A DNA stretch of 54,449 nucleotides, from positions 1-54,449 of the forward strand of contig JAFLBG010000021.1 in the NCBI GenBank assembly GCA_017303975.1, given 5' to 3'. This DNA comes from Bacteroidota bacterium (GTDB taxonomy: Bacteria; Bacteroidota; Bacteroidia; JAFLBG01). The notes beneath the pieces are model-generated. The model was given only the letters and a program-made list of their open reading frames with translations, searched no databases and had not been told where the DNA came from. Shown here one piece after another: positions 1 through 54,449 of this stretch. Numbering within the stretch: the stretch's first letter is position 1; every line of letters starts with the position of its first letter. The translations under genes were made by a program, and so were the position numbers.

Positions 1-843
1 GTTTGTTTTGCTGTTATCTACTACAACTAACTCTCCATTTACTTCTTTTGTTTCAGGTTCTTTAAACTCATAGCTAATTGCTACTCCTGTAAATTCTTTT
101 TTAATTTTCTCAAAATCATTCTTCACACTTATGCAGGCAGGGTCTTCTTTACAGGCATCAAGCACAATTAATAAGTCATACAGTATAGCTTTCTGCTCTC
201 CAATTCTTTGATTTAAGTTTTCATCCACCCTCTCTCCAGCTACTTGAGTAATTAAATATGTACCTTCCAGCCATGCGCCACAAGCCATTAAAACACTCAT
301 GTTTGACCGTTTTTGTTCGCGCAAATAGGAATCCATATTGTTAAAGCAATTCGTTGAAATAAGTAATAATGAATCAGTATTTTTTTTGCTTTGAGCCAAT
401 CTTTTTAATGTGTTAAAATCGAAAAACTGCCCTACTTTTATTTCATCTGCTAAATCTCTCACTACATTTAGATAGTCTAAAGCCGAGTAGGTTTTTTCGT
501 AAATATTAATATATCCTAAATCGGCACCATATAACCCAATAGCCAACGCTTTTTTGCCATTTGTGTTGTATAAGCTAGCGTTACTTGATGGGTTAAGTAA
601 TAAATTATTGTAATCACTACCTGATTGTTTAATCAAAGATGTTATTTCAACGGGAGAAGGAATAGATGTTATAATTTCATCCATCGATTTTTGAGATAAA
701 TTTTTTGTGGAATCATTCCCAACAGAGAGCAATGAATCAGAAACTAAAGCGGTACTCTCATCTACCTTTTTATTGCCGGTACAAGAAATTAAAAATACAG
801 TAGCAGCAACAAAAAATGCAATATTTATTCTTTTATATATCAT
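1..843 (-). CDS. Putative lipoprotein, C-terminus cut by the window edge
   Basis: The frame is open from an ATG at 841-843 to base 1 with no stop, giving 281 codons of a longer gene. The N-terminus is a short basic stretch, a hydrophobic segment and a lipobox ending FLISC followed by TGNKK, so the mature protein should be a lipid-anchored periplasmic or outer-membrane protein. After a Ser/Thr/Asp-rich linker (about residues 23-50) the rest is helical and soluble, with no motif I recognise. It lies 36 bases downstream of a small barrel-like gene on the same strand, so the two are probably co-transcribed. The lipoprotein call is fairly secure; the function is unknown. Confidence 0.75.
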   Translation of the reverse strand, partial: MIYKRINIAFFVAATVFLISCTGNKKVDESTALVSDSLLSVGNDSTKNLSQKSMDEIITSIPSPVEITSLIKQSGSDYNNLLLNPSSNASLYNTNGKKALAIGLYGADLGYINIYEKTYSALDYLNVVRDLADEIKVGQFFDFNTLKRLAQSKKNTDSLLLISTNCFNNMDSYLREQKRSNMSVLMACGAWLEGTYLITQVAGERVDENLNQRIGEQKAILYDLLIVLDACKEDPACISVKNDFEKIKKEFTGVAISYEFKEPETKEVNGELVVVDNSKTN

Positions 844-879
844 AATCGTATTGTTATTGTCAAATTAAGTAAATCCTTT

Positions 880-1506
880 TTATTCAGCAAACTCATCTAC
901 TGTATTAAGGTCGTATCGTTTATTAGGGTCTTTAAATATTCTACCAAAATTAGTTTTCAACCCAATAGTTGCCATCATCCAATTGGGAGCTCCGAAAGTA
1001 ATTTTAAGCTCCGTAAAAAAGGCAATTGGACCAATAGCTTTTTCAAATCCAATGCCAACATGCAATCCTCCCAAAAAAATTAAGGTATCGTTTTTGGAAT
1101 TGTTTATATAATCGTAACGCCTAAAATCGCCTTTCGGATTTTTAGGTCTGTTCCATTGACTAGCTGAGAAACCTTCAAATATATATAACACATCCGTTTC
1201 TCCATATTCCATTAAAGCGTGCAACACACTTAAATCCAAATACAATTCGTTAACGGTTTTCTGACTGGTACTATCAAACTTAAATAGATTAGTACCGCTA
1301 AAAACAATTTTCCAATACGGAGAAAATTGCAAATATGCACGTCCATTTATCCCTCCCAAAGTTTTGAACGCCAATGCTCCTCCTCCTCCAACACCAAAGC
1401 GTCCGCGACTATTATCAAACTCCGCCTTGCCAAATTGAGCAGCTAAAGGCTTAGAAAGAAAAATAGTAGTGAAAACAAATATGGATATTAATAGTTTTTT
1501 AGTCAT
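880..1506 (-). CDS. Small exported beta-barrel-like protein, function unknown
   Basis: This is a 208-residue protein from the ATG at 1504-1506; an in-frame TTG three codons earlier is a less likely start. A signal peptide ends at about LAAQ. The mature part alternates glycine-rich and aromatic strands (for example FGVGGGGALAF near the start and GGLHVGIGFEKAIGPIAFFTELKITFG near the end), the pattern of a small outer-membrane barrel. The last strand is followed by a short charged tail, so there is no canonical C-terminal aromatic. A TAnnTTTG-like element (TACTTTTG on the minus strand, 1524-1531) lies just upstream without a clear -33 box. It precedes the lipoprotein gene by 36 bases. I assign no specific family. 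Confidence 0.7.
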   Translation of the reverse strand: MTKKLLISIFVFTTIFLSKPLAAQFGKAEFDNSRGRFGVGGGGALAFKTLGGINGRAYLQFSPYWKIVFSGTNLFKFDSTSQKTVNELYLDLSVLHALMEYGETDVLYIFEGFSASQWNRPKNPKGDFRRYDYINNSKNDTLIFLGGLHVGIGFEKAIGPIAFFTELKITFGAPNWMMATIGLKTNFGRIFKDPNKRYDLNTVDEFAE

Positions 1507-1610
1507 TACTTGCAATGCTATTTCAAAAGTAATTAACTTTAGGCAATAAGGTGTTTTTATCGACCTTAATTATATGATACTAACGCAAATATCTGTTTAA
1601 AAAGTATTTT

Positions 1611-1967
1611 ATGCGATTTATTTTTCAACTTACAATTTCTACATTAGCCATATTTGTAACATCCTTGCTATTACCCGGAGTTCATGTTGACACTATTCTT
1701 ACTGCAATAATTGTTGCTGCGGTTTTGGCTTTCTTAAACTCGGTTGTTAAGCCATTTATGATACTTTTAACTATACCAGTTACAATTTTTTCGTTTGGCA
1801 TATTTTTACTTTTTATAAATGCATTTGTAATACTAATTGCCGACAGAATTGTGGATGGATTTGAAATAGATGGATTTGGATGGGCATTTTTATTTGGAAT
1901 TGTGCAGTGGGTAGTTACTATTGTATTTGAGAACCTAAACAATACTAATCTTCCTAAAAACGAGTAA
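1611..1967 (+). CDS. YvlD/phage-holin-IV family inner-membrane protein
   Basis: This 118-residue protein is almost entirely membrane-embedded, with four hydrophobic segments at about residues 4-24, 29-48, 51-76 and 88-108. The pattern FLNSVVKPFMILLTIPVTIFSFGIFLLFINAFVI matches the family called 'mycobacterial 4 TMS phage holin' (PF04020, YvlD). In most bacteria this is a chromosomal gene of unknown function; the holin label is historical and there is no phage context here. It stands alone, divergent from the barrel gene upstream. Family assignment is confident; the biochemical role is not known. Confidence 0.85.
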   Translation: MRFIFQLTISTLAIFVTSLLLPGVHVDTILTAIIVAAVLAFLNSVVKPFMILLTIPVTIFSFGIFLLFINAFVILIADRIVDGFEIDGFGWAFLFGIVQWVVTIVFENLNNTNLPKNE

Positions 1968-2068
1968 TAAAATTCATTGTTAAATTTTGTTAATGCTCAA
2001 TTAGCATGATTCGGCTATATTGATTGTACAGCCTAAAAATGTTACTTTTAACTATAAAATTTTCAACT

Positions 2069-3487
2069 ATGTTTTACTCATACAAAAAGACAATATCTCT
2101 ATTTATACTTGTTGCTCTAACTCAATTAAGCTTTGCTGCTGCACCAGGTACCAATATTAAGATTAAAATAAAAGGAGTAAAAGACACTTTTTGTTTATTA
2201 GCCAATCATTTTGGCGACAAGCAATACATACAAGATACCTTAAAAGTAGATGCATCGGGCAAAATGAGTATTACTAAAAAGGATGGCAAATACGATGGTG
2301 GAATCTATTTAGTTGTTGTTCCTAATAAGAAATATTTTGAGTTTATAATGGACGAAACTCAAAATTTTACAATAGAAACAGATACGGCAGATTTAGTGGG
2401 AAAGATGGTAATAAAGGGCTCGAATGAAAACATGCTATTTTATGATTACTTGAATTTTATTAATCAAAAGCAAAAAGAAGTTGAACCTCTAAAAAAGGAA
2501 TTAGATAAGCACAAAGCCAATAAAGATTCTGCAACAGCACTTCAAGCCCAAATAAATGAAATTGACAAACAGGTTTCTGATTACAAAAAGAATTTTAACG
2601 AAAAAAATCCAAATACTTTTGCCGGTAAATTGTTAAAAGCAATGACAGATCCTAAAATTCCGGAAACACCTATTTTGTCTAACGGAAGAAAAGATTCTAC
2701 TTTTGCATATCGTTATTACAAAGCCCACTTTTTCGACAATATAGATTTTACGGACGACAGACTTGTTAGAAGTCCTGTTTATCATGGCAAACTAAAGCAA
2801 TATTTTGAAACTATGGTGCTTCAGCATCCGGATTCAATAAATAAAGAAGCTGATTTTTTATTAGAGAAAACCAAAAACTCCAAAGAGTTATTCAAATATA
2901 CTGCCCACTACATTACATATACCTACGAAATTTCCAAAATAATGGGAATGGACGCAGTTTTTGTGCACATGGTAGAAAAGGTTTACCAACCTGGATTAGC
3001 TTATTGGGTTGACTCTACTTCTAGAGCAAAAATGGTAACAAGAGCCATTACATTAAAACCATTATTAATAGGTAAAAGAACCCCAAATCTTATTTTGGCA
3101 GATACTAACATGAAATTGATAAATCTATCGGATGTAAAAGCTAAATACACCGTATTAATTTTTTGGGATTATGATTGTGGACACTGTCAAAAGGAGGTTC
3201 CTAAGCTAGCCGAATTTTATAATAAAGTAAAGGATAAAGGTGTTGAAGTTTACTCTGTTAGTACAGAATACGATGCCGAAAAATGGAAAAAATTTATTCG
3301 AGAGCATAAGTTAAATTGGATAAATGTTTGGGATCCATACCATCAAACCAACTTTAAAGCTACCTATGATATAACAAGTACTCCGCAGATATACATACTA
3401 AATGATAAAAAAGAAATCATCGCAAAAAAAATAAATGCAGAGCAGGCAGAAACGATGATTACGAATTACTTAAAGCCCAAACCGTAG
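2069..3487 (+). CDS. Exported thioredoxin-fold protein (DUF4369/TlpA-like)
   Basis: From the ATG at 2069 the protein has 472 residues and begins with a good signal peptide (MFYSYKK, hydrophobic core, cleavage near SFAAA). In-frame ATG 2039 and TTG 2024 would only add unhelpful residues. The N-terminal third resembles the DUF4369 beta domain of Bacteroidota TlpA-like proteins, and the middle is helical with a Lys/Glu-rich coiled stretch. The last ~140 residues are a thioredoxin/redoxin domain: FWDYDCGHCQKEVPKL contains the CxxC active site (CGHC) and TSTPQIYIL holds the cis-Pro loop. It probably acts as a periplasmic thiol-disulfide oxidoreductase. It converges on msrB with a three-base gap. 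Confidence 0.85.
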   Translation: MFYSYKKTISLFILVALTQLSFAAAPGTNIKIKIKGVKDTFCLLANHFGDKQYIQDTLKVDASGKMSITKKDGKYDGGIYLVVVPNKKYFEFIMDETQNFTIETDTADLVGKMVIKGSNENMLFYDYLNFINQKQKEVEPLKKELDKHKANKDSATALQAQINEIDKQVSDYKKNFNEKNPNTFAGKLLKAMTDPKIPETPILSNGRKDSTFAYRYYKAHFFDNIDFTDDRLVRSPVYHGKLKQYFETMVLQHPDSINKEADFLLEKTKNSKELFKYTAHYITYTYEISKIMGMDAVFVHMVEKVYQPGLAYWVDSTSRAKMVTRAITLKPLLIGKRTPNLILADTNMKLINLSDVKAKYTVLIFWDYDCGHCQKEVPKLAEFYNKVKDKGVEVYSVSTEYDAEKWKKFIREHKLNWINVWDPYHQTNFKATYDITSTPQIYILNDKKEIIAKKINAEQAETMITNYLKPKP

Positions 3488-3490
3488 TCT

Positions 3491-4021
3491 TTACTTATTC
3501 TTCTCGAAACGAAGTGCAGCGGAGTTTATACAAAACCGAAGATTAGTTGGCTTTGGACCATCATCAAAAACGTGTCCTAAATGTGCATCACAGCGGGCGC
3601 ATAACACTTCAGTTCTTACCATTCCGTAAGATGTATCTCGGTTTTCAATTATATAGTTTTTACTAATTGGCTGAAAAAAACTTGGCCATCCGGTACCCGA
3701 TTCAAACTTAGAATCGGATGCAAACAAACCTAAATTGCAACAAACACAGTAATATATTCCCGTTTCATGATTGTTCCAATAAGTGCCGGTAAAAGAGCAT
3801 TCTGTTCCACCTTTACGAGTTACTTGAAATTGCTCTGGTGTTAATATTTTTTTCCACTCCTCGTCTGTCTTTACAATTTTTTCTATTTTCAAATCAGTTT
3901 GCATAGTTGTTGGTTCATTAGTCGGTTTTGTTTGAGAACAAGCTGTATTTAGTAAAATAGCTAAGCACAAACTAGTTGCTAAATATGTTTTTGAAGCAGT
4001 AAGTCTATTTGATATACGCAT
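3491..4021 (-). CDS. msrB: Peptide-methionine (R)-S-oxide reductase MsrB, exported
   Basis: MsrB reduces methionine-R-sulfoxide in proteins. The 176-residue sequence carries the family landmarks: two zinc CxxC pairs (C92/C95 and C141/C144), [17 protein letters not shown] and the catalytic RFCINSA with nucleophile C164. C75 in GTECSFTG is a candidate resolving cysteine. About 40 residues precede the domain. They include a basic-hydrophobic signal ending NTAC-S (C28), an imperfect lipobox with Asn at -3, so the enzyme is likely exported and perhaps lipid-anchored. The next gene upstream, a CAP-domain protein, is 34 bases away on the same strand. The enzyme call is very secure; lipidation is an inference. 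Confidence 0.93.
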
Positions 4022-4055
4022 TTTTTATAATTTAAAGTGGATAGCTCTCTCATTC

Positions 4056-4598
4056 TTAATTCTTAATTTCTATATAACCATCCAAATCGATTTCTGTTCC
4101 AAACCACACCAATGCATAATTTGCACTACATACAATACCCATACAATCAAACGAAAAGTTCTTCCATGGTCCACTATTTATTAGCACAGAGTTGTGACCA
4201 GGGCTGTTTTTCCAGGTATCTAAAACGTGTTTTATAGTAAAAGTGCTATCTGAATTAAAATACGCAATTTCATATCCATTCGATTTGTAATTTGTAAGCT
4301 CAGCAGGCTTATCCCACATTCCTTGCGCATTTCGATGGTCTTCGTAATAGTCAACCTGTTTCCATTTACTACTTTTCGACCAACTGTGTAGGTTACAGTT
4401 TTTCTTTATTTTACTACCATTTAATTGCAAATCTGCTGCATGTATTCTAGCTACCGAAGTAAGCGATTTTGAAATTTTTAACGGTTGCAATCCTTTAGAA
4501 ATACGATACTCATTAATTGATGTAGCCAAGCTAATTTCTTTATCAGTTAAGGTATTATTGGAACCAACCAATAAGCAGAGTAATAAATAGAGCAACAT
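4056..4598 (-). CDS. CAP-domain (SCP-like) exported protein
   Basis: A 180-residue protein with a short signal peptide followed by one CAP (PF00188, cysteine-rich secretory/SCP) domain. Recognisable family elements are NEYRISKGLQPL near the start, HAADL, HSW around residue 75, SPGHN (about residue 135) and ALVWFGTE near the end. The conserved histidines of the CAP cavity are present. CAP proteins are secreted, and bacterial members have diverse and mostly unknown roles. Four cysteines may form disulfides, consistent with export. The gene lies 34 bases upstream of msrB and 71 bases downstream of the GLPGLI gene. Family call is secure; the role is unknown. Confidence 0.82.
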   Translation of the reverse strand: MLLYLLLCLLVGSNNTLTDKEISLATSINEYRISKGLQPLKISKSLTSVARIHAADLQLNGSKIKKNCNLHSWSKSSKWKQVDYYEDHRNAQGMWDKPAELTNYKSNGYEIAYFNSDSTFTIKHVLDTWKNSPGHNSVLINSGPWKNFSFDCMGIVCSANYALVWFGTEIDLDGYIEIKN

Positions 4599-4669
4599 AT
4601 AACAATATTTAAACGAATAGAAATTGAAAAAATTATGTAAAAGAAAATAATTTATCTAGAAAAAAGTTC

Positions 4670-5395
4670 CTACCAAATATCAAACGTTGCCTTAATTAGT
4701 TCTTTGCCCCACTTGTTTTTCCCTAAATCTTTTTCCATTTTGGTTCGTAACTCTTTTGGAGTATAAATTTTACTTTTGGTTTTAGGAGGATTAATGTTTA
4801 CTTCAGTAGGAGCTGTTATTTCAACTGACTTTGCAAAGTAAATAACACCACCATCTTCTGTTGCGAGTCCTAATATTGCTCCTGGCAATCCATTAAAACT
4901 TTCCGGACCGGTAGAAGTAATAATATTGTCGGTGTACCATGCATAAATTGTAGTACTATCATTGGCTTTCCAAAGTGCTTTTCGACACTCGTACCCGGCA
5001 ATTTTACGTTTACCATCGGTAATCTTCCAAACACGTTTGGCAATAGTATCTTTCATGTAGGCTTTTTCGCCCCAAATATCTTTAATAGTTAATCGTGTAT
5101 TGTTTTTAAAATTTTGATATACTATGTTTTTATCTGTAGCCCAATCCATTTTCTCTCTAAGCTCCGATTCTTGAGGTTTGAAGGCTGATGCAGTATCGTT
5201 AAAATACAATTCAAAAACATCAATTTTAATTTTTCGTTCTTGCTCTTTTAACCATTCTTTCCATTCTTCATCTTTGTACTTTTTTAATAAATTGGTTTTT
5301 CGTTCGTAAACAATTTTCCCTTTGCTCAATTGAGCAAACAGGCTACTAGAGCTTATAGCAAAAATCAATAGCAGCATTTTTATGTTAAAACTCAT
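4670..5395 (-). CDS. GLPGLI family exported protein
   Basis: A 241-residue Bacteroidota-specific protein with signal peptide ending SSSLFAQ. It has the diagnostic motif NGLPGAILGL (about residues 164-173), preceded by the typical AWYTDNI and GPESF stretch. The start of the mature part, GKIVYERKTN, also matches family openings. Function is unknown, but members are commonly encoded next to TonB-dependent-like outer-membrane barrels, as here. Its start codon lies inside the last codons of the upstream barrel gene (11-base overlap), which implies co-transcription and probably translational coupling. An alternative start at 5375-5377 (MLLLIF) would remove the overlap and keep the signal peptide. 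Confidence 0.9.
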   Translation of the reverse strand: MSFNIKMLLLIFAISSSSLFAQLSKGKIVYERKTNLLKKYKDEEWKEWLKEQERKIKIDVFELYFNDTASAFKPQESELREKMDWATDKNIVYQNFKNNTRLTIKDIWGEKAYMKDTIAKRVWKITDGKRKIAGYECRKALWKANDSTTIYAWYTDNIITSTGPESFNGLPGAILGLATEDGGVIYFAKSVEITAPTEVNINPPKTKSKIYTPKELRTKMEKDLGKNKWGKELIKATFDIW

Positions 5396-8117
5396 CCTCT
5401 TCCTCCTTTGTTTTACTACTGTTAAACTTATAAATAGCCTTCACTAAAAAATAACGAGCAATAATGTTTGTTTTACTATCTGTAATAACATTGCCCGAAA
5501 CATATCTGGATACATTTATGTTCTGATTTAATATGTCATACACATTAACCGAAACAATAAAATTCTCATTCTTGAAAAATGTTTTTCCGATAGATGCATT
5601 TAACAATAACACATTTACATTAAAACCTTGTGCACGTTGTGTATTGAACGTATAAGATGCATCTGATGAAAGTTTTATTTTTTTAGGAAAATCAATAGAA
5701 AAAGCTCCTTCGTAAGAATAAGTTGAATAAGGTTTGTTGCTTAATGTACTCACGTCTGATTGTGGTATATTGTAGGAATAATTAGCGCCAACATCAAACG
5801 TAACTTTCTCAAAATTTAATGCGATATCAATGTTTGTATTATAGTTCTGTGTTAGTGTAGTATTTAAAACATTATTCAAGTAATTAATTTGCTTTGAATA
5901 GTAGCCATATAACTCTGGATTAATTGATAACACTTTTGAAAAAAATGGAAATTGTCCTCCCCCATAAAAATTAATTGAATAATTACCATCAATGTTTATA
6001 GGAGTAGTAACTGTTCTTCCTAAAGAGTCGAATGAAGTAGCATTATTAATACTATTATTTAGTGTATTAAAATCTAAACTAGCATAATAATACCTTCCAG
6101 TAAGCATTTTAAATGTATGATAGCTTACACTGAACTTCTGTTCGAACGTGGGTAAAAGATTCGGATTTCCTAACACAATTCTATTAGGATTGCTATTATC
6201 CGGAATTGGTTGAAGCTGATTAATTGTAGGTACTCTTGACTTTGTAGTATACTCAAATCCGAAAGAAGTGTTGTCATTAATTTTGTATCGGTAACGCACA
6301 AAAGGTAAAACGTTATTTACCGATTGATGTATGATTTGAGATGTAATAAAATTTTCGTTTGCCACAGAAATATTTCTTAGGCGTGTACCTAAAACTAATC
6401 GTTGTTTCTTAACATCATACACAAACTTAGTTCCAAATCTATTTGTGTAGCGCACATTTTCAAAATCATTCGAAAACTGCGTGTTTAGAAGCGTATATTC
6501 TCCGTTGAACTCATCAAATGTCTTTTTATCTTGTGTATTTAAATTGAAGCCAAAATCATACGTAAACTCTAATTTTACTTTTTTTGTTAGTGGTTCAATG
6601 TACTCAAGAGTAGCTTCGTGCAATCTGGAAAGAGCTACACTGTTTTTTACTTGGTCGAAATTTCCGGTAGGCAAAGTAGTTCCTGAATAGACTGTTTCTA
6701 TTGTTTTTAGCAACGCTTCGGACTTTGCTTGAGAGTACCCAAACGTGTAATCGAAATTTATTTTTCGGTCTTCTTTCCTGAATTTTCTAGCAATACCTAT
6801 GCTTGTATTTATATCATAATTTTCTCCTTTATTTGAATTACTAATTGCTGTTGTACGACCAAGAATATTTTCTACCGAAATAAATTGATTGGTTTCGTAA
6901 CTTTCGCTTTTACTGGAACCGTAGGTAGCTTTAGGCGTAATTTCTATCCGTGTAAACGAGTCCAACTTTTGACTAATAGAAAAATTTATTCTGTGCGATT
7001 GAGATAATCGTTGGTTAGCACTTGTATTTTGGGTAGTAAAATTAGTATCTGTTAAAAACGTTTGTGTTTTAGTTTCATTGTTTTCGGTAAGTTGAGCGTT
7101 GTTATAGGCGTAATTAGAATTTATGGTTGTTTTGTCATTAAACTTATCGTTATAGTAAATGCCGGATTTTATGGTTCTTGGAATTCCGGATGTGCTGTTT
7201 TGGCTGCCATAATACATGCCTTCTTCTTCATCGTACCTCCCCATCTCTTCGTTTAAGCCGTACTTGTATGCATCGTTCCAATCAAATCCGGAGCGGGGTG
7301 TATTGTTTGTCATACTATAAACCGAAATTTTTTGCTTCTTTTTAAATTTATTAGCCAAAAACTCTCCTTCGTAAAATTTAGAAAAATCGGATGCGGCTGA
7401 TGCTTTTCCAAAATAACCTTTCTTGGCTTCCTCCTTTAGCTTCAAATCAAGTATTTTCAACGTTTCTTTATCATCTTCTCCTGTTTGATTTTCATTTTTC
7501 TTTTCGTACACCTGCACCGATTCTACAGCTGTGGCATTTAAATTTTTGGTTGCAATTGTAGGGTCGGCACCAAAAAACTCATCGCCATCTACCAACACTT
7601 GATCTACATCTTTTCCTTGTGCTTTAATTTTGCCTTCTTTGTCTACCGAGATACCCGGCAACTTTTTGAGCAAATCTTCCACGGTAGCATTTGGCTTTAC
7701 TTTAAATGAATCTGCAGTATATACAAGCGTATCGCCACGATAATACACAGGATCTTTAAATGCAAATATTACTACTTCATTCAATTGCATGTTTTTAGGA
7801 GACAATATTATTTTACCAAAATCAAATTCCTTGTTTTTTTCGCTTCCTACAATAAAATACGATTGTTCCGAAAATTTAGGGTGCGAAATAATTACTTGAT
7901 ACGTATCTATTGGTAATTTATTCATTAAAAAAACACCTTCGTTGGATGTTCTGGCAAATGCAACTAACGTAGAATCTTTAATCCTGATGGTCATTGCAAC
8001 TGCATTTTGGAGAGGTGTTTTTTCTACTGTATCTAGCACCGTACCGGAAATTTTAAGATCTTGAGAGAAACCGGAAATGCTAAAAAGTATAAAAAAGAAA
8101 AAATAGAATCTTTTCAT
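5385..8117 (-). CDS. Outer-membrane beta-barrel protein with TonB-receptor-like plug
   Basis: This 910-residue protein has a signal peptide (cleavage near SGFSQ). A carboxypeptidase-regulatory-like beta-sandwich follows (about 20-110), then a plug-like domain (about 130-215; LPGISVDKEGKIKAQGKDVDQVLVDGDEFFG) and a long C-terminal region of amphipathic strands (about 225-900). This is the OMP_b-brl_3 class of Bacteroidota, a relative of TonB-dependent receptors. It ends in a charged KEEEDEF tail rather than an aromatic residue. Substrate is unknown. It overlaps the GLPGLI gene by 11 bases, so the pair probably works together. The polysaccharide enzyme gene upstream is 61 bases away. Confidence 0.88.
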   Translation of the reverse strand: MKRFYFFFFILFSISGFSQDLKISGTVLDTVEKTPLQNAVAMTIRIKDSTLVAFARTSNEGVFLMNKLPIDTYQVIISHPKFSEQSYFIVGSEKNKEFDFGKIILSPKNMQLNEVVIFAFKDPVYYRGDTLVYTADSFKVKPNATVEDLLKKLPGISVDKEGKIKAQGKDVDQVLVDGDEFFGADPTIATKNLNATAVESVQVYEKKNENQTGEDDKETLKILDLKLKEEAKKGYFGKASAASDFSKFYEGEFLANKFKKKQKISVYSMTNNTPRSGFDWNDAYKYGLNEEMGRYDEEEGMYYGSQNSTSGIPRTIKSGIYYNDKFNDKTTINSNYAYNNAQLTENNETKTQTFLTDTNFTTQNTSANQRLSQSHRINFSISQKLDSFTRIEITPKATYGSSKSESYETNQFISVENILGRTTAISNSNKGENYDINTSIGIARKFRKEDRKINFDYTFGYSQAKSEALLKTIETVYSGTTLPTGNFDQVKNSVALSRLHEATLEYIEPLTKKVKLEFTYDFGFNLNTQDKKTFDEFNGEYTLLNTQFSNDFENVRYTNRFGTKFVYDVKKQRLVLGTRLRNISVANENFITSQIIHQSVNNVLPFVRYRYKINDNTSFGFEYTTKSRVPTINQLQPIPDNSNPNRIVLGNPNLLPTFEQKFSVSYHTFKMLTGRYYYASLDFNTLNNSINNATSFDSLGRTVTTPINIDGNYSINFYGGGQFPFFSKVLSINPELYGYYSKQINYLNNVLNTTLTQNYNTNIDIALNFEKVTFDVGANYSYNIPQSDVSTLSNKPYSTYSYEGAFSIDFPKKIKLSSDASYTFNTQRAQGFNVNVLLLNASIGKTFFKNENFIVSVNVYDILNQNINVSRYVSGNVITDSKTNIIARYFLVKAIYKFNSSKTKEEEDEF

Positions 8118-8178
8118 GAAGTAATGTTATACTACAATATAATGCAATTGGGGTAAAAAAGTAACACAAAAAAAGAAA

Positions 8179-9309
8179 TTATTTGCCCAGCAAAGTCTTA
8201 ATGGGTTTAATAAATGGCTTGAAAACTTTAATTACTTTAAAATAGCGATCCCAAAATTGTTGAATGTTTGGGTAGTCGGAATGCTTGTGAATAGGAGCTT
8301 TCATGTATTCATCGAAGGATTGCTCTGTAAAGCCTAGTTTTTTAATCACATATTCTTTATCCATTTTAAGCTGGGCTTCATCATACTTGGGTTTTGCAAA
8401 TTCTGCTAGAGCTTCCTCTCGGGTAATTTGTCCTGAACAAATTAAGGTAGATAAATGGTATTGCCTTTTATCAATTTTGAATTTTTCTGGTAAAATATAT
8501 CCTTGGTAAAATCGCGTAAAAATAGATTCGTAATGCTTGCCTCCATAATCTCGCCAACCAAATTCCTTTATAATAGTAGCTTTAGCTTCTGCTTTGTTGT
8601 AATCTACATAATCTAACAGTCTATATGATTTCGATCTATTTCGTGTAGCGTATATCCACTTTAGTACAGACATGTGTGGAAAAGTTTTCATGGGTACTCG
8701 CCCAAACTGTTTATGAATAGCTTTAATATTTATAATATCAACTTTTGAGTGCACCCAACTTTTCGGCAAATAGGTACCTTCCGTTACCAAATTATGCCCA
8801 CTTAAAACATTCTTAATTTTGTACTTTTCTGCAATTTGATACATCAACACAATTAACGCATAATCATATGGAAGCTCGATATCAACAACACCTGCTTTAA
8901 AGAAAGACAATTGAATGTCTCTAAATTCTTCCCAATCCAATACATGGGTATGTAAATCAAATCCCGTATTTTTAATAATACCTTCAATATTTTTGACAGA
9001 AAGTTCCGAGTTCCAACCATTGTCGCAATGAACTAACAATAAGCGCAAACCAAGCTTCTTTGCAATGAATGCTAAATAGGTACTATCTACCCCACCACTT
9101 ACCCCTAATACAGCATCATATTTTTCATTTGTGTTAGAATCTTTAATCTCTTTCACAATTCTATGTAAAGACCGCAATTTTAAGTCGTCATTCGGTAAAA
9201 GCTTATACGCTTCATCGTAAGAAATACAATGATTACAAACACCCAACTCGTTTAAAACCAAGTTTGGGTCGTTGTTACTATCCATTATACATTTAGTACA
9301 AACCTGCAT
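8179..9309 (-). CDS. N-acetyl sugar amidotransferase (WbpG/PseA-like)
   Basis: A 376-residue PP-loop ATP pyrophosphatase. Two CxxC pairs open the protein (C4/C7 and C25/C28), as in this family, and the nucleotide-binding loop SGGVDST is at 71-77. The family (WbpG, PseA, WbuX-like) adenylates an N-acetyl group of a nucleotide sugar and converts it to an acetamidino group with ammonia, in O-antigen or flagellin-glycan synthesis. Known partners supplying ammonia are HisH/HisF-type proteins; none is present here. Instead it is one base downstream of an asparagine-synthase-like gene, so the two are surely co-transcribed. Family call is strong; the exact sugar substrate cannot be read from sequence. 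Confidence 0.85.
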   Translation of the reverse strand: MQVCTKCIMDSNNDPNLVLNELGVCNHCISYDEAYKLLPNDDLKLRSLHRIVKEIKDSNTNEKYDAVLGVSGGVDSTYLAFIAKKLGLRLLLVHCDNGWNSELSVKNIEGIIKNTGFDLHTHVLDWEEFRDIQLSFFKAGVVDIELPYDYALIVLMYQIAEKYKIKNVLSGHNLVTEGTYLPKSWVHSKVDIINIKAIHKQFGRVPMKTFPHMSVLKWIYATRNRSKSYRLLDYVDYNKAEAKATIIKEFGWRDYGGKHYESIFTRFYQGYILPEKFKIDKRQYHLSTLICSGQITREEALAEFAKPKYDEAQLKMDKEYVIKKLGFTEQSFDEYMKAPIHKHSDYPNIQQFWDRYFKVIKVFKPFIKPIKTLLGK

Positions 9310-9310
9310 G

Positions 9311-11170
9311 CTATTTTTTATTCATATTCAACCAAACTCCTAAAGAAAATTCTCTAAACTTATCCGATGAAAAATAACCATGCTGATTACTTATTTTACT
9401 AAAATCAGCTATTTCATCCGGAAACATTTGCATCAATTTACTTTGTGGAGTAGGAAATCCTTTTTTGTCTTTTCTGTACTTTATCTCCAAAGGCAACTCT
9501 TTTACCGATTCGCGCAAAATACATTTTTGCCAGCCATCTCGAATTTTAATCGAATCCGGAATTGTAAAACAATAATCAACCAACCTGTAATCTAAAAATG
9601 GATGCCTGGATTCTACGCTAAACGCCATTGCATCTCTGTCATCACATTTAACATACACAGGAATAGTATGCTCTGTTAAATCTCTAATTAATTTATGATT
9701 TAATGTTTTGTCGGCTTTCTCTGCCAACTCTACTCTATTTAACTTATTATTTGACTTACTGGCCAACTTTATATCATATTTAATGCTATTATAAACGAGT
9801 TTATGATAAAAAGAAGCAGGTTTTTCTTTCATTACAGAATAGGAGTTTGCTTCATTTAAATAGCTCCCAACTTTACCTTTCTTTACTAAAAATTTTAAGT
9901 AGGCATAAAAATGATGATGATAGCCTCCTAAATACTCATCTGCTCCTTGGCCGTTTATTAATACTTTAATCCCTTGTTCGTGTACTAATTTATACAACCT
10001 ATATTGTGCATAAAACGAAAAGGTTTGTATTGGGCTATCTTGAAAATGTGTTTGTAAAATAAAATCATCTATCGTAAAAAATTCTAAGGGATTTACGGAG
10101 TGGTACTTTATTTTTAAATCGTCAGCTGCTATTTTAATAAAACTAGATTCATCTTCCGATGAACCAGGAAATACTACCGAAAAAGCATGAAATTTTTCGT
10201 TATTAGGCAGCAATGTCTTTTTTGCTATTGCAGTAACAGCTGTAGAATCTAAACCTCCGGAGAGTGCAAATCCAACCGGCACATCAGACCGTAAACGTAG
10301 TCGAATAGCATCCGTAAGCAGCCATTTAAATTGTTCGAAAATTTCAGCATCTGACTTCCCGTAATTTGAATGATTGGGTTGAATAGTGTAGTAACACTTT
10401 TGTGTTTCCGCTGAAATAACCTGTTGCTCTGTTAACGAAACAAAGGTGTAGTGAGCCCATTTAAACCTAAAAATATTTGTATAAAATGTTTTGTAATCGT
10501 AATCCAATATGCCTAGATCTGTAAATTTATTTATCACAGAACCAGATAATGTTAAGTCAACATTTTGGTAATGCACTATTTGCTTTATTTCCGAAGAAAT
10601 TATGTGTTCTTGTGTTGTTGAATAATAATACAATGGTTTTACAGAAAATCTATCATTCGCAATAAATAGTTGACGCGTATTTTTATCATAAATAACGATA
10701 GAAAACATTCCATTAAACCGCGATAAACAATCTTTGCCCCACTTGTGATATGCTTTTAAAACAACTTCGGTATCTGTTTTTGTTCTGAATGAATAACCCA
10801 AGCCCTCTAACTCTTGCTTAATCTCCACATAATTATACACTTCTCCATTAAAAATAATCCAATTACCCGACTCCGAATCAAACATGGGTTGATGACCATT
10901 GGCGGATAAATCAATAATACTTAATCGCCTGTGCCCAAAAAGCAAATCTGCTGATTTATCTACATATGAATCTAAAGTTGTATTGCTATTTATCTCAGCA
11001 GGTGTTTCGTCTGTTTTCAAAATTTGAAATGTACCTGTTTTAGAGTTGATTAAAACAACCCCCTCTCCATCCGGACCACGGTGCTTAATAGATTTAAGAG
11101 ATACTAAAGAAGTATTAATATCCTCTTTAGTTAAACCAGATGGTTTAAAATATGTTAGTATTCCACACAC
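9311..11170 (-). CDS. asnB: Asparagine synthase (glutamine-hydrolysing) family protein
   Basis: A 619-residue class II glutamine amidotransferase fused to an asparagine-synthase domain. Cys2, exposed after removal of the initiator, is the glutaminase nucleophile. Family motifs HRGPDGEG, HRRLSIIDLS and FNGEVYNY follow. The synthetase PP-loop SGGLDST is at 304-310 and GADEYLGGYHHH comes later. The start is GTG at 11168-11170, fixed by the need for MCGI. In polysaccharide loci such proteins (WbpS-like) amidate uronic acids rather than aspartate, and the neighbouring sugar amidotransferase makes that plausible here. True asparagine synthesis cannot be excluded. A near-ideal promoter abuts the start codon. 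Confidence 0.88.
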   Translation of the reverse strand: MCGILTYFKPSGLTKEDINTSLVSLKSIKHRGPDGEGVVLINSKTGTFQILKTDETPAEINSNTTLDSYVDKSADLLFGHRRLSIIDLSANGHQPMFDSESGNWIIFNGEVYNYVEIKQELEGLGYSFRTKTDTEVVLKAYHKWGKDCLSRFNGMFSIVIYDKNTRQLFIANDRFSVKPLYYYSTTQEHIISSEIKQIVHYQNVDLTLSGSVINKFTDLGILDYDYKTFYTNIFRFKWAHYTFVSLTEQQVISAETQKCYYTIQPNHSNYGKSDAEIFEQFKWLLTDAIRLRLRSDVPVGFALSGGLDSTAVTAIAKKTLLPNNEKFHAFSVVFPGSSEDESSFIKIAADDLKIKYHSVNPLEFFTIDDFILQTHFQDSPIQTFSFYAQYRLYKLVHEQGIKVLINGQGADEYLGGYHHHFYAYLKFLVKKGKVGSYLNEANSYSVMKEKPASFYHKLVYNSIKYDIKLASKSNNKLNRVELAEKADKTLNHKLIRDLTEHTIPVYVKCDDRDAMAFSVESRHPFLDYRLVDYCFTIPDSIKIRDGWQKCILRESVKELPLEIKYRKDKKGFPTPQSKLMQMFPDEIADFSKISNQHGYFSSDKFREFSLGVWLNMNKK

Positions 11171-11176
11171 GCACTA

Positions 11177-11206
11177 CAAATATATCAAACAAACCCTACT
11201 TATCAA
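11177..11206 (-). promoter_or_regulatory. Bacteroidota-type promoter of the asnB-like operon
   Basis: On the minus strand a TTG (11204-11206), a 19-base spacer and TATATTTG (11177-11184) match the Bacteroidota consensus TTG-N(17-23)-TAnnTTTG exactly. The -7 box ends only six bases before the GTG start codon, so transcription would begin at or just before the coding sequence. This is read by eye; no transcript data support it. Confidence 0.6.
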
Positions 11207-11314
11207 GTAAAAGAAAGGGCTATTCATTCCCATAATCAACCGTTTATGAAGTTCTTAAAAGCAATTAAAGAATAATGGCTATTTTTAACTACAACAAGCA
11301 ATAGATACCTTCAA

Positions 11315-12772
11315 ATGAAAAAAATAATGTTTTTATTACTTTGTGCATCGCTAAAACTAATTGGCCAGCCGGAGGTTTACTTTAATTATGCCACATTTAA
11401 CTCACCAACGAAAGGGCCATACATAGAAACCTATATGTCTGTTGTTGGAAAAAGTTTATTATTTAAAAAGAATACCAACAATAAATTTCAAGGCAAAATG
11501 GAAGTTGGCATTCTGTTTTTGCAAAATGAACAGATTAAAGCCTCCAAAAAATATATTTTAAACAGTAGTGAGCTGGATGACACCACTAATAAACCTATCA
11601 TATTAGACCAACAGCGATTTTTATTGGAGCCTGGAGCTTACGAATTAGAAATTTCAAGAAAAGATTATAATAAGCCCAACTCAAAAGTATATGTAAATAA
11701 AATACCTGTTAAAATCTATTTTCCTTTGGATTCCGTCTCTATATCAGGCATTCAATTTTTAGAATCATATAAAAAAAGTGAACAGCAAGGAGAACTTACT
11801 AAGAACGGACTAGACATGATACCATATGTTTCCGACTATTTTCCGGACAACATGAGTACTATTAAATTTTACACAGAATTATACAATACGCAAAAAGCAC
11901 TTGGGGTAGATGAAAAATTTTTAGTTTATTATTATATCGAATCGTATGAAGCTCAGAGAATACTTCCCGATTACTCCTCATTTAGTAAGCAAGTTGCAAA
12001 TGTTGTAAATCCAGTATTAGCCGAATTTAAAATAGATAAACTTCCATCTGGTAACTATAATCTTGTAGTAGAGGTAAAAAACAAAAACAACGAAATTATA
12101 CTTGCCAAAAAGCAGTTTTTTCAAAGACATAATCCTAATGTTGTTCCTAAAATAGAAGATATTGCTGCCAGTACATTGATTACCAAAGGCTCTTATTTCG
12201 AAAACCTCAATAGCAAAGACACGTTAATTGCTTACATTAAATCACTTAAACCTATTGCTACAGGTGCGGAGAAATCAATTGCAGAAAAAAAATTGGATGG
12301 GTACGATATTTCTATTCTAAAGCAATATTTCTTTAATTTTTGGGATACAAGAAATCACACTGAACCAGAAAAAGAATGGTTTGCCTACCACAAACAAGTT
12401 TTAAAGGTAAACCATGAATTTGGTACCCAAACACGAAGAGGTTATGACACAGACAGAGGAAGGGTATATTTACAATATGGCGAACCTAATCAACGCTCGG
12501 TTGTGAATAGCGAATCGGACACTTATCCTTATGAAATATGGCAATACTACCGAATTAATGGCCAAACAAATAAGAAATTTGTTTTTTATAATCCTGATTT
12601 AGCCTCAAACAACTACCAATTGATTCACTCGGATACTAGAGGTGAGGTGCGAAACGAGAATTGGCAAGTACTACTAAAAAAACGAAATAATATGCCATTT
12701 AATTTAGATACGCAGAATGGCAGCAATAACTATGGTGGCAATTCCGATGTTCTTTTTAAAAATCCTAGATAA
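11315..12772 (+). CDS. GWxTD domain-containing exported protein
   Basis: A 485-residue protein with a signal peptide (MKKIMFLLLCASLKLIGQ). The C-terminal part contains the GWxTD-domain signature: FFNFWDTRNHTEPEKEW (about residue 340), then TRRGYDTDRGRVYLQYGEP (about 373-391) and YEIWQYY. The family (TIGR04514) is widespread in Bacteroidota and some Acidobacteriota and its function is unknown; the rest of this protein is beta-rich. It is 36 bases upstream of a glycosyltransferase gene on the same strand, suggesting co-transcription. The domain call is confident and no biochemical role is proposed. Confidence 0.85.
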   Translation: MKKIMFLLLCASLKLIGQPEVYFNYATFNSPTKGPYIETYMSVVGKSLLFKKNTNNKFQGKMEVGILFLQNEQIKASKKYILNSSELDDTTNKPIILDQQRFLLEPGAYELEISRKDYNKPNSKVYVNKIPVKIYFPLDSVSISGIQFLESYKKSEQQGELTKNGLDMIPYVSDYFPDNMSTIKFYTELYNTQKALGVDEKFLVYYYIESYEAQRILPDYSSFSKQVANVVNPVLAEFKIDKLPSGNYNLVVEVKNKNNEIILAKKQFFQRHNPNVVPKIEDIAASTLITKGSYFENLNSKDTLIAYIKSLKPIATGAEKSIAEKKLDGYDISILKQYFFNFWDTRNHTEPEKEWFAYHKQVLKVNHEFGTQTRRGYDTDRGRVYLQYGEPNQRSVVNSESDTYPYEIWQYYRINGQTNKKFVFYNPDLASNNYQLIHSDTRGEVRNENWQVLLKKRNNMPFNLDTQNGSNNYGGNSDVLFKNPR

Positions 12773-12808
12773 TTTTTTGTTTAACTTTAGCAACTCAACA
12801 AACGTATA

Positions 12809-13837
12809 TTGAAAGTTGCGATAGTTATATTAAATTGGAATGGCAAGGCATTGCTAGAAAAATTCCTGCCCTCTGTAATTACCAATAATTGCAGTTATGC
12901 AACTATTTATGTTGCAGATAATGCCTCTACAGATGATTCTATATCCTTTCTTAAAACCAATTTCCCCCAAATTGAAATTATTTCGAATGCCGTAAATGGT
13001 GGATTTGCAAAAGGCTATAACGATGCTTTACGTAAAATTGATGCGGATTATTATGTTTTGCTTAACTCAGATGTAGAAGTTACTGCCAATTGGATAGAAA
13101 GCGTAATTGCTTTAATGGAAAGTGACAATCAAATAGCTGCTTGCCAGCCTAAAATTAAATCTTACAACAACAAAGATTATTTTGAATATGCCGGAGCAGC
13201 AGGTGGATTTATAGATAAGTACGGTTATCCTTTTTGTAGGGGACGAATATTTAATTCGTTTGAAAAAGATGAGGGACAATACAATGATGTAAAAGAGATT
13301 ATGTGGGCTACAGGAGCCTGCTTATTTATTCGTGCCGATATTTATAAAAAAGTAGGTGGTTTAGATGAAGATTTTTTTGCGCACATGGAAGAGATAGATT
13401 TATGTTGGCGAATAAAAAATTTAGGTTGGAAAATTATGTATTGCCCCTACTCCACTGTATATCATTTAGGAGGTGGAACTCTATCTAAAATTAACCACCA
13501 TAAAACTTATTTAAATTTTAGAAACAATTTATACCTATTGTGCAAAAATCATTCCTCGGAATATTTTAGAATAAAACTTTTTCTTCGGTTTATTTTAGAT
13601 GGTATTGCAGCCATAAAATTTTTAGGTTCTTTGGAATTCGACCACTTTTGGGCTGTATTTAGAGCGCACATGAGTTTTTATGCTAATTTTTCAAGTGTAT
13701 TAAGAAAGAGAAACGAACTTAAAAAACAGATTAAAACATACTCCACATCTGCTATTTACAGAGAAAGTTTGATTAAAGCATACTTTTTTAGAGGTGTACG
13801 TAAATTTTCCGAATTAAAGCAGGACTTATTTTACTAA
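12809..13837 (+). CDS. Glycosyltransferase family 2 protein
   Basis: A 342-residue GT-A fold glycosyltransferase. It opens MKVAIVILNWNG from a TTG start at 12809-12811; the family's usual opening begins exactly there. The nucleotide-sugar-binding pattern includes VADNASTDDS (about 35-44), the DxD-like NSDVEV (about 86-91), ATGACLFIRAD and the acceptor-side motif DEDFFAHMEEIDLCWR (about 188-203). This rhamnosyltransferase-like architecture is common in lipopolysaccharide and exopolysaccharide loci. The C-terminal ~100 residues include a hydrophobic, basic region that may touch the membrane. It follows the GWxTD gene and converges on aroQ with a 12-base overlap of the 3' ends. Donor and acceptor sugars are unknown. 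Confidence 0.9.
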   Translation: MKVAIVILNWNGKALLEKFLPSVITNNCSYATIYVADNASTDDSISFLKTNFPQIEIISNAVNGGFAKGYNDALRKIDADYYVLLNSDVEVTANWIESVIALMESDNQIAACQPKIKSYNNKDYFEYAGAAGGFIDKYGYPFCRGRIFNSFEKDEGQYNDVKEIMWATGACLFIRADIYKKVGGLDEDFFAHMEEIDLCWRIKNLGWKIMYCPYSTVYHLGGGTLSKINHHKTYLNFRNNLYLLCKNHSSEYFRIKLFLRFILDGIAAIKFLGSLEFDHFWAVFRAHMSFYANFSSVLRKRNELKKQIKTYSTSAIYRESLIKAYFFRGVRKFSELKQDLFY

Positions 13838-14245
13838 GAAACTCTCTATTGCCAAGGAATACGAATTAAGTCCAAAACCCAAAATCAAACCTTTACAAAC
13901 AGGCGTAATAAAGGAATTATGCCTAAACGATTCTCTAGATGCTGTATTAGACATATGAACCTCCACAACACTTGTTTTTATAGACGCTATAGCATCTCGC
14001 AATGCAATTGAAGTATGTGTGTATGCTCCCGCATTCAAGATAATTCCATCGTAAGTAAAGCCAACTTCTTGAAGTTTTGAAACAAGCTCTCCTTCTATGT
14101 TACTTTGAAAATAATCAATTGTATGGGCAGAATATTTTTGTTTTAACTCGTCTAAAAAAAACTCGAAAGATTTATCTCCGTATATGGATGGCTCTCGAAC
14201 ACCAACTAAATTAAGGTTAGGACCGTTAATGATTATAAAGTTCAT
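13826..14245 (-). CDS. aroQ: Type II 3-dehydroquinate dehydratase
   Basis: AroQ dehydrates 3-dehydroquinate to 3-dehydroshikimate in the shikimate pathway. The 139-residue protein has normal length and all landmarks: NGPNLNLVG at the N-terminus, catalytic Tyr22 with Arg17, NAGAYTHTS (N71), EVHMSN (H97) and SRESFRHNS. It is a cytoplasmic dodecamer in characterised relatives. Its 3' end overlaps that of the glycosyltransferase by 12 bases. It is divergent from xerD with 69 bases between starts. No other aro gene is nearby. Confidence 0.95.
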   Translation of the reverse strand: MNFIIINGPNLNLVGVREPSIYGDKSFEFFLDELKQKYSAHTIDYFQSNIEGELVSKLQEVGFTYDGIILNAGAYTHTSIALRDAIASIKTSVVEVHMSNTASRESFRHNSFITPVCKGLILGFGLNSYSLAIESFLVK

Positions 14246-14314
14246 ATGTTCTATTTACAATTAAAAATGAAATTTAATTTATAACTTCATTTTAAAGTAA
14301 ATCAAATTTACTAA

Positions 14315-15229
14315 ATGGATTGGAACTCTGCTATAAATGGTTTTGTATCTTACTTAAAACTGGAATTATCACTTTCAGATAACACTATTGAAGCTTACGA
14401 AAACGACATTCGAAAACTACAAATTTTTTTCACAAAACCGGAATGTACCAAGCAGCCCAATACTATACTCTATCAAGATCTTCAGGAATATCTAGGTAGT
14501 TTTTACGAACTTAAAAAAGCAGCTACTACTCAAGCTAGAGCACTTTCCGGAATTAAAGCATTTTACAAGTATTTGCTGTTAGAGGGCGAACTTACTTCCG
14601 ACCCTACCGAATTAATGGAAAGCCCTAAAACTATTAGACGCTTGCCTGATGTGTTGAGCGAAGATGAAATCAATAAAATGATTGATGCAATTGATTTATC
14701 CACAAAAGAAGGACATCGAAATAAAGCTATACTGGAAACTCTTTACAGTTGCGGGTTGCGAGTATCCGAACTGGTAAATCTAAAAATTTCTAATCTTCAT
14801 TTAGAAGATGAGTTCATTCGAGTAATTGGCAAAGGCGATAAAGAAAGAATTGTGCCTATTGGCAGCTCCGCTATTAAACACATAAAAATTTACTTAGAAG
14901 AAAACAGGGTGCATCAAAAAGTAGCACAAAAATTTGAAAACTTTGTTTTTATAAATAACCGAGGCACCTCCTTAACCAGAGTAATGGTATTTACAATAAT
15001 AAAGCGATTAGCTTTGCAAACAGGAATAAAAAAGGATATTGGACCACATACCTTTCGACACTCTTTTGCAACCCATTTAATAAACCATGGTGCCGATTTA
15101 CGAGCAGTACAAGAAATGCTCGGACATCAATCCATTACAACAACCGAAATTTATACGCATATTGACAGAACGTATCTTAAGGATATGATTCTAAAGTACC
15201 ATCCTAGAAATAAAAACAAACAAATTTAG
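14315..15229 (+). CDS. xerD: Tyrosine recombinase XerD
   Basis: A 304-residue site-specific recombinase for chromosome-dimer resolution. An N-terminal SAM-like core-binding domain (about 1-95) precedes the catalytic domain. The catalytic residues are visible: R149 (SCGLRVSEL), K173 (IGKGDKER), H245 and R248 (HTFRHSFATHL), H271 (LGHQS) and the tyrosine nucleophile Y280 (EIYTHI). Length and lack of an Arm-DNA domain argue for a housekeeping Xer enzyme and not a phage or transposon integrase, and no attachment repeats flank it. The next gene starts one base after its stop, so it leads an operon with a small membrane protein and the TPR-SpoIIE phosphatase. Confidence 0.93.
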   Translation: MDWNSAINGFVSYLKLELSLSDNTIEAYENDIRKLQIFFTKPECTKQPNTILYQDLQEYLGSFYELKKAATTQARALSGIKAFYKYLLLEGELTSDPTELMESPKTIRRLPDVLSEDEINKMIDAIDLSTKEGHRNKAILETLYSCGLRVSELVNLKISNLHLEDEFIRVIGKGDKERIVPIGSSAIKHIKIYLEENRVHQKVAQKFENFVFINNRGTSLTRVMVFTIIKRLALQTGIKKDIGPHTFRHSFATHLINHGADLRAVQEMLGHQSITTTEIYTHIDRTYLKDMILKYHPRNKNKQI

Positions 15230-15230
15230 T

Positions 15231-15572
15231 ATGCATACTACCAAACGACCATTACTAATTTCTATTGCATGCATAATTGGCTATATATGGGTAGTTTTTA
15301 TGTTTCCGTCTATATTCTCGCCTGCCATAAAACGAATGGGAAGTTGGATACCTGCTTTATATGGATTAGTAACAGCTTTAACATTTATTGCATTTGTAGG
15401 TATTTGGCACATGAAACGTTGGGGAGTCGAACTTTTTTTAGCTAATACACTATTAAAAGTATGCGTTGAGTTAATTTTTAAAGATGAAATTGGTATAGCA
15501 GGGTTATCATTATCGCTTATACTTTTAGCGGTTTTTATTGTATATTACAAACGCATGAATAAAAACTTGTAG
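15231..15572 (+). CDS. Small four-helix membrane protein, unknown function
   Basis: A 113-residue hydrophobic protein with about four transmembrane segments (residues ~8-26, 40-60, 66-84 and 89-107) joined by short charged loops and ending in a basic KRMNKNL tail. I do not recognise a named family. It begins one base after the xerD stop and ends eight bases before the TPR-SpoIIE phosphatase gene, so it is almost certainly translated from the same message. It could be a passenger or a membrane partner of the phosphatase; nothing in the sequence decides this. Confidence 0.7.
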   Translation: MHTTKRPLLISIACIIGYIWVVFMFPSIFSPAIKRMGSWIPALYGLVTALTFIAFVGIWHMKRWGVELFLANTLLKVCVELIFKDEIGIAGLSLSLILLAVFIVYYKRMNKNL

Positions 15573-15580
15573 TGTATTAA

Positions 15581-17938
15581 ATGAATGCAACTATTAAAAA
15601 TAAATCCCTACTATTTTTAGTACTACTCTTGGTAGCGTTTTCACTTAATACTGCCGCAAAAGCTTCTTTTGAAAAAAAATGCACCTCCGACACATGCCAA
15701 ATAAGCATACTATTAGATAGCGCAAATTTTTTATTTAAAAATGGAAATCTAAAAGGAGCATCTAGTTTTGCCAACGAAGGACTTAGAAGAGCTATTAAGT
15801 TGGGTTTAGATAGCCTTGAAGCAGAGGCTTTTTATCTAATTGGCAAAATTAGCTTTAAACAAAACAACTATACATCTTCATTAACTGAATATAACAAAGC
15901 TTTAAAATTATTTCAAATTTTATTTACTTCTGGAGGCACCACTAAAACACTAAATTCAATTGGGATTATTTACGAAAGACAAAGTCAGTACCCTATTGCG
16001 TTGGAGTATTATAACAAATCGTTTGCGATCGCTGAAAAAAACAAAGATTACAATGCACAATCGATAGCACTAACAAACATGGGAATTGTTTACGAAAAAC
16101 AAAACCAATTTTTTAAATCGTTAGACGCCTATTATAAAGCACTAGATATAAGTAAACGGGTAAATGACAAAGTAGGTCAAGCAAAAACTCTGATGGGAAT
16201 TGGAATTATAAATAATACAGTTGGCAGCTTTCCAAAAGCGTTAGACTGTTATTTACAAGCACTATCCATAGCAGAAGAAACAAAAGAGAGTGAACTTATT
16301 GTTAGTCTTTTGCTTAATATCGGACTAATTCAAACTAAGCAAAAAAACTATGAGTTAGCTCTAAACTATTTTGAAAAAGCTTTGAAAAGTGCCAATGAGA
16401 TAGATAACAAAAGAAGTATTTCTGATTGTTATAATCATATTGCATCAATCTTATATTACAAGAAAGAGTACTTAGAATCATTGAAATACAGAAAAGAGGC
16501 ACTCTCAATTAAGATTCAAATAAATGACGAGAAAGGCATTGGTTTAACGTACAACAATATTGGAAATGTTTATAAAGATATTTCGAATGAAGATTCTGCT
16601 TTTTATTATTACTCAAAGGCTATGGAAATTGCCGAATCTATTGGCGATAAAAAATTAATTTCTACCACACATATTAATCTAGGAGATGTTTTTATCAAAA
16701 ATGGGAAAGTGGCAGATGGGATAAAATTAATAAATGAAGGCATAGAAATTGCTGAATTAAAATCGTATACTGAAAATGTAAAAAATGGATATGAGATACT
16801 GAGTGTAGCATATGAAAAGCTTAATAACCACAAAGCTTCTTTAGCATCTTACAAGAAAGCTTCTGTATTAAAAGACAGCTTATCTTACTCCGAAAAAACG
16901 CAAGAAATGATGCGAAAATCAATGGAGTACGAGTTTGACAAAGAACAACAAAAAGCTATTATTGAAAGGGAACGTCTTGAAAAAGAAAACAAGGCCAAGC
17001 TAGAGAGCGAACAATTAAAAACTAAATACTTCACTATACTAACTTCGGTTGTTTTTGTTTTAATTTTAGTGATTGTAGTTTCTCTGATTAACACGCGCAG
17101 AAAGAATAGTATTATTGAATTTCAAATAACACGTGCAGAGAAAAATAAGAAAATAGTAGAATTACAAAAAAGGGAAATAGAAGAAATAAATAACGAACTT
17201 ATTTCTTCTATCAACTACTCTCAAAAACTACAAATAGCTACACTTCCTAAAGTTGAAGACATAAGAAAGGTATTTGCAGATAGTTTTGTACTATACAAAC
17301 CTAAATCTATTGTAAGTGGCGATTTTTATTGGTTGGCTGATACAGCTGATGTCGTTTATTTTGCTGTTGCCGATTGCACCGGACATGGTATTCCGGGCGC
17401 ATTAGTTAGTATGATTGGAACTAATTTGTTGTCGAGCAGCGTAATTGAATTTGGAATTAAAAATCCTGCCGAAATACTAGATAAACTTACGGAACTCATA
17501 AAAATTTATTTTGAAAAAAGCGCTACAACAATAAGCGATGGTATGGATATTTCTTTGTGCGCTCTAAATAAGCAAACAAGAATTTTAGAATGGGCTGGTG
17601 CCAACAATCCTTTATGGATAATTCGAGATAAGAAAATAATAGAACTTACTCCAAACAAGCAACCAATCAGTAATTTTGTTGAAACTAAAAAATTTACGAA
17701 TCACACGTTGCCACTTCAAGACAAGGATTGTATTTACTTATTTTCAGATGGATATGCAGATCAATTTGGAGGAGAAAAAGGAAAAAAATTTAAGTACAAA
17801 CATCTTGCAGAAACATTGATTAATATGAATAATATTGCGATGAGTAGCCAAGGAAGTGAACTTGATCTTATTTTTGAAAAATGGAAGGGTTTAAACGAAC
17901 AAGTAGATGATGTAACATTAATGGGAATTCGTATTTAA
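15581..17938 (+). CDS. TPR sensor with cytoplasmic SpoIIE-type Ser/Thr phosphatase
   Basis: A 785-residue membrane signalling protein. A signal/anchor (residues ~8-27) leads into about ten tetratricopeptide repeats (~40-430; recurring A-L-YYxKALxI patterns). A charged coiled coil (~440-480), one transmembrane helix (~482-505), a second coiled coil, and a PP2C/SpoIIE phosphatase domain (~560-785) follow. Metal-binding motifs are intact: VSGDFYW (~580), VADCTGHGIPGALVSM (~596), ISDGMDIS, FSDGYADQFGG and DDVTLMGI. The TPRs should face the periplasm and the phosphatase the cytoplasm. Such enzymes dephosphorylate STAS-like or SiaC-like proteins; a SiaB/SiaC pair lies about 5 kb downstream. It is the last gene of the xerD operon. 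Confidence 0.9.
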   Translation: MNATIKNKSLLFLVLLLVAFSLNTAAKASFEKKCTSDTCQISILLDSANFLFKNGNLKGASSFANEGLRRAIKLGLDSLEAEAFYLIGKISFKQNNYTSSLTEYNKALKLFQILFTSGGTTKTLNSIGIIYERQSQYPIALEYYNKSFAIAEKNKDYNAQSIALTNMGIVYEKQNQFFKSLDAYYKALDISKRVNDKVGQAKTLMGIGIINNTVGSFPKALDCYLQALSIAEETKESELIVSLLLNIGLIQTKQKNYELALNYFEKALKSANEIDNKRSISDCYNHIASILYYKKEYLESLKYRKEALSIKIQINDEKGIGLTYNNIGNVYKDISNEDSAFYYYSKAMEIAESIGDKKLISTTHINLGDVFIKNGKVADGIKLINEGIEIAELKSYTENVKNGYEILSVAYEKLNNHKASLASYKKASVLKDSLSYSEKTQEMMRKSMEYEFDKEQQKAIIERERLEKENKAKLESEQLKTKYFTILTSVVFVLILVIVVSLINTRRKNSIIEFQITRAEKNKKIVELQKREIEEINNELISSINYSQKLQIATLPKVEDIRKVFADSFVLYKPKSIVSGDFYWLADTADVVYFAVADCTGHGIPGALVSMIGTNLLSSSVIEFGIKNPAEILDKLTELIKIYFEKSATTISDGMDISLCALNKQTRILEWAGANNPLWIIRDKKIIELTPNKQPISNFVETKKFTNHTLPLQDKDCIYLFSDGYADQFGGEKGKKFKYKHLAETLINMNNIAMSSQGSELDLIFEKWKGLNEQVDDVTLMGIRI

Positions 17939-17969
17939 TAAAATAGTAATAATCTAAAAATATGTATTT

Positions 17970-18860
17970 ATGAAGAATATAATTGTAATAGGAAGTGGAA
18001 CTATGGGAAATGGTATAGCGCAAACATTTGCCCAATTTGGTAATAATGTTTCTTTAGTAGATGTATCTCAAGATGCTTTAAATAAAGCGTTAGCAACTAT
18101 AGCAAAAAATATAGACAGAATGATAGCAAAGGGTTTGGCAACAGAAGAAACTAAAAAAAGTACTTTGGGGAATATTAAAACATTTACCCAACTAAAGGAT
18201 GCTATACAAAATACAGATTTAGTTGTTGAAGCTGCGACAGAAAACAGTTCGTTAAAACTTTCTATTTTCAAAGAGTTGGACAGCTTGTGCCCTGCACATA
18301 CAATACTTGCTACAAATACCTCATCTATTTCCATTACAAAAATTGCTTCGGTAACCAAACGTGCCGACAAAGTAATTGGAATGCACTTTATGAATCCCGT
18401 TCCCATTATGAAACTAGTGGAAGTTATTCGAGGCTACTCTACTTCAAATGAAGTAACCGAACAAATAATGAATCTGTCAAAAAGTTTAAATAAAACACCT
18501 GTTGAAGTAAATGATTACCCGGGATTTATTGCAAACAGAATTTTAATGCCCATGATTAACGAAGCCATATACAGCCTTTACGAAGGCGTTGCAGGCGTTA
18601 ATGAAATTGACACCGTTATGAAATTAGGAATGGCACACCCAATGGGGCCTTTGCAATTAGCCGATTTTATTGGATTAGATGTTTGCTTGTCGATTTTACA
18701 AGTATTACAAGACGGCTTTGGCAATCCTAAATATAGCCCATGCCCATTATTAGTAAATATGGTTACAGCAGGTAATTTAGGTGTTAAATCAGGACAAGGA
18801 TTTTATTCTTATACGCACGGTACTAAGGATTTAATTGTTGCCAGCCGATTTAAGAAGTAG
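17970..18860 (+). CDS. 3-hydroxyacyl-CoA (3-hydroxybutyryl-CoA) dehydrogenase
   Basis: A 296-residue single-function dehydrogenase that oxidises 3-hydroxyacyl-CoA to 3-oxoacyl-CoA with NAD(P). The Rossmann motif GSGTMGNG sits at 8-15, followed by VEAATE (~79) and TNTSSISIT. The catalytic histidine is in GMHFMNPVP (about H139), and the C-terminal domain motif is YPGFIANRILMPMINEA. Length matches the Hbd/PaaH type, with no fused enoyl-CoA hydratase. The gene starts 31 bases after the TPR-SpoIIE phosphatase and may be read through from it. Whether it serves beta-oxidation, butanoate or phenylacetate metabolism is not shown by context. Confidence 0.92.
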   Translation: MKNIIVIGSGTMGNGIAQTFAQFGNNVSLVDVSQDALNKALATIAKNIDRMIAKGLATEETKKSTLGNIKTFTQLKDAIQNTDLVVEAATENSSLKLSIFKELDSLCPAHTILATNTSSISITKIASVTKRADKVIGMHFMNPVPIMKLVEVIRGYSTSNEVTEQIMNLSKSLNKTPVEVNDYPGFIANRILMPMINEAIYSLYEGVAGVNEIDTVMKLGMAHPMGPLQLADFIGLDVCLSILQVLQDGFGNPKYSPCPLLVNMVTAGNLGVKSGQGFYSYTHGTKDLIVASRFKK

Positions 18861-18964
18861 TCTATTAAAAGAGCACCATCTTCCCGCAGAAAATACAGAT
18901 AAAGACTGGACAAAAGATATTATATTTTGTATATTAATACGTTAAAATTTAAATAATTAATACA

Positions 18965-19648
18965 ATGAAAAAACTTTACACACTACTTTTCTTTTGTTTT
19001 AGTTTACAATTCTTGTTTTCACAAACAGATTTGGATAGTATTGCCATGATACCGGCAAACCCAACGAATAATGATGATGTAAAATTTGTACTATACATTA
19101 CAAAGTCATCAGCCCCTTGTACCGGATGGACGAATTCTTTTATAAAAACAAATAACCATTTTGATATTACGGATTGTATCTATATAGACCCACTTGGATT
19201 AGGGCTCCCGGTTATTTGTAATACTACAGATACTGTAAATATTGGTATGCAAGCCCCAGGAAGTTATACCTATCAAGTTGTATTAAGACAAACAGGTCAA
19301 GTTGGTTGTGTGTCTAGTTTTATGCTCGATACATCTGCTGTTCTAAATTTTACAGTAGGAGCATTTAACTCCATTTCAGAAGAATCGCTTTCAAATGCAA
19401 TAAGATTATATCCTAATCCTGCTACTAGCGATGAACTCGTTATTTCTGTAAACAATAAATTAGTTGGTAAAAACTCAAACCTTGTCTTTTACTCCATGCT
19501 TGGAAAAGAAATTCAACGAGTAAATATTTCTTCAACAAGCGGTAGGATTAAAATTAACACTAGTCATTTTGCAAACGGCATTTATTTGTATCGCATAGAA
19601 GATAATGACCTTAAAGGAAAAATAAACCGCCTGATTGTCTCTAAATAA
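18965..19648 (+). CDS. T9SS-secreted protein with type A C-terminal sorting domain
   Basis: A 227-residue protein with signal peptide (cleavage near LFSQ) and a C-terminal ~75-residue type IX secretion sorting domain. That domain has RLYPNPAT (~145-152), SMLGKEIQRV, FANGIYLYRI and a final basic RLIVSK. The region in between is a short, beta-rich, Cys-containing passenger (PCTGWTNSF, CIYI, VICN, GCVSSF) with no family I recognise. The protein should cross the outer membrane through the T9SS and have its tail removed. Four cysteines in the passenger may form two disulfides. It stands alone, with ~100 bases upstream and 32 bases to the methyltransferase gene. Confidence 0.88.
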   Translation: MKKLYTLLFFCFSLQFLFSQTDLDSIAMIPANPTNNDDVKFVLYITKSSAPCTGWTNSFIKTNNHFDITDCIYIDPLGLGLPVICNTTDTVNIGMQAPGSYTYQVVLRQTGQVGCVSSFMLDTSAVLNFTVGAFNSISEESLSNAIRLYPNPATSDELVISVNNKLVGKNSNLVFYSMLGKEIQRVNISSTSGRIKINTSHFANGIYLYRIEDNDLKGKINRLIVSK

Positions 19649-19680
19649 ACTACCTTTGACTCATTGAAAAATGAGTTGAT

Positions 19681-20877
19681 ATGAATAAAAAAGTAATTCT
19701 TCAAAACGGTAAAGAACAATCTTTGCTGCGTAAGCATCCTTGGGTTTTTTCGGGAGCTATAAAAAGTAAAGATGATGCTATACAAGATGGGGAAATAGTT
19801 GATGTTTTTTCTGTAAGTAATAAATACATTGGAAGTGGGCACTACCACAATGGATCTATAAGTGTTCGTCTTTTCTCGTTTGAAAATGTAGAGATAAATT
19901 CTCTTTTTTGGAAACAAAAATTAGTTAGCGCCTTTCAACTTCGAAGCATAGTTGGTTTAGCCAATAACAAATCTACAAATGCATATCGATTAATACATGG
20001 AGAAGGCGATGGTTTTCCTGGATTAATCATTGATATTTACAATGAAGTAGCTATTTTTCAGGCACACTCTATTGGTATGCATTTGCTTAAAAATACAATA
20101 GCTCCATTGCTTATTGAATTATTTGAAGGAAAGCTAAAAGCAGTATTTGATAAAAGTAAAGAAACATTACCTGCTAACTATTCCAACACAATCAAAAACG
20201 ATTATATAGTTGGGAATATTCCTGATAACAACATCGTAATTGAAAACAACTGCAAATTTCATGTAGATTGGGTGGGTGGTCAAAAAACAGGATTCTTTGT
20301 AGATCAAAGAGAAAATCGAAAATTACTCCAAAGCTACTCGCAAAATAAGACGGTATTAAATACATTTTGCTATACAGGCGGATTTTCTGTTTTTGCCTTA
20401 CAAGGTGGAGCAAAAGAGGTTCATTCTGTTGATAGCTCAAAGAAAGCAATAGAGTTGACAGAAAAAAACATTTTACTAAACTCGACCAAAGAAAACAACT
20501 TTTCCGAAAAACATACAGCTTTTGTACAAGATACATTTGACTATTTAAAAGATAAATCAAATCTGTACGATGTTATAATACTCGATCCTCCGGCATTTGC
20601 AAAACATCAAAATGCAAAACACAATGCTATAAATGGCTACAAAAGATTGAATGTTGAAGCTATTTCTAAAATAAAGTCAGGAGGAATTCTATTTACATTT
20701 TCCTGCTCACAAGTTATAGACCGTAAGATTTTTTATGGTACTGTAGCATCTGCTGCTATTGAAACTGGGCGAAACATACGAGTACTACATCATTTAAGTC
20801 AGCCTGCAGATCATCCTGTAAATATTTATCATCCTGAAGGGGAATATTTAAAGGGATTGGTATTGTATGTTGAATAA
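19681..20877 (+). CDS. RlmI-like class I SAM-dependent rRNA methyltransferase
   Basis: A 398-residue cytoplasmic methyltransferase of the RlmI (23S rRNA m5C1962) family. The N-terminal PUA domain (~1-75) opens with KHPWVFSGAI. The EEHD-like middle domain contains the EGDGFPGLIIDIY element. The SAM-binding domain includes QKTGFFVDQRENR, NTFCYTGGFSVFA (~225) and the catalytic-site DPPAF (302-306). Late SCSQVIDRKIF and HPVNIYHPEGEYLKGL match family ends. The protein terminates just before a strong bidirectional terminator that it shares with rpmE2. Specific rRNA position is inferred from the family only. Confidence 0.9.
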   Translation: MNKKVILQNGKEQSLLRKHPWVFSGAIKSKDDAIQDGEIVDVFSVSNKYIGSGHYHNGSISVRLFSFENVEINSLFWKQKLVSAFQLRSIVGLANNKSTNAYRLIHGEGDGFPGLIIDIYNEVAIFQAHSIGMHLLKNTIAPLLIELFEGKLKAVFDKSKETLPANYSNTIKNDYIVGNIPDNNIVIENNCKFHVDWVGGQKTGFFVDQRENRKLLQSYSQNKTVLNTFCYTGGFSVFALQGGAKEVHSVDSSKKAIELTEKNILLNSTKENNFSEKHTAFVQDTFDYLKDKSNLYDVIILDPPAFAKHQNAKHNAINGYKRLNVEAISKIKSGGILFTFSCSQVIDRKIFYGTVASAAIETGRNIRVLHHLSQPADHPVNIYHPEGEYLKGLVLYVE

Positions 20878-20896
20878 TATTTTTGTATTATATAGT

Positions 20897-20940
20897 TAAT
20901 AAATAAGCCCCATACAATTTTGTATGGGGCTTATTTATTA
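20897..20940. terminator. Bidirectional intrinsic terminator between rlmI-like gene and rpmE2
   Basis: A perfect 20-bp stem (20897-20916 with 20921-20940) and a four-base loop. The stem has a GC core (AGCCCCATACA) flanked by A/T runs on both sides, so it can stop transcription from either of the two convergent genes. Confidence 0.9.
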
Positions 20941-20961
20941 AAAGAGTATTAGCTAAAAAAA

Positions 20962-21213
20962 TTAATCTTTCTTTTTATACTTAGTTCTAAATTTATCTAC
21001 TCTACCTGCAGTATCAACTAATTTCATTTTACCTGTATAGAATGGATGAGACATATAAGATATATCTAGTTTTACAAGAGGGTATTCATTACCATCTTCC
21101 CACTTAATTGTATCTTTTGTTTCTGCTGTAGATTTTGTTAAAAAAGCATAGTCAATAGACATATCTTTAAATACCACTAATCTGTAATTTTCTGGGTGTA
21201 TACCTTTTTTCAT
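20962..21213 (-). CDS. rpmE2: 50S ribosomal protein L31 type B
   Basis: An 83-residue ribosomal protein. It begins [17 protein letters not shown] and has the [21 protein letters not shown] block typical of L31. It lacks the zinc-binding CxxC of type A L31, so it is the zinc-independent type B paralogue common as the sole L31 in Bacteroidota. It is monocistronic: a strong bidirectional terminator lies 21 bases beyond its stop and it has its own promoter. That promoter overlaps the terminator of rpoD. Confidence 0.95.
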
Positions 21214-21239
21214 TTCCGTAATTTTTACTTATTCGTTTG

Positions 21240-21270
21240 CAAAGATAATACAATAAACTAAAAAAACAAA
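21240..21270 (-). promoter_or_regulatory. rpmE2 promoter (TTTG-N19-TATCTTTG)
   Basis: On the minus strand TTTG (21267-21270), a 19-base spacer and TATCTTTG (21240-21247) match the Bacteroidota primary-sigma consensus. The start codon is about 26 bases beyond the -7 box. The -33 box sits inside the right-hand stem of the rpoD terminator. Confidence 0.65.
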
Positions 21271-21300
21271 GGGTAGGAAACCCAAACCTACCCTTTGTTT
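21264..21300 (-). terminator. Intrinsic terminator of rpoD
   Basis: Perfect 14-bp stem (21264-21277 with 21287-21300), nine-base loop, and a T-run on the minus strand (complement of the A-run at 21260-21266). It lies 30 bases downstream of the rpoD stop. Confidence 0.85.
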
Positions 21301-21330
21301 AACCCAATTAAACAACAAACCCTACTTAGC

Positions 21331-22191
21331 TTACAAGTAACTTTTAAGAGCTGTCTTTCTTGCAGACATTCTCATTTTGCGCAATGCTTTATCTTTTATT
21401 TGTCTTACACGCTCTTTACTCAATTCTAAATGATTCCCTATTTCCTCCAAAGACTGGTATTTACTACCATCTAGGCCATAATACATACATATTATTCTTT
21501 CTTCACGTTTTGATAATCTACACAACATTCTTTGCAATTCCTGCTTTAAAGACTCATCCATTAAGTTATTGTCCGCTCCTTCTCCATCTGTACTTTCCAA
21601 CACATTTACTAGTGTTCTATCTTCATCATCGTCTATTGGTTTATCAATAGATACTGCTTTGGTATTGTAACTGATAAATTCTGTTACTTCATCTGCATGC
21701 ATCCCTAGCACTTGACCAAGCTCATCGCTTGATGGCTCTCTTTCATATTCCTGCTCCAACTTGGCCAAGGCCTTTTTTACTTTGTTCAAAACGGTTACCT
21801 TATTAGATGGTAAACGCACTATTTTCGCGTGTTCTTCAATAGATTTTAGTATTGTTTGTCTAATCCACCATACGGCATAAGATATAAATTTAAACCCTTT
21901 TGTAGCATCAAATTTCTCTGCTGCTTTGATTAAACCTACGTTTCCTTCATTTATTAAATCAGTCAATGGAACTCCTTGATTTTGGTATTGCTTTGCAACT
22001 GATATAACAAATCGCAAATTGCATTTTACTAACCTATCCAAGGCTTCCATGCTACCATTTTTAATTTCTTGTGCTAACTTTACCTCCTCATCTGCAGTTA
22101 GCATATCAATCTTACCTACTTCTTGTAAGTATTTATCAAACGAGTAACTTTCTCTGTTTGTAATTTGTTGGGTAATTGTTAGCTGTTTCAT
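21331..22191 (-). CDS. rpoD: Primary RNA polymerase sigma factor RpoD/SigA
   Basis: A 286-residue sigma-70 factor, the short Bacteroidota primary type with no large non-conserved region. Region 1.2 (YLQEVGKIDMLTADEE, ~21-36) precedes region 2, which has the core-binding and -10 recognition helix (FISYAVWWIRQTILKSI, ~102-118). Region 3 (RLPSNKVTVLNKV) and region 4.2 helix-turn-helix (LEEIGNHLELSKERVRQIKDKALRKMR, ~245-271) follow. The promoters noted in this window (TTG/TAnnTTTG) are of the kind this factor reads in relatives. Upstream is a 293-base gap holding the preceding gene's terminator and an inverted repeat. A clean terminator follows, so it is probably monocistronic. Confidence 0.95.
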   Translation of the reverse strand: MKQLTITQQITNRESYSFDKYLQEVGKIDMLTADEEVKLAQEIKNGSMEALDRLVKCNLRFVISVAKQYQNQGVPLTDLINEGNVGLIKAAEKFDATKGFKFISYAVWWIRQTILKSIEEHAKIVRLPSNKVTVLNKVKKALAKLEQEYEREPSSDELGQVLGMHADEVTEFISYNTKAVSIDKPIDDDEDRTLVNVLESTDGEGADNNLMDESLKQELQRMLCRLSKREERIICMYYGLDGSKYQSLEEIGNHLELSKERVRQIKDKALRKMRMSARKTALKSYL

Positions 22192-22484
22192 TTTAGTAGG
22201 TTTTAAAGGGTTAACTATTTATTTTTTGCTTTTAAAAATCCAACCATTTTAACTAAGATGTTTTATTTAGTATTGATGGTTGCATTTGGTTTTTGGTTCT
22301 TTAACGTACTACAATCGTTAAAGGTTATAGGTAACCACTACATTTAATTATTAAAAGTTTTAAAAAAACGAAACCTTTTATTAACAACCTGAAATTCAAT
22401 TAGTTGAATTTAAAATAAATTAAAAAAAAACGAGATGTAGTTATATACTACACCTCGTTTTTTAATAAATTAGGTAAAATTGTG
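22192..22484. other. Gap between rpoD and siaC-like gene; long rpoD leader region
   Basis: There is no coding sequence in these 293 bases. They hold the siaC-side terminator (22424-22462), a perfect 8-bp inverted repeat AAATTCAA-TTAG-TTGAATTT (22392-22411) and otherwise AT-rich sequence that must contain the rpoD promoter. I could not pick a single convincing TTG/TAnnTTTG pair. The inverted repeat could be an operator or a leader hairpin. Confidence 0.5.
22424..22462 (-). terminator. Intrinsic terminator downstream of siaC-like gene
   Basis: Stem of about 12 bp (ACGAGATGTAGT at 22430-22441 with ACTACACCTCGT at 22448-22459). Its single non-Watson-Crick position is a G-U pair only in the minus-strand RNA. 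A nine-base A-run at 22422-22430 becomes the U-tract on that strand. Confidence 0.82.
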
Positions 22485-22865
22485 TTATTCTGCTATCTCA
22501 ACCATTTTAAATGGCACATTAATAATAGCTTGGTAATCTTCTCCGGCTTCTAACATATCTTCATCATCAGATTCGTAGTGCCAGTTAATTACCACTTGGC
22601 TGCCAGACTTGTTTATTGATTCTAATTTTTTAAACACATCCAAAATACATTTAGATGAACTTGTATTAAAATATTCCAATTGAATATCAACAGCTGTAGC
22701 TGTGTTAGGTTTCATGGCATATTTTTCTAACCAATCAACCAATGGTTTGTAAAACTCAATTGAGTTTTCAGGAATTGATCTTCCTTTGATTAATAATCTT
22801 CCATTTGCTGAATCGAAGCTAATGGTTGGTGTTTTGGGTGTTCCTTCAATTGATAATTGTTCCAT
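22485..22865 (-). CDS. SiaC-like regulatory phosphoprotein (DUF1987)
   Basis: A 126-residue single-domain protein of the DUF1987/SiaC family: FDSANGRLLIKGRSIPENSIEFY at the start and LEYFNTSSSKCILDVF at 63-78. SiaC of Pseudomonas is phosphorylated on a threonine by SiaB, dephosphorylated by the PP2C SiaA, and in its unphosphorylated form activates a diguanylate cyclase. Thr68 here, in YFNTSSS, aligns with that phospho-site. The gene starts 15 bases after the SiaB-like kinase gene and ends in a terminator. No GGDEF protein is encoded in the window, so the downstream target is unknown. Confidence 0.88.
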   Translation of the reverse strand: MEQLSIEGTPKTPTISFDSANGRLLIKGRSIPENSIEFYKPLVDWLEKYAMKPNTATAVDIQLEYFNTSSSKCILDVFKKLESINKSGSQVVINWHYESDDEDMLEAGEDYQAIINVPFKMVEIAE

Positions 22866-22880
22866 AATTGGGTCCTCCGT

Positions 22881-23435
22881 TTATTGAGATATTTTAATGT
22901 TCAAACTGAAAAATGAATAATTTTCGTCAACCGGTAAAAATGTATATTTTAATTTTTGTCCTGTTTTTCTTGCTATATCTATCATTCCAAGACCTCCCCC
23001 TCCTTTGTCTGACATTTGGCCATTGTCTAATACTTCTTTGTAGTAATCTTTTAGCTCTTCTTTGGTAAGGCTATTTACCTTATCAATTCTTGCTTTTAAG
23101 CCATCTACATTTTGGTTTTTTATATAATTGCCTGTTATAATAGTATATTCGTTATCAACCTTACCAACCATGAAAATAGCTGAACGAGCAGGTTCGTTAT
23201 TTACTATTTCTGGAGCTTGAAGTTCGTCCATGTGATGATAAAGGTTTTGCAAACACTCTACTAACACATTATAAACCTTCTTTTTAATGCGAGGCTCCTC
23301 TTGCATATTATCAAGCTTAGACTCCATTATTTGCAATATGGATGTAAGAAGTTCTGAAGTGATATCTCCCTTGAATGAGAGCATAATATTATTACGCTCC
23401 ATTTTATCATAAAAATCGTAGATATCAAACTTCAT
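22881..23435 (-). CDS. SiaB-like protein kinase (DUF6272)
   Basis: A 184-residue GHKL-fold kinase-like protein. VYNVLVECLQNLYHHMD (~75-91) resembles the N-box with its Glu/Asn, and SDKGGGGLGMIDIARKTG (~140-157) the glycine-rich ATP-lid box. No histidine-phosphotransfer domain is present, as in anti-sigma/SiaB kinases that phosphorylate a partner protein on Ser/Thr. The neighbouring SiaC-like gene, 15 bases downstream, supplies the obvious substrate. A TATATTTG element lies 34 bases upstream of the start. Family call is strong; the regulatory output is unknown. Confidence 0.87.
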   Translation of the reverse strand: MKFDIYDFYDKMERNNIMLSFKGDITSELLTSILQIMESKLDNMQEEPRIKKKVYNVLVECLQNLYHHMDELQAPEIVNNEPARSAIFMVGKVDNEYTIITGNYIKNQNVDGLKARIDKVNSLTKEELKDYYKEVLDNGQMSDKGGGGLGMIDIARKTGQKLKYTFLPVDENYSFFSLNIKISQ

Positions 23436-23469
23436 GAAATCTTAAGCTCTATTTTTCAATGCTTTGAAA

Positions 23470-23495
23470 CAAATATAAAAGATTTTTTTTACCAA
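23470..23495 (-). promoter_or_regulatory. Candidate promoter of the siaB-siaC-like operon
   Basis: The minus strand carries TATATTTG (23470-23477), an exact TAnnTTTG. The nearest TTG is 23493-23495, a 15-base spacer and so slightly short for the consensus. The start codon is 34 bases downstream of the -7 box. Confidence 0.45.
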
Positions 23496-23595
23496 AAAAA
23501 TTATATGAAATATTATTGGGTATTAATGTGGTTAATTGATCCATATTGCCAGCAAAACAGATATTTAAATTATGGCGTATTTAATGGGCAATCGT

Positions 23596-24312
23596 TTATT
23601 TTAAATCAAAAAAAGACTCAACACCCGGAATACGCTGCAAGGTGAAGCCTTCGGCATATTTTACACCAATATGCTTACCATACTCCTCTGCCCTACTGTA
23701 CAAATGGTTCAAAAATTCAGGTTTAGAAATTAACGTTTCCGGTTCTTTGGAATTTGGATCAAAAAATTGCGATTTATAAGCCTTTACAGCCAACATTTTG
23801 GTTTCAATAAAATCTGTAATATCTATTACAAAATCAGGATTAATATGCCAGTACTGAATGTAATGGTATAGGGAATTTGCTCGCCATGGCTCTTGTTTTT
23901 TACCATTTAAATCAGTTTCTATCATCCTTAATCCAGAAAGAAACGAAGCTTGTGTAATTAGCTCACATGCTTTACCATGATCGGGGTGGCGGTCCTTACT
24001 AGCAGGTGTAACGATAATATCAGGTTGGTACTTTCGTATCGCTTTTATTACTTCTAGCTGGTGTTTTTTTTCGTTGGTGAAAAACCCATCAGGCAAGCTT
24101 AAATTGTCTCTTACATCTACTCCAAGTATGTTTGCTGCTGTTTCGGCTTCTTGATCTCTATCTTTTATACTTCCTCTGGTTCCGAGCTCTCCACGAGTTA
24201 AATCAACAATGCCAATTTTTTTTCCTTGTTTTTTGTGTTTTAATATAGTTCCACCACAAGATAATTCAACATCATCTGGGTGAGCACCAAAAAAAAGAAT
24301 ATCTACTTTCAT
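23596..24312 (-). CDS. bshB1: Bacillithiol biosynthesis deacetylase BshB1
   Basis: A 238-residue zinc deacetylase of the PIG-L/LmbE family that removes the acetyl group from GlcNAc-malate in bacillithiol synthesis. The metal and catalytic motif AHPDDVE is at 10-16 (H11, D13, D14) and the third zinc ligand is H112 in RHPDHG. The C-terminal half has WHINPDFVIDITDF and KSQFFDPNS, which distinguish BshB1 from other LmbE proteins. Its ATG overlaps the stop of the upstream gene by one base (TAATG), implying translational coupling. bshA and bshC are not in the window. Confidence 0.92.
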   Translation of the reverse strand: MKVDILFFGAHPDDVELSCGGTILKHKKQGKKIGIVDLTRGELGTRGSIKDRDQEAETAANILGVDVRDNLSLPDGFFTNEKKHQLEVIKAIRKYQPDIIVTPASKDRHPDHGKACELITQASFLSGLRMIETDLNGKKQEPWRANSLYHYIQYWHINPDFVIDITDFIETKMLAVKAYKSQFFDPNSKEPETLISKPEFLNHLYSRAEEYGKHIGVKYAEGFTLQRIPGVESFFDLK

Positions 24313-24872
24313 TACAATGGTTGATTAGTGCGATTGTTAATCATAAATAAATACGTATCTATTTGTCGAAGAAAAAATTTTACACTTTTATCTGTATCTA
24401 CTTTTATTAAAAAATCGTAATTTTTCTCGTTAAAATCGTTGTGTATGCCCACTTTAAACTGTGCCTTACTTGCTGCGCCAATAAATTGAAGCGGCAACTC
24501 TGCTCTCATATTTAAATCGATTAAGATATCGTATTCCTCTTCTATAAAATTTTTAACAAACGCCTCGGTTGGCTTACAATACAAGTTCAATTCTTTTGGT
24601 GTAAAAAAATCATACTCTAGCTTTGAATAAGTGAATTGAGGGACAAAACCACTGCTGTAGTAGCCAATAGCTTTTACCTTTTTTTTCATCTCTTTTAAAT
24701 AGGTTATATATTTTTTTAACAGATCGAAATCTTCTTTATTGCTTGAATCGAACAAAATGCCAATGGTTTTAGCATCTTCTAAATTGAACGCTCTTCTATT
24801 TCTGCTGTTTTTCTTTGCTTCTGATTGCAACAAAAATTTACCAATATATTCTCTGCTTTTTTTTAAAAACAC
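24312..24872 (-). CDS. DUF6913-like conserved hypothetical protein
   Basis: A 186-residue soluble protein from a GTG at 24870-24872. It has a basic N-terminus and an alpha/beta middle (AKTIGILFDSSNKEDFDLLKKYI; EEEYDILIDLNMRAELPLQFIGAASKAQFKVGIH), then a C-terminal KFFLRQIDTYLFMIN. This resembles the DUF6913 family of Bacteroidota, whose function is unknown. The phrase about Leu/Asn followed by AASKAQFKVGI recalls glycosyltransferase-B or nucleotide-binding folds, but that is speculation. The stop overlaps the bshB1 start by one base, so the two proteins are made together. Confidence 0.7.
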   Translation of the reverse strand: MFLKKSREYIGKFLLQSEAKKNSRNRRAFNLEDAKTIGILFDSSNKEDFDLLKKYITYLKEMKKKVKAIGYYSSGFVPQFTYSKLEYDFFTPKELNLYCKPTEAFVKNFIEEEYDILIDLNMRAELPLQFIGAASKAQFKVGIHNDFNEKNYDFLIKVDTDKSVKFFLRQIDTYLFMINNRTNQPL

Positions 24873-24958
24873 TATTTATTTTTATTAGGTTATTCTAAGT
24901 TCCTACACTTATTTTCTATACACACTTCTAGCTATCAAACAATAAGATGGTGTTAAAA

Positions 24959-27036
<2,078 letters not shown>

Positions 27037-27165
27037 AATAACAAAAGTAAATTAATGATTTGTTATTGTTTTTAATCTATAAAATGTTTTAAATAATTTG
27101 GATTATCACTCTTTTATATTCATCAATTTTAATTATTAAAAAAACGTTATAAAATAAAGGCATTC

Positions 27166-27239
27166 CTGCTCCGTAGGAGCAGACTGTTTGTAGAAACTAT
27201 ATCCTCCTGCATTTCTTAGCTCCTTAGGAGCGACCTGTT
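27166..27239 (+). repeat. REP-like palindrome pair, copy 2 (abutting the transposase stop, inverted)
   Basis: GCTCCGTAGGAGC (27168-27180) and GCTCCTTAGGAGC (27219-27231) with a linker containing ACTGTTTGTAG. This linker is the inverse of the CTACAAACAGT in copy 1. The unit is therefore inverted relative to copies 1 and 3 and ends directly at the transposase stop codon. Confidence 0.75.
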
Positions 27240-27701
27240 CTATTTAACCCACTCAAATAGATATTTTTCATCGTATTCAATTCCAAAATGTCCAAGAAAA
27301 GAAATATACTCTTCTTTAAATGTTTTCTTCTTATGATGCTCTTCCTGATTTAAAATATATTTTATAACTGTATCTATTTGGCTTTTAGAATATGAAAATG
27401 CACCAAATCCTTCTTGCCAAGTGAACTTACCAATAACCCACTTTTTATCGTTTATAAAATTGGAAGAACCAGATTTTATATCACGAACTAAATCAGAAAT
27501 AGAAACAGAAGGTTTTATTGCAATAAGTAAGTGCGTATGATCCGGCATGCAAAAAACAGAAAGTACTTTCTGTCCTCTTTTTTGAACTATTCCGGAAATA
27601 TATTTGTGCAACTCCTCTCTATTATTTCTAGGAATCAGATTTGCTCTTCCATTTACTGCAAATACAATTTGAATATATATTTGGGTATAGGTATTTGGCA
27701 T
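27240..27701 (-). mobile_element. IS200/IS605-like tyrosine transposase (RAYT-type)
   Basis: A 153-residue Y1 HUH transposase, about the usual length for IS200 TnpA. The HUH pair is H55/H57 in MPDHTHLLIAI. The nucleophile is Y115 with N118/Q119 in IKYILNQEEHH, matching the family's YxxxQ helix. SYSKSQID and KKKTFKEEYISFL are typical of Bacteroidota members. All catalytic residues are intact and there is no frameshift. No TnpB is present. REP-like palindromes sit immediately on both sides (27166-27239 and 27701-27767) and again before ligA, as for REP-associated transposases. The gene itself, not a full IS with defined ends, is what can be delimited. Confidence 0.88.
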
Positions 27702-27767
27702 ATAATAGTTCGCTCCTACGGAGCTTATTTTGTTTTTTACTATAAATGGTTCGTTCTTATCGGACTG
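27701..27767 (-). repeat. REP-like palindrome pair, copy 3 (upstream of the transposase)
   Basis: GCTCCTACGGAGC (27712-27724) and a decayed partner GTTCTTATCGGAC (27753-27765) with the same T-rich linker as copy 1. The transposase start codon touches this block. Confidence 0.72.
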
Positions 27768-27815
27768 AAAGCTACTAAATATAATATTTTGAGATTATTT
27801 ACTTGTAAACTTCCA

Positions 27816-28604
27816 TCACCTCTGCTCTCCATAACTATTGTCTTTAAAGTCATTACTTAATTTAAAGGTAATTGGAAGTTGCATTCGTACTCGTACCGCC
27901 TTATTATAATTGATTCCGCAACTCCATCGAATTAATTTAGCTATACGAATTGCTTCTTCATCGCATCCATAACCCAAACTCTTTATTGTTTGCACATTGG
28001 ATATATATCCACTCTTTTCTACAATAAAGCTTATAATCACATCTCCTTGAATATTTTCTATCCTCGCTCTGCTTGGATAATCAATATACTTAGCAAAAAA
28101 ATCAGAAAGAGTTGTCTCCTTTACTAAAGGATATGGCATTTGGTGGACTTTATTATAAATTTTCAGTGAAGTATCAGGTAAAATATTTTCTTGATATGAA
28201 ATGGTATTGTAGCCTCTTTGTCTCACATATTTTTTAAATTTTTTTACATCAAATTCAATATCTATGTTGTCAGAAGTAGCTATCGGAGTATTTCCATCAA
28301 TTGCAGGTGTCCATTCAAGTAATCTAAATAATCGAATGGCTTCGGCATCTAATTCTTTGTTTATCGATTTTTTTATGCTGTACGACTTTATTTCGCCTAC
28401 TTCGTTAATAACATAATTTATTGTAACAACACCTCCAATATTATTCTTTAAGGACTCGGAAGGATACATCATTTCTTGCTTTAGCAAATTTTTCAATTCG
28501 GTTTTGCCACCTATGATTTTAGAGAAAACATAGTCTAAATGCTGGGAATAGGAAGTGTATCCACAAAAACAAAACATATAAAGTAAAAGCCTACAAGCTA
28601 TCAT
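27816..28604 (-). CDS. Exported protein with two TonB C-terminal-like domains
   Basis: From ATG 28602-28604 the protein has 262 residues and a signal-like N-terminus (MIACRLLLYMFCFCG, cleavage near SYSQ). A GTG at 28631 would add nine residues and overlap prmC. Two copies of the TonB_C fold follow: MMYPSESLKNNIGGVVTINYVINEVGEIKSYSI...DAEAIRLFRLLEWTPA (~40-120) and IDYPSRARIENIQGDVIISFIVEKSGYISNVQ...DEEAIRIAKLIRWS (~175-245). There is no proline-rich linker, and the lone N-terminal hydrophobic segment looks cleavable, so it does not look like a classical energy transducer. It lies 13 bases after prmC on the same strand. Confidence 0.75.
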   Translation of the reverse strand: MIACRLLLYMFCFCGYTSYSQHLDYVFSKIIGGKTELKNLLKQEMMYPSESLKNNIGGVVTINYVINEVGEIKSYSIKKSINKELDAEAIRLFRLLEWTPAIDGNTPIATSDNIDIEFDVKKFKKYVRQRGYNTISYQENILPDTSLKIYNKVHQMPYPLVKETTLSDFFAKYIDYPSRARIENIQGDVIISFIVEKSGYISNVQTIKSLGYGCDEEAIRIAKLIRWSCGINYNKAVRVRMQLPITFKLSNDFKDNSYGEQR

Positions 28605-28617
28605 TACAAAAATATTT

Positions 28618-29469
28618 CTAGCAAATATCACATTTTAAAAAACGGTTTTTGCCGCTTAAATCTTTAACTATTTGCACATTCATATAGCCTAAATTGCTTG
28701 CTAATTCTACTAATTCTTTGGAATATATTGGATTAATCTCAAAAAACACAGAACCATTTGCCTTAAGTTTTTCTTTTCCGAGCAATAAAATATTTTCATA
28801 AAACAAAAGAGGGTCGCTATCCTTTACAAATAGTGCTATAGAGGGCTCGTATTGCAACACGTTAGAATGCATCTTACTTATCTCGGATTCAGCAATATAT
28901 GGAGGATTACTTACTATAATATCCATACTTGGTAGTTTTCCCCATTGCTGCCTATCTAAAATGTCTGCGCAAATAAATTCAATCTTCTGATTATTTTTCA
29001 CCGCATTCTTCTGAGCTACCTCCAAGGCATCCGAAGATATATCCACTGCCACTACTCTCCCTTGTGTGTTTTTAGCTAAACTAATTGCAATACATCCGCT
29101 TCCGGTGCCAATATCGATAATGGTTCTATCTTTCGTATTTACTGTTTTTTTACACAACTCTACCAACTCTTCGGTTTCGGGTCGTGGAATTAACACACTT
29201 GAATTTACATAAAACTTCATTCCATAAAAATCGGCTTCGCCTAGTATGTATTGAATTGGCTCTGAATTGGCTAATCTATCACTTATTTGTAAAAACCTAG
29301 TTTCGTTCTCATCACTCACAGATTGTGTTGAATTTAGCTGCAAATCTTTCTTTGACATAGAAAGTACATGCTCAGCTGTAATGGCAAACAATTCATTTAT
29401 CTCGTTAGCATCGTAAACAGATTCAAGTTTTTCTACAAATAATTGACGTAACTGTTTTATATTTAACAT
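28618..29469 (-). CDS. prmC: Release factor glutamine methyltransferase PrmC (HemK)
   Basis: A 283-residue N5-glutamine methyltransferase that modifies the GGQ motif of release factors. The helical N-terminal RF-binding domain (~1-80) contains PIQYILGEADFYGM. The SAM motif is VLIPRPETEELVEL...IDIGTGSGCIAISLA (~100-130), and the substrate-glutamine motif NPPYIAE is at about residue 188. Length is normal. The TonB_C protein follows closely. It is divergent from ribD with a 47-base gap. Confidence 0.94.
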   Translation of the reverse strand: MLNIKQLRQLFVEKLESVYDANEINELFAITAEHVLSMSKKDLQLNSTQSVSDENETRFLQISDRLANSEPIQYILGEADFYGMKFYVNSSVLIPRPETEELVELCKKTVNTKDRTIIDIGTGSGCIAISLAKNTQGRVVAVDISSDALEVAQKNAVKNNQKIEFICADILDRQQWGKLPSMDIIVSNPPYIAESEISKMHSNVLQYEPSIALFVKDSDPLLFYENILLLGKEKLKANGSVFFEINPIYSKELVELASNLGYMNVQIVKDLSGKNRFLKCDIC

Positions 29470-29516
29470 ATACGGAAATTAAGAATTTAGAACGTAAAAT
29501 TTAGAATAATTAGTAA

Positions 29517-30560
29517 ATGAACACCCACGATTCATACATGAAACATTGCCTGGAATTGGCAACAAAAGGGCTAGGTTGTGTGGCACCCAATCCATTGGTA
29601 GGATGCGTGCTCGTAAAAGATGGAAAAATTATTGGCGAAGGGTTTCATGAGAAATACGGGGAAGCGCATGCAGAAGTAAATGCAATAAATTCGGTGATAA
29701 ACAAAGAACATTTAAAACACTGTACATTATATGTAAATCTTGAACCCTGCGCACATCAGGGCAAAACACCTCCTTGTGTCGATTTGATAATTGCCCACAA
29801 AATTCCGTATGTAGTTGTGGGTTGTTTAGATAGTAATCCGCTTGTAAATAGTAAAGGAGTAGCGAAACTTATACAAAACGGAATTGATGTTAAAATTGGA
29901 GTATTAGATAAGGAATGTAGAAATCTAAATAAACGCTTTTTCACATTTCAAGAAAAAAAACGTCCCTACATAATACTTAAATGGGCCGAAAGCAACGATG
30001 GATTTGTTGCACCCATAAATAACAAAGAAATAAGTTGGATAACTGGCGAAGACTCTCGAAACCTTGTTCATCAATGGCGTAGTCAGGAGCAAGCAATCTT
30101 AATCGGCACCAATACTGCAATAATCGATAATCCACAACTTACGGTTCGTAATTACAAAGGCAACAACCCAATTAGAATACTAATTGATAAGAATCTTAGA
30201 ACTCCTTTATCGCACCGTATTTTTGAACAAACAGCACAAATACTTGTTTTTACAAACTATAAGCAAGCTTCCTACAATAAAGTGGAATATTGCACTATAG
30301 ATTTTGAAAAAAACATTATCCCTCAAGTAATGGAGGAATTATACAAACGAAATATTACTTCGGTGTTGGTAGAAGGTGGTGCATTTACGTTGAATAGTTT
30401 TATTGCTTCTAACCTGTGGGACGAAGCAAAAGTATTTAAAGGAACTATTGATTTTAAAGAGGGTGTTACTGCACCAAAGCTTACTTCAAATTTCAAACAA
30501 AATTATTCTCTAACGATTGGTTACGATCTTTTAACTGCATATACAAATTATGGAATTTAA
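29517..30560 (+). CDS. ribD: Bifunctional riboflavin deaminase/reductase RibD
   Basis: A 347-residue enzyme carrying out the second and third steps of riboflavin synthesis. The N-terminal deaminase domain has the zinc motif HAEVNAI (H51, E53) and PCAHQGKTPPC (C78, C87). The C-terminal reductase domain (~150-347) includes LKWAESNDGFVA, SQEQAILIGTNTAIIDNPQLTVR and VEGGAFTLNSF. Both domains are complete. Its 3' end overlaps the uvrB start by 11 bases, so uvrB translation is probably coupled to it. Other rib genes are elsewhere. Confidence 0.95.
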   Translation: MNTHDSYMKHCLELATKGLGCVAPNPLVGCVLVKDGKIIGEGFHEKYGEAHAEVNAINSVINKEHLKHCTLYVNLEPCAHQGKTPPCVDLIIAHKIPYVVVGCLDSNPLVNSKGVAKLIQNGIDVKIGVLDKECRNLNKRFFTFQEKKRPYIILKWAESNDGFVAPINNKEISWITGEDSRNLVHQWRSQEQAILIGTNTAIIDNPQLTVRNYKGNNPIRILIDKNLRTPLSHRIFEQTAQILVFTNYKQASYNKVEYCTIDFEKNIIPQVMEELYKRNITSVLVEGGAFTLNSFIASNLWDEAKVFKGTIDFKEGVTAPKLTSNFKQNYSLTIGYDLLTAYTNYGI

Positions 30561-32562
30561 GCTTGTTGCTGATTTTGAACCAACCGGAGATCAACCGGAA
30601 GCTATTAAGCAGCTTTCGGAGGGTGTTAAGAATAACATTAGATACCAAACATTATTGGGAGTTACCGGCTCAGGAAAAACTTTTTCGGTAGCCAATGTTA
30701 TTAAAAATATTGAACGACCAACACTCATATTGAGTCATAATAAAACACTGGCAGCGCAGCTGTATTCTGAATTCAAACATTTTTTTCCGCATAATGCAGT
30801 AGAATATTTTGTATCCTATTACGATTACTACCAACCGGAAGCATACATTCCTACCACAAATACCTATATTGAAAAGGACTTAGCGATAAACGATGAAATA
30901 GAAAAACTTAGATTAAGCACCACCTCTTCCCTATTATCCGGCAGACGAGACATTGTTGTGGTTTCTTCTGTTTCGTGCATTTATGGTATCGGAAATCCGG
31001 ATTCGTTTAACGACAATATTGTTCAAGTTAAGCAAGGCCAGGTAATCAGCAGAAATAAATTTCTGCATCAACTTGTAAATGCTCTATACTCGAGAACAGA
31101 AGCCGATTTTGATAGAGGAAATTTTAGAGTTAAAGGTGACACCGTAGATGTTTTTTTAGCGTATGCTGATTATGCTTTACGAATATATTTCTTTGGTGAT
31201 GAGATTGAAAGCATTGAATCTATTGACCCCAAAACAACTCATAAAATAGAAAGTTTTGAAAGTATCAATATTTATCCTGCAAATATTTTTGTTACATCAC
31301 AAGAATCACTTAAAAATTCAATTGTACATATTCAAGATGATTTGGTAAAACAAGTTGAATACTTTAAAAGTGTAGGAAAGCATTTAGAGGCCAAAAGACT
31401 AGAAGATAGAGTAACTTACGATTTAGAAATGATGCGTGAATTGGGTTATTGCTCCGGAATAGAAAATTACTCTCGTTATTTTGACGGACGCTCTCCGGGT
31501 TCTAGACCCTACTGCCTACTCGACTATTTTCCTAAAGATTATTTGTTGGTCATTGATGAAAGTCATGTTACACTTCCTCAAATTCGTGCTATGTACGGAG
31601 GCGACAGATCTCGCAAGCAGAATTTAGTTGAATACGGCTTTCGGCTTCCAGCTGCCATGGATAACAGACCACTGCAATTTGAAGAGTTTGAAGGCTTGAT
31701 AAACCAAACAATATACGTAAGTGCAACACCTGCAGATTATGAATTGGAAAAATCGGAAGGAATCATCGCAGAGCAGTTGATACGACCTACAGGCGTTTTA
31801 GACCCAATCATAGAAATTAGACCAAGCTTAAATCAAATAGATGATTTGTTGGGAGAAATACATGCTGTTGCAAAAAGAGACGAACGTATTTTAGTTACCA
31901 CGCTAACCAAACGCATGGCGGAAGAATTAGCAAAATACCTTACACGACTGGATGTAAGATGCCGCTACATACATTCCGACATTGACACCTTGGAACGTGT
32001 AGAAATAATGCGTGATTTGCGAACTGGCTTGTTTGATGTATTGATAGGAATTAATTTATTGCGCGAAGGACTGGATTTACCCGAAGTATCGCTCGTAGCT
32101 ATTTTAGATGCAGACAAAGAAGGTTTTTTACGATCTTCAAGGGCATTGACGCAAACAGTAGGGCGTGCTGCGAGAAATATAAATGGGAAAGTAATAATGT
32201 ATGCCGATAAAATTACCGACTCGATGAAGCAAACGATTGATGAGACTGAACGAAGAAGGAAAAAGCAAATTGAATACAATTTTCAACACAACTTAAAACC
32301 TACAGCTTTAAAGAAATCAATTAACACAAATATTTTAGCTTCGAAAAATACACAAGCACTACAAAATGAAGAAGCATACAAACTATCCGAAACAGCGCGA
32401 TTAGCGGCAGAACCTGATATAGAATACTTATCTACCGAACAGCTTCAGAAAAAAATTGCTGATACAAAGAAGAAAATGGAAATTGCAGCCAAAGGATTTG
32501 ACTTTATTGAAGCGGCTAAACTAAGAGATGAGCTGAAAAAATTACAAGAAAAACTAAAATAA
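30550..32562 (+). CDS. uvrB: Excinuclease ABC subunit B
   Basis: A 670-residue UvrB, the damage-verifying helicase-like subunit of nucleotide excision repair. Walker A GVTGSGKT is at 37-44. The beta-hairpin region YYDYYQPEAYIP (~90-101), DESHVTLPQIRAMYGGDRSRK (~337-357), helicase motif VI (QTVGRAARN, ~535) and a C-terminal UVR coiled-coil (~630-668; KKKMEIAAKGFDFIEAAKLRDELK) are all present. It overlaps ribD by 11 bases and is followed by a strong bidirectional terminator. Confidence 0.96.
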   Translation: MEFKLVADFEPTGDQPEAIKQLSEGVKNNIRYQTLLGVTGSGKTFSVANVIKNIERPTLILSHNKTLAAQLYSEFKHFFPHNAVEYFVSYYDYYQPEAYIPTTNTYIEKDLAINDEIEKLRLSTTSSLLSGRRDIVVVSSVSCIYGIGNPDSFNDNIVQVKQGQVISRNKFLHQLVNALYSRTEADFDRGNFRVKGDTVDVFLAYADYALRIYFFGDEIESIESIDPKTTHKIESFESINIYPANIFVTSQESLKNSIVHIQDDLVKQVEYFKSVGKHLEAKRLEDRVTYDLEMMRELGYCSGIENYSRYFDGRSPGSRPYCLLDYFPKDYLLVIDESHVTLPQIRAMYGGDRSRKQNLVEYGFRLPAAMDNRPLQFEEFEGLINQTIYVSATPADYELEKSEGIIAEQLIRPTGVLDPIIEIRPSLNQIDDLLGEIHAVAKRDERILVTTLTKRMAEELAKYLTRLDVRCRYIHSDIDTLERVEIMRDLRTGLFDVLIGINLLREGLDLPEVSLVAILDADKEGFLRSSRALTQTVGRAARNINGKVIMYADKITDSMKQTIDETERRRKKQIEYNFQHNLKPTALKKSINTNILASKNTQALQNEEAYKLSETARLAAEPDIEYLSTEQLQKKIADTKKKMEIAAKGFDFIEAAKLRDELKKLQEKLK

Positions 32563-32570
32563 GAAACATA

Positions 32571-32608
32571 AAAAAAGCGGGGTGGCTAATTAGCCACCCC
32601 GCTTTTTT
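32571..32608. terminator. Bidirectional intrinsic terminator between uvrB and dnaK
   Basis: A perfect 38-base palindrome centred at 32589/32590. The GC core (GCGGGGTGGCTA) is flanked by A6 on the left and a T-run on the right, so it works for both convergent genes. Confidence 0.92.
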
Positions 32609-32622
32609 TTGTTTAAATAAAT

Positions 32623-34536
32623 TTATTTTATTTCTTCGTAATCTACATCAGTTACTTCAGAACCTTCCTTTTTTCCGGAAGCATCTGCTCCAACACCTGC
32701 ATTTGCATTAGGATCTGCAGCACCGCCTTGAGAAGCTTTGTACATATCTTCAGAAGCAGCTTGCCATGCAGCATTTAACGCTTCCATAGAAGAATCAATA
32801 GCAGCCAAATCCCTTGCAGCATGCGCTGTTTTAAGCTGATTGTAAGCTGTTTCGATTGCACCTTTTTTATCAGCAGGTAACTTATCGCCATATTCTTTCA
32901 ACTGTTTTTCAGTTTGGAATATCAACGAATCTGCCATGTTTACCTTTTCTGTTTCTTCTTTTACTTTTTTATCTGCATCTGCATTTGCTTCGGCTTCTTT
33001 TCTCATTTTTTCAATCTCCTCTTTGCTTAATCCTGAACTAGCCTCAATTCTAATGTTTTGAGATTTTCCGGTAGCTTGGTCTTTTGCAGTTACATGCAAT
33101 ATACCATTCGCATCAATATCAAAAGTTACTTCAATTTTCGGTGTTCCTCTTGGTGCAGGCGGAATGCTATCTAAATGGAAACGACCAATTGTTCTATTGT
33201 CTTTTGCCATTGGACGCTCGCCTTGTAAAATATGAATCTCTACAGAAGGTTGATTATCGCTTGCAGTTGAGAACACTTCCGATTTTTTAGAAGGAATTGT
33301 TGTATTCGATTCTATTAATCGTGTCATCACACCACCCATTGTTTCGATACCTAATGAAAGAGGAGTAACATCCAATAACAATACATCTTTCACTTCGCCT
33401 GTTAATACACCACCTTGAATAGCAGCACCTACAGCAACAACTTCATCCGGATTAACACCTTTAGAAGGAGCTTTACCAAAGAATTTTTGTACTGCTTCTT
33501 GTACCGCAGGGATACGAGTAGAACCACCTACAAGAATAACTTCGTCAATATCATTTATTGTTAAGCCTGCATTTTTTAATGCCGACTCACAAGGTTTAAT
33601 AGTACGTTTAATCAAATCATCTACCAATTGCTCAAATTTAGCTTTGGTTAATGTCTTCACTAAGTGTTTTGGAATACCATCAACCGGCATAATGTAAGGC
33701 AAGTTAATTTCTGTTGACGCAGAGCTTGATAATTCAATTTTAGCTTTTTCAGCAGCTTCTTTTAAACGTTGCAATGCCATTGGATCTTTTGTTAAATCAA
33801 ATGATGCTCCATTTTCTTGTTTGAATTCTGCCACTAACCAATCAATTATTTTTTGATCAAAATCATCACCACCTAAATGTGTATCTCCGTCTGTAGATTT
33901 TACTTCAAACACTCCATCGCCTAATTCTAGCACAGATACATCATGTGTTCCACCACCACAGTCAAAAACAACTATTTTAATGTCTTTGTTTTTCTTATCT
34001 AATCCATAAGCCAATGCAGCAGCAGTAGGTTCGTTTATAATTCTACGAACTTTTAAACCGGCAATTTCTCCGGCTTCTTTTGTTGCTTGACGCTGTGCAT
34101 CATTGAAATAGGCAGGAACTGTAATAACAGCTTCTGTTACTTCGTGTCCCAAATAATCTTCCGCAGTTTTTTTCATTTTCTGAAGAATGATTGCAGAGAT
34201 TTCTTGAGGTGTATATTTTCTATCTTCAATTTCTACACGAGGCGTATTGTTATCGCCTTTTACTACTTTATACGGAACACGCTTAAGTTCTTTTTCAACT
34301 TCAGCAAAGTTTTGACCCATAAAACGTTTTATTGAATAAACTGTTTTAGTAGGATTAGTTATAGATTGGCGTTTTGCAGGATCTCCTACTTTGCGCTCTC
34401 CGTTATCTATAAATGCTACAATAGAAGGAGTCGTTCTTCTTCCCTCACTGTTCGGAATTACAACAGGCTCGTTACCTTCCATAACGGCTACGCAAGAGTT
34501 TGTTGTTCCTAAGTCGATACCAATAATTTTTGCCAT
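32623..34536 (-). CDS. dnaK: Molecular chaperone DnaK (Hsp70)
   Basis: A 637-residue Hsp70. The ATPase domain (~1-383) opens [17 protein letters not shown] and contains [13 protein letters not shown] and [10 protein letters not shown]. The substrate-binding domain (~390-505) has [17 protein letters not shown], and the helical lid runs to ~605. A Gly/Ala-rich linker precedes the acidic tail ending DVDYEEIK. The tail replaces the E. coli type end and is shared with the DUF4834 protein of this window. Neither grpE nor dnaJ is adjacent. Upstream (34584-34599) lies a sigma-54-like promoter with inverted repeats further out. Confidence 0.97.
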
Positions 34537-34583
34537 ATTATTTATTTTTTATTATTTACAATTTGTTAATTACAAACTCTTTA

Positions 34584-34599
34584 GTCAATGATTGTGCCA
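34584..34599 (-). promoter_or_regulatory. Sigma-54-like promoter of dnaK
   Basis: On the minus strand TGGCACAATCATTGAC matches the -24/-12 consensus TGGCACG-N4-TTGCW with exact spacing. The deviations are A for G at position 7 and A for C in the GC dinucleotide of the -12 box. The predicted start would give a leader of about 38 bases before the dnaK ATG. It is read by eye only. Confidence 0.45.
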
Positions 34600-34619
34600 A
34601 CGAAAATACGAGTCTATTT

Positions 34620-34677
34620 TGACAGATTGCAACCCTTTTTATGAACTGACACGAACAATAAAGCTGCCAAAAAGGCA
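34620..34677. promoter_or_regulatory. Inverted-repeat cluster upstream of dnaK
   Basis: TGACAG (34620-34625) is repeated inverted-like as CTGACA (34646-34651), and a short palindrome TGCC-AAAAA-GGCA occupies 34665-34677. The cluster lies 20-80 bases upstream of the sigma-54-like element, where an activator would bind. Function is inferred from position alone. Confidence 0.35.
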
Positions 34678-34793
34678 TTTTTTGTAGCTAAAACCCTAAA
34701 AAAGCCCACAAATATAAAGCAAGTCAAAGCTAGATTATCAAAAACATTCAACACGTATATTTCTTATATTTACAAAAGCTTTATACGCACCCA

Positions 34794-35495
34794 ATGTCAG
34801 CAAATCAACTACCGGAAGTACTTTACGAAGACAATCATATTATTGCTGTAAATAAGCGCCCTTCGGATATTGTGCAAGGCGATAAAACAGGCGATACTCC
34901 CTTAAGTGATTTTGTAAAAAAATACATTAAAGAAAAATACAATAAACCCGGAGATGTTTATTTAGGAACTACCCACAGAATAGACCGTCCCGTAAGTGGC
35001 ATTGTATTATTTACCAAAACAAGCAGAGCGCTTAGTCGCATGAACGAACTTTTTAAAAACAAACAAATACAAAAAACGTATTGGGCTGTAGTAAAAAATA
35101 AGCCCAAACAATCGGAAGGCATATTAGTTAATTACCTTATTAAAGACGAGAAAAAAAACAAATCGAAAGCTTTTGACAAAGAGGTGAATGGTGCACTGCG
35201 CTCCGAACTTAGTTATAAGACACTAGCAAACTCAGAGCATTATTATTTATTGGAGATAAAGCCTGCTACAGGCCGACATCACCAAATACGCGTGCAGCTT
35301 GCACACATGGGCTGCCCTATAAAAGGTGATATAAAATATGGCTTTGATAGAACCAATAAAGATGCTTCTATTCATTTGCATGCAAGAAAAGTGGAGTTTA
35401 TACATCCCGTAAAAAACGAACCGCTTATTATAGTTGCCCAACCACCCAAAGAAGCCCTATGGGACTACTTTTTAACACTTTTTAAGGATAAATAA
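34794..35495 (+). CDS. RluA-family pseudouridine synthase
   Basis: A 233-residue pseudouridine synthase acting on rRNA or tRNA. The catalytic aspartate is D64 in THRIDRPVSGIVLFTK. Other family motifs are the opening VLYEDNHIIAVNKRPS, TYWAVVKNKP and GRHHQIRVQLAHMGCPIKGDIKYG (~163-186). There is no N-terminal S4 domain, as in the RluA/TruC subgroup. It is divergent from dnaK with 257 bases between, and the metalloprotease gene starts 45 bases after its stop. The RNA target is not evident. Confidence 0.92.
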   Translation: MSANQLPEVLYEDNHIIAVNKRPSDIVQGDKTGDTPLSDFVKKYIKEKYNKPGDVYLGTTHRIDRPVSGIVLFTKTSRALSRMNELFKNKQIQKTYWAVVKNKPKQSEGILVNYLIKDEKKNKSKAFDKEVNGALRSELSYKTLANSEHYYLLEIKPATGRHHQIRVQLAHMGCPIKGDIKYGFDRTNKDASIHLHARKVEFIHPVKNEPLIIVAQPPKEALWDYFLTLFKDK

Positions 35496-35519
35496 CCTAC
35501 TCTTTATTTTACATTAAAG

Positions 35520-35527
35520 TACATTTG
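35520..35527 (+). promoter_or_regulatory. TACATTTG -7 element before the metalloprotease gene
   Basis: An exact TAnnTTTG match 13 bases before the ATG. No TTG lies at the expected -33 distance, so this is a weak promoter call. Confidence 0.3.
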
Positions 35528-35540
35528 AAAAAACAACATC

Positions 35541-38108
35541 ATGTTAAAACATTTTTTACTTCTAATTTTTGCTGTTGCAGTAAACACCACTAATTACGCT
35601 CAACTATTTTCAAAAAAGAAAAAACAACCGGCAAAGGATGCTAAAGCTGTAGTTACAAGTACTGCAAGCACTTCGTCTACTGCTACAAAAACTATTGCAG
35701 AAACAATAAAAAAATGCAGAAAGATAGAAGGCTTGTTTACCCTGTATCAAGATTCGGCTGCAGGAAATACGTTTTTGTTGGTTAAAAAAAATCAATTGGA
35801 TAAAGAATATATCTTTTTTAGCCACACTACAGATGGTGTATTGGCTGCAGGGCATTTTAGAGGAGCGTTTTCTGAAAGTAAAATATTTAAGCCCAAAAAA
35901 TATTTCAATAAAATTGAATTTGAAATTCAAAATACAAACTACTACTTCGACCCTAAAAACCCAATTAGTAAGGCTGCTAATGCCAATATAAGCAATGCTA
36001 CATTGGCTGCTCAAACAATAGTAGCCGAGGATAAAGAAAAAGGTGAATATTTAATAAAATCAGACGATTTGTTTTTGAGCGAAGCCTTCCGTCAGGTAAA
36101 ATATACTGCACCTACAGGGTTTTTCTCTTTAGGTTCATTAAGTAAAGAAAAATCAAAATATGTTTCTATAAAGTCGTATCCGGCAAATACAGATATAGTT
36201 GTTGAATATGTATATGACAATTCCTCTCCTACTGTTCGTGGTGGACTTGATATTGCAGACGACCGATATGTTTCAATTAAAGTTCAGCACAGTTTAATTG
36301 AAGTACCATCCTCTAACTTTAAACCAAGGTTAGACGACCCTAGAATTGGATACTTTACAGAACGAGTTAATGACATGACGACCCGAAATGCTACCAACTA
36401 CCGCGATGTAATTAGCAGATGGCATTTAGAGAAAAAAGATAAAGATGCTTTAATTTCAGAACCGGTAGAACCTATTGTATGGTGGATAGAAAACACAACT
36501 CCGATAGAATATAGAGAAACCATAAAAACGGCAGGATTAAGATGGAACGAGGCATTTGAGAAAGCCGGCTTTAAAAATGCAATAGAAATACGTATTCAGC
36601 CAGATACCGCAGATTGGGATGCTGGAGATATCAGATACAATGTATTGCGTTGGACATCTTCTCCACAACCCCCATTTGGCGGTTATGGTCCATGTTTTGA
36701 CAATCCACGTACCGGACAAATTATTGGTGCTGATATTATGTTGGAGTACATTTTTATAACCAATAGAGTACGGTTAGATAAACTATTTAACGATGCTCCT
36801 ATTGGTATGATGGATGAATTGCTTAACAATACACACAATGAAAATTTTTGCATGTTAAATGATTATATGCACGAGTCTAATTTGTTTGGACAGCAGGTTT
36901 TAGCTGCTACTGGCGCTACTGCCGAACATGAAAAGGAATTGATAAAAGAATCAATTTATTATTTAGTGCTGCACGAAATGGGGCACACGCTAGGATTGAA
37001 TCATAACATGATGTCAAGCCAATTAAATTCGATTGAGAATATTAATAAAAAAGAAATTACCGAAACAATAGGATTGACGGGGTCGGTAATGGATTATCCT
37101 GCCGTAAATATTTCGCCAGATAGAACGAAACAAGGTAACTATTACACTACTAAACCTGGGCCCTATGATAAATGGGCAATAGAATACGCCTACTCTGTTG
37201 GTTTAGATGATGAAGAAGCGGAGAAAAAACGATTGAATGATATAGCCTCTCGTTCTACCCAACCTGAATTGGCATTTGGAAATGATGCAGATGATATGCG
37301 CAGTTCCGGCTCGGGGATAGATCCTCGCATCAATGTTGGAGATATGAGTAGCGATGCAATTACGTATGCATCTTCACGAATGGACTTGTGCAATTCCCTT
37401 ATTCCAAAGCTAAAAGCTAAGTATTCTCAAACAGATAAATCTTACCAAGAGTTGAAAAATGCGTATGGTTTAGTAATGAATGAATATTCAACTTCTTCTG
37501 CAGTTATATCTAGATACGTTGGCGGAGTTTATATAGATAGAGCTTTTGTTGGTCAAACTGGTGCAAAACAACCTTATACACCGGTATCATATGCAGATCA
37601 AAAAAGAGCAATGAAAGCATTGGTAAATGGCATTTTTAATGGGAATACATTTAAATCGCACCAGTATTTATACAACTACCTGCAAACACAACGCAGAAGC
37701 TTCGACTTTTTTGGAACTACAGAAGATCCGAAGTTGCATCAAATTGTATTAAATGTTCAGTTAAATACTTTGGTACATTTTTTTAGTCCAAAAGTGTTAA
37801 AAAGAATTACTGACAGTGAATTGTACGGGAACACCTATAAGTTAGGAGAGGTTTTTACTGATTTAACTTCCGGTATTTTCAGTGCTAGTAATACAAATAC
37901 CTTTGCTCAGAATTTGCAGGTAGAATATACTGATTATTTACTTATGGTTATGGACAATCAATCTAGATACGATAATATTACAATTGCCACGATTTATAAT
38001 CAACTAAAAACTATTGAGAAGAATATGAGTACCTACAGTGGCGGAAGTAAAGCCACTAATCAGTTAATTGCTTACAAAATAAAAACCTATTTTGATAAAA
38101 GAGGATAA
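35541..38108 (+). CDS. Exported zinc metalloprotease (DUF5117/DUF4953 type)
   Basis: An 855-residue protein with a signal peptide (cleavage near NYAQ), a Ser/Thr/Ala-rich linker, and then the domain series of the Bacteroidota 'zinc-dependent metalloprotease' family. A short DUF5118-like element around KKCRKIEGLFTLYQD and a DUF5117-like beta domain (~90-290) precede the protease domain. That domain holds the metzincin motif HEMGHTLGLNH starting at about residue 478 and the Met-turn-like SVMDYPAVNIS soon after. The C-terminal ~300 residues are helical. It is probably periplasmic or cell-surface; substrates are unknown. The zinc ligands are intact. Confidence 0.9.
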   Translation: MLKHFLLLIFAVAVNTTNYAQLFSKKKKQPAKDAKAVVTSTASTSSTATKTIAETIKKCRKIEGLFTLYQDSAAGNTFLLVKKNQLDKEYIFFSHTTDGVLAAGHFRGAFSESKIFKPKKYFNKIEFEIQNTNYYFDPKNPISKAANANISNATLAAQTIVAEDKEKGEYLIKSDDLFLSEAFRQVKYTAPTGFFSLGSLSKEKSKYVSIKSYPANTDIVVEYVYDNSSPTVRGGLDIADDRYVSIKVQHSLIEVPSSNFKPRLDDPRIGYFTERVNDMTTRNATNYRDVISRWHLEKKDKDALISEPVEPIVWWIENTTPIEYRETIKTAGLRWNEAFEKAGFKNAIEIRIQPDTADWDAGDIRYNVLRWTSSPQPPFGGYGPCFDNPRTGQIIGADIMLEYIFITNRVRLDKLFNDAPIGMMDELLNNTHNENFCMLNDYMHESNLFGQQVLAATGATAEHEKELIKESIYYLVLHEMGHTLGLNHNMMSSQLNSIENINKKEITETIGLTGSVMDYPAVNISPDRTKQGNYYTTKPGPYDKWAIEYAYSVGLDDEEAEKKRLNDIASRSTQPELAFGNDADDMRSSGSGIDPRINVGDMSSDAITYASSRMDLCNSLIPKLKAKYSQTDKSYQELKNAYGLVMNEYSTSSAVISRYVGGVYIDRAFVGQTGAKQPYTPVSYADQKRAMKALVNGIFNGNTFKSHQYLYNYLQTQRRSFDFFGTTEDPKLHQIVLNVQLNTLVHFFSPKVLKRITDSELYGNTYKLGEVFTDLTSGIFSASNTNTFAQNLQVEYTDYLLMVMDNQSRYDNITIATIYNQLKTIEKNMSTYSGGSKATNQLIAYKIKTYFDKRG

Positions 38109-38364
38109 GTTTTTCTTTCGTAGTTCAATTAATAAACTGCAAAATTGCACTAGTTAGCGTAGTAATTAATAGCATAAACCATAAATAAGCAATTGGAAAA
38201 TACAACTAGCTACAACTAAGGATTCGTAAGGCTTTTAGTGTTATGAATAAGTACGGAAGCTTTACTAATGCTAAATTGGGGTTACGCTTATAAAATCAGA
38301 TAGTGCGCTTTTTTAAAAGCTTCTACTATCTAATTACCTTTAAAAGATATTCTGAAGACAAACT
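38109..38364. other. Non-coding gap between the metalloprotease and YfhO-like genes
   Basis: These 256 bases lie between convergent genes and hold no credible gene. An imperfect hairpin spans 38298-38331 (outer arms AGATAGT/ACTATCT, inner GCTTTT/AAAAGC). It has no proper U-tract and could be a weak terminator for either gene. The rest is featureless to my reading. Confidence 0.4.
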
Positions 38365-40887
38365 CTAACTGTTATTTTCTTGTGCTTTAAACACTTTTAT
38401 ACCGGCAATAGCCCCAAATCCAATTAAAAGTATGAAAGATGTTAGTGCAACAGTTTCTCCTAATTGTACTTCTTTCGACTCAAATTTGAACTCTATTTTA
38501 TGTGCTCCTTTTGGAACAAATAGGCCTCTTAAAACATAATTAGCTTTAAAGTGTTCAACGGGTTTGCCATCAATGAAGGCATTCCAACCACTAGGATAAT
38601 ATATCTCAGAAAAAATAGCAACACCATCGCTTGTATTAGTAGAAGAATACACTAAATTATTCGGTTGATACGATTCTAATTTAATTGAAGCATTCGAGCT
38701 ACTGATAACACCTTTGGGTAATTGAGATTCAAAATCTTTCGTAACAATGGCTTCTTTCTTAGGATTGAAATCTGTCATTGCAAAAATTTCAGAATCTGCG
38801 CTTGCAACAATTTTGTAAGTATCTACAAACCATGCAGCACCTAATCTGTAGGGATTTACAAGCGGTTCAGCATCCGGATTAAATATCAAATATTTCATAT
38901 TTAACATATTTAAAACGCCTTGTTCCGAAAAAGTTTTATTTATGCTCGAATCCGTTGGATTTGTTTGTAGTGTATTTTTTATGTTTTCAATATTTCTATC
39001 AATGTGGTAGTCTATCAGCTCTTGGTATTTTTTTAGTTTTGCAGCATGATATCCTCCAATTGATTTGTGATAATAAGAAGTACTGGCATCGTTAAATGTA
39101 CTTACTGCAATGTTTAGCACTCTGTAATCAAGCTCAGTATCTTTAAGAATTTCTGCCGATGCTTTTGTAAGTTTAAACGGATTGGTCATTTCTGTCTTTG
39201 TCACAAAGCTTTTATCGTTTAAATATCTTTTATTTACATTCCACAAATCAACAAAAACAATAAATAGAATTGTTGCAATAATATATTTTCGTTCTACTTT
39301 AAATCGTACAGAAAAGAATATTACCAATCCGGCAATAATCAGCAACCCTAGACTACGCAGTACATCTGCCTTGAAAATGTTTATGCGTGCAAGTGCTATG
39401 TTTTGCAAAAATTCGTCAGCTACTTCTTTAGAGTTGCTCTTGGCAATCTGCATGTACATTTCTTGCTTTTCGCTTTGTTTTAAAAAATCATTGAATGATT
39501 CGGGAGCCATGTAAAACAACACACACAGCAGCGAAAAACCTCCAAATACGTATATGAAAAGCCTATTGTAAGGAATCGTTTTTTTGAATACTAATAATTT
39601 ACCATTGTTTTTTAGCTCTACTAAAAGCTTATCCAGTGCTAAAACCGCTAATAGAGGAATACAAAACTCTGCAATTACCAATATCATGGTAACACTTCTA
39701 AACTTATTGTAAGCAGGGAAATAATCAATAAATAGTTCGGTAAGAAAGAAATTTTTTCCCCAACCAAGCAAAATCGATAGCAGCGTACCCGCAACCAATA
39801 CCCATTTAAAGTAACCGTCAATAATAAAAATACCAAGAACAAATAGTACCAATACTACTGCGCCCACATAAACGGGGCCTGATGTAAAAGGTTGTTCTCC
39901 CCAATACCTATCAGATTGCGCTACATATTCCTTAAACTGGCTTGAAACGCCTTTTAAATCTTTTGAATCTTGCCCTATATAACCGCTTGCACCGCCTTTA
40001 AAATCGGGAACTAAAAAGGTAAATATTTCGCCAATACCATAACTCCATTGTGTTATATAGTCTTTGCTTAGTCCGGTAGATTTGTTTTGGTTGTTAAACG
40101 TAAGCTCCGATTGACCTCTGGTAGAATGTTTTGCGTAGGAATACGTTGCAATCATATTGGTAGCATTATTACCTAACGCAATGAGTACACCACCAACACA
40201 AATAGAAACAACAATTGCAAAATGTTTGTATAGTTTTTGAGGAATAACTTCTGCTATAAAATAACCAACAAAAAACAGGATCAAGAATATTCCGAAATAG
40301 TAAGTAATTTGGACGTGATTACACGATATTTCAAGTGCGAAAAACAGAGCAAATAGAAAACCTCCTATCCAATATTGTTTTCTAAACAAAAGAATGATAC
40401 TGGCAACAAGAGGCGGCATATAGCCGATAGCATGCGCTTTGGTAATATGTCCGGCTTCGAGAATAACCAAGAAATAGGAAGAAAAAGCAAACGCTACTGA
40501 TCCCAATACACCAAGCCATGTATCAATTTTAAGCACACACATTAAAATATAAAACCCAAGTAAGTAGATAAAGAAAAACCATGCCGGTTGCGGAAGAAAT
40601 GCCCCAAATGCCCTAGCTACATATTTTATAAAATTATATTGATACTGAGGCGTAATCTGGTATGTAGGCATACCACCAAACATAGCGTTTGTCCAAAAAG
40701 TTTCTTTGTGATTTGCTTCTCTGTAATCTTTCAGCTCTTTGGACATGCCAATTACACTTACAATATCACCTTGTTTAATCGATTTACCTTTGAAAAAAAT
40801 AGGCTTGAAATAAATAATTGTAATAAGTAAGAAAAATACTACCGCAATAAAATGAGGCAATAACTTTTTTAGAAAGTTGTTTTGCAT
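38365..40887 (-). CDS. YfhO-family polytopic membrane protein
   Basis: An 840-residue membrane protein. A first transmembrane helix (~12-30) is followed by a lumenal loop with KGKSIKQGDIVSVIGMSKEL and WTNAMFGGMPTYQ, typical of the Bacteroidota YfhO branch. About ten further helices (~90-545) precede a C-terminal extracytoplasmic domain (~560-805) and a final helix (~810-830). Near the end, FSEIYYPSGWNAFIDGKPVEHFKANYVLRGLFVPKGAHKIEFKF is the family signature. YfhO proteins of Gram-positives take part in glycosylation of lipoteichoic acid and are GT-C-like; in Bacteroidota the role is unproven. It is monocistronic or leads into the DUF4834 gene's strand. Confidence 0.87.
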   Translation of the reverse strand: MQNNFLKKLLPHFIAVVFFLLITIIYFKPIFFKGKSIKQGDIVSVIGMSKELKDYREANHKETFWTNAMFGGMPTYQITPQYQYNFIKYVARAFGAFLPQPAWFFFIYLLGFYILMCVLKIDTWLGVLGSVAFAFSSYFLVILEAGHITKAHAIGYMPPLVASIILLFRKQYWIGGFLFALFFALEISCNHVQITYYFGIFLILFFVGYFIAEVIPQKLYKHFAIVVSICVGGVLIALGNNATNMIATYSYAKHSTRGQSELTFNNQNKSTGLSKDYITQWSYGIGEIFTFLVPDFKGGASGYIGQDSKDLKGVSSQFKEYVAQSDRYWGEQPFTSGPVYVGAVVLVLFVLGIFIIDGYFKWVLVAGTLLSILLGWGKNFFLTELFIDYFPAYNKFRSVTMILVIAEFCIPLLAVLALDKLLVELKNNGKLLVFKKTIPYNRLFIYVFGGFSLLCVLFYMAPESFNDFLKQSEKQEMYMQIAKSNSKEVADEFLQNIALARINIFKADVLRSLGLLIIAGLVIFFSVRFKVERKYIIATILFIVFVDLWNVNKRYLNDKSFVTKTEMTNPFKLTKASAEILKDTELDYRVLNIAVSTFNDASTSYYHKSIGGYHAAKLKKYQELIDYHIDRNIENIKNTLQTNPTDSSINKTFSEQGVLNMLNMKYLIFNPDAEPLVNPYRLGAAWFVDTYKIVASADSEIFAMTDFNPKKEAIVTKDFESQLPKGVISSSNASIKLESYQPNNLVYSSTNTSDGVAIFSEIYYPSGWNAFIDGKPVEHFKANYVLRGLFVPKGAHKIEFKFESKEVQLGETVALTSFILLIGFGAIAGIKVFKAQENNS

Positions 40888-40945
40888 GTTACTTCGATTT
40901 GAATTTGATTGAAGGTTAATTTCTTTAGAATTGAACGACTGTTGA

Positions 40946-41134
40946 CTATTTTATTTCTTCGTAATCTACATATTCATCATCGCTTGCTTTGGAACTAGAT
41001 GTACCTTGCGGTTTACCAGAGTTTGTATTGAAAAACGGACCTTTAGGACGCCCTGAATTTTTACCCATAGTAAAGCTTTCGTATATTTTCCAAACAATCC
41101 AAGCCACCAATATTGTATAAAATAAATCTCTCAT
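40946..41134 (-). CDS. DUF4834-like small membrane protein with DnaK-like tail
   Basis: From ATG 41132-41134 the protein has 62 residues; an in-frame TTG at 41206 would run 24 codons into what looks like the shared promoter region with dps. It has one transmembrane helix (DLFYTILVAWIVWKIYESF), then a Lys/Gly/Pro/Ser-rich cytoplasmic segment and a conserved acidic end DDEYVDYEEIK. This matches the DUF4834 family of Bacteroidota, function unknown. The last seven residues are identical to the DnaK C-terminus. It lies 58 bases upstream of the YfhO-like gene on the same strand and may be co-transcribed with it. Confidence 0.78.
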   Translation of the reverse strand: MRDLFYTILVAWIVWKIYESFTMGKNSGRPKGPFFNTNSGKPQGTSSSKASDDEYVDYEEIK

Positions 41135-41238
41135 ATTTTTTAAATAAACAGTGCTAAAAATACCTATTTTATTACTATTTAAACTATTTTTAGTAAAAAA
41201 TAACAATTACCTCAACAACTAACTTCTAAACCTAAACT

Positions 41239-41718
41239 ATGAGCAAAATTAATTCAATCGGACTTGATACCGGAAAATCAGCTAAGTTGGCTTCCTCATT
41301 AAATGAGCTTTTGGCAAATTATTCTATATTTTACCAAAATACAAGAGGCTATCATTGGAATATCAAAGGCGAAAAATTTTTCGAACTACACTTGAAATTT
41401 GAAGAGCTCTATAATGATTTACTTCTTAAAATTGATGAAATAGCAGAACGTATTCTTACGTTGGGTTATACGCCTTTCCATAATTATTCAGGATATAAAA
41501 AAGTTTCGAAAATTGTGGAAAGTAACGAGGTAAACGATGGAATTAAAGCAGTAAAAGACATATTAAACTCATTCAAAATAACAATCACGCTGCAGCGTAG
41601 TTTATTAAAATTGTCTGCTGATGCGGATGATGAAGGCACAAACGCTCTAATGAGTGATTATATTAGAGCGCAAGAGAAGCTTGTTTGGATGTATTCGTCT
41701 TTTCTTGACAAGAAATAG
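41239..41718 (+). CDS. dps: Dps-family ferritin-like stress protein
   Basis: A 159-residue four-helix protein that forms dodecamers, oxidises Fe2+ with peroxide and protects DNA. The intersubunit ferroxidase ligands have canonical spacing: H39, H51, D66 and E70 (YHWNIKGEKFFELHLKFEELYNDLLLKIDEIAE). There is no long basic N-terminal tail, so DNA binding may be weak or absent. It ends five bases from the convergent lipocalin-like gene. No obvious OxyR/PerR operator is visible upstream. Confidence 0.94.
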   Translation: MSKINSIGLDTGKSAKLASSLNELLANYSIFYQNTRGYHWNIKGEKFFELHLKFEELYNDLLLKIDEIAERILTLGYTPFHNYSGYKKVSKIVESNEVNDGIKAVKDILNSFKITITLQRSLLKLSADADDEGTNALMSDYIRAQEKLVWMYSSFLDKK

Positions 41719-41722
41719 TTTT

Positions 41723-42193
41723 TTATCTCACACTTAAGCTCGAAGAAACCTTAGAAGCTTTTTTGTTATAGGTTTCTGTTACTTTTTTACCTGAAGTAAA
41801 ATAGTACCATTCTATTTTATCATTGGTAACGTTGGAGTATATTTTTATAAATTTAGCAGGCTCTCCTTTGGCTGTTTTTGAAGGCAATGTCATTTCTATA
41901 CTGTTTCCATTTATTTTAAAATCACCTGTTAACACACCTCCATCACAACTATAGAAATAAGTATTGTCTTCACAAAACACATAACTATGTTTATCTTTTA
42001 TTTTTTCTCCGTCAATACCAACCGATTTGGTATTATCAATTACCCACTCTCCTACTATTTTTGTACTCTCTACTTCTTTGTTTGCAGCAACCTCTTTTTT
42101 TACTAATCCATTGGTTGCAAAAGAATAAAAAGATGCCATTGAACAACCAACAAAAGTTAAAAGGGCTTTTTTACTAAAAAGATTATTTGTCAT
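41723..42193 (-). CDS. Lipocalin-like exported protein, unknown function
   Basis: A 156-residue protein with signal peptide (hydrophobic core LLTFVGCSMASFYSFA) and a mature part of alternating strands: IVGEWVIDNTKSVG, HSYVFCEDNTYFYSC, GVLTGDFKINGNSIEMTL, FIKIYSNVTNDKIEWYYF. The 'GxW...F..dgt' pattern is that of the lipocalin-like domains frequent in Bacteroidota. Two cysteines (in VFCEDN and YSCDG) could form a disulfide. The final SSSLSVR is not a recognisable sorting signal. A perfect inverted repeat (42224-42241) lies in its upstream region. Function is not known. Confidence 0.65.
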   Translation of the reverse strand: MTNNLFSKKALLTFVGCSMASFYSFATNGLVKKEVAANKEVESTKIVGEWVIDNTKSVGIDGEKIKDKHSYVFCEDNTYFYSCDGGVLTGDFKINGNSIEMTLPSKTAKGEPAKFIKIYSNVTNDKIEWYYFTSGKKVTETYNKKASKVSSSLSVR

Positions 42194-42223
42194 ATGTTTC
42201 AGAGTTTGGGTGGTTGTACGGGT

Positions 42224-42241
42224 ATATCTAGAAATAGATAT
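42224..42241. promoter_or_regulatory. Inverted repeat upstream of the lipocalin-like gene
   Basis: ATATCTA-GAAA-TAGATAT, a perfect 7-bp inverted repeat with a GAAA loop, 30 bases upstream of the start at 42193. It may be an operator or a leader hairpin. It is AT-only apart from one C-G pair and may be chance. Confidence 0.3.
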
Positions 42242-42381
42242 GCTTTTTTGTAGATTTTATAAAAATAAACTCACGTTTTTTTGTAACCTTTTACGAAACT
42301 AGCTGACAATAACGCATTAGCAGATGTATCTATATAGTTAGTATCTTAGATAAACACTCTTTTTTTAGTAAATTAGATAAC

Positions 42382-43302
42382 GTGGCGAGTAAAAAAACAC
42401 TAATTGTATTGGTTGGACCAACAGCTGTTGGAAAAACTAAGCTTTCTATACAGTTGGCAAAAAAGTTTAATTCTGGAATTATTTCGGCAGATTCCAGACA
42501 GTTTTATTCAGAAATTTCGATTGGTACTGCAAAGCCAAGTAAAGAAGAACTTGCTGAGGTAACACATCATTTTATAAATAATTTATCAATTAATACCAAT
42601 TATACTGTTGGTGACTACGAGAAGCAATGTATTGATTTGATTGCTAAACTATTTTTGCAACACGATATTCTCTTCTTGGTAGGAGGTTCCGGACTTTTTG
42701 TGAATGCTATTTGTAATGGTTTGGATGAAATGCCCTCCGGAAATTTATTGATACGTGAAGAGCTAAACAATCAACTAAAAGAAAATGGTTTAGACCATTT
42801 GCTTGAAGAACTTAAAACACTCGACCCAATCTATTACCGAAAAGTAGATAAAGCCAATCCGCAACGAGTTATTAGAGCACTAGAAGTATGCAAATCTACC
42901 GGAATTGCATTTTCCTCTTTTCATAATAGAAATAGTATTGATAGGCCATTTGCTATAATTAAAATTGGCTTAAATACGGATAGAAAAACTCTCTATGAGA
43001 ATATAAACAGTCGTGTGGATATCATGATGCAAGAAGGATTGTTGGACGAAGTAAAAAGTGTACTGTCTTATAAGCACTTAAATTCCTTGCAAACCGTTGG
43101 TTATAAAGAACTTTTTGATTACTTAGACGGACTAACAACGCTGGAAAATGCGGTTGAACTTATTAAACAACACTCTAGAAATTTTGCGAAACGCCAACTA
43201 ACATGGTTCCGGAAAGACGCTGAAATAAAATGGTTCGAACCACAAAATCAGCAAGAAATAGAACAGTATATTTTGTCAAAACTAGAATTGAGAAAAAATT
43301 AA
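42382..43302 (+). CDS. miaA: tRNA dimethylallyltransferase
   Basis: A 306-residue enzyme that isopentenylates A37 of tRNAs reading UNN codons. The P-loop GPTAVGKT is at 12-19 and is followed by SADSRQFY (~35-42), VGDYEKQC (~73), GGSGLFVNAICNGLDEMP and QTVGYKELFDYLDG (~235-248). The C-terminal RNFAKRQLTWFRKD is the tRNA-contact signature. The start is a GTG at 42382; no upstream ATG is in frame. Its 3' end overlaps the convergent adaptor gene by four bases. Confidence 0.95.
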   Translation: MASKKTLIVLVGPTAVGKTKLSIQLAKKFNSGIISADSRQFYSEISIGTAKPSKEELAEVTHHFINNLSINTNYTVGDYEKQCIDLIAKLFLQHDILFLVGGSGLFVNAICNGLDEMPSGNLLIREELNNQLKENGLDHLLEELKTLDPIYYRKVDKANPQRVIRALEVCKSTGIAFSSFHNRNSIDRPFAIIKIGLNTDRKTLYENINSRVDIMMQEGLLDEVKSVLSYKHLNSLQTVGYKELFDYLDGLTTLENAVELIKQHSRNFAKRQLTWFRKDAEIKWFEPQNQQEIEQYILSKLELRKN

Positions 43303-44387
43303 AGCTGTTGTCCTGATTTAATTTTGGCTGTAGCAGTTACTCCTTCTACCACCTCAATATTTATACCATCAGACAATCCCGTTTTGATTTCCTTTTTGCT
43401 GTATTTGTCTTTAGATTCTTCTACCTCGATGTATGTTTTGTCATTTTCAAATAGCAATACGCTTTCCGGTACCGAGAGTACATTTTCTTTTTTCGCCAAA
43501 ATAATATCTGCATTGGCGCTGTATCCGGCTCTTAAAAACTGACTTGTTTTAGTTTTAACAGCAGCTTTAATTTGAAATTGAATGGCTCCATTATCTAACA
43601 CACCTTTAGGCGAAATATACTCTAGTTTTGCATCAAATTTTTCTGTTTCAATAGCACCAACAGTTAAAACCAAATCCATACCAGTTTGTAGTTTGCCAAC
43701 TTCCGATTCATCTACTTTCCCTTCAAAAATCATTTCGCCCATATCAGCTATAGATGCGATTGTTGTGCCTTCGTTAAACGTATTGCTTTCAATAACTGAA
43801 TTGCCTTCTTTTACAGGTACATCCAATAGCATGCCGGATATAGTAGATTTAATAAGCGTATTGGTTGCTTGTCCAGAGTTTTTAGTTACACCTTCTTTTA
43901 TTAATTGTAAGTTATTCTCTGCAGCAACCAGTTCTTCTTTTGCTGTATTATAGCGCAATTCAACTTGTAAAAAATCTGCATTGGATATTACTTGTTGTGT
44001 CATCAATTTTTTATTTCTATCGTACTCAACCACCACATTATCCAAGTTGATTTTAGCTTGATTAAGCCTATTTTCGGCATTATTTAGATTAATCATATTG
44101 GGAATAATTTTAATCTTCGCAATCACATCTCCTTGCTTTATGAGTTCGCCTGCTTGCACGTAAATTTTTTCAATTATACCCGAAACCTGAGGTTTTATTA
44201 AAATTTCTTTGCGGGGCAATATAGAACCTGTTGCCACGGTCTTTTTAATAATAGTAGCTATTGCAGGAGATATTGTATTATATACCACCGGGGGCTTTTC
44301 CGACTTTTTATATAAAAAATAAAAAGTCCAAATGAATGTCCCAATCAGTAAAAAAACTAATGCAAACTTTACAATTTTCTTAATCAT
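43299..44387 (-). CDS. Periplasmic adaptor (MacA/HlyD-like) of an ABC exporter
   Basis: A 362-residue membrane-fusion protein. One N-terminal transmembrane helix (~7-28) anchors a periplasmic part. A lipoyl half (ILIKPQVSGIIEKIYVQAGELIKQGDVIAKIK, ~62-93) leads into an alpha-hairpin (~95-165; LNNAENRLNQAKINLDNVVVEYDRNKKL) and a second lipoyl half (LIKSTISGMLLDVPVKEGNSV). Beta-barrel and membrane-proximal domains follow to the end. It is the last gene of an operon with two MacB-type permeases and an ATPase, 21 bases after the permease stop. It should link the inner-membrane pump to an outer-membrane channel, but no TolC homologue is encoded nearby. Confidence 0.9.
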   Translation of the reverse strand: MIKKIVKFALVFLLIGTFIWTFYFLYKKSEKPPVVYNTISPAIATIIKKTVATGSILPRKEILIKPQVSGIIEKIYVQAGELIKQGDVIAKIKIIPNMINLNNAENRLNQAKINLDNVVVEYDRNKKLMTQQVISNADFLQVELRYNTAKEELVAAENNLQLIKEGVTKNSGQATNTLIKSTISGMLLDVPVKEGNSVIESNTFNEGTTIASIADMGEMIFEGKVDESEVGKLQTGMDLVLTVGAIETEKFDAKLEYISPKGVLDNGAIQFQIKAAVKTKTSQFLRAGYSANADIILAKKENVLSVPESVLLFENDKTYIEVEESKDKYSKKEIKTGLSDGINIEVVEGVTATAKIKSGQQL

Positions 44388-44408
44388 TTTTGTTCTTTTT
44401 TTAAGTAA

Positions 44409-45662
44409 TTATTCAGCTCTTAACGCGTCTACGGGATTAATGCTAACAGCTTTCTTTGCCGGTATTATTCCTGCTAATGCACCCGATAGTATTAAAATAA
44501 ATAATGCAGAAATTGCAACACCAATATTTACTTCCGGATTTTGAAACATACTTCCATCCTCTTTTGGTAAAATGGACGATATTAATTCCAACAAACCAAT
44601 TCCGGCTAGTAAACCTAAATACCCTGCAATAGAAGTCAAAAATACAGATTCAATAATTAATTGTGAAGAAATAGCAAATGGAGTAGCTCCAATGGCACGT
44701 TTAATGCCAATTTCCTTAGTTCGTTCTTTTACAATTATCAGCATAATATTACTTACTCCAATTACTCCTGCAATTAAAGTTCCTGTTCCTACAAACCAAA
44801 CCAACATTCTAATTCCAGAAAATAATCCACTAAGTTTATTATACTCTTCTTCCATGTTCCAATGCCCGACAGCGGTTAAATCGTCCGGAGAAATTTTGTG
44901 TCGTTCTTTTATTTTTTCAATTGCTTTTTGTTCGGCTATCGATGCGGGAATTCCGTCTTTACTTTTTATGGCAAACCACATTACTTTATTGCCATAATTA
45001 AACGCACGTTGAAATGTAGTAAATGGAATAAACACTTTTTGTTCTTGTTCTATTGCTTGCCCACCTGAGGCTGTAGATTGTGTAATGCCAATTACCATAA
45101 AATAAATGCCATTTACTTGAATATATTTTCCTAAGGCATCTTCTGTTTTAGAAAATAGTACTTGCTTTACTTTATTTCCAATAACACAAACTTTACGGCA
45201 ATTTGTAATATCGTTGTGGTTGATATACCTTCCACTAACTACTTTTACAAATTCAATGCTTTTCTTTTCCGGAAATTCGCCAAACACAGTAAAATTACCT
45301 GTTTTAGTACCTCTAACAACATTATTGTTTGATCCATATCCACCAAGTTGATTTTCGGCAGTTACAACATCAAGTTCCGGAAGTTGTTTAAGAGCTTGCA
45401 TGTCTTGCAAATTAAAACTGTAGCTTCTCCCCTCTTTCATTCCTTTATAATTTTTCGATGTTTTTTGAGTCCACATAAAAAAACTATTGGTTGCTGTACC
45501 TTCAAACTCTTTTAAAATTCCATTTTGCAACCCATTCCCGGAACCTAACATAATAACAAGCATAAATATCCCCCAGAACACTCCAAATGCGGTAAGGAAT
45601 GTTCTGAGTTTATTTTTACGAATGGTGGCAAAAATTTCTTGCCAGTTATCTTTGTCAAGCAT
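44409..45662 (-). CDS. MacB-type ABC transporter permease, second copy
   Basis: A 417-residue permease with the MacB topology: an N-terminal helix (~20-42; TFLTAFGVFWGIFMLVIMLG), a large periplasmic domain (~45-285) and three C-terminal FtsX-domain helices (~290-410). The coupling motif is VKERTKEIGIKRAIGAT, and the end is IIPAKKAVSINPVDALRAE. It lacks a fused ATPase, which is supplied by the third gene upstream. It is a clear paralogue of the adjacent permease (eight-base gap), so a heterodimeric transmembrane unit is likely. The substrate is unknown. Confidence 0.9.
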   Translation of the reverse strand: MLDKDNWQEIFATIRKNKLRTFLTAFGVFWGIFMLVIMLGSGNGLQNGILKEFEGTATNSFFMWTQKTSKNYKGMKEGRSYSFNLQDMQALKQLPELDVVTAENQLGGYGSNNNVVRGTKTGNFTVFGEFPEKKSIEFVKVVSGRYINHNDITNCRKVCVIGNKVKQVLFSKTEDALGKYIQVNGIYFMVIGITQSTASGGQAIEQEQKVFIPFTTFQRAFNYGNKVMWFAIKSKDGIPASIAEQKAIEKIKERHKISPDDLTAVGHWNMEEEYNKLSGLFSGIRMLVWFVGTGTLIAGVIGVSNIMLIIVKERTKEIGIKRAIGATPFAISSQLIIESVFLTSIAGYLGLLAGIGLLELISSILPKEDGSMFQNPEVNIGVAISALFILILSGALAGIIPAKKAVSINPVDALRAE

Positions 45663-45670
45663 TTTATTTA

Positions 45671-46897
45671 CTAAGCTTTAAGTGCTTCTACCGGTTGTAT
45701 TTTTGCAGCACGCATTGCAGGTATAAAACCTGCTATTGCGCCACAAAATACTAACACAAGTGTTGCAGTTAGTGCAATACTTAAGTCAACTTCCGGGTCT
45801 TTAAAAAAATCACTATTTAATTCAAGTTTGTTAAACAGTTCTATTAGTAGTATTCCAAATAACAAGCCAACATAGCCTGCAATGCCAGTAACTACAACCG
45901 ACTCTTGAATTATTTGTGTAACAATAGAAATTGGAGTTGCGCCAATCGCTTTTCTAATTCCAATTTCTTTGGTCCTTTCTTTTACCACTATCATCATAAT
46001 ATTACTTACTCCTACAATACCGGATATGATTGTGCCAATACCAATTATCCAAATAAATATTTTTATACCGTCAAGCATATTCATAATTCGCAAGTACTCC
46101 ACAACATTGTTATATGCACCAATTGCTTTAGGGTCTTCTGCCGAAAAATTATGTTTTTGTGCCAATAAACTAACTATATCAAGCCTTATTTGCTCACTTT
46201 CTTCGATAGATGCATCTCCTGTGGTTAGCCATATTACACTAATATCATTTTTTCCGTTATACGCTTTTTGTGCAGTAGATACCGGAATGTATATTCTGTC
46301 GTTATCTCCTCTTCCGGGGTCGTTAAACAAGCCCACAACTGTATATTTAATTCCATCCACATCAATATCCTTTCCAATTGGATTTTCGTCTTTAAATAAA
46401 AATTTTTTCACTGGAAGTCCCATTGCACAAACTTTTCTACATTGTTTTATATCCAATTGATTTATGAAACGACCTTCAACAAGAGTTGCATTCTCTAGGT
46501 AAATGTGATCGGGTTGGCAAGAACGAGCCAAAAAATTCCCATGTTGATTTTTGTACGATAAAACACGGGAGCCTCTCCAATCGTAGGTATCGGTTATTTT
46601 ATCAATACTTTTGACTTTTGATTTTAATAAATCGAAATCTTCGTTGGTTAGTTTAATGTCTCTACCTGGCTTCAAACCTTTGTGGGGAATACTTGTTTGC
46701 CCTCCATTAATCCAAATACTATTGGAGGCATCTCTTTTAAATTGCGACTCAGCTCCATTGCGCAAAGCTTTACCGGAGCCCAACAGAATTATAAGAATAA
46801 AAATTCCCCATGCCACACTAAATGCAGTAAGAAAGGTGCGCAACTTATTCTTGCTAATTGTGCTGTATATTTCTAACCATTTTTCTTTATCAAACAC
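45671..46897 (-). CDS. MacB-type ABC transporter permease, first copy
   Basis: A permease of about 408 residues with the same layout as its neighbour: N-terminal helix (LRTFLTAFSVAWGIFILIILLG), periplasmic domain, three FtsX helices with VKERTKEIGIRKAIGAT, and an end FIPAMRAAKIQPVEALKA. I chose GTG 46895-46897 because the paralogue opens MLDKDNWQEI and this would open with FDKEKWLEI. A TTG two codons earlier is also possible. It lies about 35 bases after the ATPase gene and eight before the second permease. Confidence 0.88.
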   Translation of the reverse strand: MFDKEKWLEIYSTISKNKLRTFLTAFSVAWGIFILIILLGSGKALRNGAESQFKRDASNSIWINGGQTSIPHKGLKPGRDIKLTNEDFDLLKSKVKSIDKITDTYDWRGSRVLSYKNQHGNFLARSCQPDHIYLENATLVEGRFINQLDIKQCRKVCAMGLPVKKFLFKDENPIGKDIDVDGIKYTVVGLFNDPGRGDNDRIYIPVSTAQKAYNGKNDISVIWLTTGDASIEESEQIRLDIVSLLAQKHNFSAEDPKAIGAYNNVVEYLRIMNMLDGIKIFIWIIGIGTIISGIVGVSNIMMIVVKERTKEIGIRKAIGATPISIVTQIIQESVVVTGIAGYVGLLFGILLIELFNKLELNSDFFKDPEVDLSIALTATLVLVFCGAIAGFIPAMRAAKIQPVEALKA

Positions 46898-46932
46898 GTG
46901 CAAAAATTATTAAGTAGCGAGTTATTTTTAAA

Positions 46933-47598
46933 TTACGTAGGTATAATTAATCCGTCTTTTAATCTAATTACTCTGTCGGTCATTTTAGAAATGTCGTCTT
47001 CGTGAGTAACAATTATAATTGTATGTCCTTGTTTGTTTAATTCTTTAAAAATAGTCATTACTTCTAGTGATGTTGATGAATCTAGAGCTCCGGTTGGTTC
47101 ATCTGCGAGGATAACTTTTGGATTTGTAATAATTGCTCTTGCAATTGCAACTCGCTGCTTTTGTCCTCCGGATAATTCACTAGGCAAGTGATTCGCCCAT
47201 TCTTTTAATCCAACTTTTTCAAGTAATTCCATTGCCAGTATATTTCTCTGTTTGCGAGAAACTCCTTGATAATACAATGGTAGAGCTACATTTTCAAGCG
47301 CATTTTTAAACGCCAGCAAATTAAACGATTGAAAAACAAACCCTAAAAATTGATTGCGCAACTGGGCTGCTCTTGTTTGTGACAAATTAGAAATTTTGGT
47401 ATTGTTTAATAGATATTCTCCTCTATCATGATTATCAAGCAATCCAAGAATATTAAGTAAAGTAGATTTTCCGGATCCGGAAGAACCCATAATCGATACA
47501 AATTCGCCTTCCGCCACATGCATATTTATGCCCTTAAGCACATGCATTGAAGTTTGCGCAATTTTATATGATTTGTGTATTTCAGTTAGGGTTATCAA
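46933..47598 (-). CDS. ABC transporter ATP-binding protein (MacB/LolD-like)
   Basis: A 221-residue ATPase. Walker [10 protein letters not shown] is at 38-46, the Q-loop in FVFQSFNLL, signature LSGGQKQRV at 142-150, Walker B plus D-loop [10 protein letters not shown] at 164-173, and the switch histidine in VTHEDDIS (~199). It matches the LolD/MacB-N class that powers FtsX-fold permeases by mechanotransmission. The start is a TTG at 47596-47598, where family members begin (ITL.IHKSY). It heads the operon with two permeases and an adaptor; the outer-membrane barrel gene is 108 bases upstream. Confidence 0.93.
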
Positions 47599-47706
47599 AC
47601 AAATATTTTAGGGTAATTTACAAAAATGTAGTGTGCAGAATTGGAAATTGTAGTTAATATTTGTTAATCGATTGCTGGGTCATACTAAGAGCAGTATGAT
47701 GCAAAA

Positions 47707-50169
47707 TCACATCTCATCGCCACCACCGGAATTCATTCCAGGTTCTCGCTTTTTAGTATTTCGATTTTGCATTAAATCTTGTTTGCCAAAATTATAGGTA
47801 GCACTTATGCGAAAAAAACGTGCTTCTCTTCTACGTTGTGTAACCTGCGTAAATTCCGGTGTTTCGTAATCCATACCAAATCGTCTACTATTAAAAATAT
47901 CGCTAACTAAAAAACTTACATTCCAAGCTTTACTTATAATTTTATTAACTGAAAAATCAATACCATATCTGTATTTCGTTTTTCCTTGAGGTAATATTCT
48001 TGGATGCTCGTAATCTCCATTTAACTGCGCAGATATGTTGAATGGAAGTCGGTAAGCAATAATGGATTTTGCACTAAAAGTAAAACCAGAGTTAGTAAGA
48101 TTACCAGCCGTAAGATTAGTATTAAATGTATTCACATTAAAGGTAATATCCATTTTCTTAGAAGGGCTCCATTTTATTGTTTTTTCAATTCCATAAACAA
48201 ATCTATTGTCAGCGTTTATAAAGGTATTTATGAATAAACTAGAATCGGTAGGTGATTGATAAAAATAAAGTGTGTGTGGGTCAGTAACGTACTTAGAGTA
48301 CAATGAAACCAATACGTTGCCAGTAGAAAAAATTTTGTTGTAATTAACCTCCCCCATATTTATAAATTCGGGTTTTAGGTTAGGATTTCCAATTCGAATG
48401 TTCTGCTTGTCAATAAAATGAACATTGGGATTCATTTGAAAAAAATTACCTCTACTTATTTTTCTAGAAAAATTTAGTTGAAACTCTTGGTTGTTACTCA
48501 TTTTCTTAGAAAAATAGATTGCCGGAAAAAAAGCGTTTTGCAAATTTTCTAATTTAGACGGATAGCTATACGAAAAAGATTGTTCCTTATTAGGTATATT
48601 TCCAACAAAATATGTTTGTTCAAAGCGCAATCCAGCTTGAAATCCAAAACCCTTTTTTAGTTTTCTGATATAATTGAAGTAGCCGGCATTTATAATCTCT
48701 GTAATATCGAAAACATTGGTTAGAAATGTGTCAACATAATATGCATCATCTGTGTAATTATATTTTTTTGCAGTGTTTACGTAACTACTAAGTTTATAAT
48801 TACTTCTAAATCCCATTTCAATTTTAAGAGAATCGGAAATGGGATTTACAAAATCTAATTGATAGGTGGCAACATTCGTATTGTCGTCCGTAGTTAAATT
48901 ATCAATTACAGGATTCTCTGGAAGCAATAAATTTCCTGAAATATAATTACTTGTTGTGTTTTCATTAAACTGAACTCCCAACGTTTTGTTGTATGTTAAA
49001 TCAGAAGTAAGCTCCTTTCCGGGTTTAGGAAATTTATGTTTAAAAAATATTTGTCCGGAAAAAGTGTTCGACTTTCCCTCCATTTTAAAAAGTCTGTCGC
49101 CATAAAGTGTAACAACTTTATCTGAATCGGAAAATTTAAAAACCTGCACATCATCACTAGAATGTATCATTTGCATAAAAAAGCCTGTAAACGAAATCGA
49201 ACTTCTATTTGACATTGAATAATCTAAACCCAAACGAACATTCTGCATTTGAGCCGTATTAAAATTATCAGCATCTTGATCATAATAAGAAAAAGGAGTT
49301 TCATTTTTATACGATGTTCTATAAACATATCCTTTGGTAGGATTGCTGCCCTTATTAAAATTGTAACCCGCGCTTAAATTTATTTTGTCTTTTTTGAAAT
49401 TCAAGCTTACATTGGCGTTGTATCTATCATTAGTGCCGACACCAAGTGTTACAAGACCATTGTAGCCTGGCTTTACATTTTTTTTCATAACAATATTTAC
49501 AATTCCACCGGAAGAAGAAGCATCAAACTTAACAGATGGGTTGGAAATAACCTCTACTTGCTCAATTTGGTCAGCCGCCAATTGATTCATTTGTAAGGTA
49601 GTTGGTCTTCCATCAATAAAAATTTGCACATTGCTATTTCTGAGTGTTACATTATTATCTGCATCTACGGCAAGCCCGGGAACATTTTTCATAACATCCA
49701 AGCCATTCCCGCCTTTGGTAGATAAATCTTTATCTACATTATACACTCGTCTGTCAATGTTCATTTGAACAGTGCTTTTCTCAGAAACTACTTCGGTTTC
49801 TTTTAAAAGTTCAATATTGGGTTCAAATTTTAAATTGCCAATATCTTGCTCTACAAGCTGCGGATTAATGGAAATAGGCTTTATTAAGGTTTTATAGCCA
49901 ATAAACGAAACATATAATTTGCATGGCCCCATGTAAGTAATTCCATCTAACATAAAATCGCCATTTGATTTAGAAAGAGAACCCGTTAGCAGACTGTCTT
50001 TGTTTGTTTTTAAAACTACTGTTACAAACTCAAGAGGTTGATTTGTTTGAGAATCGATTATTTTGCCATATACTTTGGCGCTCAAAGCAGCTTTCCCTTG
50101 AAATTTAGGTTGAGAAAAAAGTTGGTTTAATAAAAGTAGCTGAGCGAATAAAACTAAATATTTTTGCAT
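47707..50169 (-). CDS. Outer-membrane TonB-receptor-like barrel protein
   Basis: An 820-residue protein with signal peptide (cleavage near NQLFSQ). A carboxypeptidase-regulatory-like domain (~30-120; KVYGKIIDSQTNQPLEFVTVVL) and a plug domain (~130-230; VMKNVPGLAVDADNNVTLRNSNVQIFIDGRPT) are followed by a ~570-residue barrel. This is the OMP_b-brl_3 class, like the barrel at 5385-8117, but it has no GLPGLI partner. Here the next genes on the strand are the MacAB-type exporter, so co-function is possible; the 108-base gap with a small hairpin (47680-47699) leaves this open. The end is a Gly/Asp/Glu-rich tail, not an aromatic strand. Confidence 0.87.
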   Translation of the reverse strand: MQKYLVLFAQLLLLNQLFSQPKFQGKAALSAKVYGKIIDSQTNQPLEFVTVVLKTNKDSLLTGSLSKSNGDFMLDGITYMGPCKLYVSFIGYKTLIKPISINPQLVEQDIGNLKFEPNIELLKETEVVSEKSTVQMNIDRRVYNVDKDLSTKGGNGLDVMKNVPGLAVDADNNVTLRNSNVQIFIDGRPTTLQMNQLAADQIEQVEVISNPSVKFDASSSGGIVNIVMKKNVKPGYNGLVTLGVGTNDRYNANVSLNFKKDKINLSAGYNFNKGSNPTKGYVYRTSYKNETPFSYYDQDADNFNTAQMQNVRLGLDYSMSNRSSISFTGFFMQMIHSSDDVQVFKFSDSDKVVTLYGDRLFKMEGKSNTFSGQIFFKHKFPKPGKELTSDLTYNKTLGVQFNENTTSNYISGNLLLPENPVIDNLTTDDNTNVATYQLDFVNPISDSLKIEMGFRSNYKLSSYVNTAKKYNYTDDAYYVDTFLTNVFDITEIINAGYFNYIRKLKKGFGFQAGLRFEQTYFVGNIPNKEQSFSYSYPSKLENLQNAFFPAIYFSKKMSNNQEFQLNFSRKISRGNFFQMNPNVHFIDKQNIRIGNPNLKPEFINMGEVNYNKIFSTGNVLVSLYSKYVTDPHTLYFYQSPTDSSLFINTFINADNRFVYGIEKTIKWSPSKKMDITFNVNTFNTNLTAGNLTNSGFTFSAKSIIAYRLPFNISAQLNGDYEHPRILPQGKTKYRYGIDFSVNKIISKAWNVSFLVSDIFNSRRFGMDYETPEFTQVTQRRREARFFRISATYNFGKQDLMQNRNTKKREPGMNSGGGDEM

Positions 50170-50237
50170 GTAGACAAGTTAATACTTGTTTAAACAAGCA
50201 AAAAACATTTTAACAAATATTCACAAAAAAAGATAGC

Positions 50238-51803
50238 TTATTTATGCTCGCCAAATACAGATCTAAGCGTATCCGCTATTTCGCCAAGGGTGCAGTAGTT
50301 TTCTGCTGCTGTTAAGATAAATGGCATTAGGTTTGAACCATCTTTAGCCGCTCCGGCAAGTTGCAGTAAAGATGTATTAACAGCATTATTATCTCGTTTT
50401 TGTTTTAGCTTCTCAATTTTCTCTATCTGTATTTTCTGAATAGAATCATCTACTTTAAACAGGTCGAATTTATTGCTCTCTACAACATCAAACTTATTCA
50501 CGCCAACTATTATTTTTTCTTTCGATTCAATTTTTTGTTGGTACTCAAAAGCCGATTTTGCAATTTCATTTTGAATATATCCTTGTTCAATAGCACTTAC
50601 AGCACCACCCATTGCATCAATTTTTTTCATGTATTCAAATGCTCTTTTTTCAATATCGTCTGTAAGATTTTCTACAAAATAACTTCCTGCCAAAGGATCT
50701 ACTGTATCGGCAACACCACTTTCAAAGGCAATTATTTGTTGTGTACGTAGAGCTATTCTTGCAGCTTCTTCTGTTGGCAGTGCCAACGCTTCATCATATC
50801 CATTGGTGTGTAAAGATTGAGTTCCTCCCATTACAGCAGCTAATGCTTGAATTGTAACTCTTGAAATATTATTATGAGGTTGTTGAGCTGTTAATGTAGA
50901 ACCTCCTGTTTGGGTATGAAACCTAAGCATTTGAGCTTTAGGATCGGTTGCACCCAACTCCTTCATTATTTTTGCCCACATTCTTCTTGCCGCACGAAAC
51001 TTTGCAGTTTCTTCAAAGAAATTATTGTGTGCATTAAAAAAGAATGACAATCTCTTTCCAAAAACATTTATATCTAATCCTTTTTCCAAGGCAGCTTTTA
51101 CATAAGCTTTTCCATTTGCCAAGGTAAATGCTAATTCCTGAACAGCTGTAGAACCGGCTTCTCTTATATGATAACCGGAAATTGAAATGGTATTCCAACG
51201 TGGAACTTCTTTACTGCAATATTCAAAAATATCTGTAATAATTCGCATGGAAGGTTGAGGAGGATAAATATATGTTCCTCGTGCAGCATATTCTTTCAAA
51301 ATATCATTTTGTATAGTACCAGATATTTTTTTAATGTCAGCTCCTTGTTTTTTTGCAACTGCTATGTAAAAACTTAATAATATCGATGCAGTTGAATTTA
51401 TAGTCATGGATGTGCTTACCTCCTCCAAGTTAATTCCATCAAACAATACTTCCATGTCTGCAAGTGAATCTATTGCAACACCAGATTTACCAACTTCTCC
51501 ATCCGAAAGAGCATGGTTAGAATCATACCCAATTTGAGTTGGAAGATCGAACGCAACAGACAATCCAGTTGTGCCGTTTTTTAATAAATATTTATATCGC
51601 TTATTAGACTCTTCCGCAGTTGAAAAACCCGCATACTGTCGCATTGTCCATAATTTACTACGATACATAGAGTCTGAAATGCCTCTAGTATATGGAAATT
51701 CGCCCGGAGCTTCTACTACACTATTTTTATGTGGGTATGTTTGGTTAATTTCAATTCCGGAATCTGTTATAAATTTATCTTGTCTATTTTTAATATCGCT
51801 CAT
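50238..51803 (-). CDS. Methylmalonyl-CoA mutase family, large subunit without B12 domain
   Basis: A 521-residue TIM-barrel subunit of a B12-dependent acyl-CoA mutase. [16 protein letters not shown] contains Tyr57, equivalent to the substrate-contacting Tyr of methylmalonyl-CoA mutase; isobutyryl- and hydroxyisobutyryl-CoA mutases differ there. [44 protein letters not shown] and [19 protein letters not shown] are family signatures. The C-terminal cobalamin-binding domain (DxHxxG) is absent, so a separate small subunit must be encoded elsewhere, as in archaeal-type enzymes. It follows a DUF7935-like gene by three bases, as the last gene of a run with hutI and an amino-acid permease. Confidence 0.87.
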
Positions 51804-51806
51804 AAA

Positions 51807-52328
51807 TTAAAGGCTTTGAGATACTTCTTTTTTTATAAAATCAATTGCAACTGCGGTTGGAAGCTTTTTTAATTGAGCTGATAGTTCAATTATCTTCTGT
51901 GCTAATTCTTGTGGGTCCGAAGTTTCTTTTACTTGTGTAGATGCTAGATTTACCAGTTTTATAATTTCTTCTTTAGCGCTTTTAACCATTTCCCATGCCG
52001 CAGGTGAAATATAAATTTGTTGAGACAGATTATGCTCAAATTCACCTCTTATATTTTTAATTAATTCTCCCTGAAAAAAACGAACACTCACGCCAGATTT
52101 GTTTACACGCATAACCAAACTGTTTGGAGAAATTCTTTCCAACAATAAAATCATTCGTTCGTAAGCTTGCAATTTGAGAGGAACAAGTTGCTCTGCAGTA
52201 GTTTTTTTTATTTCGAAATTGCGTTTCTTTTCTTCTTGGTCAAAAAACTGTTTAAGTATAAAATATACTCCAATTAGTATTACTGAGGCTAGAATGATTA
52301 AAGAAAACAGAACTATAATTGTATCCAT
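51807..52328 (-). CDS. DUF7935-like single-pass membrane protein
   Basis: A 173-residue protein with an N-terminal transmembrane helix (~4-28), then a charged coiled stretch (~32-45) and a soluble domain. The block LVPLKLQAYERMILLLERISPNSLVMRV (~49-76) is distinctive; it and the later FEHNLSQQIYISPAAWEMVKSAKEEIIKLVN match a Bacteroidota family I recall as DUF7935, of unknown function. It is sandwiched in an apparent operon: four bases after hutI and three before the mutase gene. The association with the mutase may be functional or incidental. Confidence 0.72.
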   Translation of the reverse strand: MDTIIVLFSLIILASVILIGVYFILKQFFDQEEKKRNFEIKKTTAEQLVPLKLQAYERMILLLERISPNSLVMRVNKSGVSVRFFQGELIKNIRGEFEHNLSQQIYISPAAWEMVKSAKEEIIKLVNLASTQVKETSDPQELAQKIIELSAQLKKLPTAVAIDFIKKEVSQSL

Positions 52329-52332
52329 ATAA

Positions 52333-53580
52333 TTAGTTTATAATTTTTCCATTTAAAATTATTGTTTCAATTTGGTTAGAGGCAAACGAGTATGGAATAA
52401 AAGAATAAGATGGAATTTCTTTTGTAATAAAAATATTTGCCTTTTTTCCTATCGCAATACTACCTAACTCTCTTTCTACATTCATTGCATAAGCAGAATT
52501 TATAGTTGCGGCATTAATTGCTTCTTCCGGAGTAAGTTTATATTGAATACATAATAAAGACAGCATAAAATTCATATTTCCACTTGGGCTACTTCCGGGA
52601 TTGTAGTCGGTAGCAACTGCAATAGGTAAACCGGCATCAATCATTTTACGTGCTGGAGGCAATGGTAATCCTAAAAAGAAAGCTGCTCCCGGAAGCACCG
52701 TTGGCATTGTTTTTGACAATTTCAAGAGTTCTATATCCTTTTCGTTTGTAAACTCTAAATGATCTACACTTATTGCATTGCATTGCACACCTGCTTCTAT
52801 CCCCCCACTGTGGCTTAATTGCTCGGCATGAACTTTTCCGTTTATTCCATGTTTCCCGGCACATTCCAAAATTTCGATAGTTTCCTCTTTCGAGAAATAT
52901 CCATTTTCACAAAACACATCGCAAAAATCGGCTAACTTTTCTTGTGCAACAGCAGGAATCATTTCGTTTAATAGCAAATCAATGTATTTACGTTTATTGC
53001 TTTTAAATTCAATAGGAACAGCGTGTGCCCCAAGAAATGTAGCTTTAATTGTTAACTCAGATGATTCTTTTAGTTTTTTAATTACTCGGAGCATTTTAAG
53101 CTCATCTTTTACGGTAAGCCCGTAGCCACTTTTAATTTCAACAGCTCCGGTTCCCATAGATGTTATTTCCGAAATTCTTGATTTGGCAGATACTAACAAT
53201 TCCTCTTCCGATGTATTTCTAAGCTTTGTGGCAGAATTTAAAATACCTCCTCCTCTTTGGGCAATTTCTTCGTAGGTAAGTCCGTTTATTCTATCTACAA
53301 ATTCACCTTCTCTGCTGCCCGCGTAAACAATATGTGTATGAGAATCACACCAACTTGGAAATACAAGCTTATCTGTGGCATCAATTAAATGTAAATTGTT
53401 CCAATCAGTAATTCCTGGAAAGTCATTCATACTTCCACAATCAAGTATCAATCCATCTTCTATTGCTAACCACGCATCGTTTATGCAGGGTAAGGTTTTC
53501 ATCTCTTTCCCAATAACCATTGTTCTTGGTTTTTCTTCAACCTGAACTAATGTTTTAATATTTTTTATTAATATGCGCAT
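52333..53580 (-). CDS. hutI: Imidazolonepropionase
   Basis: A 415-residue amidohydrolase that opens the ring of 4-imidazolone-5-propionate in histidine degradation. Metal-binding HTH is at 81-83 (SHTHIVYAGSREGE), with IKSGYGLT (~155), ATFLGAHAVP (~183) and HAEQLSHSGG (~247) following. The final aspartate ligand is in ATDYNPGSSPSGNM (~323). Length and all ligands are as in functional HutI. hutH, hutU and hutG are not in the window. It starts one base downstream of an amino-acid permease gene, which could supply histidine. Confidence 0.93.
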   Translation of the reverse strand: MRILIKNIKTLVQVEEKPRTMVIGKEMKTLPCINDAWLAIEDGLILDCGSMNDFPGITDWNNLHLIDATDKLVFPSWCDSHTHIVYAGSREGEFVDRINGLTYEEIAQRGGGILNSATKLRNTSEEELLVSAKSRISEITSMGTGAVEIKSGYGLTVKDELKMLRVIKKLKESSELTIKATFLGAHAVPIEFKSNKRKYIDLLLNEMIPAVAQEKLADFCDVFCENGYFSKEETIEILECAGKHGINGKVHAEQLSHSGGIEAGVQCNAISVDHLEFTNEKDIELLKLSKTMPTVLPGAAFFLGLPLPPARKMIDAGLPIAVATDYNPGSSPSGNMNFMLSLLCIQYKLTPEEAINAATINSAYAMNVERELGSIAIGKKANIFITKEIPSYSFIPYSFASNQIETIILNGKIIN

Positions 53581-53581
53581 A

Positions 53582-54449
53582 TTATTGTTTGTTTAATTTA
53601 CTGTTTTTATAACCATATAAAAAGTAAACTAAAAGGCCAATTCCAAACCAAATAAAAAACCAAATCCAATTAGAAGCAGCCATTCCTGTAAGTAAATAGC
53701 AACAAGACAAAAGTCCAGCAACAGGTATAAACGACAAATTTCTTAGAAAAGACAAAATTGCCATTACAATAAAAAGTACAAAGAAAAGTATCATGCTAAT
53801 GTTAGATGTAAAGTTTTCTCCTTTTACATCTAACAATGATTTTATGTACTGCATATTATAGCTAAGCATAAGTACTGTACTAATAATAAAAATTGCAGGA
53901 ACAATATATTTTGCATTAATATATGGCAGATGAAACTTTCCAGCTACTTTTTCTCTTTTGGGTAATAATAAAATTCCTCCGCAAACTAGCACAAACGCAA
54001 ATAAAGTACCAATACTTGTAAAATCGAGTACAAAATTTTCGTCAGTAAAAAAGATAGGAACTCCAACCACAAATCCTGTTACAATTGTTGCAAAGCCGGG
54101 CGTTTTGTATTTTGGATGAATAGATGAAAAGCGGTTAGGCATTAATCCATCTCGGCTCATAGTCATCCAAATACGAGGCTGCCCCATTTGAAAAACCAAT
54201 AAAACACTTGTCATGGCTACCACAGCAGCAATAGAGACAATAAACAACATCCATTTAACACCTTTTAGTTTAAATATTTCAGCCAATGGATCGCTCACAC
54301 CAAGCATATCATAAGGCACCATACCGGTTAGAACCAGTGCTAATATGATATAAACAACGGTGCAAATTAGTAAAGAGTAAATCATTCCTTTGGGCAAATC
54401 ACGCTGCGGATTTTCACTTTCCTCTGCCAATGTTGATATCGCATCAAAT
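53582..54449 (-). CDS. APC-family amino-acid permease, N-terminus beyond the window
   Basis: The frame runs open through base 54449: FDAISTLAEESENPQRDLPKG at the window edge is the conserved helix-6/loop motif of amino acid-polyamine-organocation permeases. What remains is the C-terminal ~289 residues with about seven transmembrane helices, including FQMGQPRIWMTMSRDGLMP, a typical cationic-amino-acid-transporter signature. The ATG-less internal TTG at 54430 is not the true start. Its stop is one base from the hutI start codon, so the two are co-transcribed; import of histidine or another amino acid is a reasonable guess, not shown. Confidence 0.9.
   Translation of the reverse strand, partial: FDAISTLAEESENPQRDLPKGMIYSLLICTVVYIILALVLTGMVPYDMLGVSDPLAEIFKLKGVKWMLFIVSIAAVVAMTSVLLVFQMGQPRIWMTMSRDGLMPNRFSSIHPKYKTPGFATIVTGFVVGVPIFFTDENFVLDFTSIGTLFAFVLVCGGILLLPKREKVAGKFHLPYINAKYIVPAIFIISTVLMLSYNMQYIKSLLDVKGENFTSNISMILFFVLFIVMAILSFLRNLSFIPVAGLLSCCYLLTGMAASNWIWFFIWFGIGLLVYFLYGYKNSKLNKQ

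Follow-up and report, generated by a model that had tools for sequence, protein, structure and literature searches.

The HrcA/CIRCE heat-shock system pairs a palindrome common to dnaK and groESL with a regulator gene linked to the chaperone operon. At sigma-54 promoters, the opening of the polymerase complex needs an AAA+ protein. In Bacteroidota, a major gut and aquatic phylum, control of the heat-shock genes is unsettled in the literature examined, and a close described case comes from Flavobacterium psychrophilum, where 5'-end RNA sequencing assigned the starts of dnaK, groESL, lon, grpE-dnaJ, htpG, and clpB to a motif (SM4) that its authors called typical of sigma-54 (PMC9723704). According to the same study, the only alternative sigma factors of that species are sigma-54 and ECF, its genome holds one sigma-54 and three PF00158 proteins, and distinct activators were supposed possibly to serve distinct clusters; the parts of the article available to us name no enhancer motif and no activator for the chaperone cluster (PMC9723704). 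In silico sigma-54 regulons of Bacteroidota were likewise enriched in the GroEL, GroES, IbpA, GrpE, DnaJ, and DnaK families, and the main text of that work contains none of the terms "UAS," "upstream activating," or "palindrom"; no activator assignment for the chaperones was seen there (PMC12316311). For the terms searched, no link between sigma-54 and chaperones emerged from a start map of B. thetaiotaomicron, a Bacteroidales review, or an iModulon study. The initial annotation of the locus studied here had presented RpoN control of dnaK as a departure from known models, a claim to novelty that is outdated, since such control was published in 2021 (PMC9723704) and in silico in 2025 (PMC12316311). 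A third point of reference is PspF of Escherichia coli, which binds a UAS and negatively regulates its own expression (PMC3709507).

The sigma-54 reading of dnaK is well supported from sequence and known in kind. What the present analysis would add is a helix-phased enhancer common to the chaperone genes, together with a conserved activator candidate (EBP2) whose own operon carries the same site; a search of the open-licence literature turned up nothing on the palindrome or its phasing, on the assignment of EBP2, or on the own-operon site, which subscription papers may nonetheless describe. Where a sigma-54 chaperone promoter has been mapped in one species, the enhancer, the candidate found in nearly all genomes examined, and the own-operon site would attach a specific protein and a specific DNA site to heat-shock gene control in Bacteroidota and so make it directly testable.

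The window (54,449 nt) encodes a 637-aa DnaK on the minus strand (32623..34536; 1014.8 bits to NCBIfam NF001413, whose cut-off is 648), with its ATG beginning at 34536 and a pseudouridine synthase-like gene at 34794 running divergently. As the initial annotation had it, TGGCAC-N5-TTGAC with exact spacing lies at a sensible distance from the gene: the putative sigma-54 promoter (TGGCACAATCATTGAC, 34599..34584, minus) consists of a -24 TGGCAC and a -12 TTGAC, its TGGCAC-N5-TTG core (34586-34599) lies 49 nt 5' of the ATG, and the distance between the GG and the final G of the TTG is canonical (10 nt from the GG of TGGCAY to the -12 element). Transcription would be expected to start near 34573. 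An A follows TTG in the -12 box, giving GA where GC is usual. Farther upstream on the same strand lies the predicted enhancer palindrome TGCCT-TTT-TGGCA (TGCCTTTTTGGCA, 34677..34665; TGCC-N5-GGCA), which has one mismatch to TGMCA-N3-TGKCA and begins 78 nt 5' of the TGG. Between the two are a GTGTCAG half-site of the same motif (34652..34646, minus) and a weak second palindrome, TTGCA-ATC-TGTCA, with two mismatches (34620..34632, minus; 33 nt 5' of the TGG), putative in nature and containing a CTGTCA half-site (34625..34620, minus). A second -24/-12-like match, TGGCAGCTTTATTG at 34656-34669 (minus), overlaps the palindrome and probably arises secondarily from the half-site TGGCAG.

A perfect Bacteroidota sigma-A -7 box, TATATTTG, occurs on the minus strand at 34709..34716, 172 nt 5' of the dnaK ATG; most relatives are without one, and it is possibly a basal second promoter of dnaK. 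No sigma-70 promoter of the TTGACA/TATAAT type was present on the minus strand of 34400-34900, no intrinsic terminator was found, and an Rfam gathering search of the window returned 0 matches to known RNA elements. The bare -24/-12 match was dropped as proof because such matches do not exceed chance in the window, where TGGCACN5TTG with at most one mismatch occurs 12 times against 9.3 expected. The whole genome holds 39 exact matches against 9 for the reversed pattern. What lifts the dnaK site above chance is its conservation and its pairing with a phased palindrome.

Conservation was assessed in 81 dnaK upstream regions, namely that of the window and those of the best 80 of 582 relatives, ranked by the first 150 DnaK residues and restricted to named genomes; the sample was drawn phylum-wide because the window genome is alone in its genus, family, and order in the genome collection. 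TGG[CT]A[CT]-N5-TTG was found within 115 nt of the ATG in 75/81, mostly near -50 from the ATG. The initial annotation had named absent conservation among orthologues as a refutation, and its reading withstood that check. At base 7 these 75 sites have A (67) or G (8), and TTG is followed by A in 46, by T in 22, by C in 6, and by G in 1. The TTG itself is kept, while the GC expected at -12 is absent from the window (TTGA) and from all but the 6 sites reading TTGC, which lowers the claim to a textbook site but not the claim of sigma-54-like control. The prevalence of TTGA or TTGT (68/75) bears on how the sigma-54 of Bacteroidota reads the -12 element. Six upstream regions lacked the strict motif (L036, L046, L071, L073, L097, and L106). 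One of them, from the reduced symbiont Karelsulcia (L073), has no site of any kind in a genome without RpoN and EBP2. Four others (L036, L046, L097, and L106) count against the main reading, since both RpoN and EBP2 are present and the dnaK sites are merely degenerate; so does L071, in which RpoN is present, the EBP2 orthologue is absent, and the dnaK site has a 4-base spacer. A conserved sigma-A promoter of dnaK was considered and rejected: TAnnTTTG occurred within 200 nt of the gene in just 4/81 upstream regions, fewer than in shuffled sequences (mean, 11.9), and this depletion implies that no conserved housekeeping promoter competes with the -24/-12 site.

The upstream repeats that the initial annotation took for an activator site (TGACAG/CTGACA and TGCC-N5-GGCA) belong to a palindromic, helix-phased element, a predicted enhancer. 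Of the 75 dnaK promoters (from the best 80 of 582 relatives plus the window), 67 had TGMCA-N3-TGKCA with at most one mismatch in the 130 nt 5' of the -24 element, a count that averaged 1.3 and never exceeded 6 over 100 dinucleotide shuffles; for the exact palindrome, the figures were 25/75 and 0.1. These shuffles overstate independence because the sequences are related. A gap of 3 was strongly favored, as the control gaps of 0-2 and 4-8 gave 0-10 of 75 with one mismatch allowed, and elsewhere in the 80 loci, 26 of 2840 segments of 130 nt contained a palindrome. The half-site TGTCAG was seen in 33/75 upstream regions of relatives (2.3 in shuffles). The check on groES that had been proposed with the annotation gave a comparable picture: among the upstream regions from 28 genomes, 27/28 had a sigma-54-like core and 23/28 the palindrome (shuffles, 0.88), although the -12 box is even looser there than at dnaK. 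The pairing was weaker at grpE, where 30 loci yielded 26 promoters with a core and only 15 of these had the palindrome, and the window's own palindrome, with its one mismatch and its 78 nt, falls outside the commonest distance class; all three points count against the main reading.

The distances are themselves ordered. Counted from the palindrome's first base up to the TGG, with the best site taken for each of 105 promoters (67 dnaK, 23 groES, and 15 grpE), they fall at 24-28, 34-38, 45-48, 56-57, 66-69, 75-79, 87-89, and 99 nt, with two beyond (117 and 147), which corresponds to steps of 10.5 bp (25, 36, 46, 56, 67, 78, and 88). The Rayleigh length was 0.863 and was maximal at 10.5 bp (n = 105); without the first peak, R was 0.80 (n = 54), a value equaled or exceeded in 0 of 20000 uniform draws, a null that ignores shared ancestry. 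Removal of promoters of the same gene that were at least 50% identical left R at 0.860 (n = 98), or 0.806 without the first peak (n = 52). With decoy gaps, R was 0.45 rather than 0.86, the nonzero value probably arising from reused true half-sites. In conventional promoter numbering, the center would lie near -45 for the 25-nt class and near -98 for the window site. Within the window genome, the palindrome lies 78 nt from the TGG at dnaK, 88 at groES, 25 at htpG, 25 at lon, and 24 at grpE. Steps of 10.5 bp, as expected, fit an enhancer on one face of the DNA, so that a palindrome found upstream of -24, in common among these genes and on one helical face, has the features predicted of a UAS; the cross-species phasing also offers a natural data set on how enhancer-binding proteins reach the sigma-54 polymerase.

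The window genome has one RpoN (a single Sigma54_DBD match, 177.7 bits) with an intact RpoN box, ARRTVAKYRE. Among 50 of the 80 relatives' genomes, picked to hold all six odd upstream regions, RpoN was matched in 44 and not in G005, G008, G015, G017, G025, and G041 (the last being that of L073). The first five keep the dnaK site without an RpoN match, which counts against the main reading; four of these records are metagenome or single-cell assemblies, and G005 is an isolate draft. Together, the phylum-wide motif, the intact RpoN box, and the mapped F. psychrophilum promoters support the annotation's proposal that RpoN controls dnaK (PMC9723704). Control of the chaperones by HrcA/CIRCE was rejected: HrcA was matched in 0/51 genomes (the control matched in 7/14), and CIRCE (TTAGCACTC-N9-GAGTGCTAA, at most 4 mismatches) in 0/81 dnaK and 0/28 groES upstream regions.

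Two full Sigma54_activat proteins are encoded in the window genome, and four more matches are weak. EBP2 (414 aa) combines an AAA+ domain with a GAFTGA-type loop reading GSFTGA (PF00158, 229.4 bits, starting at residue 12) and a C-terminal Fis-type HTH (PF02954, 53 bits, residues 370-410), without a receiver or sensor domain. EBP1 (387 aa, L114:1081-2244, plus strand) has a receiver and an AAA+ domain with the loop GAFTSA, and no HTH in Pfam; open frames of EBP1-like length recur among the phylum-wide matches. The EBP2 gene lies in the order miaB-hypothetical-EBP2-lptE-TPR-secG-groES-groEL, the genes being named by translation and position. Orthologues (at least 51% identity and at least 350 bits) were found in 47/50 genomes and were absent from G039 (L071), G041 (L073), and G044 (L076), the last of which keeps its dnaK site and so counts against EBP2. 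In 40 EBP2 neighborhoods, lptE and secG were each present in 38 (with one secG on the opposite strand), the TPR gene in 36, miaB in 30, and groES in 28. The recognition segment of the HTH is near-invariant in 41 sequences, and mean conservation is 0.76 in the HTH against 0.48 in the linker. EBP2 was the sole activator match in six genomes (G018, G023, G032, G040, G049, and G050); of these, four keep the strict dnaK site with the palindrome (L050, L055, L064, and L072), and two have degenerate dnaK sites (L097 and L106). These features make EBP2 the likely activator of the chaperone promoters, with its binding to the palindrome predicted from sequence.

The palindrome also precedes the operon of EBP2 itself. 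It was found before miaB in 27/30 neighborhoods, 17 of them exact (shuffles, 0.75 and 0.03), while a sigma-54-like core was found there in only 1/30. In 27/27, a TAnnTTTG box follows within 60 nt, mostly 29-33 nt from the palindrome start and most frequently at 31 nt, a spacing at which the palindrome overlies the -33 region of the miaB sigma-A promoter; the window genome likewise has TGCCATTTTGTCA and, 29 nt from the start of this sequence, TATTTTTG. Loci without an adjacent miaB have the palindrome before EBP2 in only 2/10 cases, which counts against the main reading. A palindrome over the sigma-A promoter of miaB-EBP2 suggests autorepression by EBP2.

These results are best accommodated by enhancer-dependent control of dnaK and a chaperone regulon by EBP2 and sigma-54, with autorepression of EBP2, a reading to which we assign a probability of roughly 0.82. 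Sigma-54 RNA polymerase would wait at the TGGCAC-N5-TTG of dnaK as a closed complex, from which a sigma-54-dependent start would be made once EBP2, bound to TGMCA-N3-TGKCA on a fixed helix face, had hydrolyzed ATP to open the complex. The genes groESL, htpG, lon, and grpE would be driven by this combination of palindrome and -24/-12 element, which would make EBP2 and sigma-54 a heat-inducible protein-quality-control (heat-shock) regulon of Bacteroidota that would replace RpoH or HrcA/CIRCE. By binding the palindrome that covers the -33 region of the miaB-EBP2 sigma-A promoter, EBP2 would limit its own synthesis, as PspF does. EBP2 would work like PspF without being PspF: both are AAA+ activators with an HTH, but EBP2 scores 272.3 bits against the PspF family NCBIfam TIGR02974, under the cut-off of 443.55, carries a linker of about 100 residues ahead of its HTH, and heads the groESL gene group, with chaperone genes as proposed targets. 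Unlike in the psp system, no PspA-like inhibitor was identified for EBP2, and the palindrome would mostly be centered near -45. The likeness to HrcA/CIRCE lies in a palindrome at both dnaK and groESL and a regulator gene linked to the chaperone operon; the differences are that an activator acting with sigma-54 is proposed in place of a repressor and that HrcA and CIRCE are absent here. The -24/-12 promoters before the same chaperone genes resemble the SM4 system, and in F. psychrophilum groES (THC0290_0729) is a few locus tags away from a unit of a "probable sigma-54-dependent regulator" and lptE (THC0290_0733) (PMC9723704). Beyond that study, the phased palindrome, the activator candidate, and the own-operon site are proposed here phylum-wide. 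A wider picture, which we hold only tentatively, is that a single sigma-54 switch replaced both RpoH and HrcA in Bacteroidota: the sensor-less EBP2 would be held inactive by free chaperones (DnaK, or the GroEL encoded in its own gene group) and freed when misfolded proteins titrate them, whereupon it would activate dnaK, groESL, htpG, lon, and grpE through a helix-phased enhancer close to the promoter and repress its own operon. A sensor-less activator encoded beside groESL does suggest such a testable feedback.

If sigma-54 drives dnaK, the activator at the palindrome might instead be EBP1 or an unrelated regulator, with the position of EBP2 beside groESL incidental. EBP1-type proteins are widespread too, one genome (G044) keeps its dnaK site without an EBP2 match, and the binding of EBP2 is a sequence-based prediction. 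EBP1, however, has no HTH in Pfam; EBP2 is the only activator match in six genomes, four of them with the strict site and the palindrome; the operon preceded by the palindrome in 27/30 cases is that of EBP2; and a non-AAA+ protein could bind the DNA but not open a sigma-54 complex. We therefore regard a different activator as unlikely.

A heat-shock repressor would also be suited by palindromes at dnaK and groES. In that case sigma-A or a different sigma factor would recognize the TGG/TTG motif, and the palindrome would be an operator, an analogue of CIRCE, as the unconserved -12 GC and the miaB palindrome lying over a sigma-A promoter might suggest. Yet the spacing and TGGCAY are of the sigma-54 type, the mapped F. 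psychrophilum starts were assigned to a sigma-54 motif (PMC9723704), TAnnTTTG is depleted before dnaK, and helix-phased distances reaching 99 nt upstream suit activation rather than occlusion; with HrcA and CIRCE absent as well, a repressor of this kind appears very improbable. Least credible is that the window match is a chance or decayed site and that dnaK is transcribed from the sigma-A promoter at TATATTTG (34709-34716). That box is perfect, bare -24/-12 matches are not above chance in the window, and the window palindrome has a mismatch; against this, the window site agrees in position and sequence with 74 other dnaK upstream regions, its palindrome is in phase at 78 nt, the same pair recurs at groES, htpG, lon, and grpE of the window genome, and TAnnTTTG before dnaK is not conserved.

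In the 3.43 Mb of the window genome, exact palindromes occur at only five places, a reversed control pattern being equally frequent: before groES, before htpG near a sigma-54 site, before miaB in the EBP2 operon, and at two places within ORFs. All 94 exact TGGCAY-N5-TTG sites were examined (58 + 36); 26 are intergenic, and of the first 58, 39 fall within ORFs. Only 4/94 have a palindrome (at most one mismatch) within 150 nt upstream, where about one such pair is expected by chance (density, 22 per 310826 bases): those of dnaK, lon, htpG, and a metallopeptidase-like gene, lon and htpG being named by eye from translations. The genes groES and grpE are outside the 94 because their -24/-12 matches are looser. 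The fourth site, TGGCATTCATATTG with CGCCAGATTGGCA 76 nt upstream (L285:1228, minus; G000:C58:13264-13277), precedes a gene for a 232-aa membrane metallopeptidase-like protein, possibly a further regulon member or the one expected chance match.

Among the 19 intergenic sigma-54-like sites of the first 58, the palindrome is missing at 16 (L003-L007, L009, L012, L015, L016, L032, L156, L157, L159, L172, L173, and L176), which mostly lie just before genes with secreted- or membrane-anchored-looking products. These sites may form a second regulon of sigma-54, with EBP1 as its activator; being without a DNA-binding domain, EBP1 would need no enhancer.
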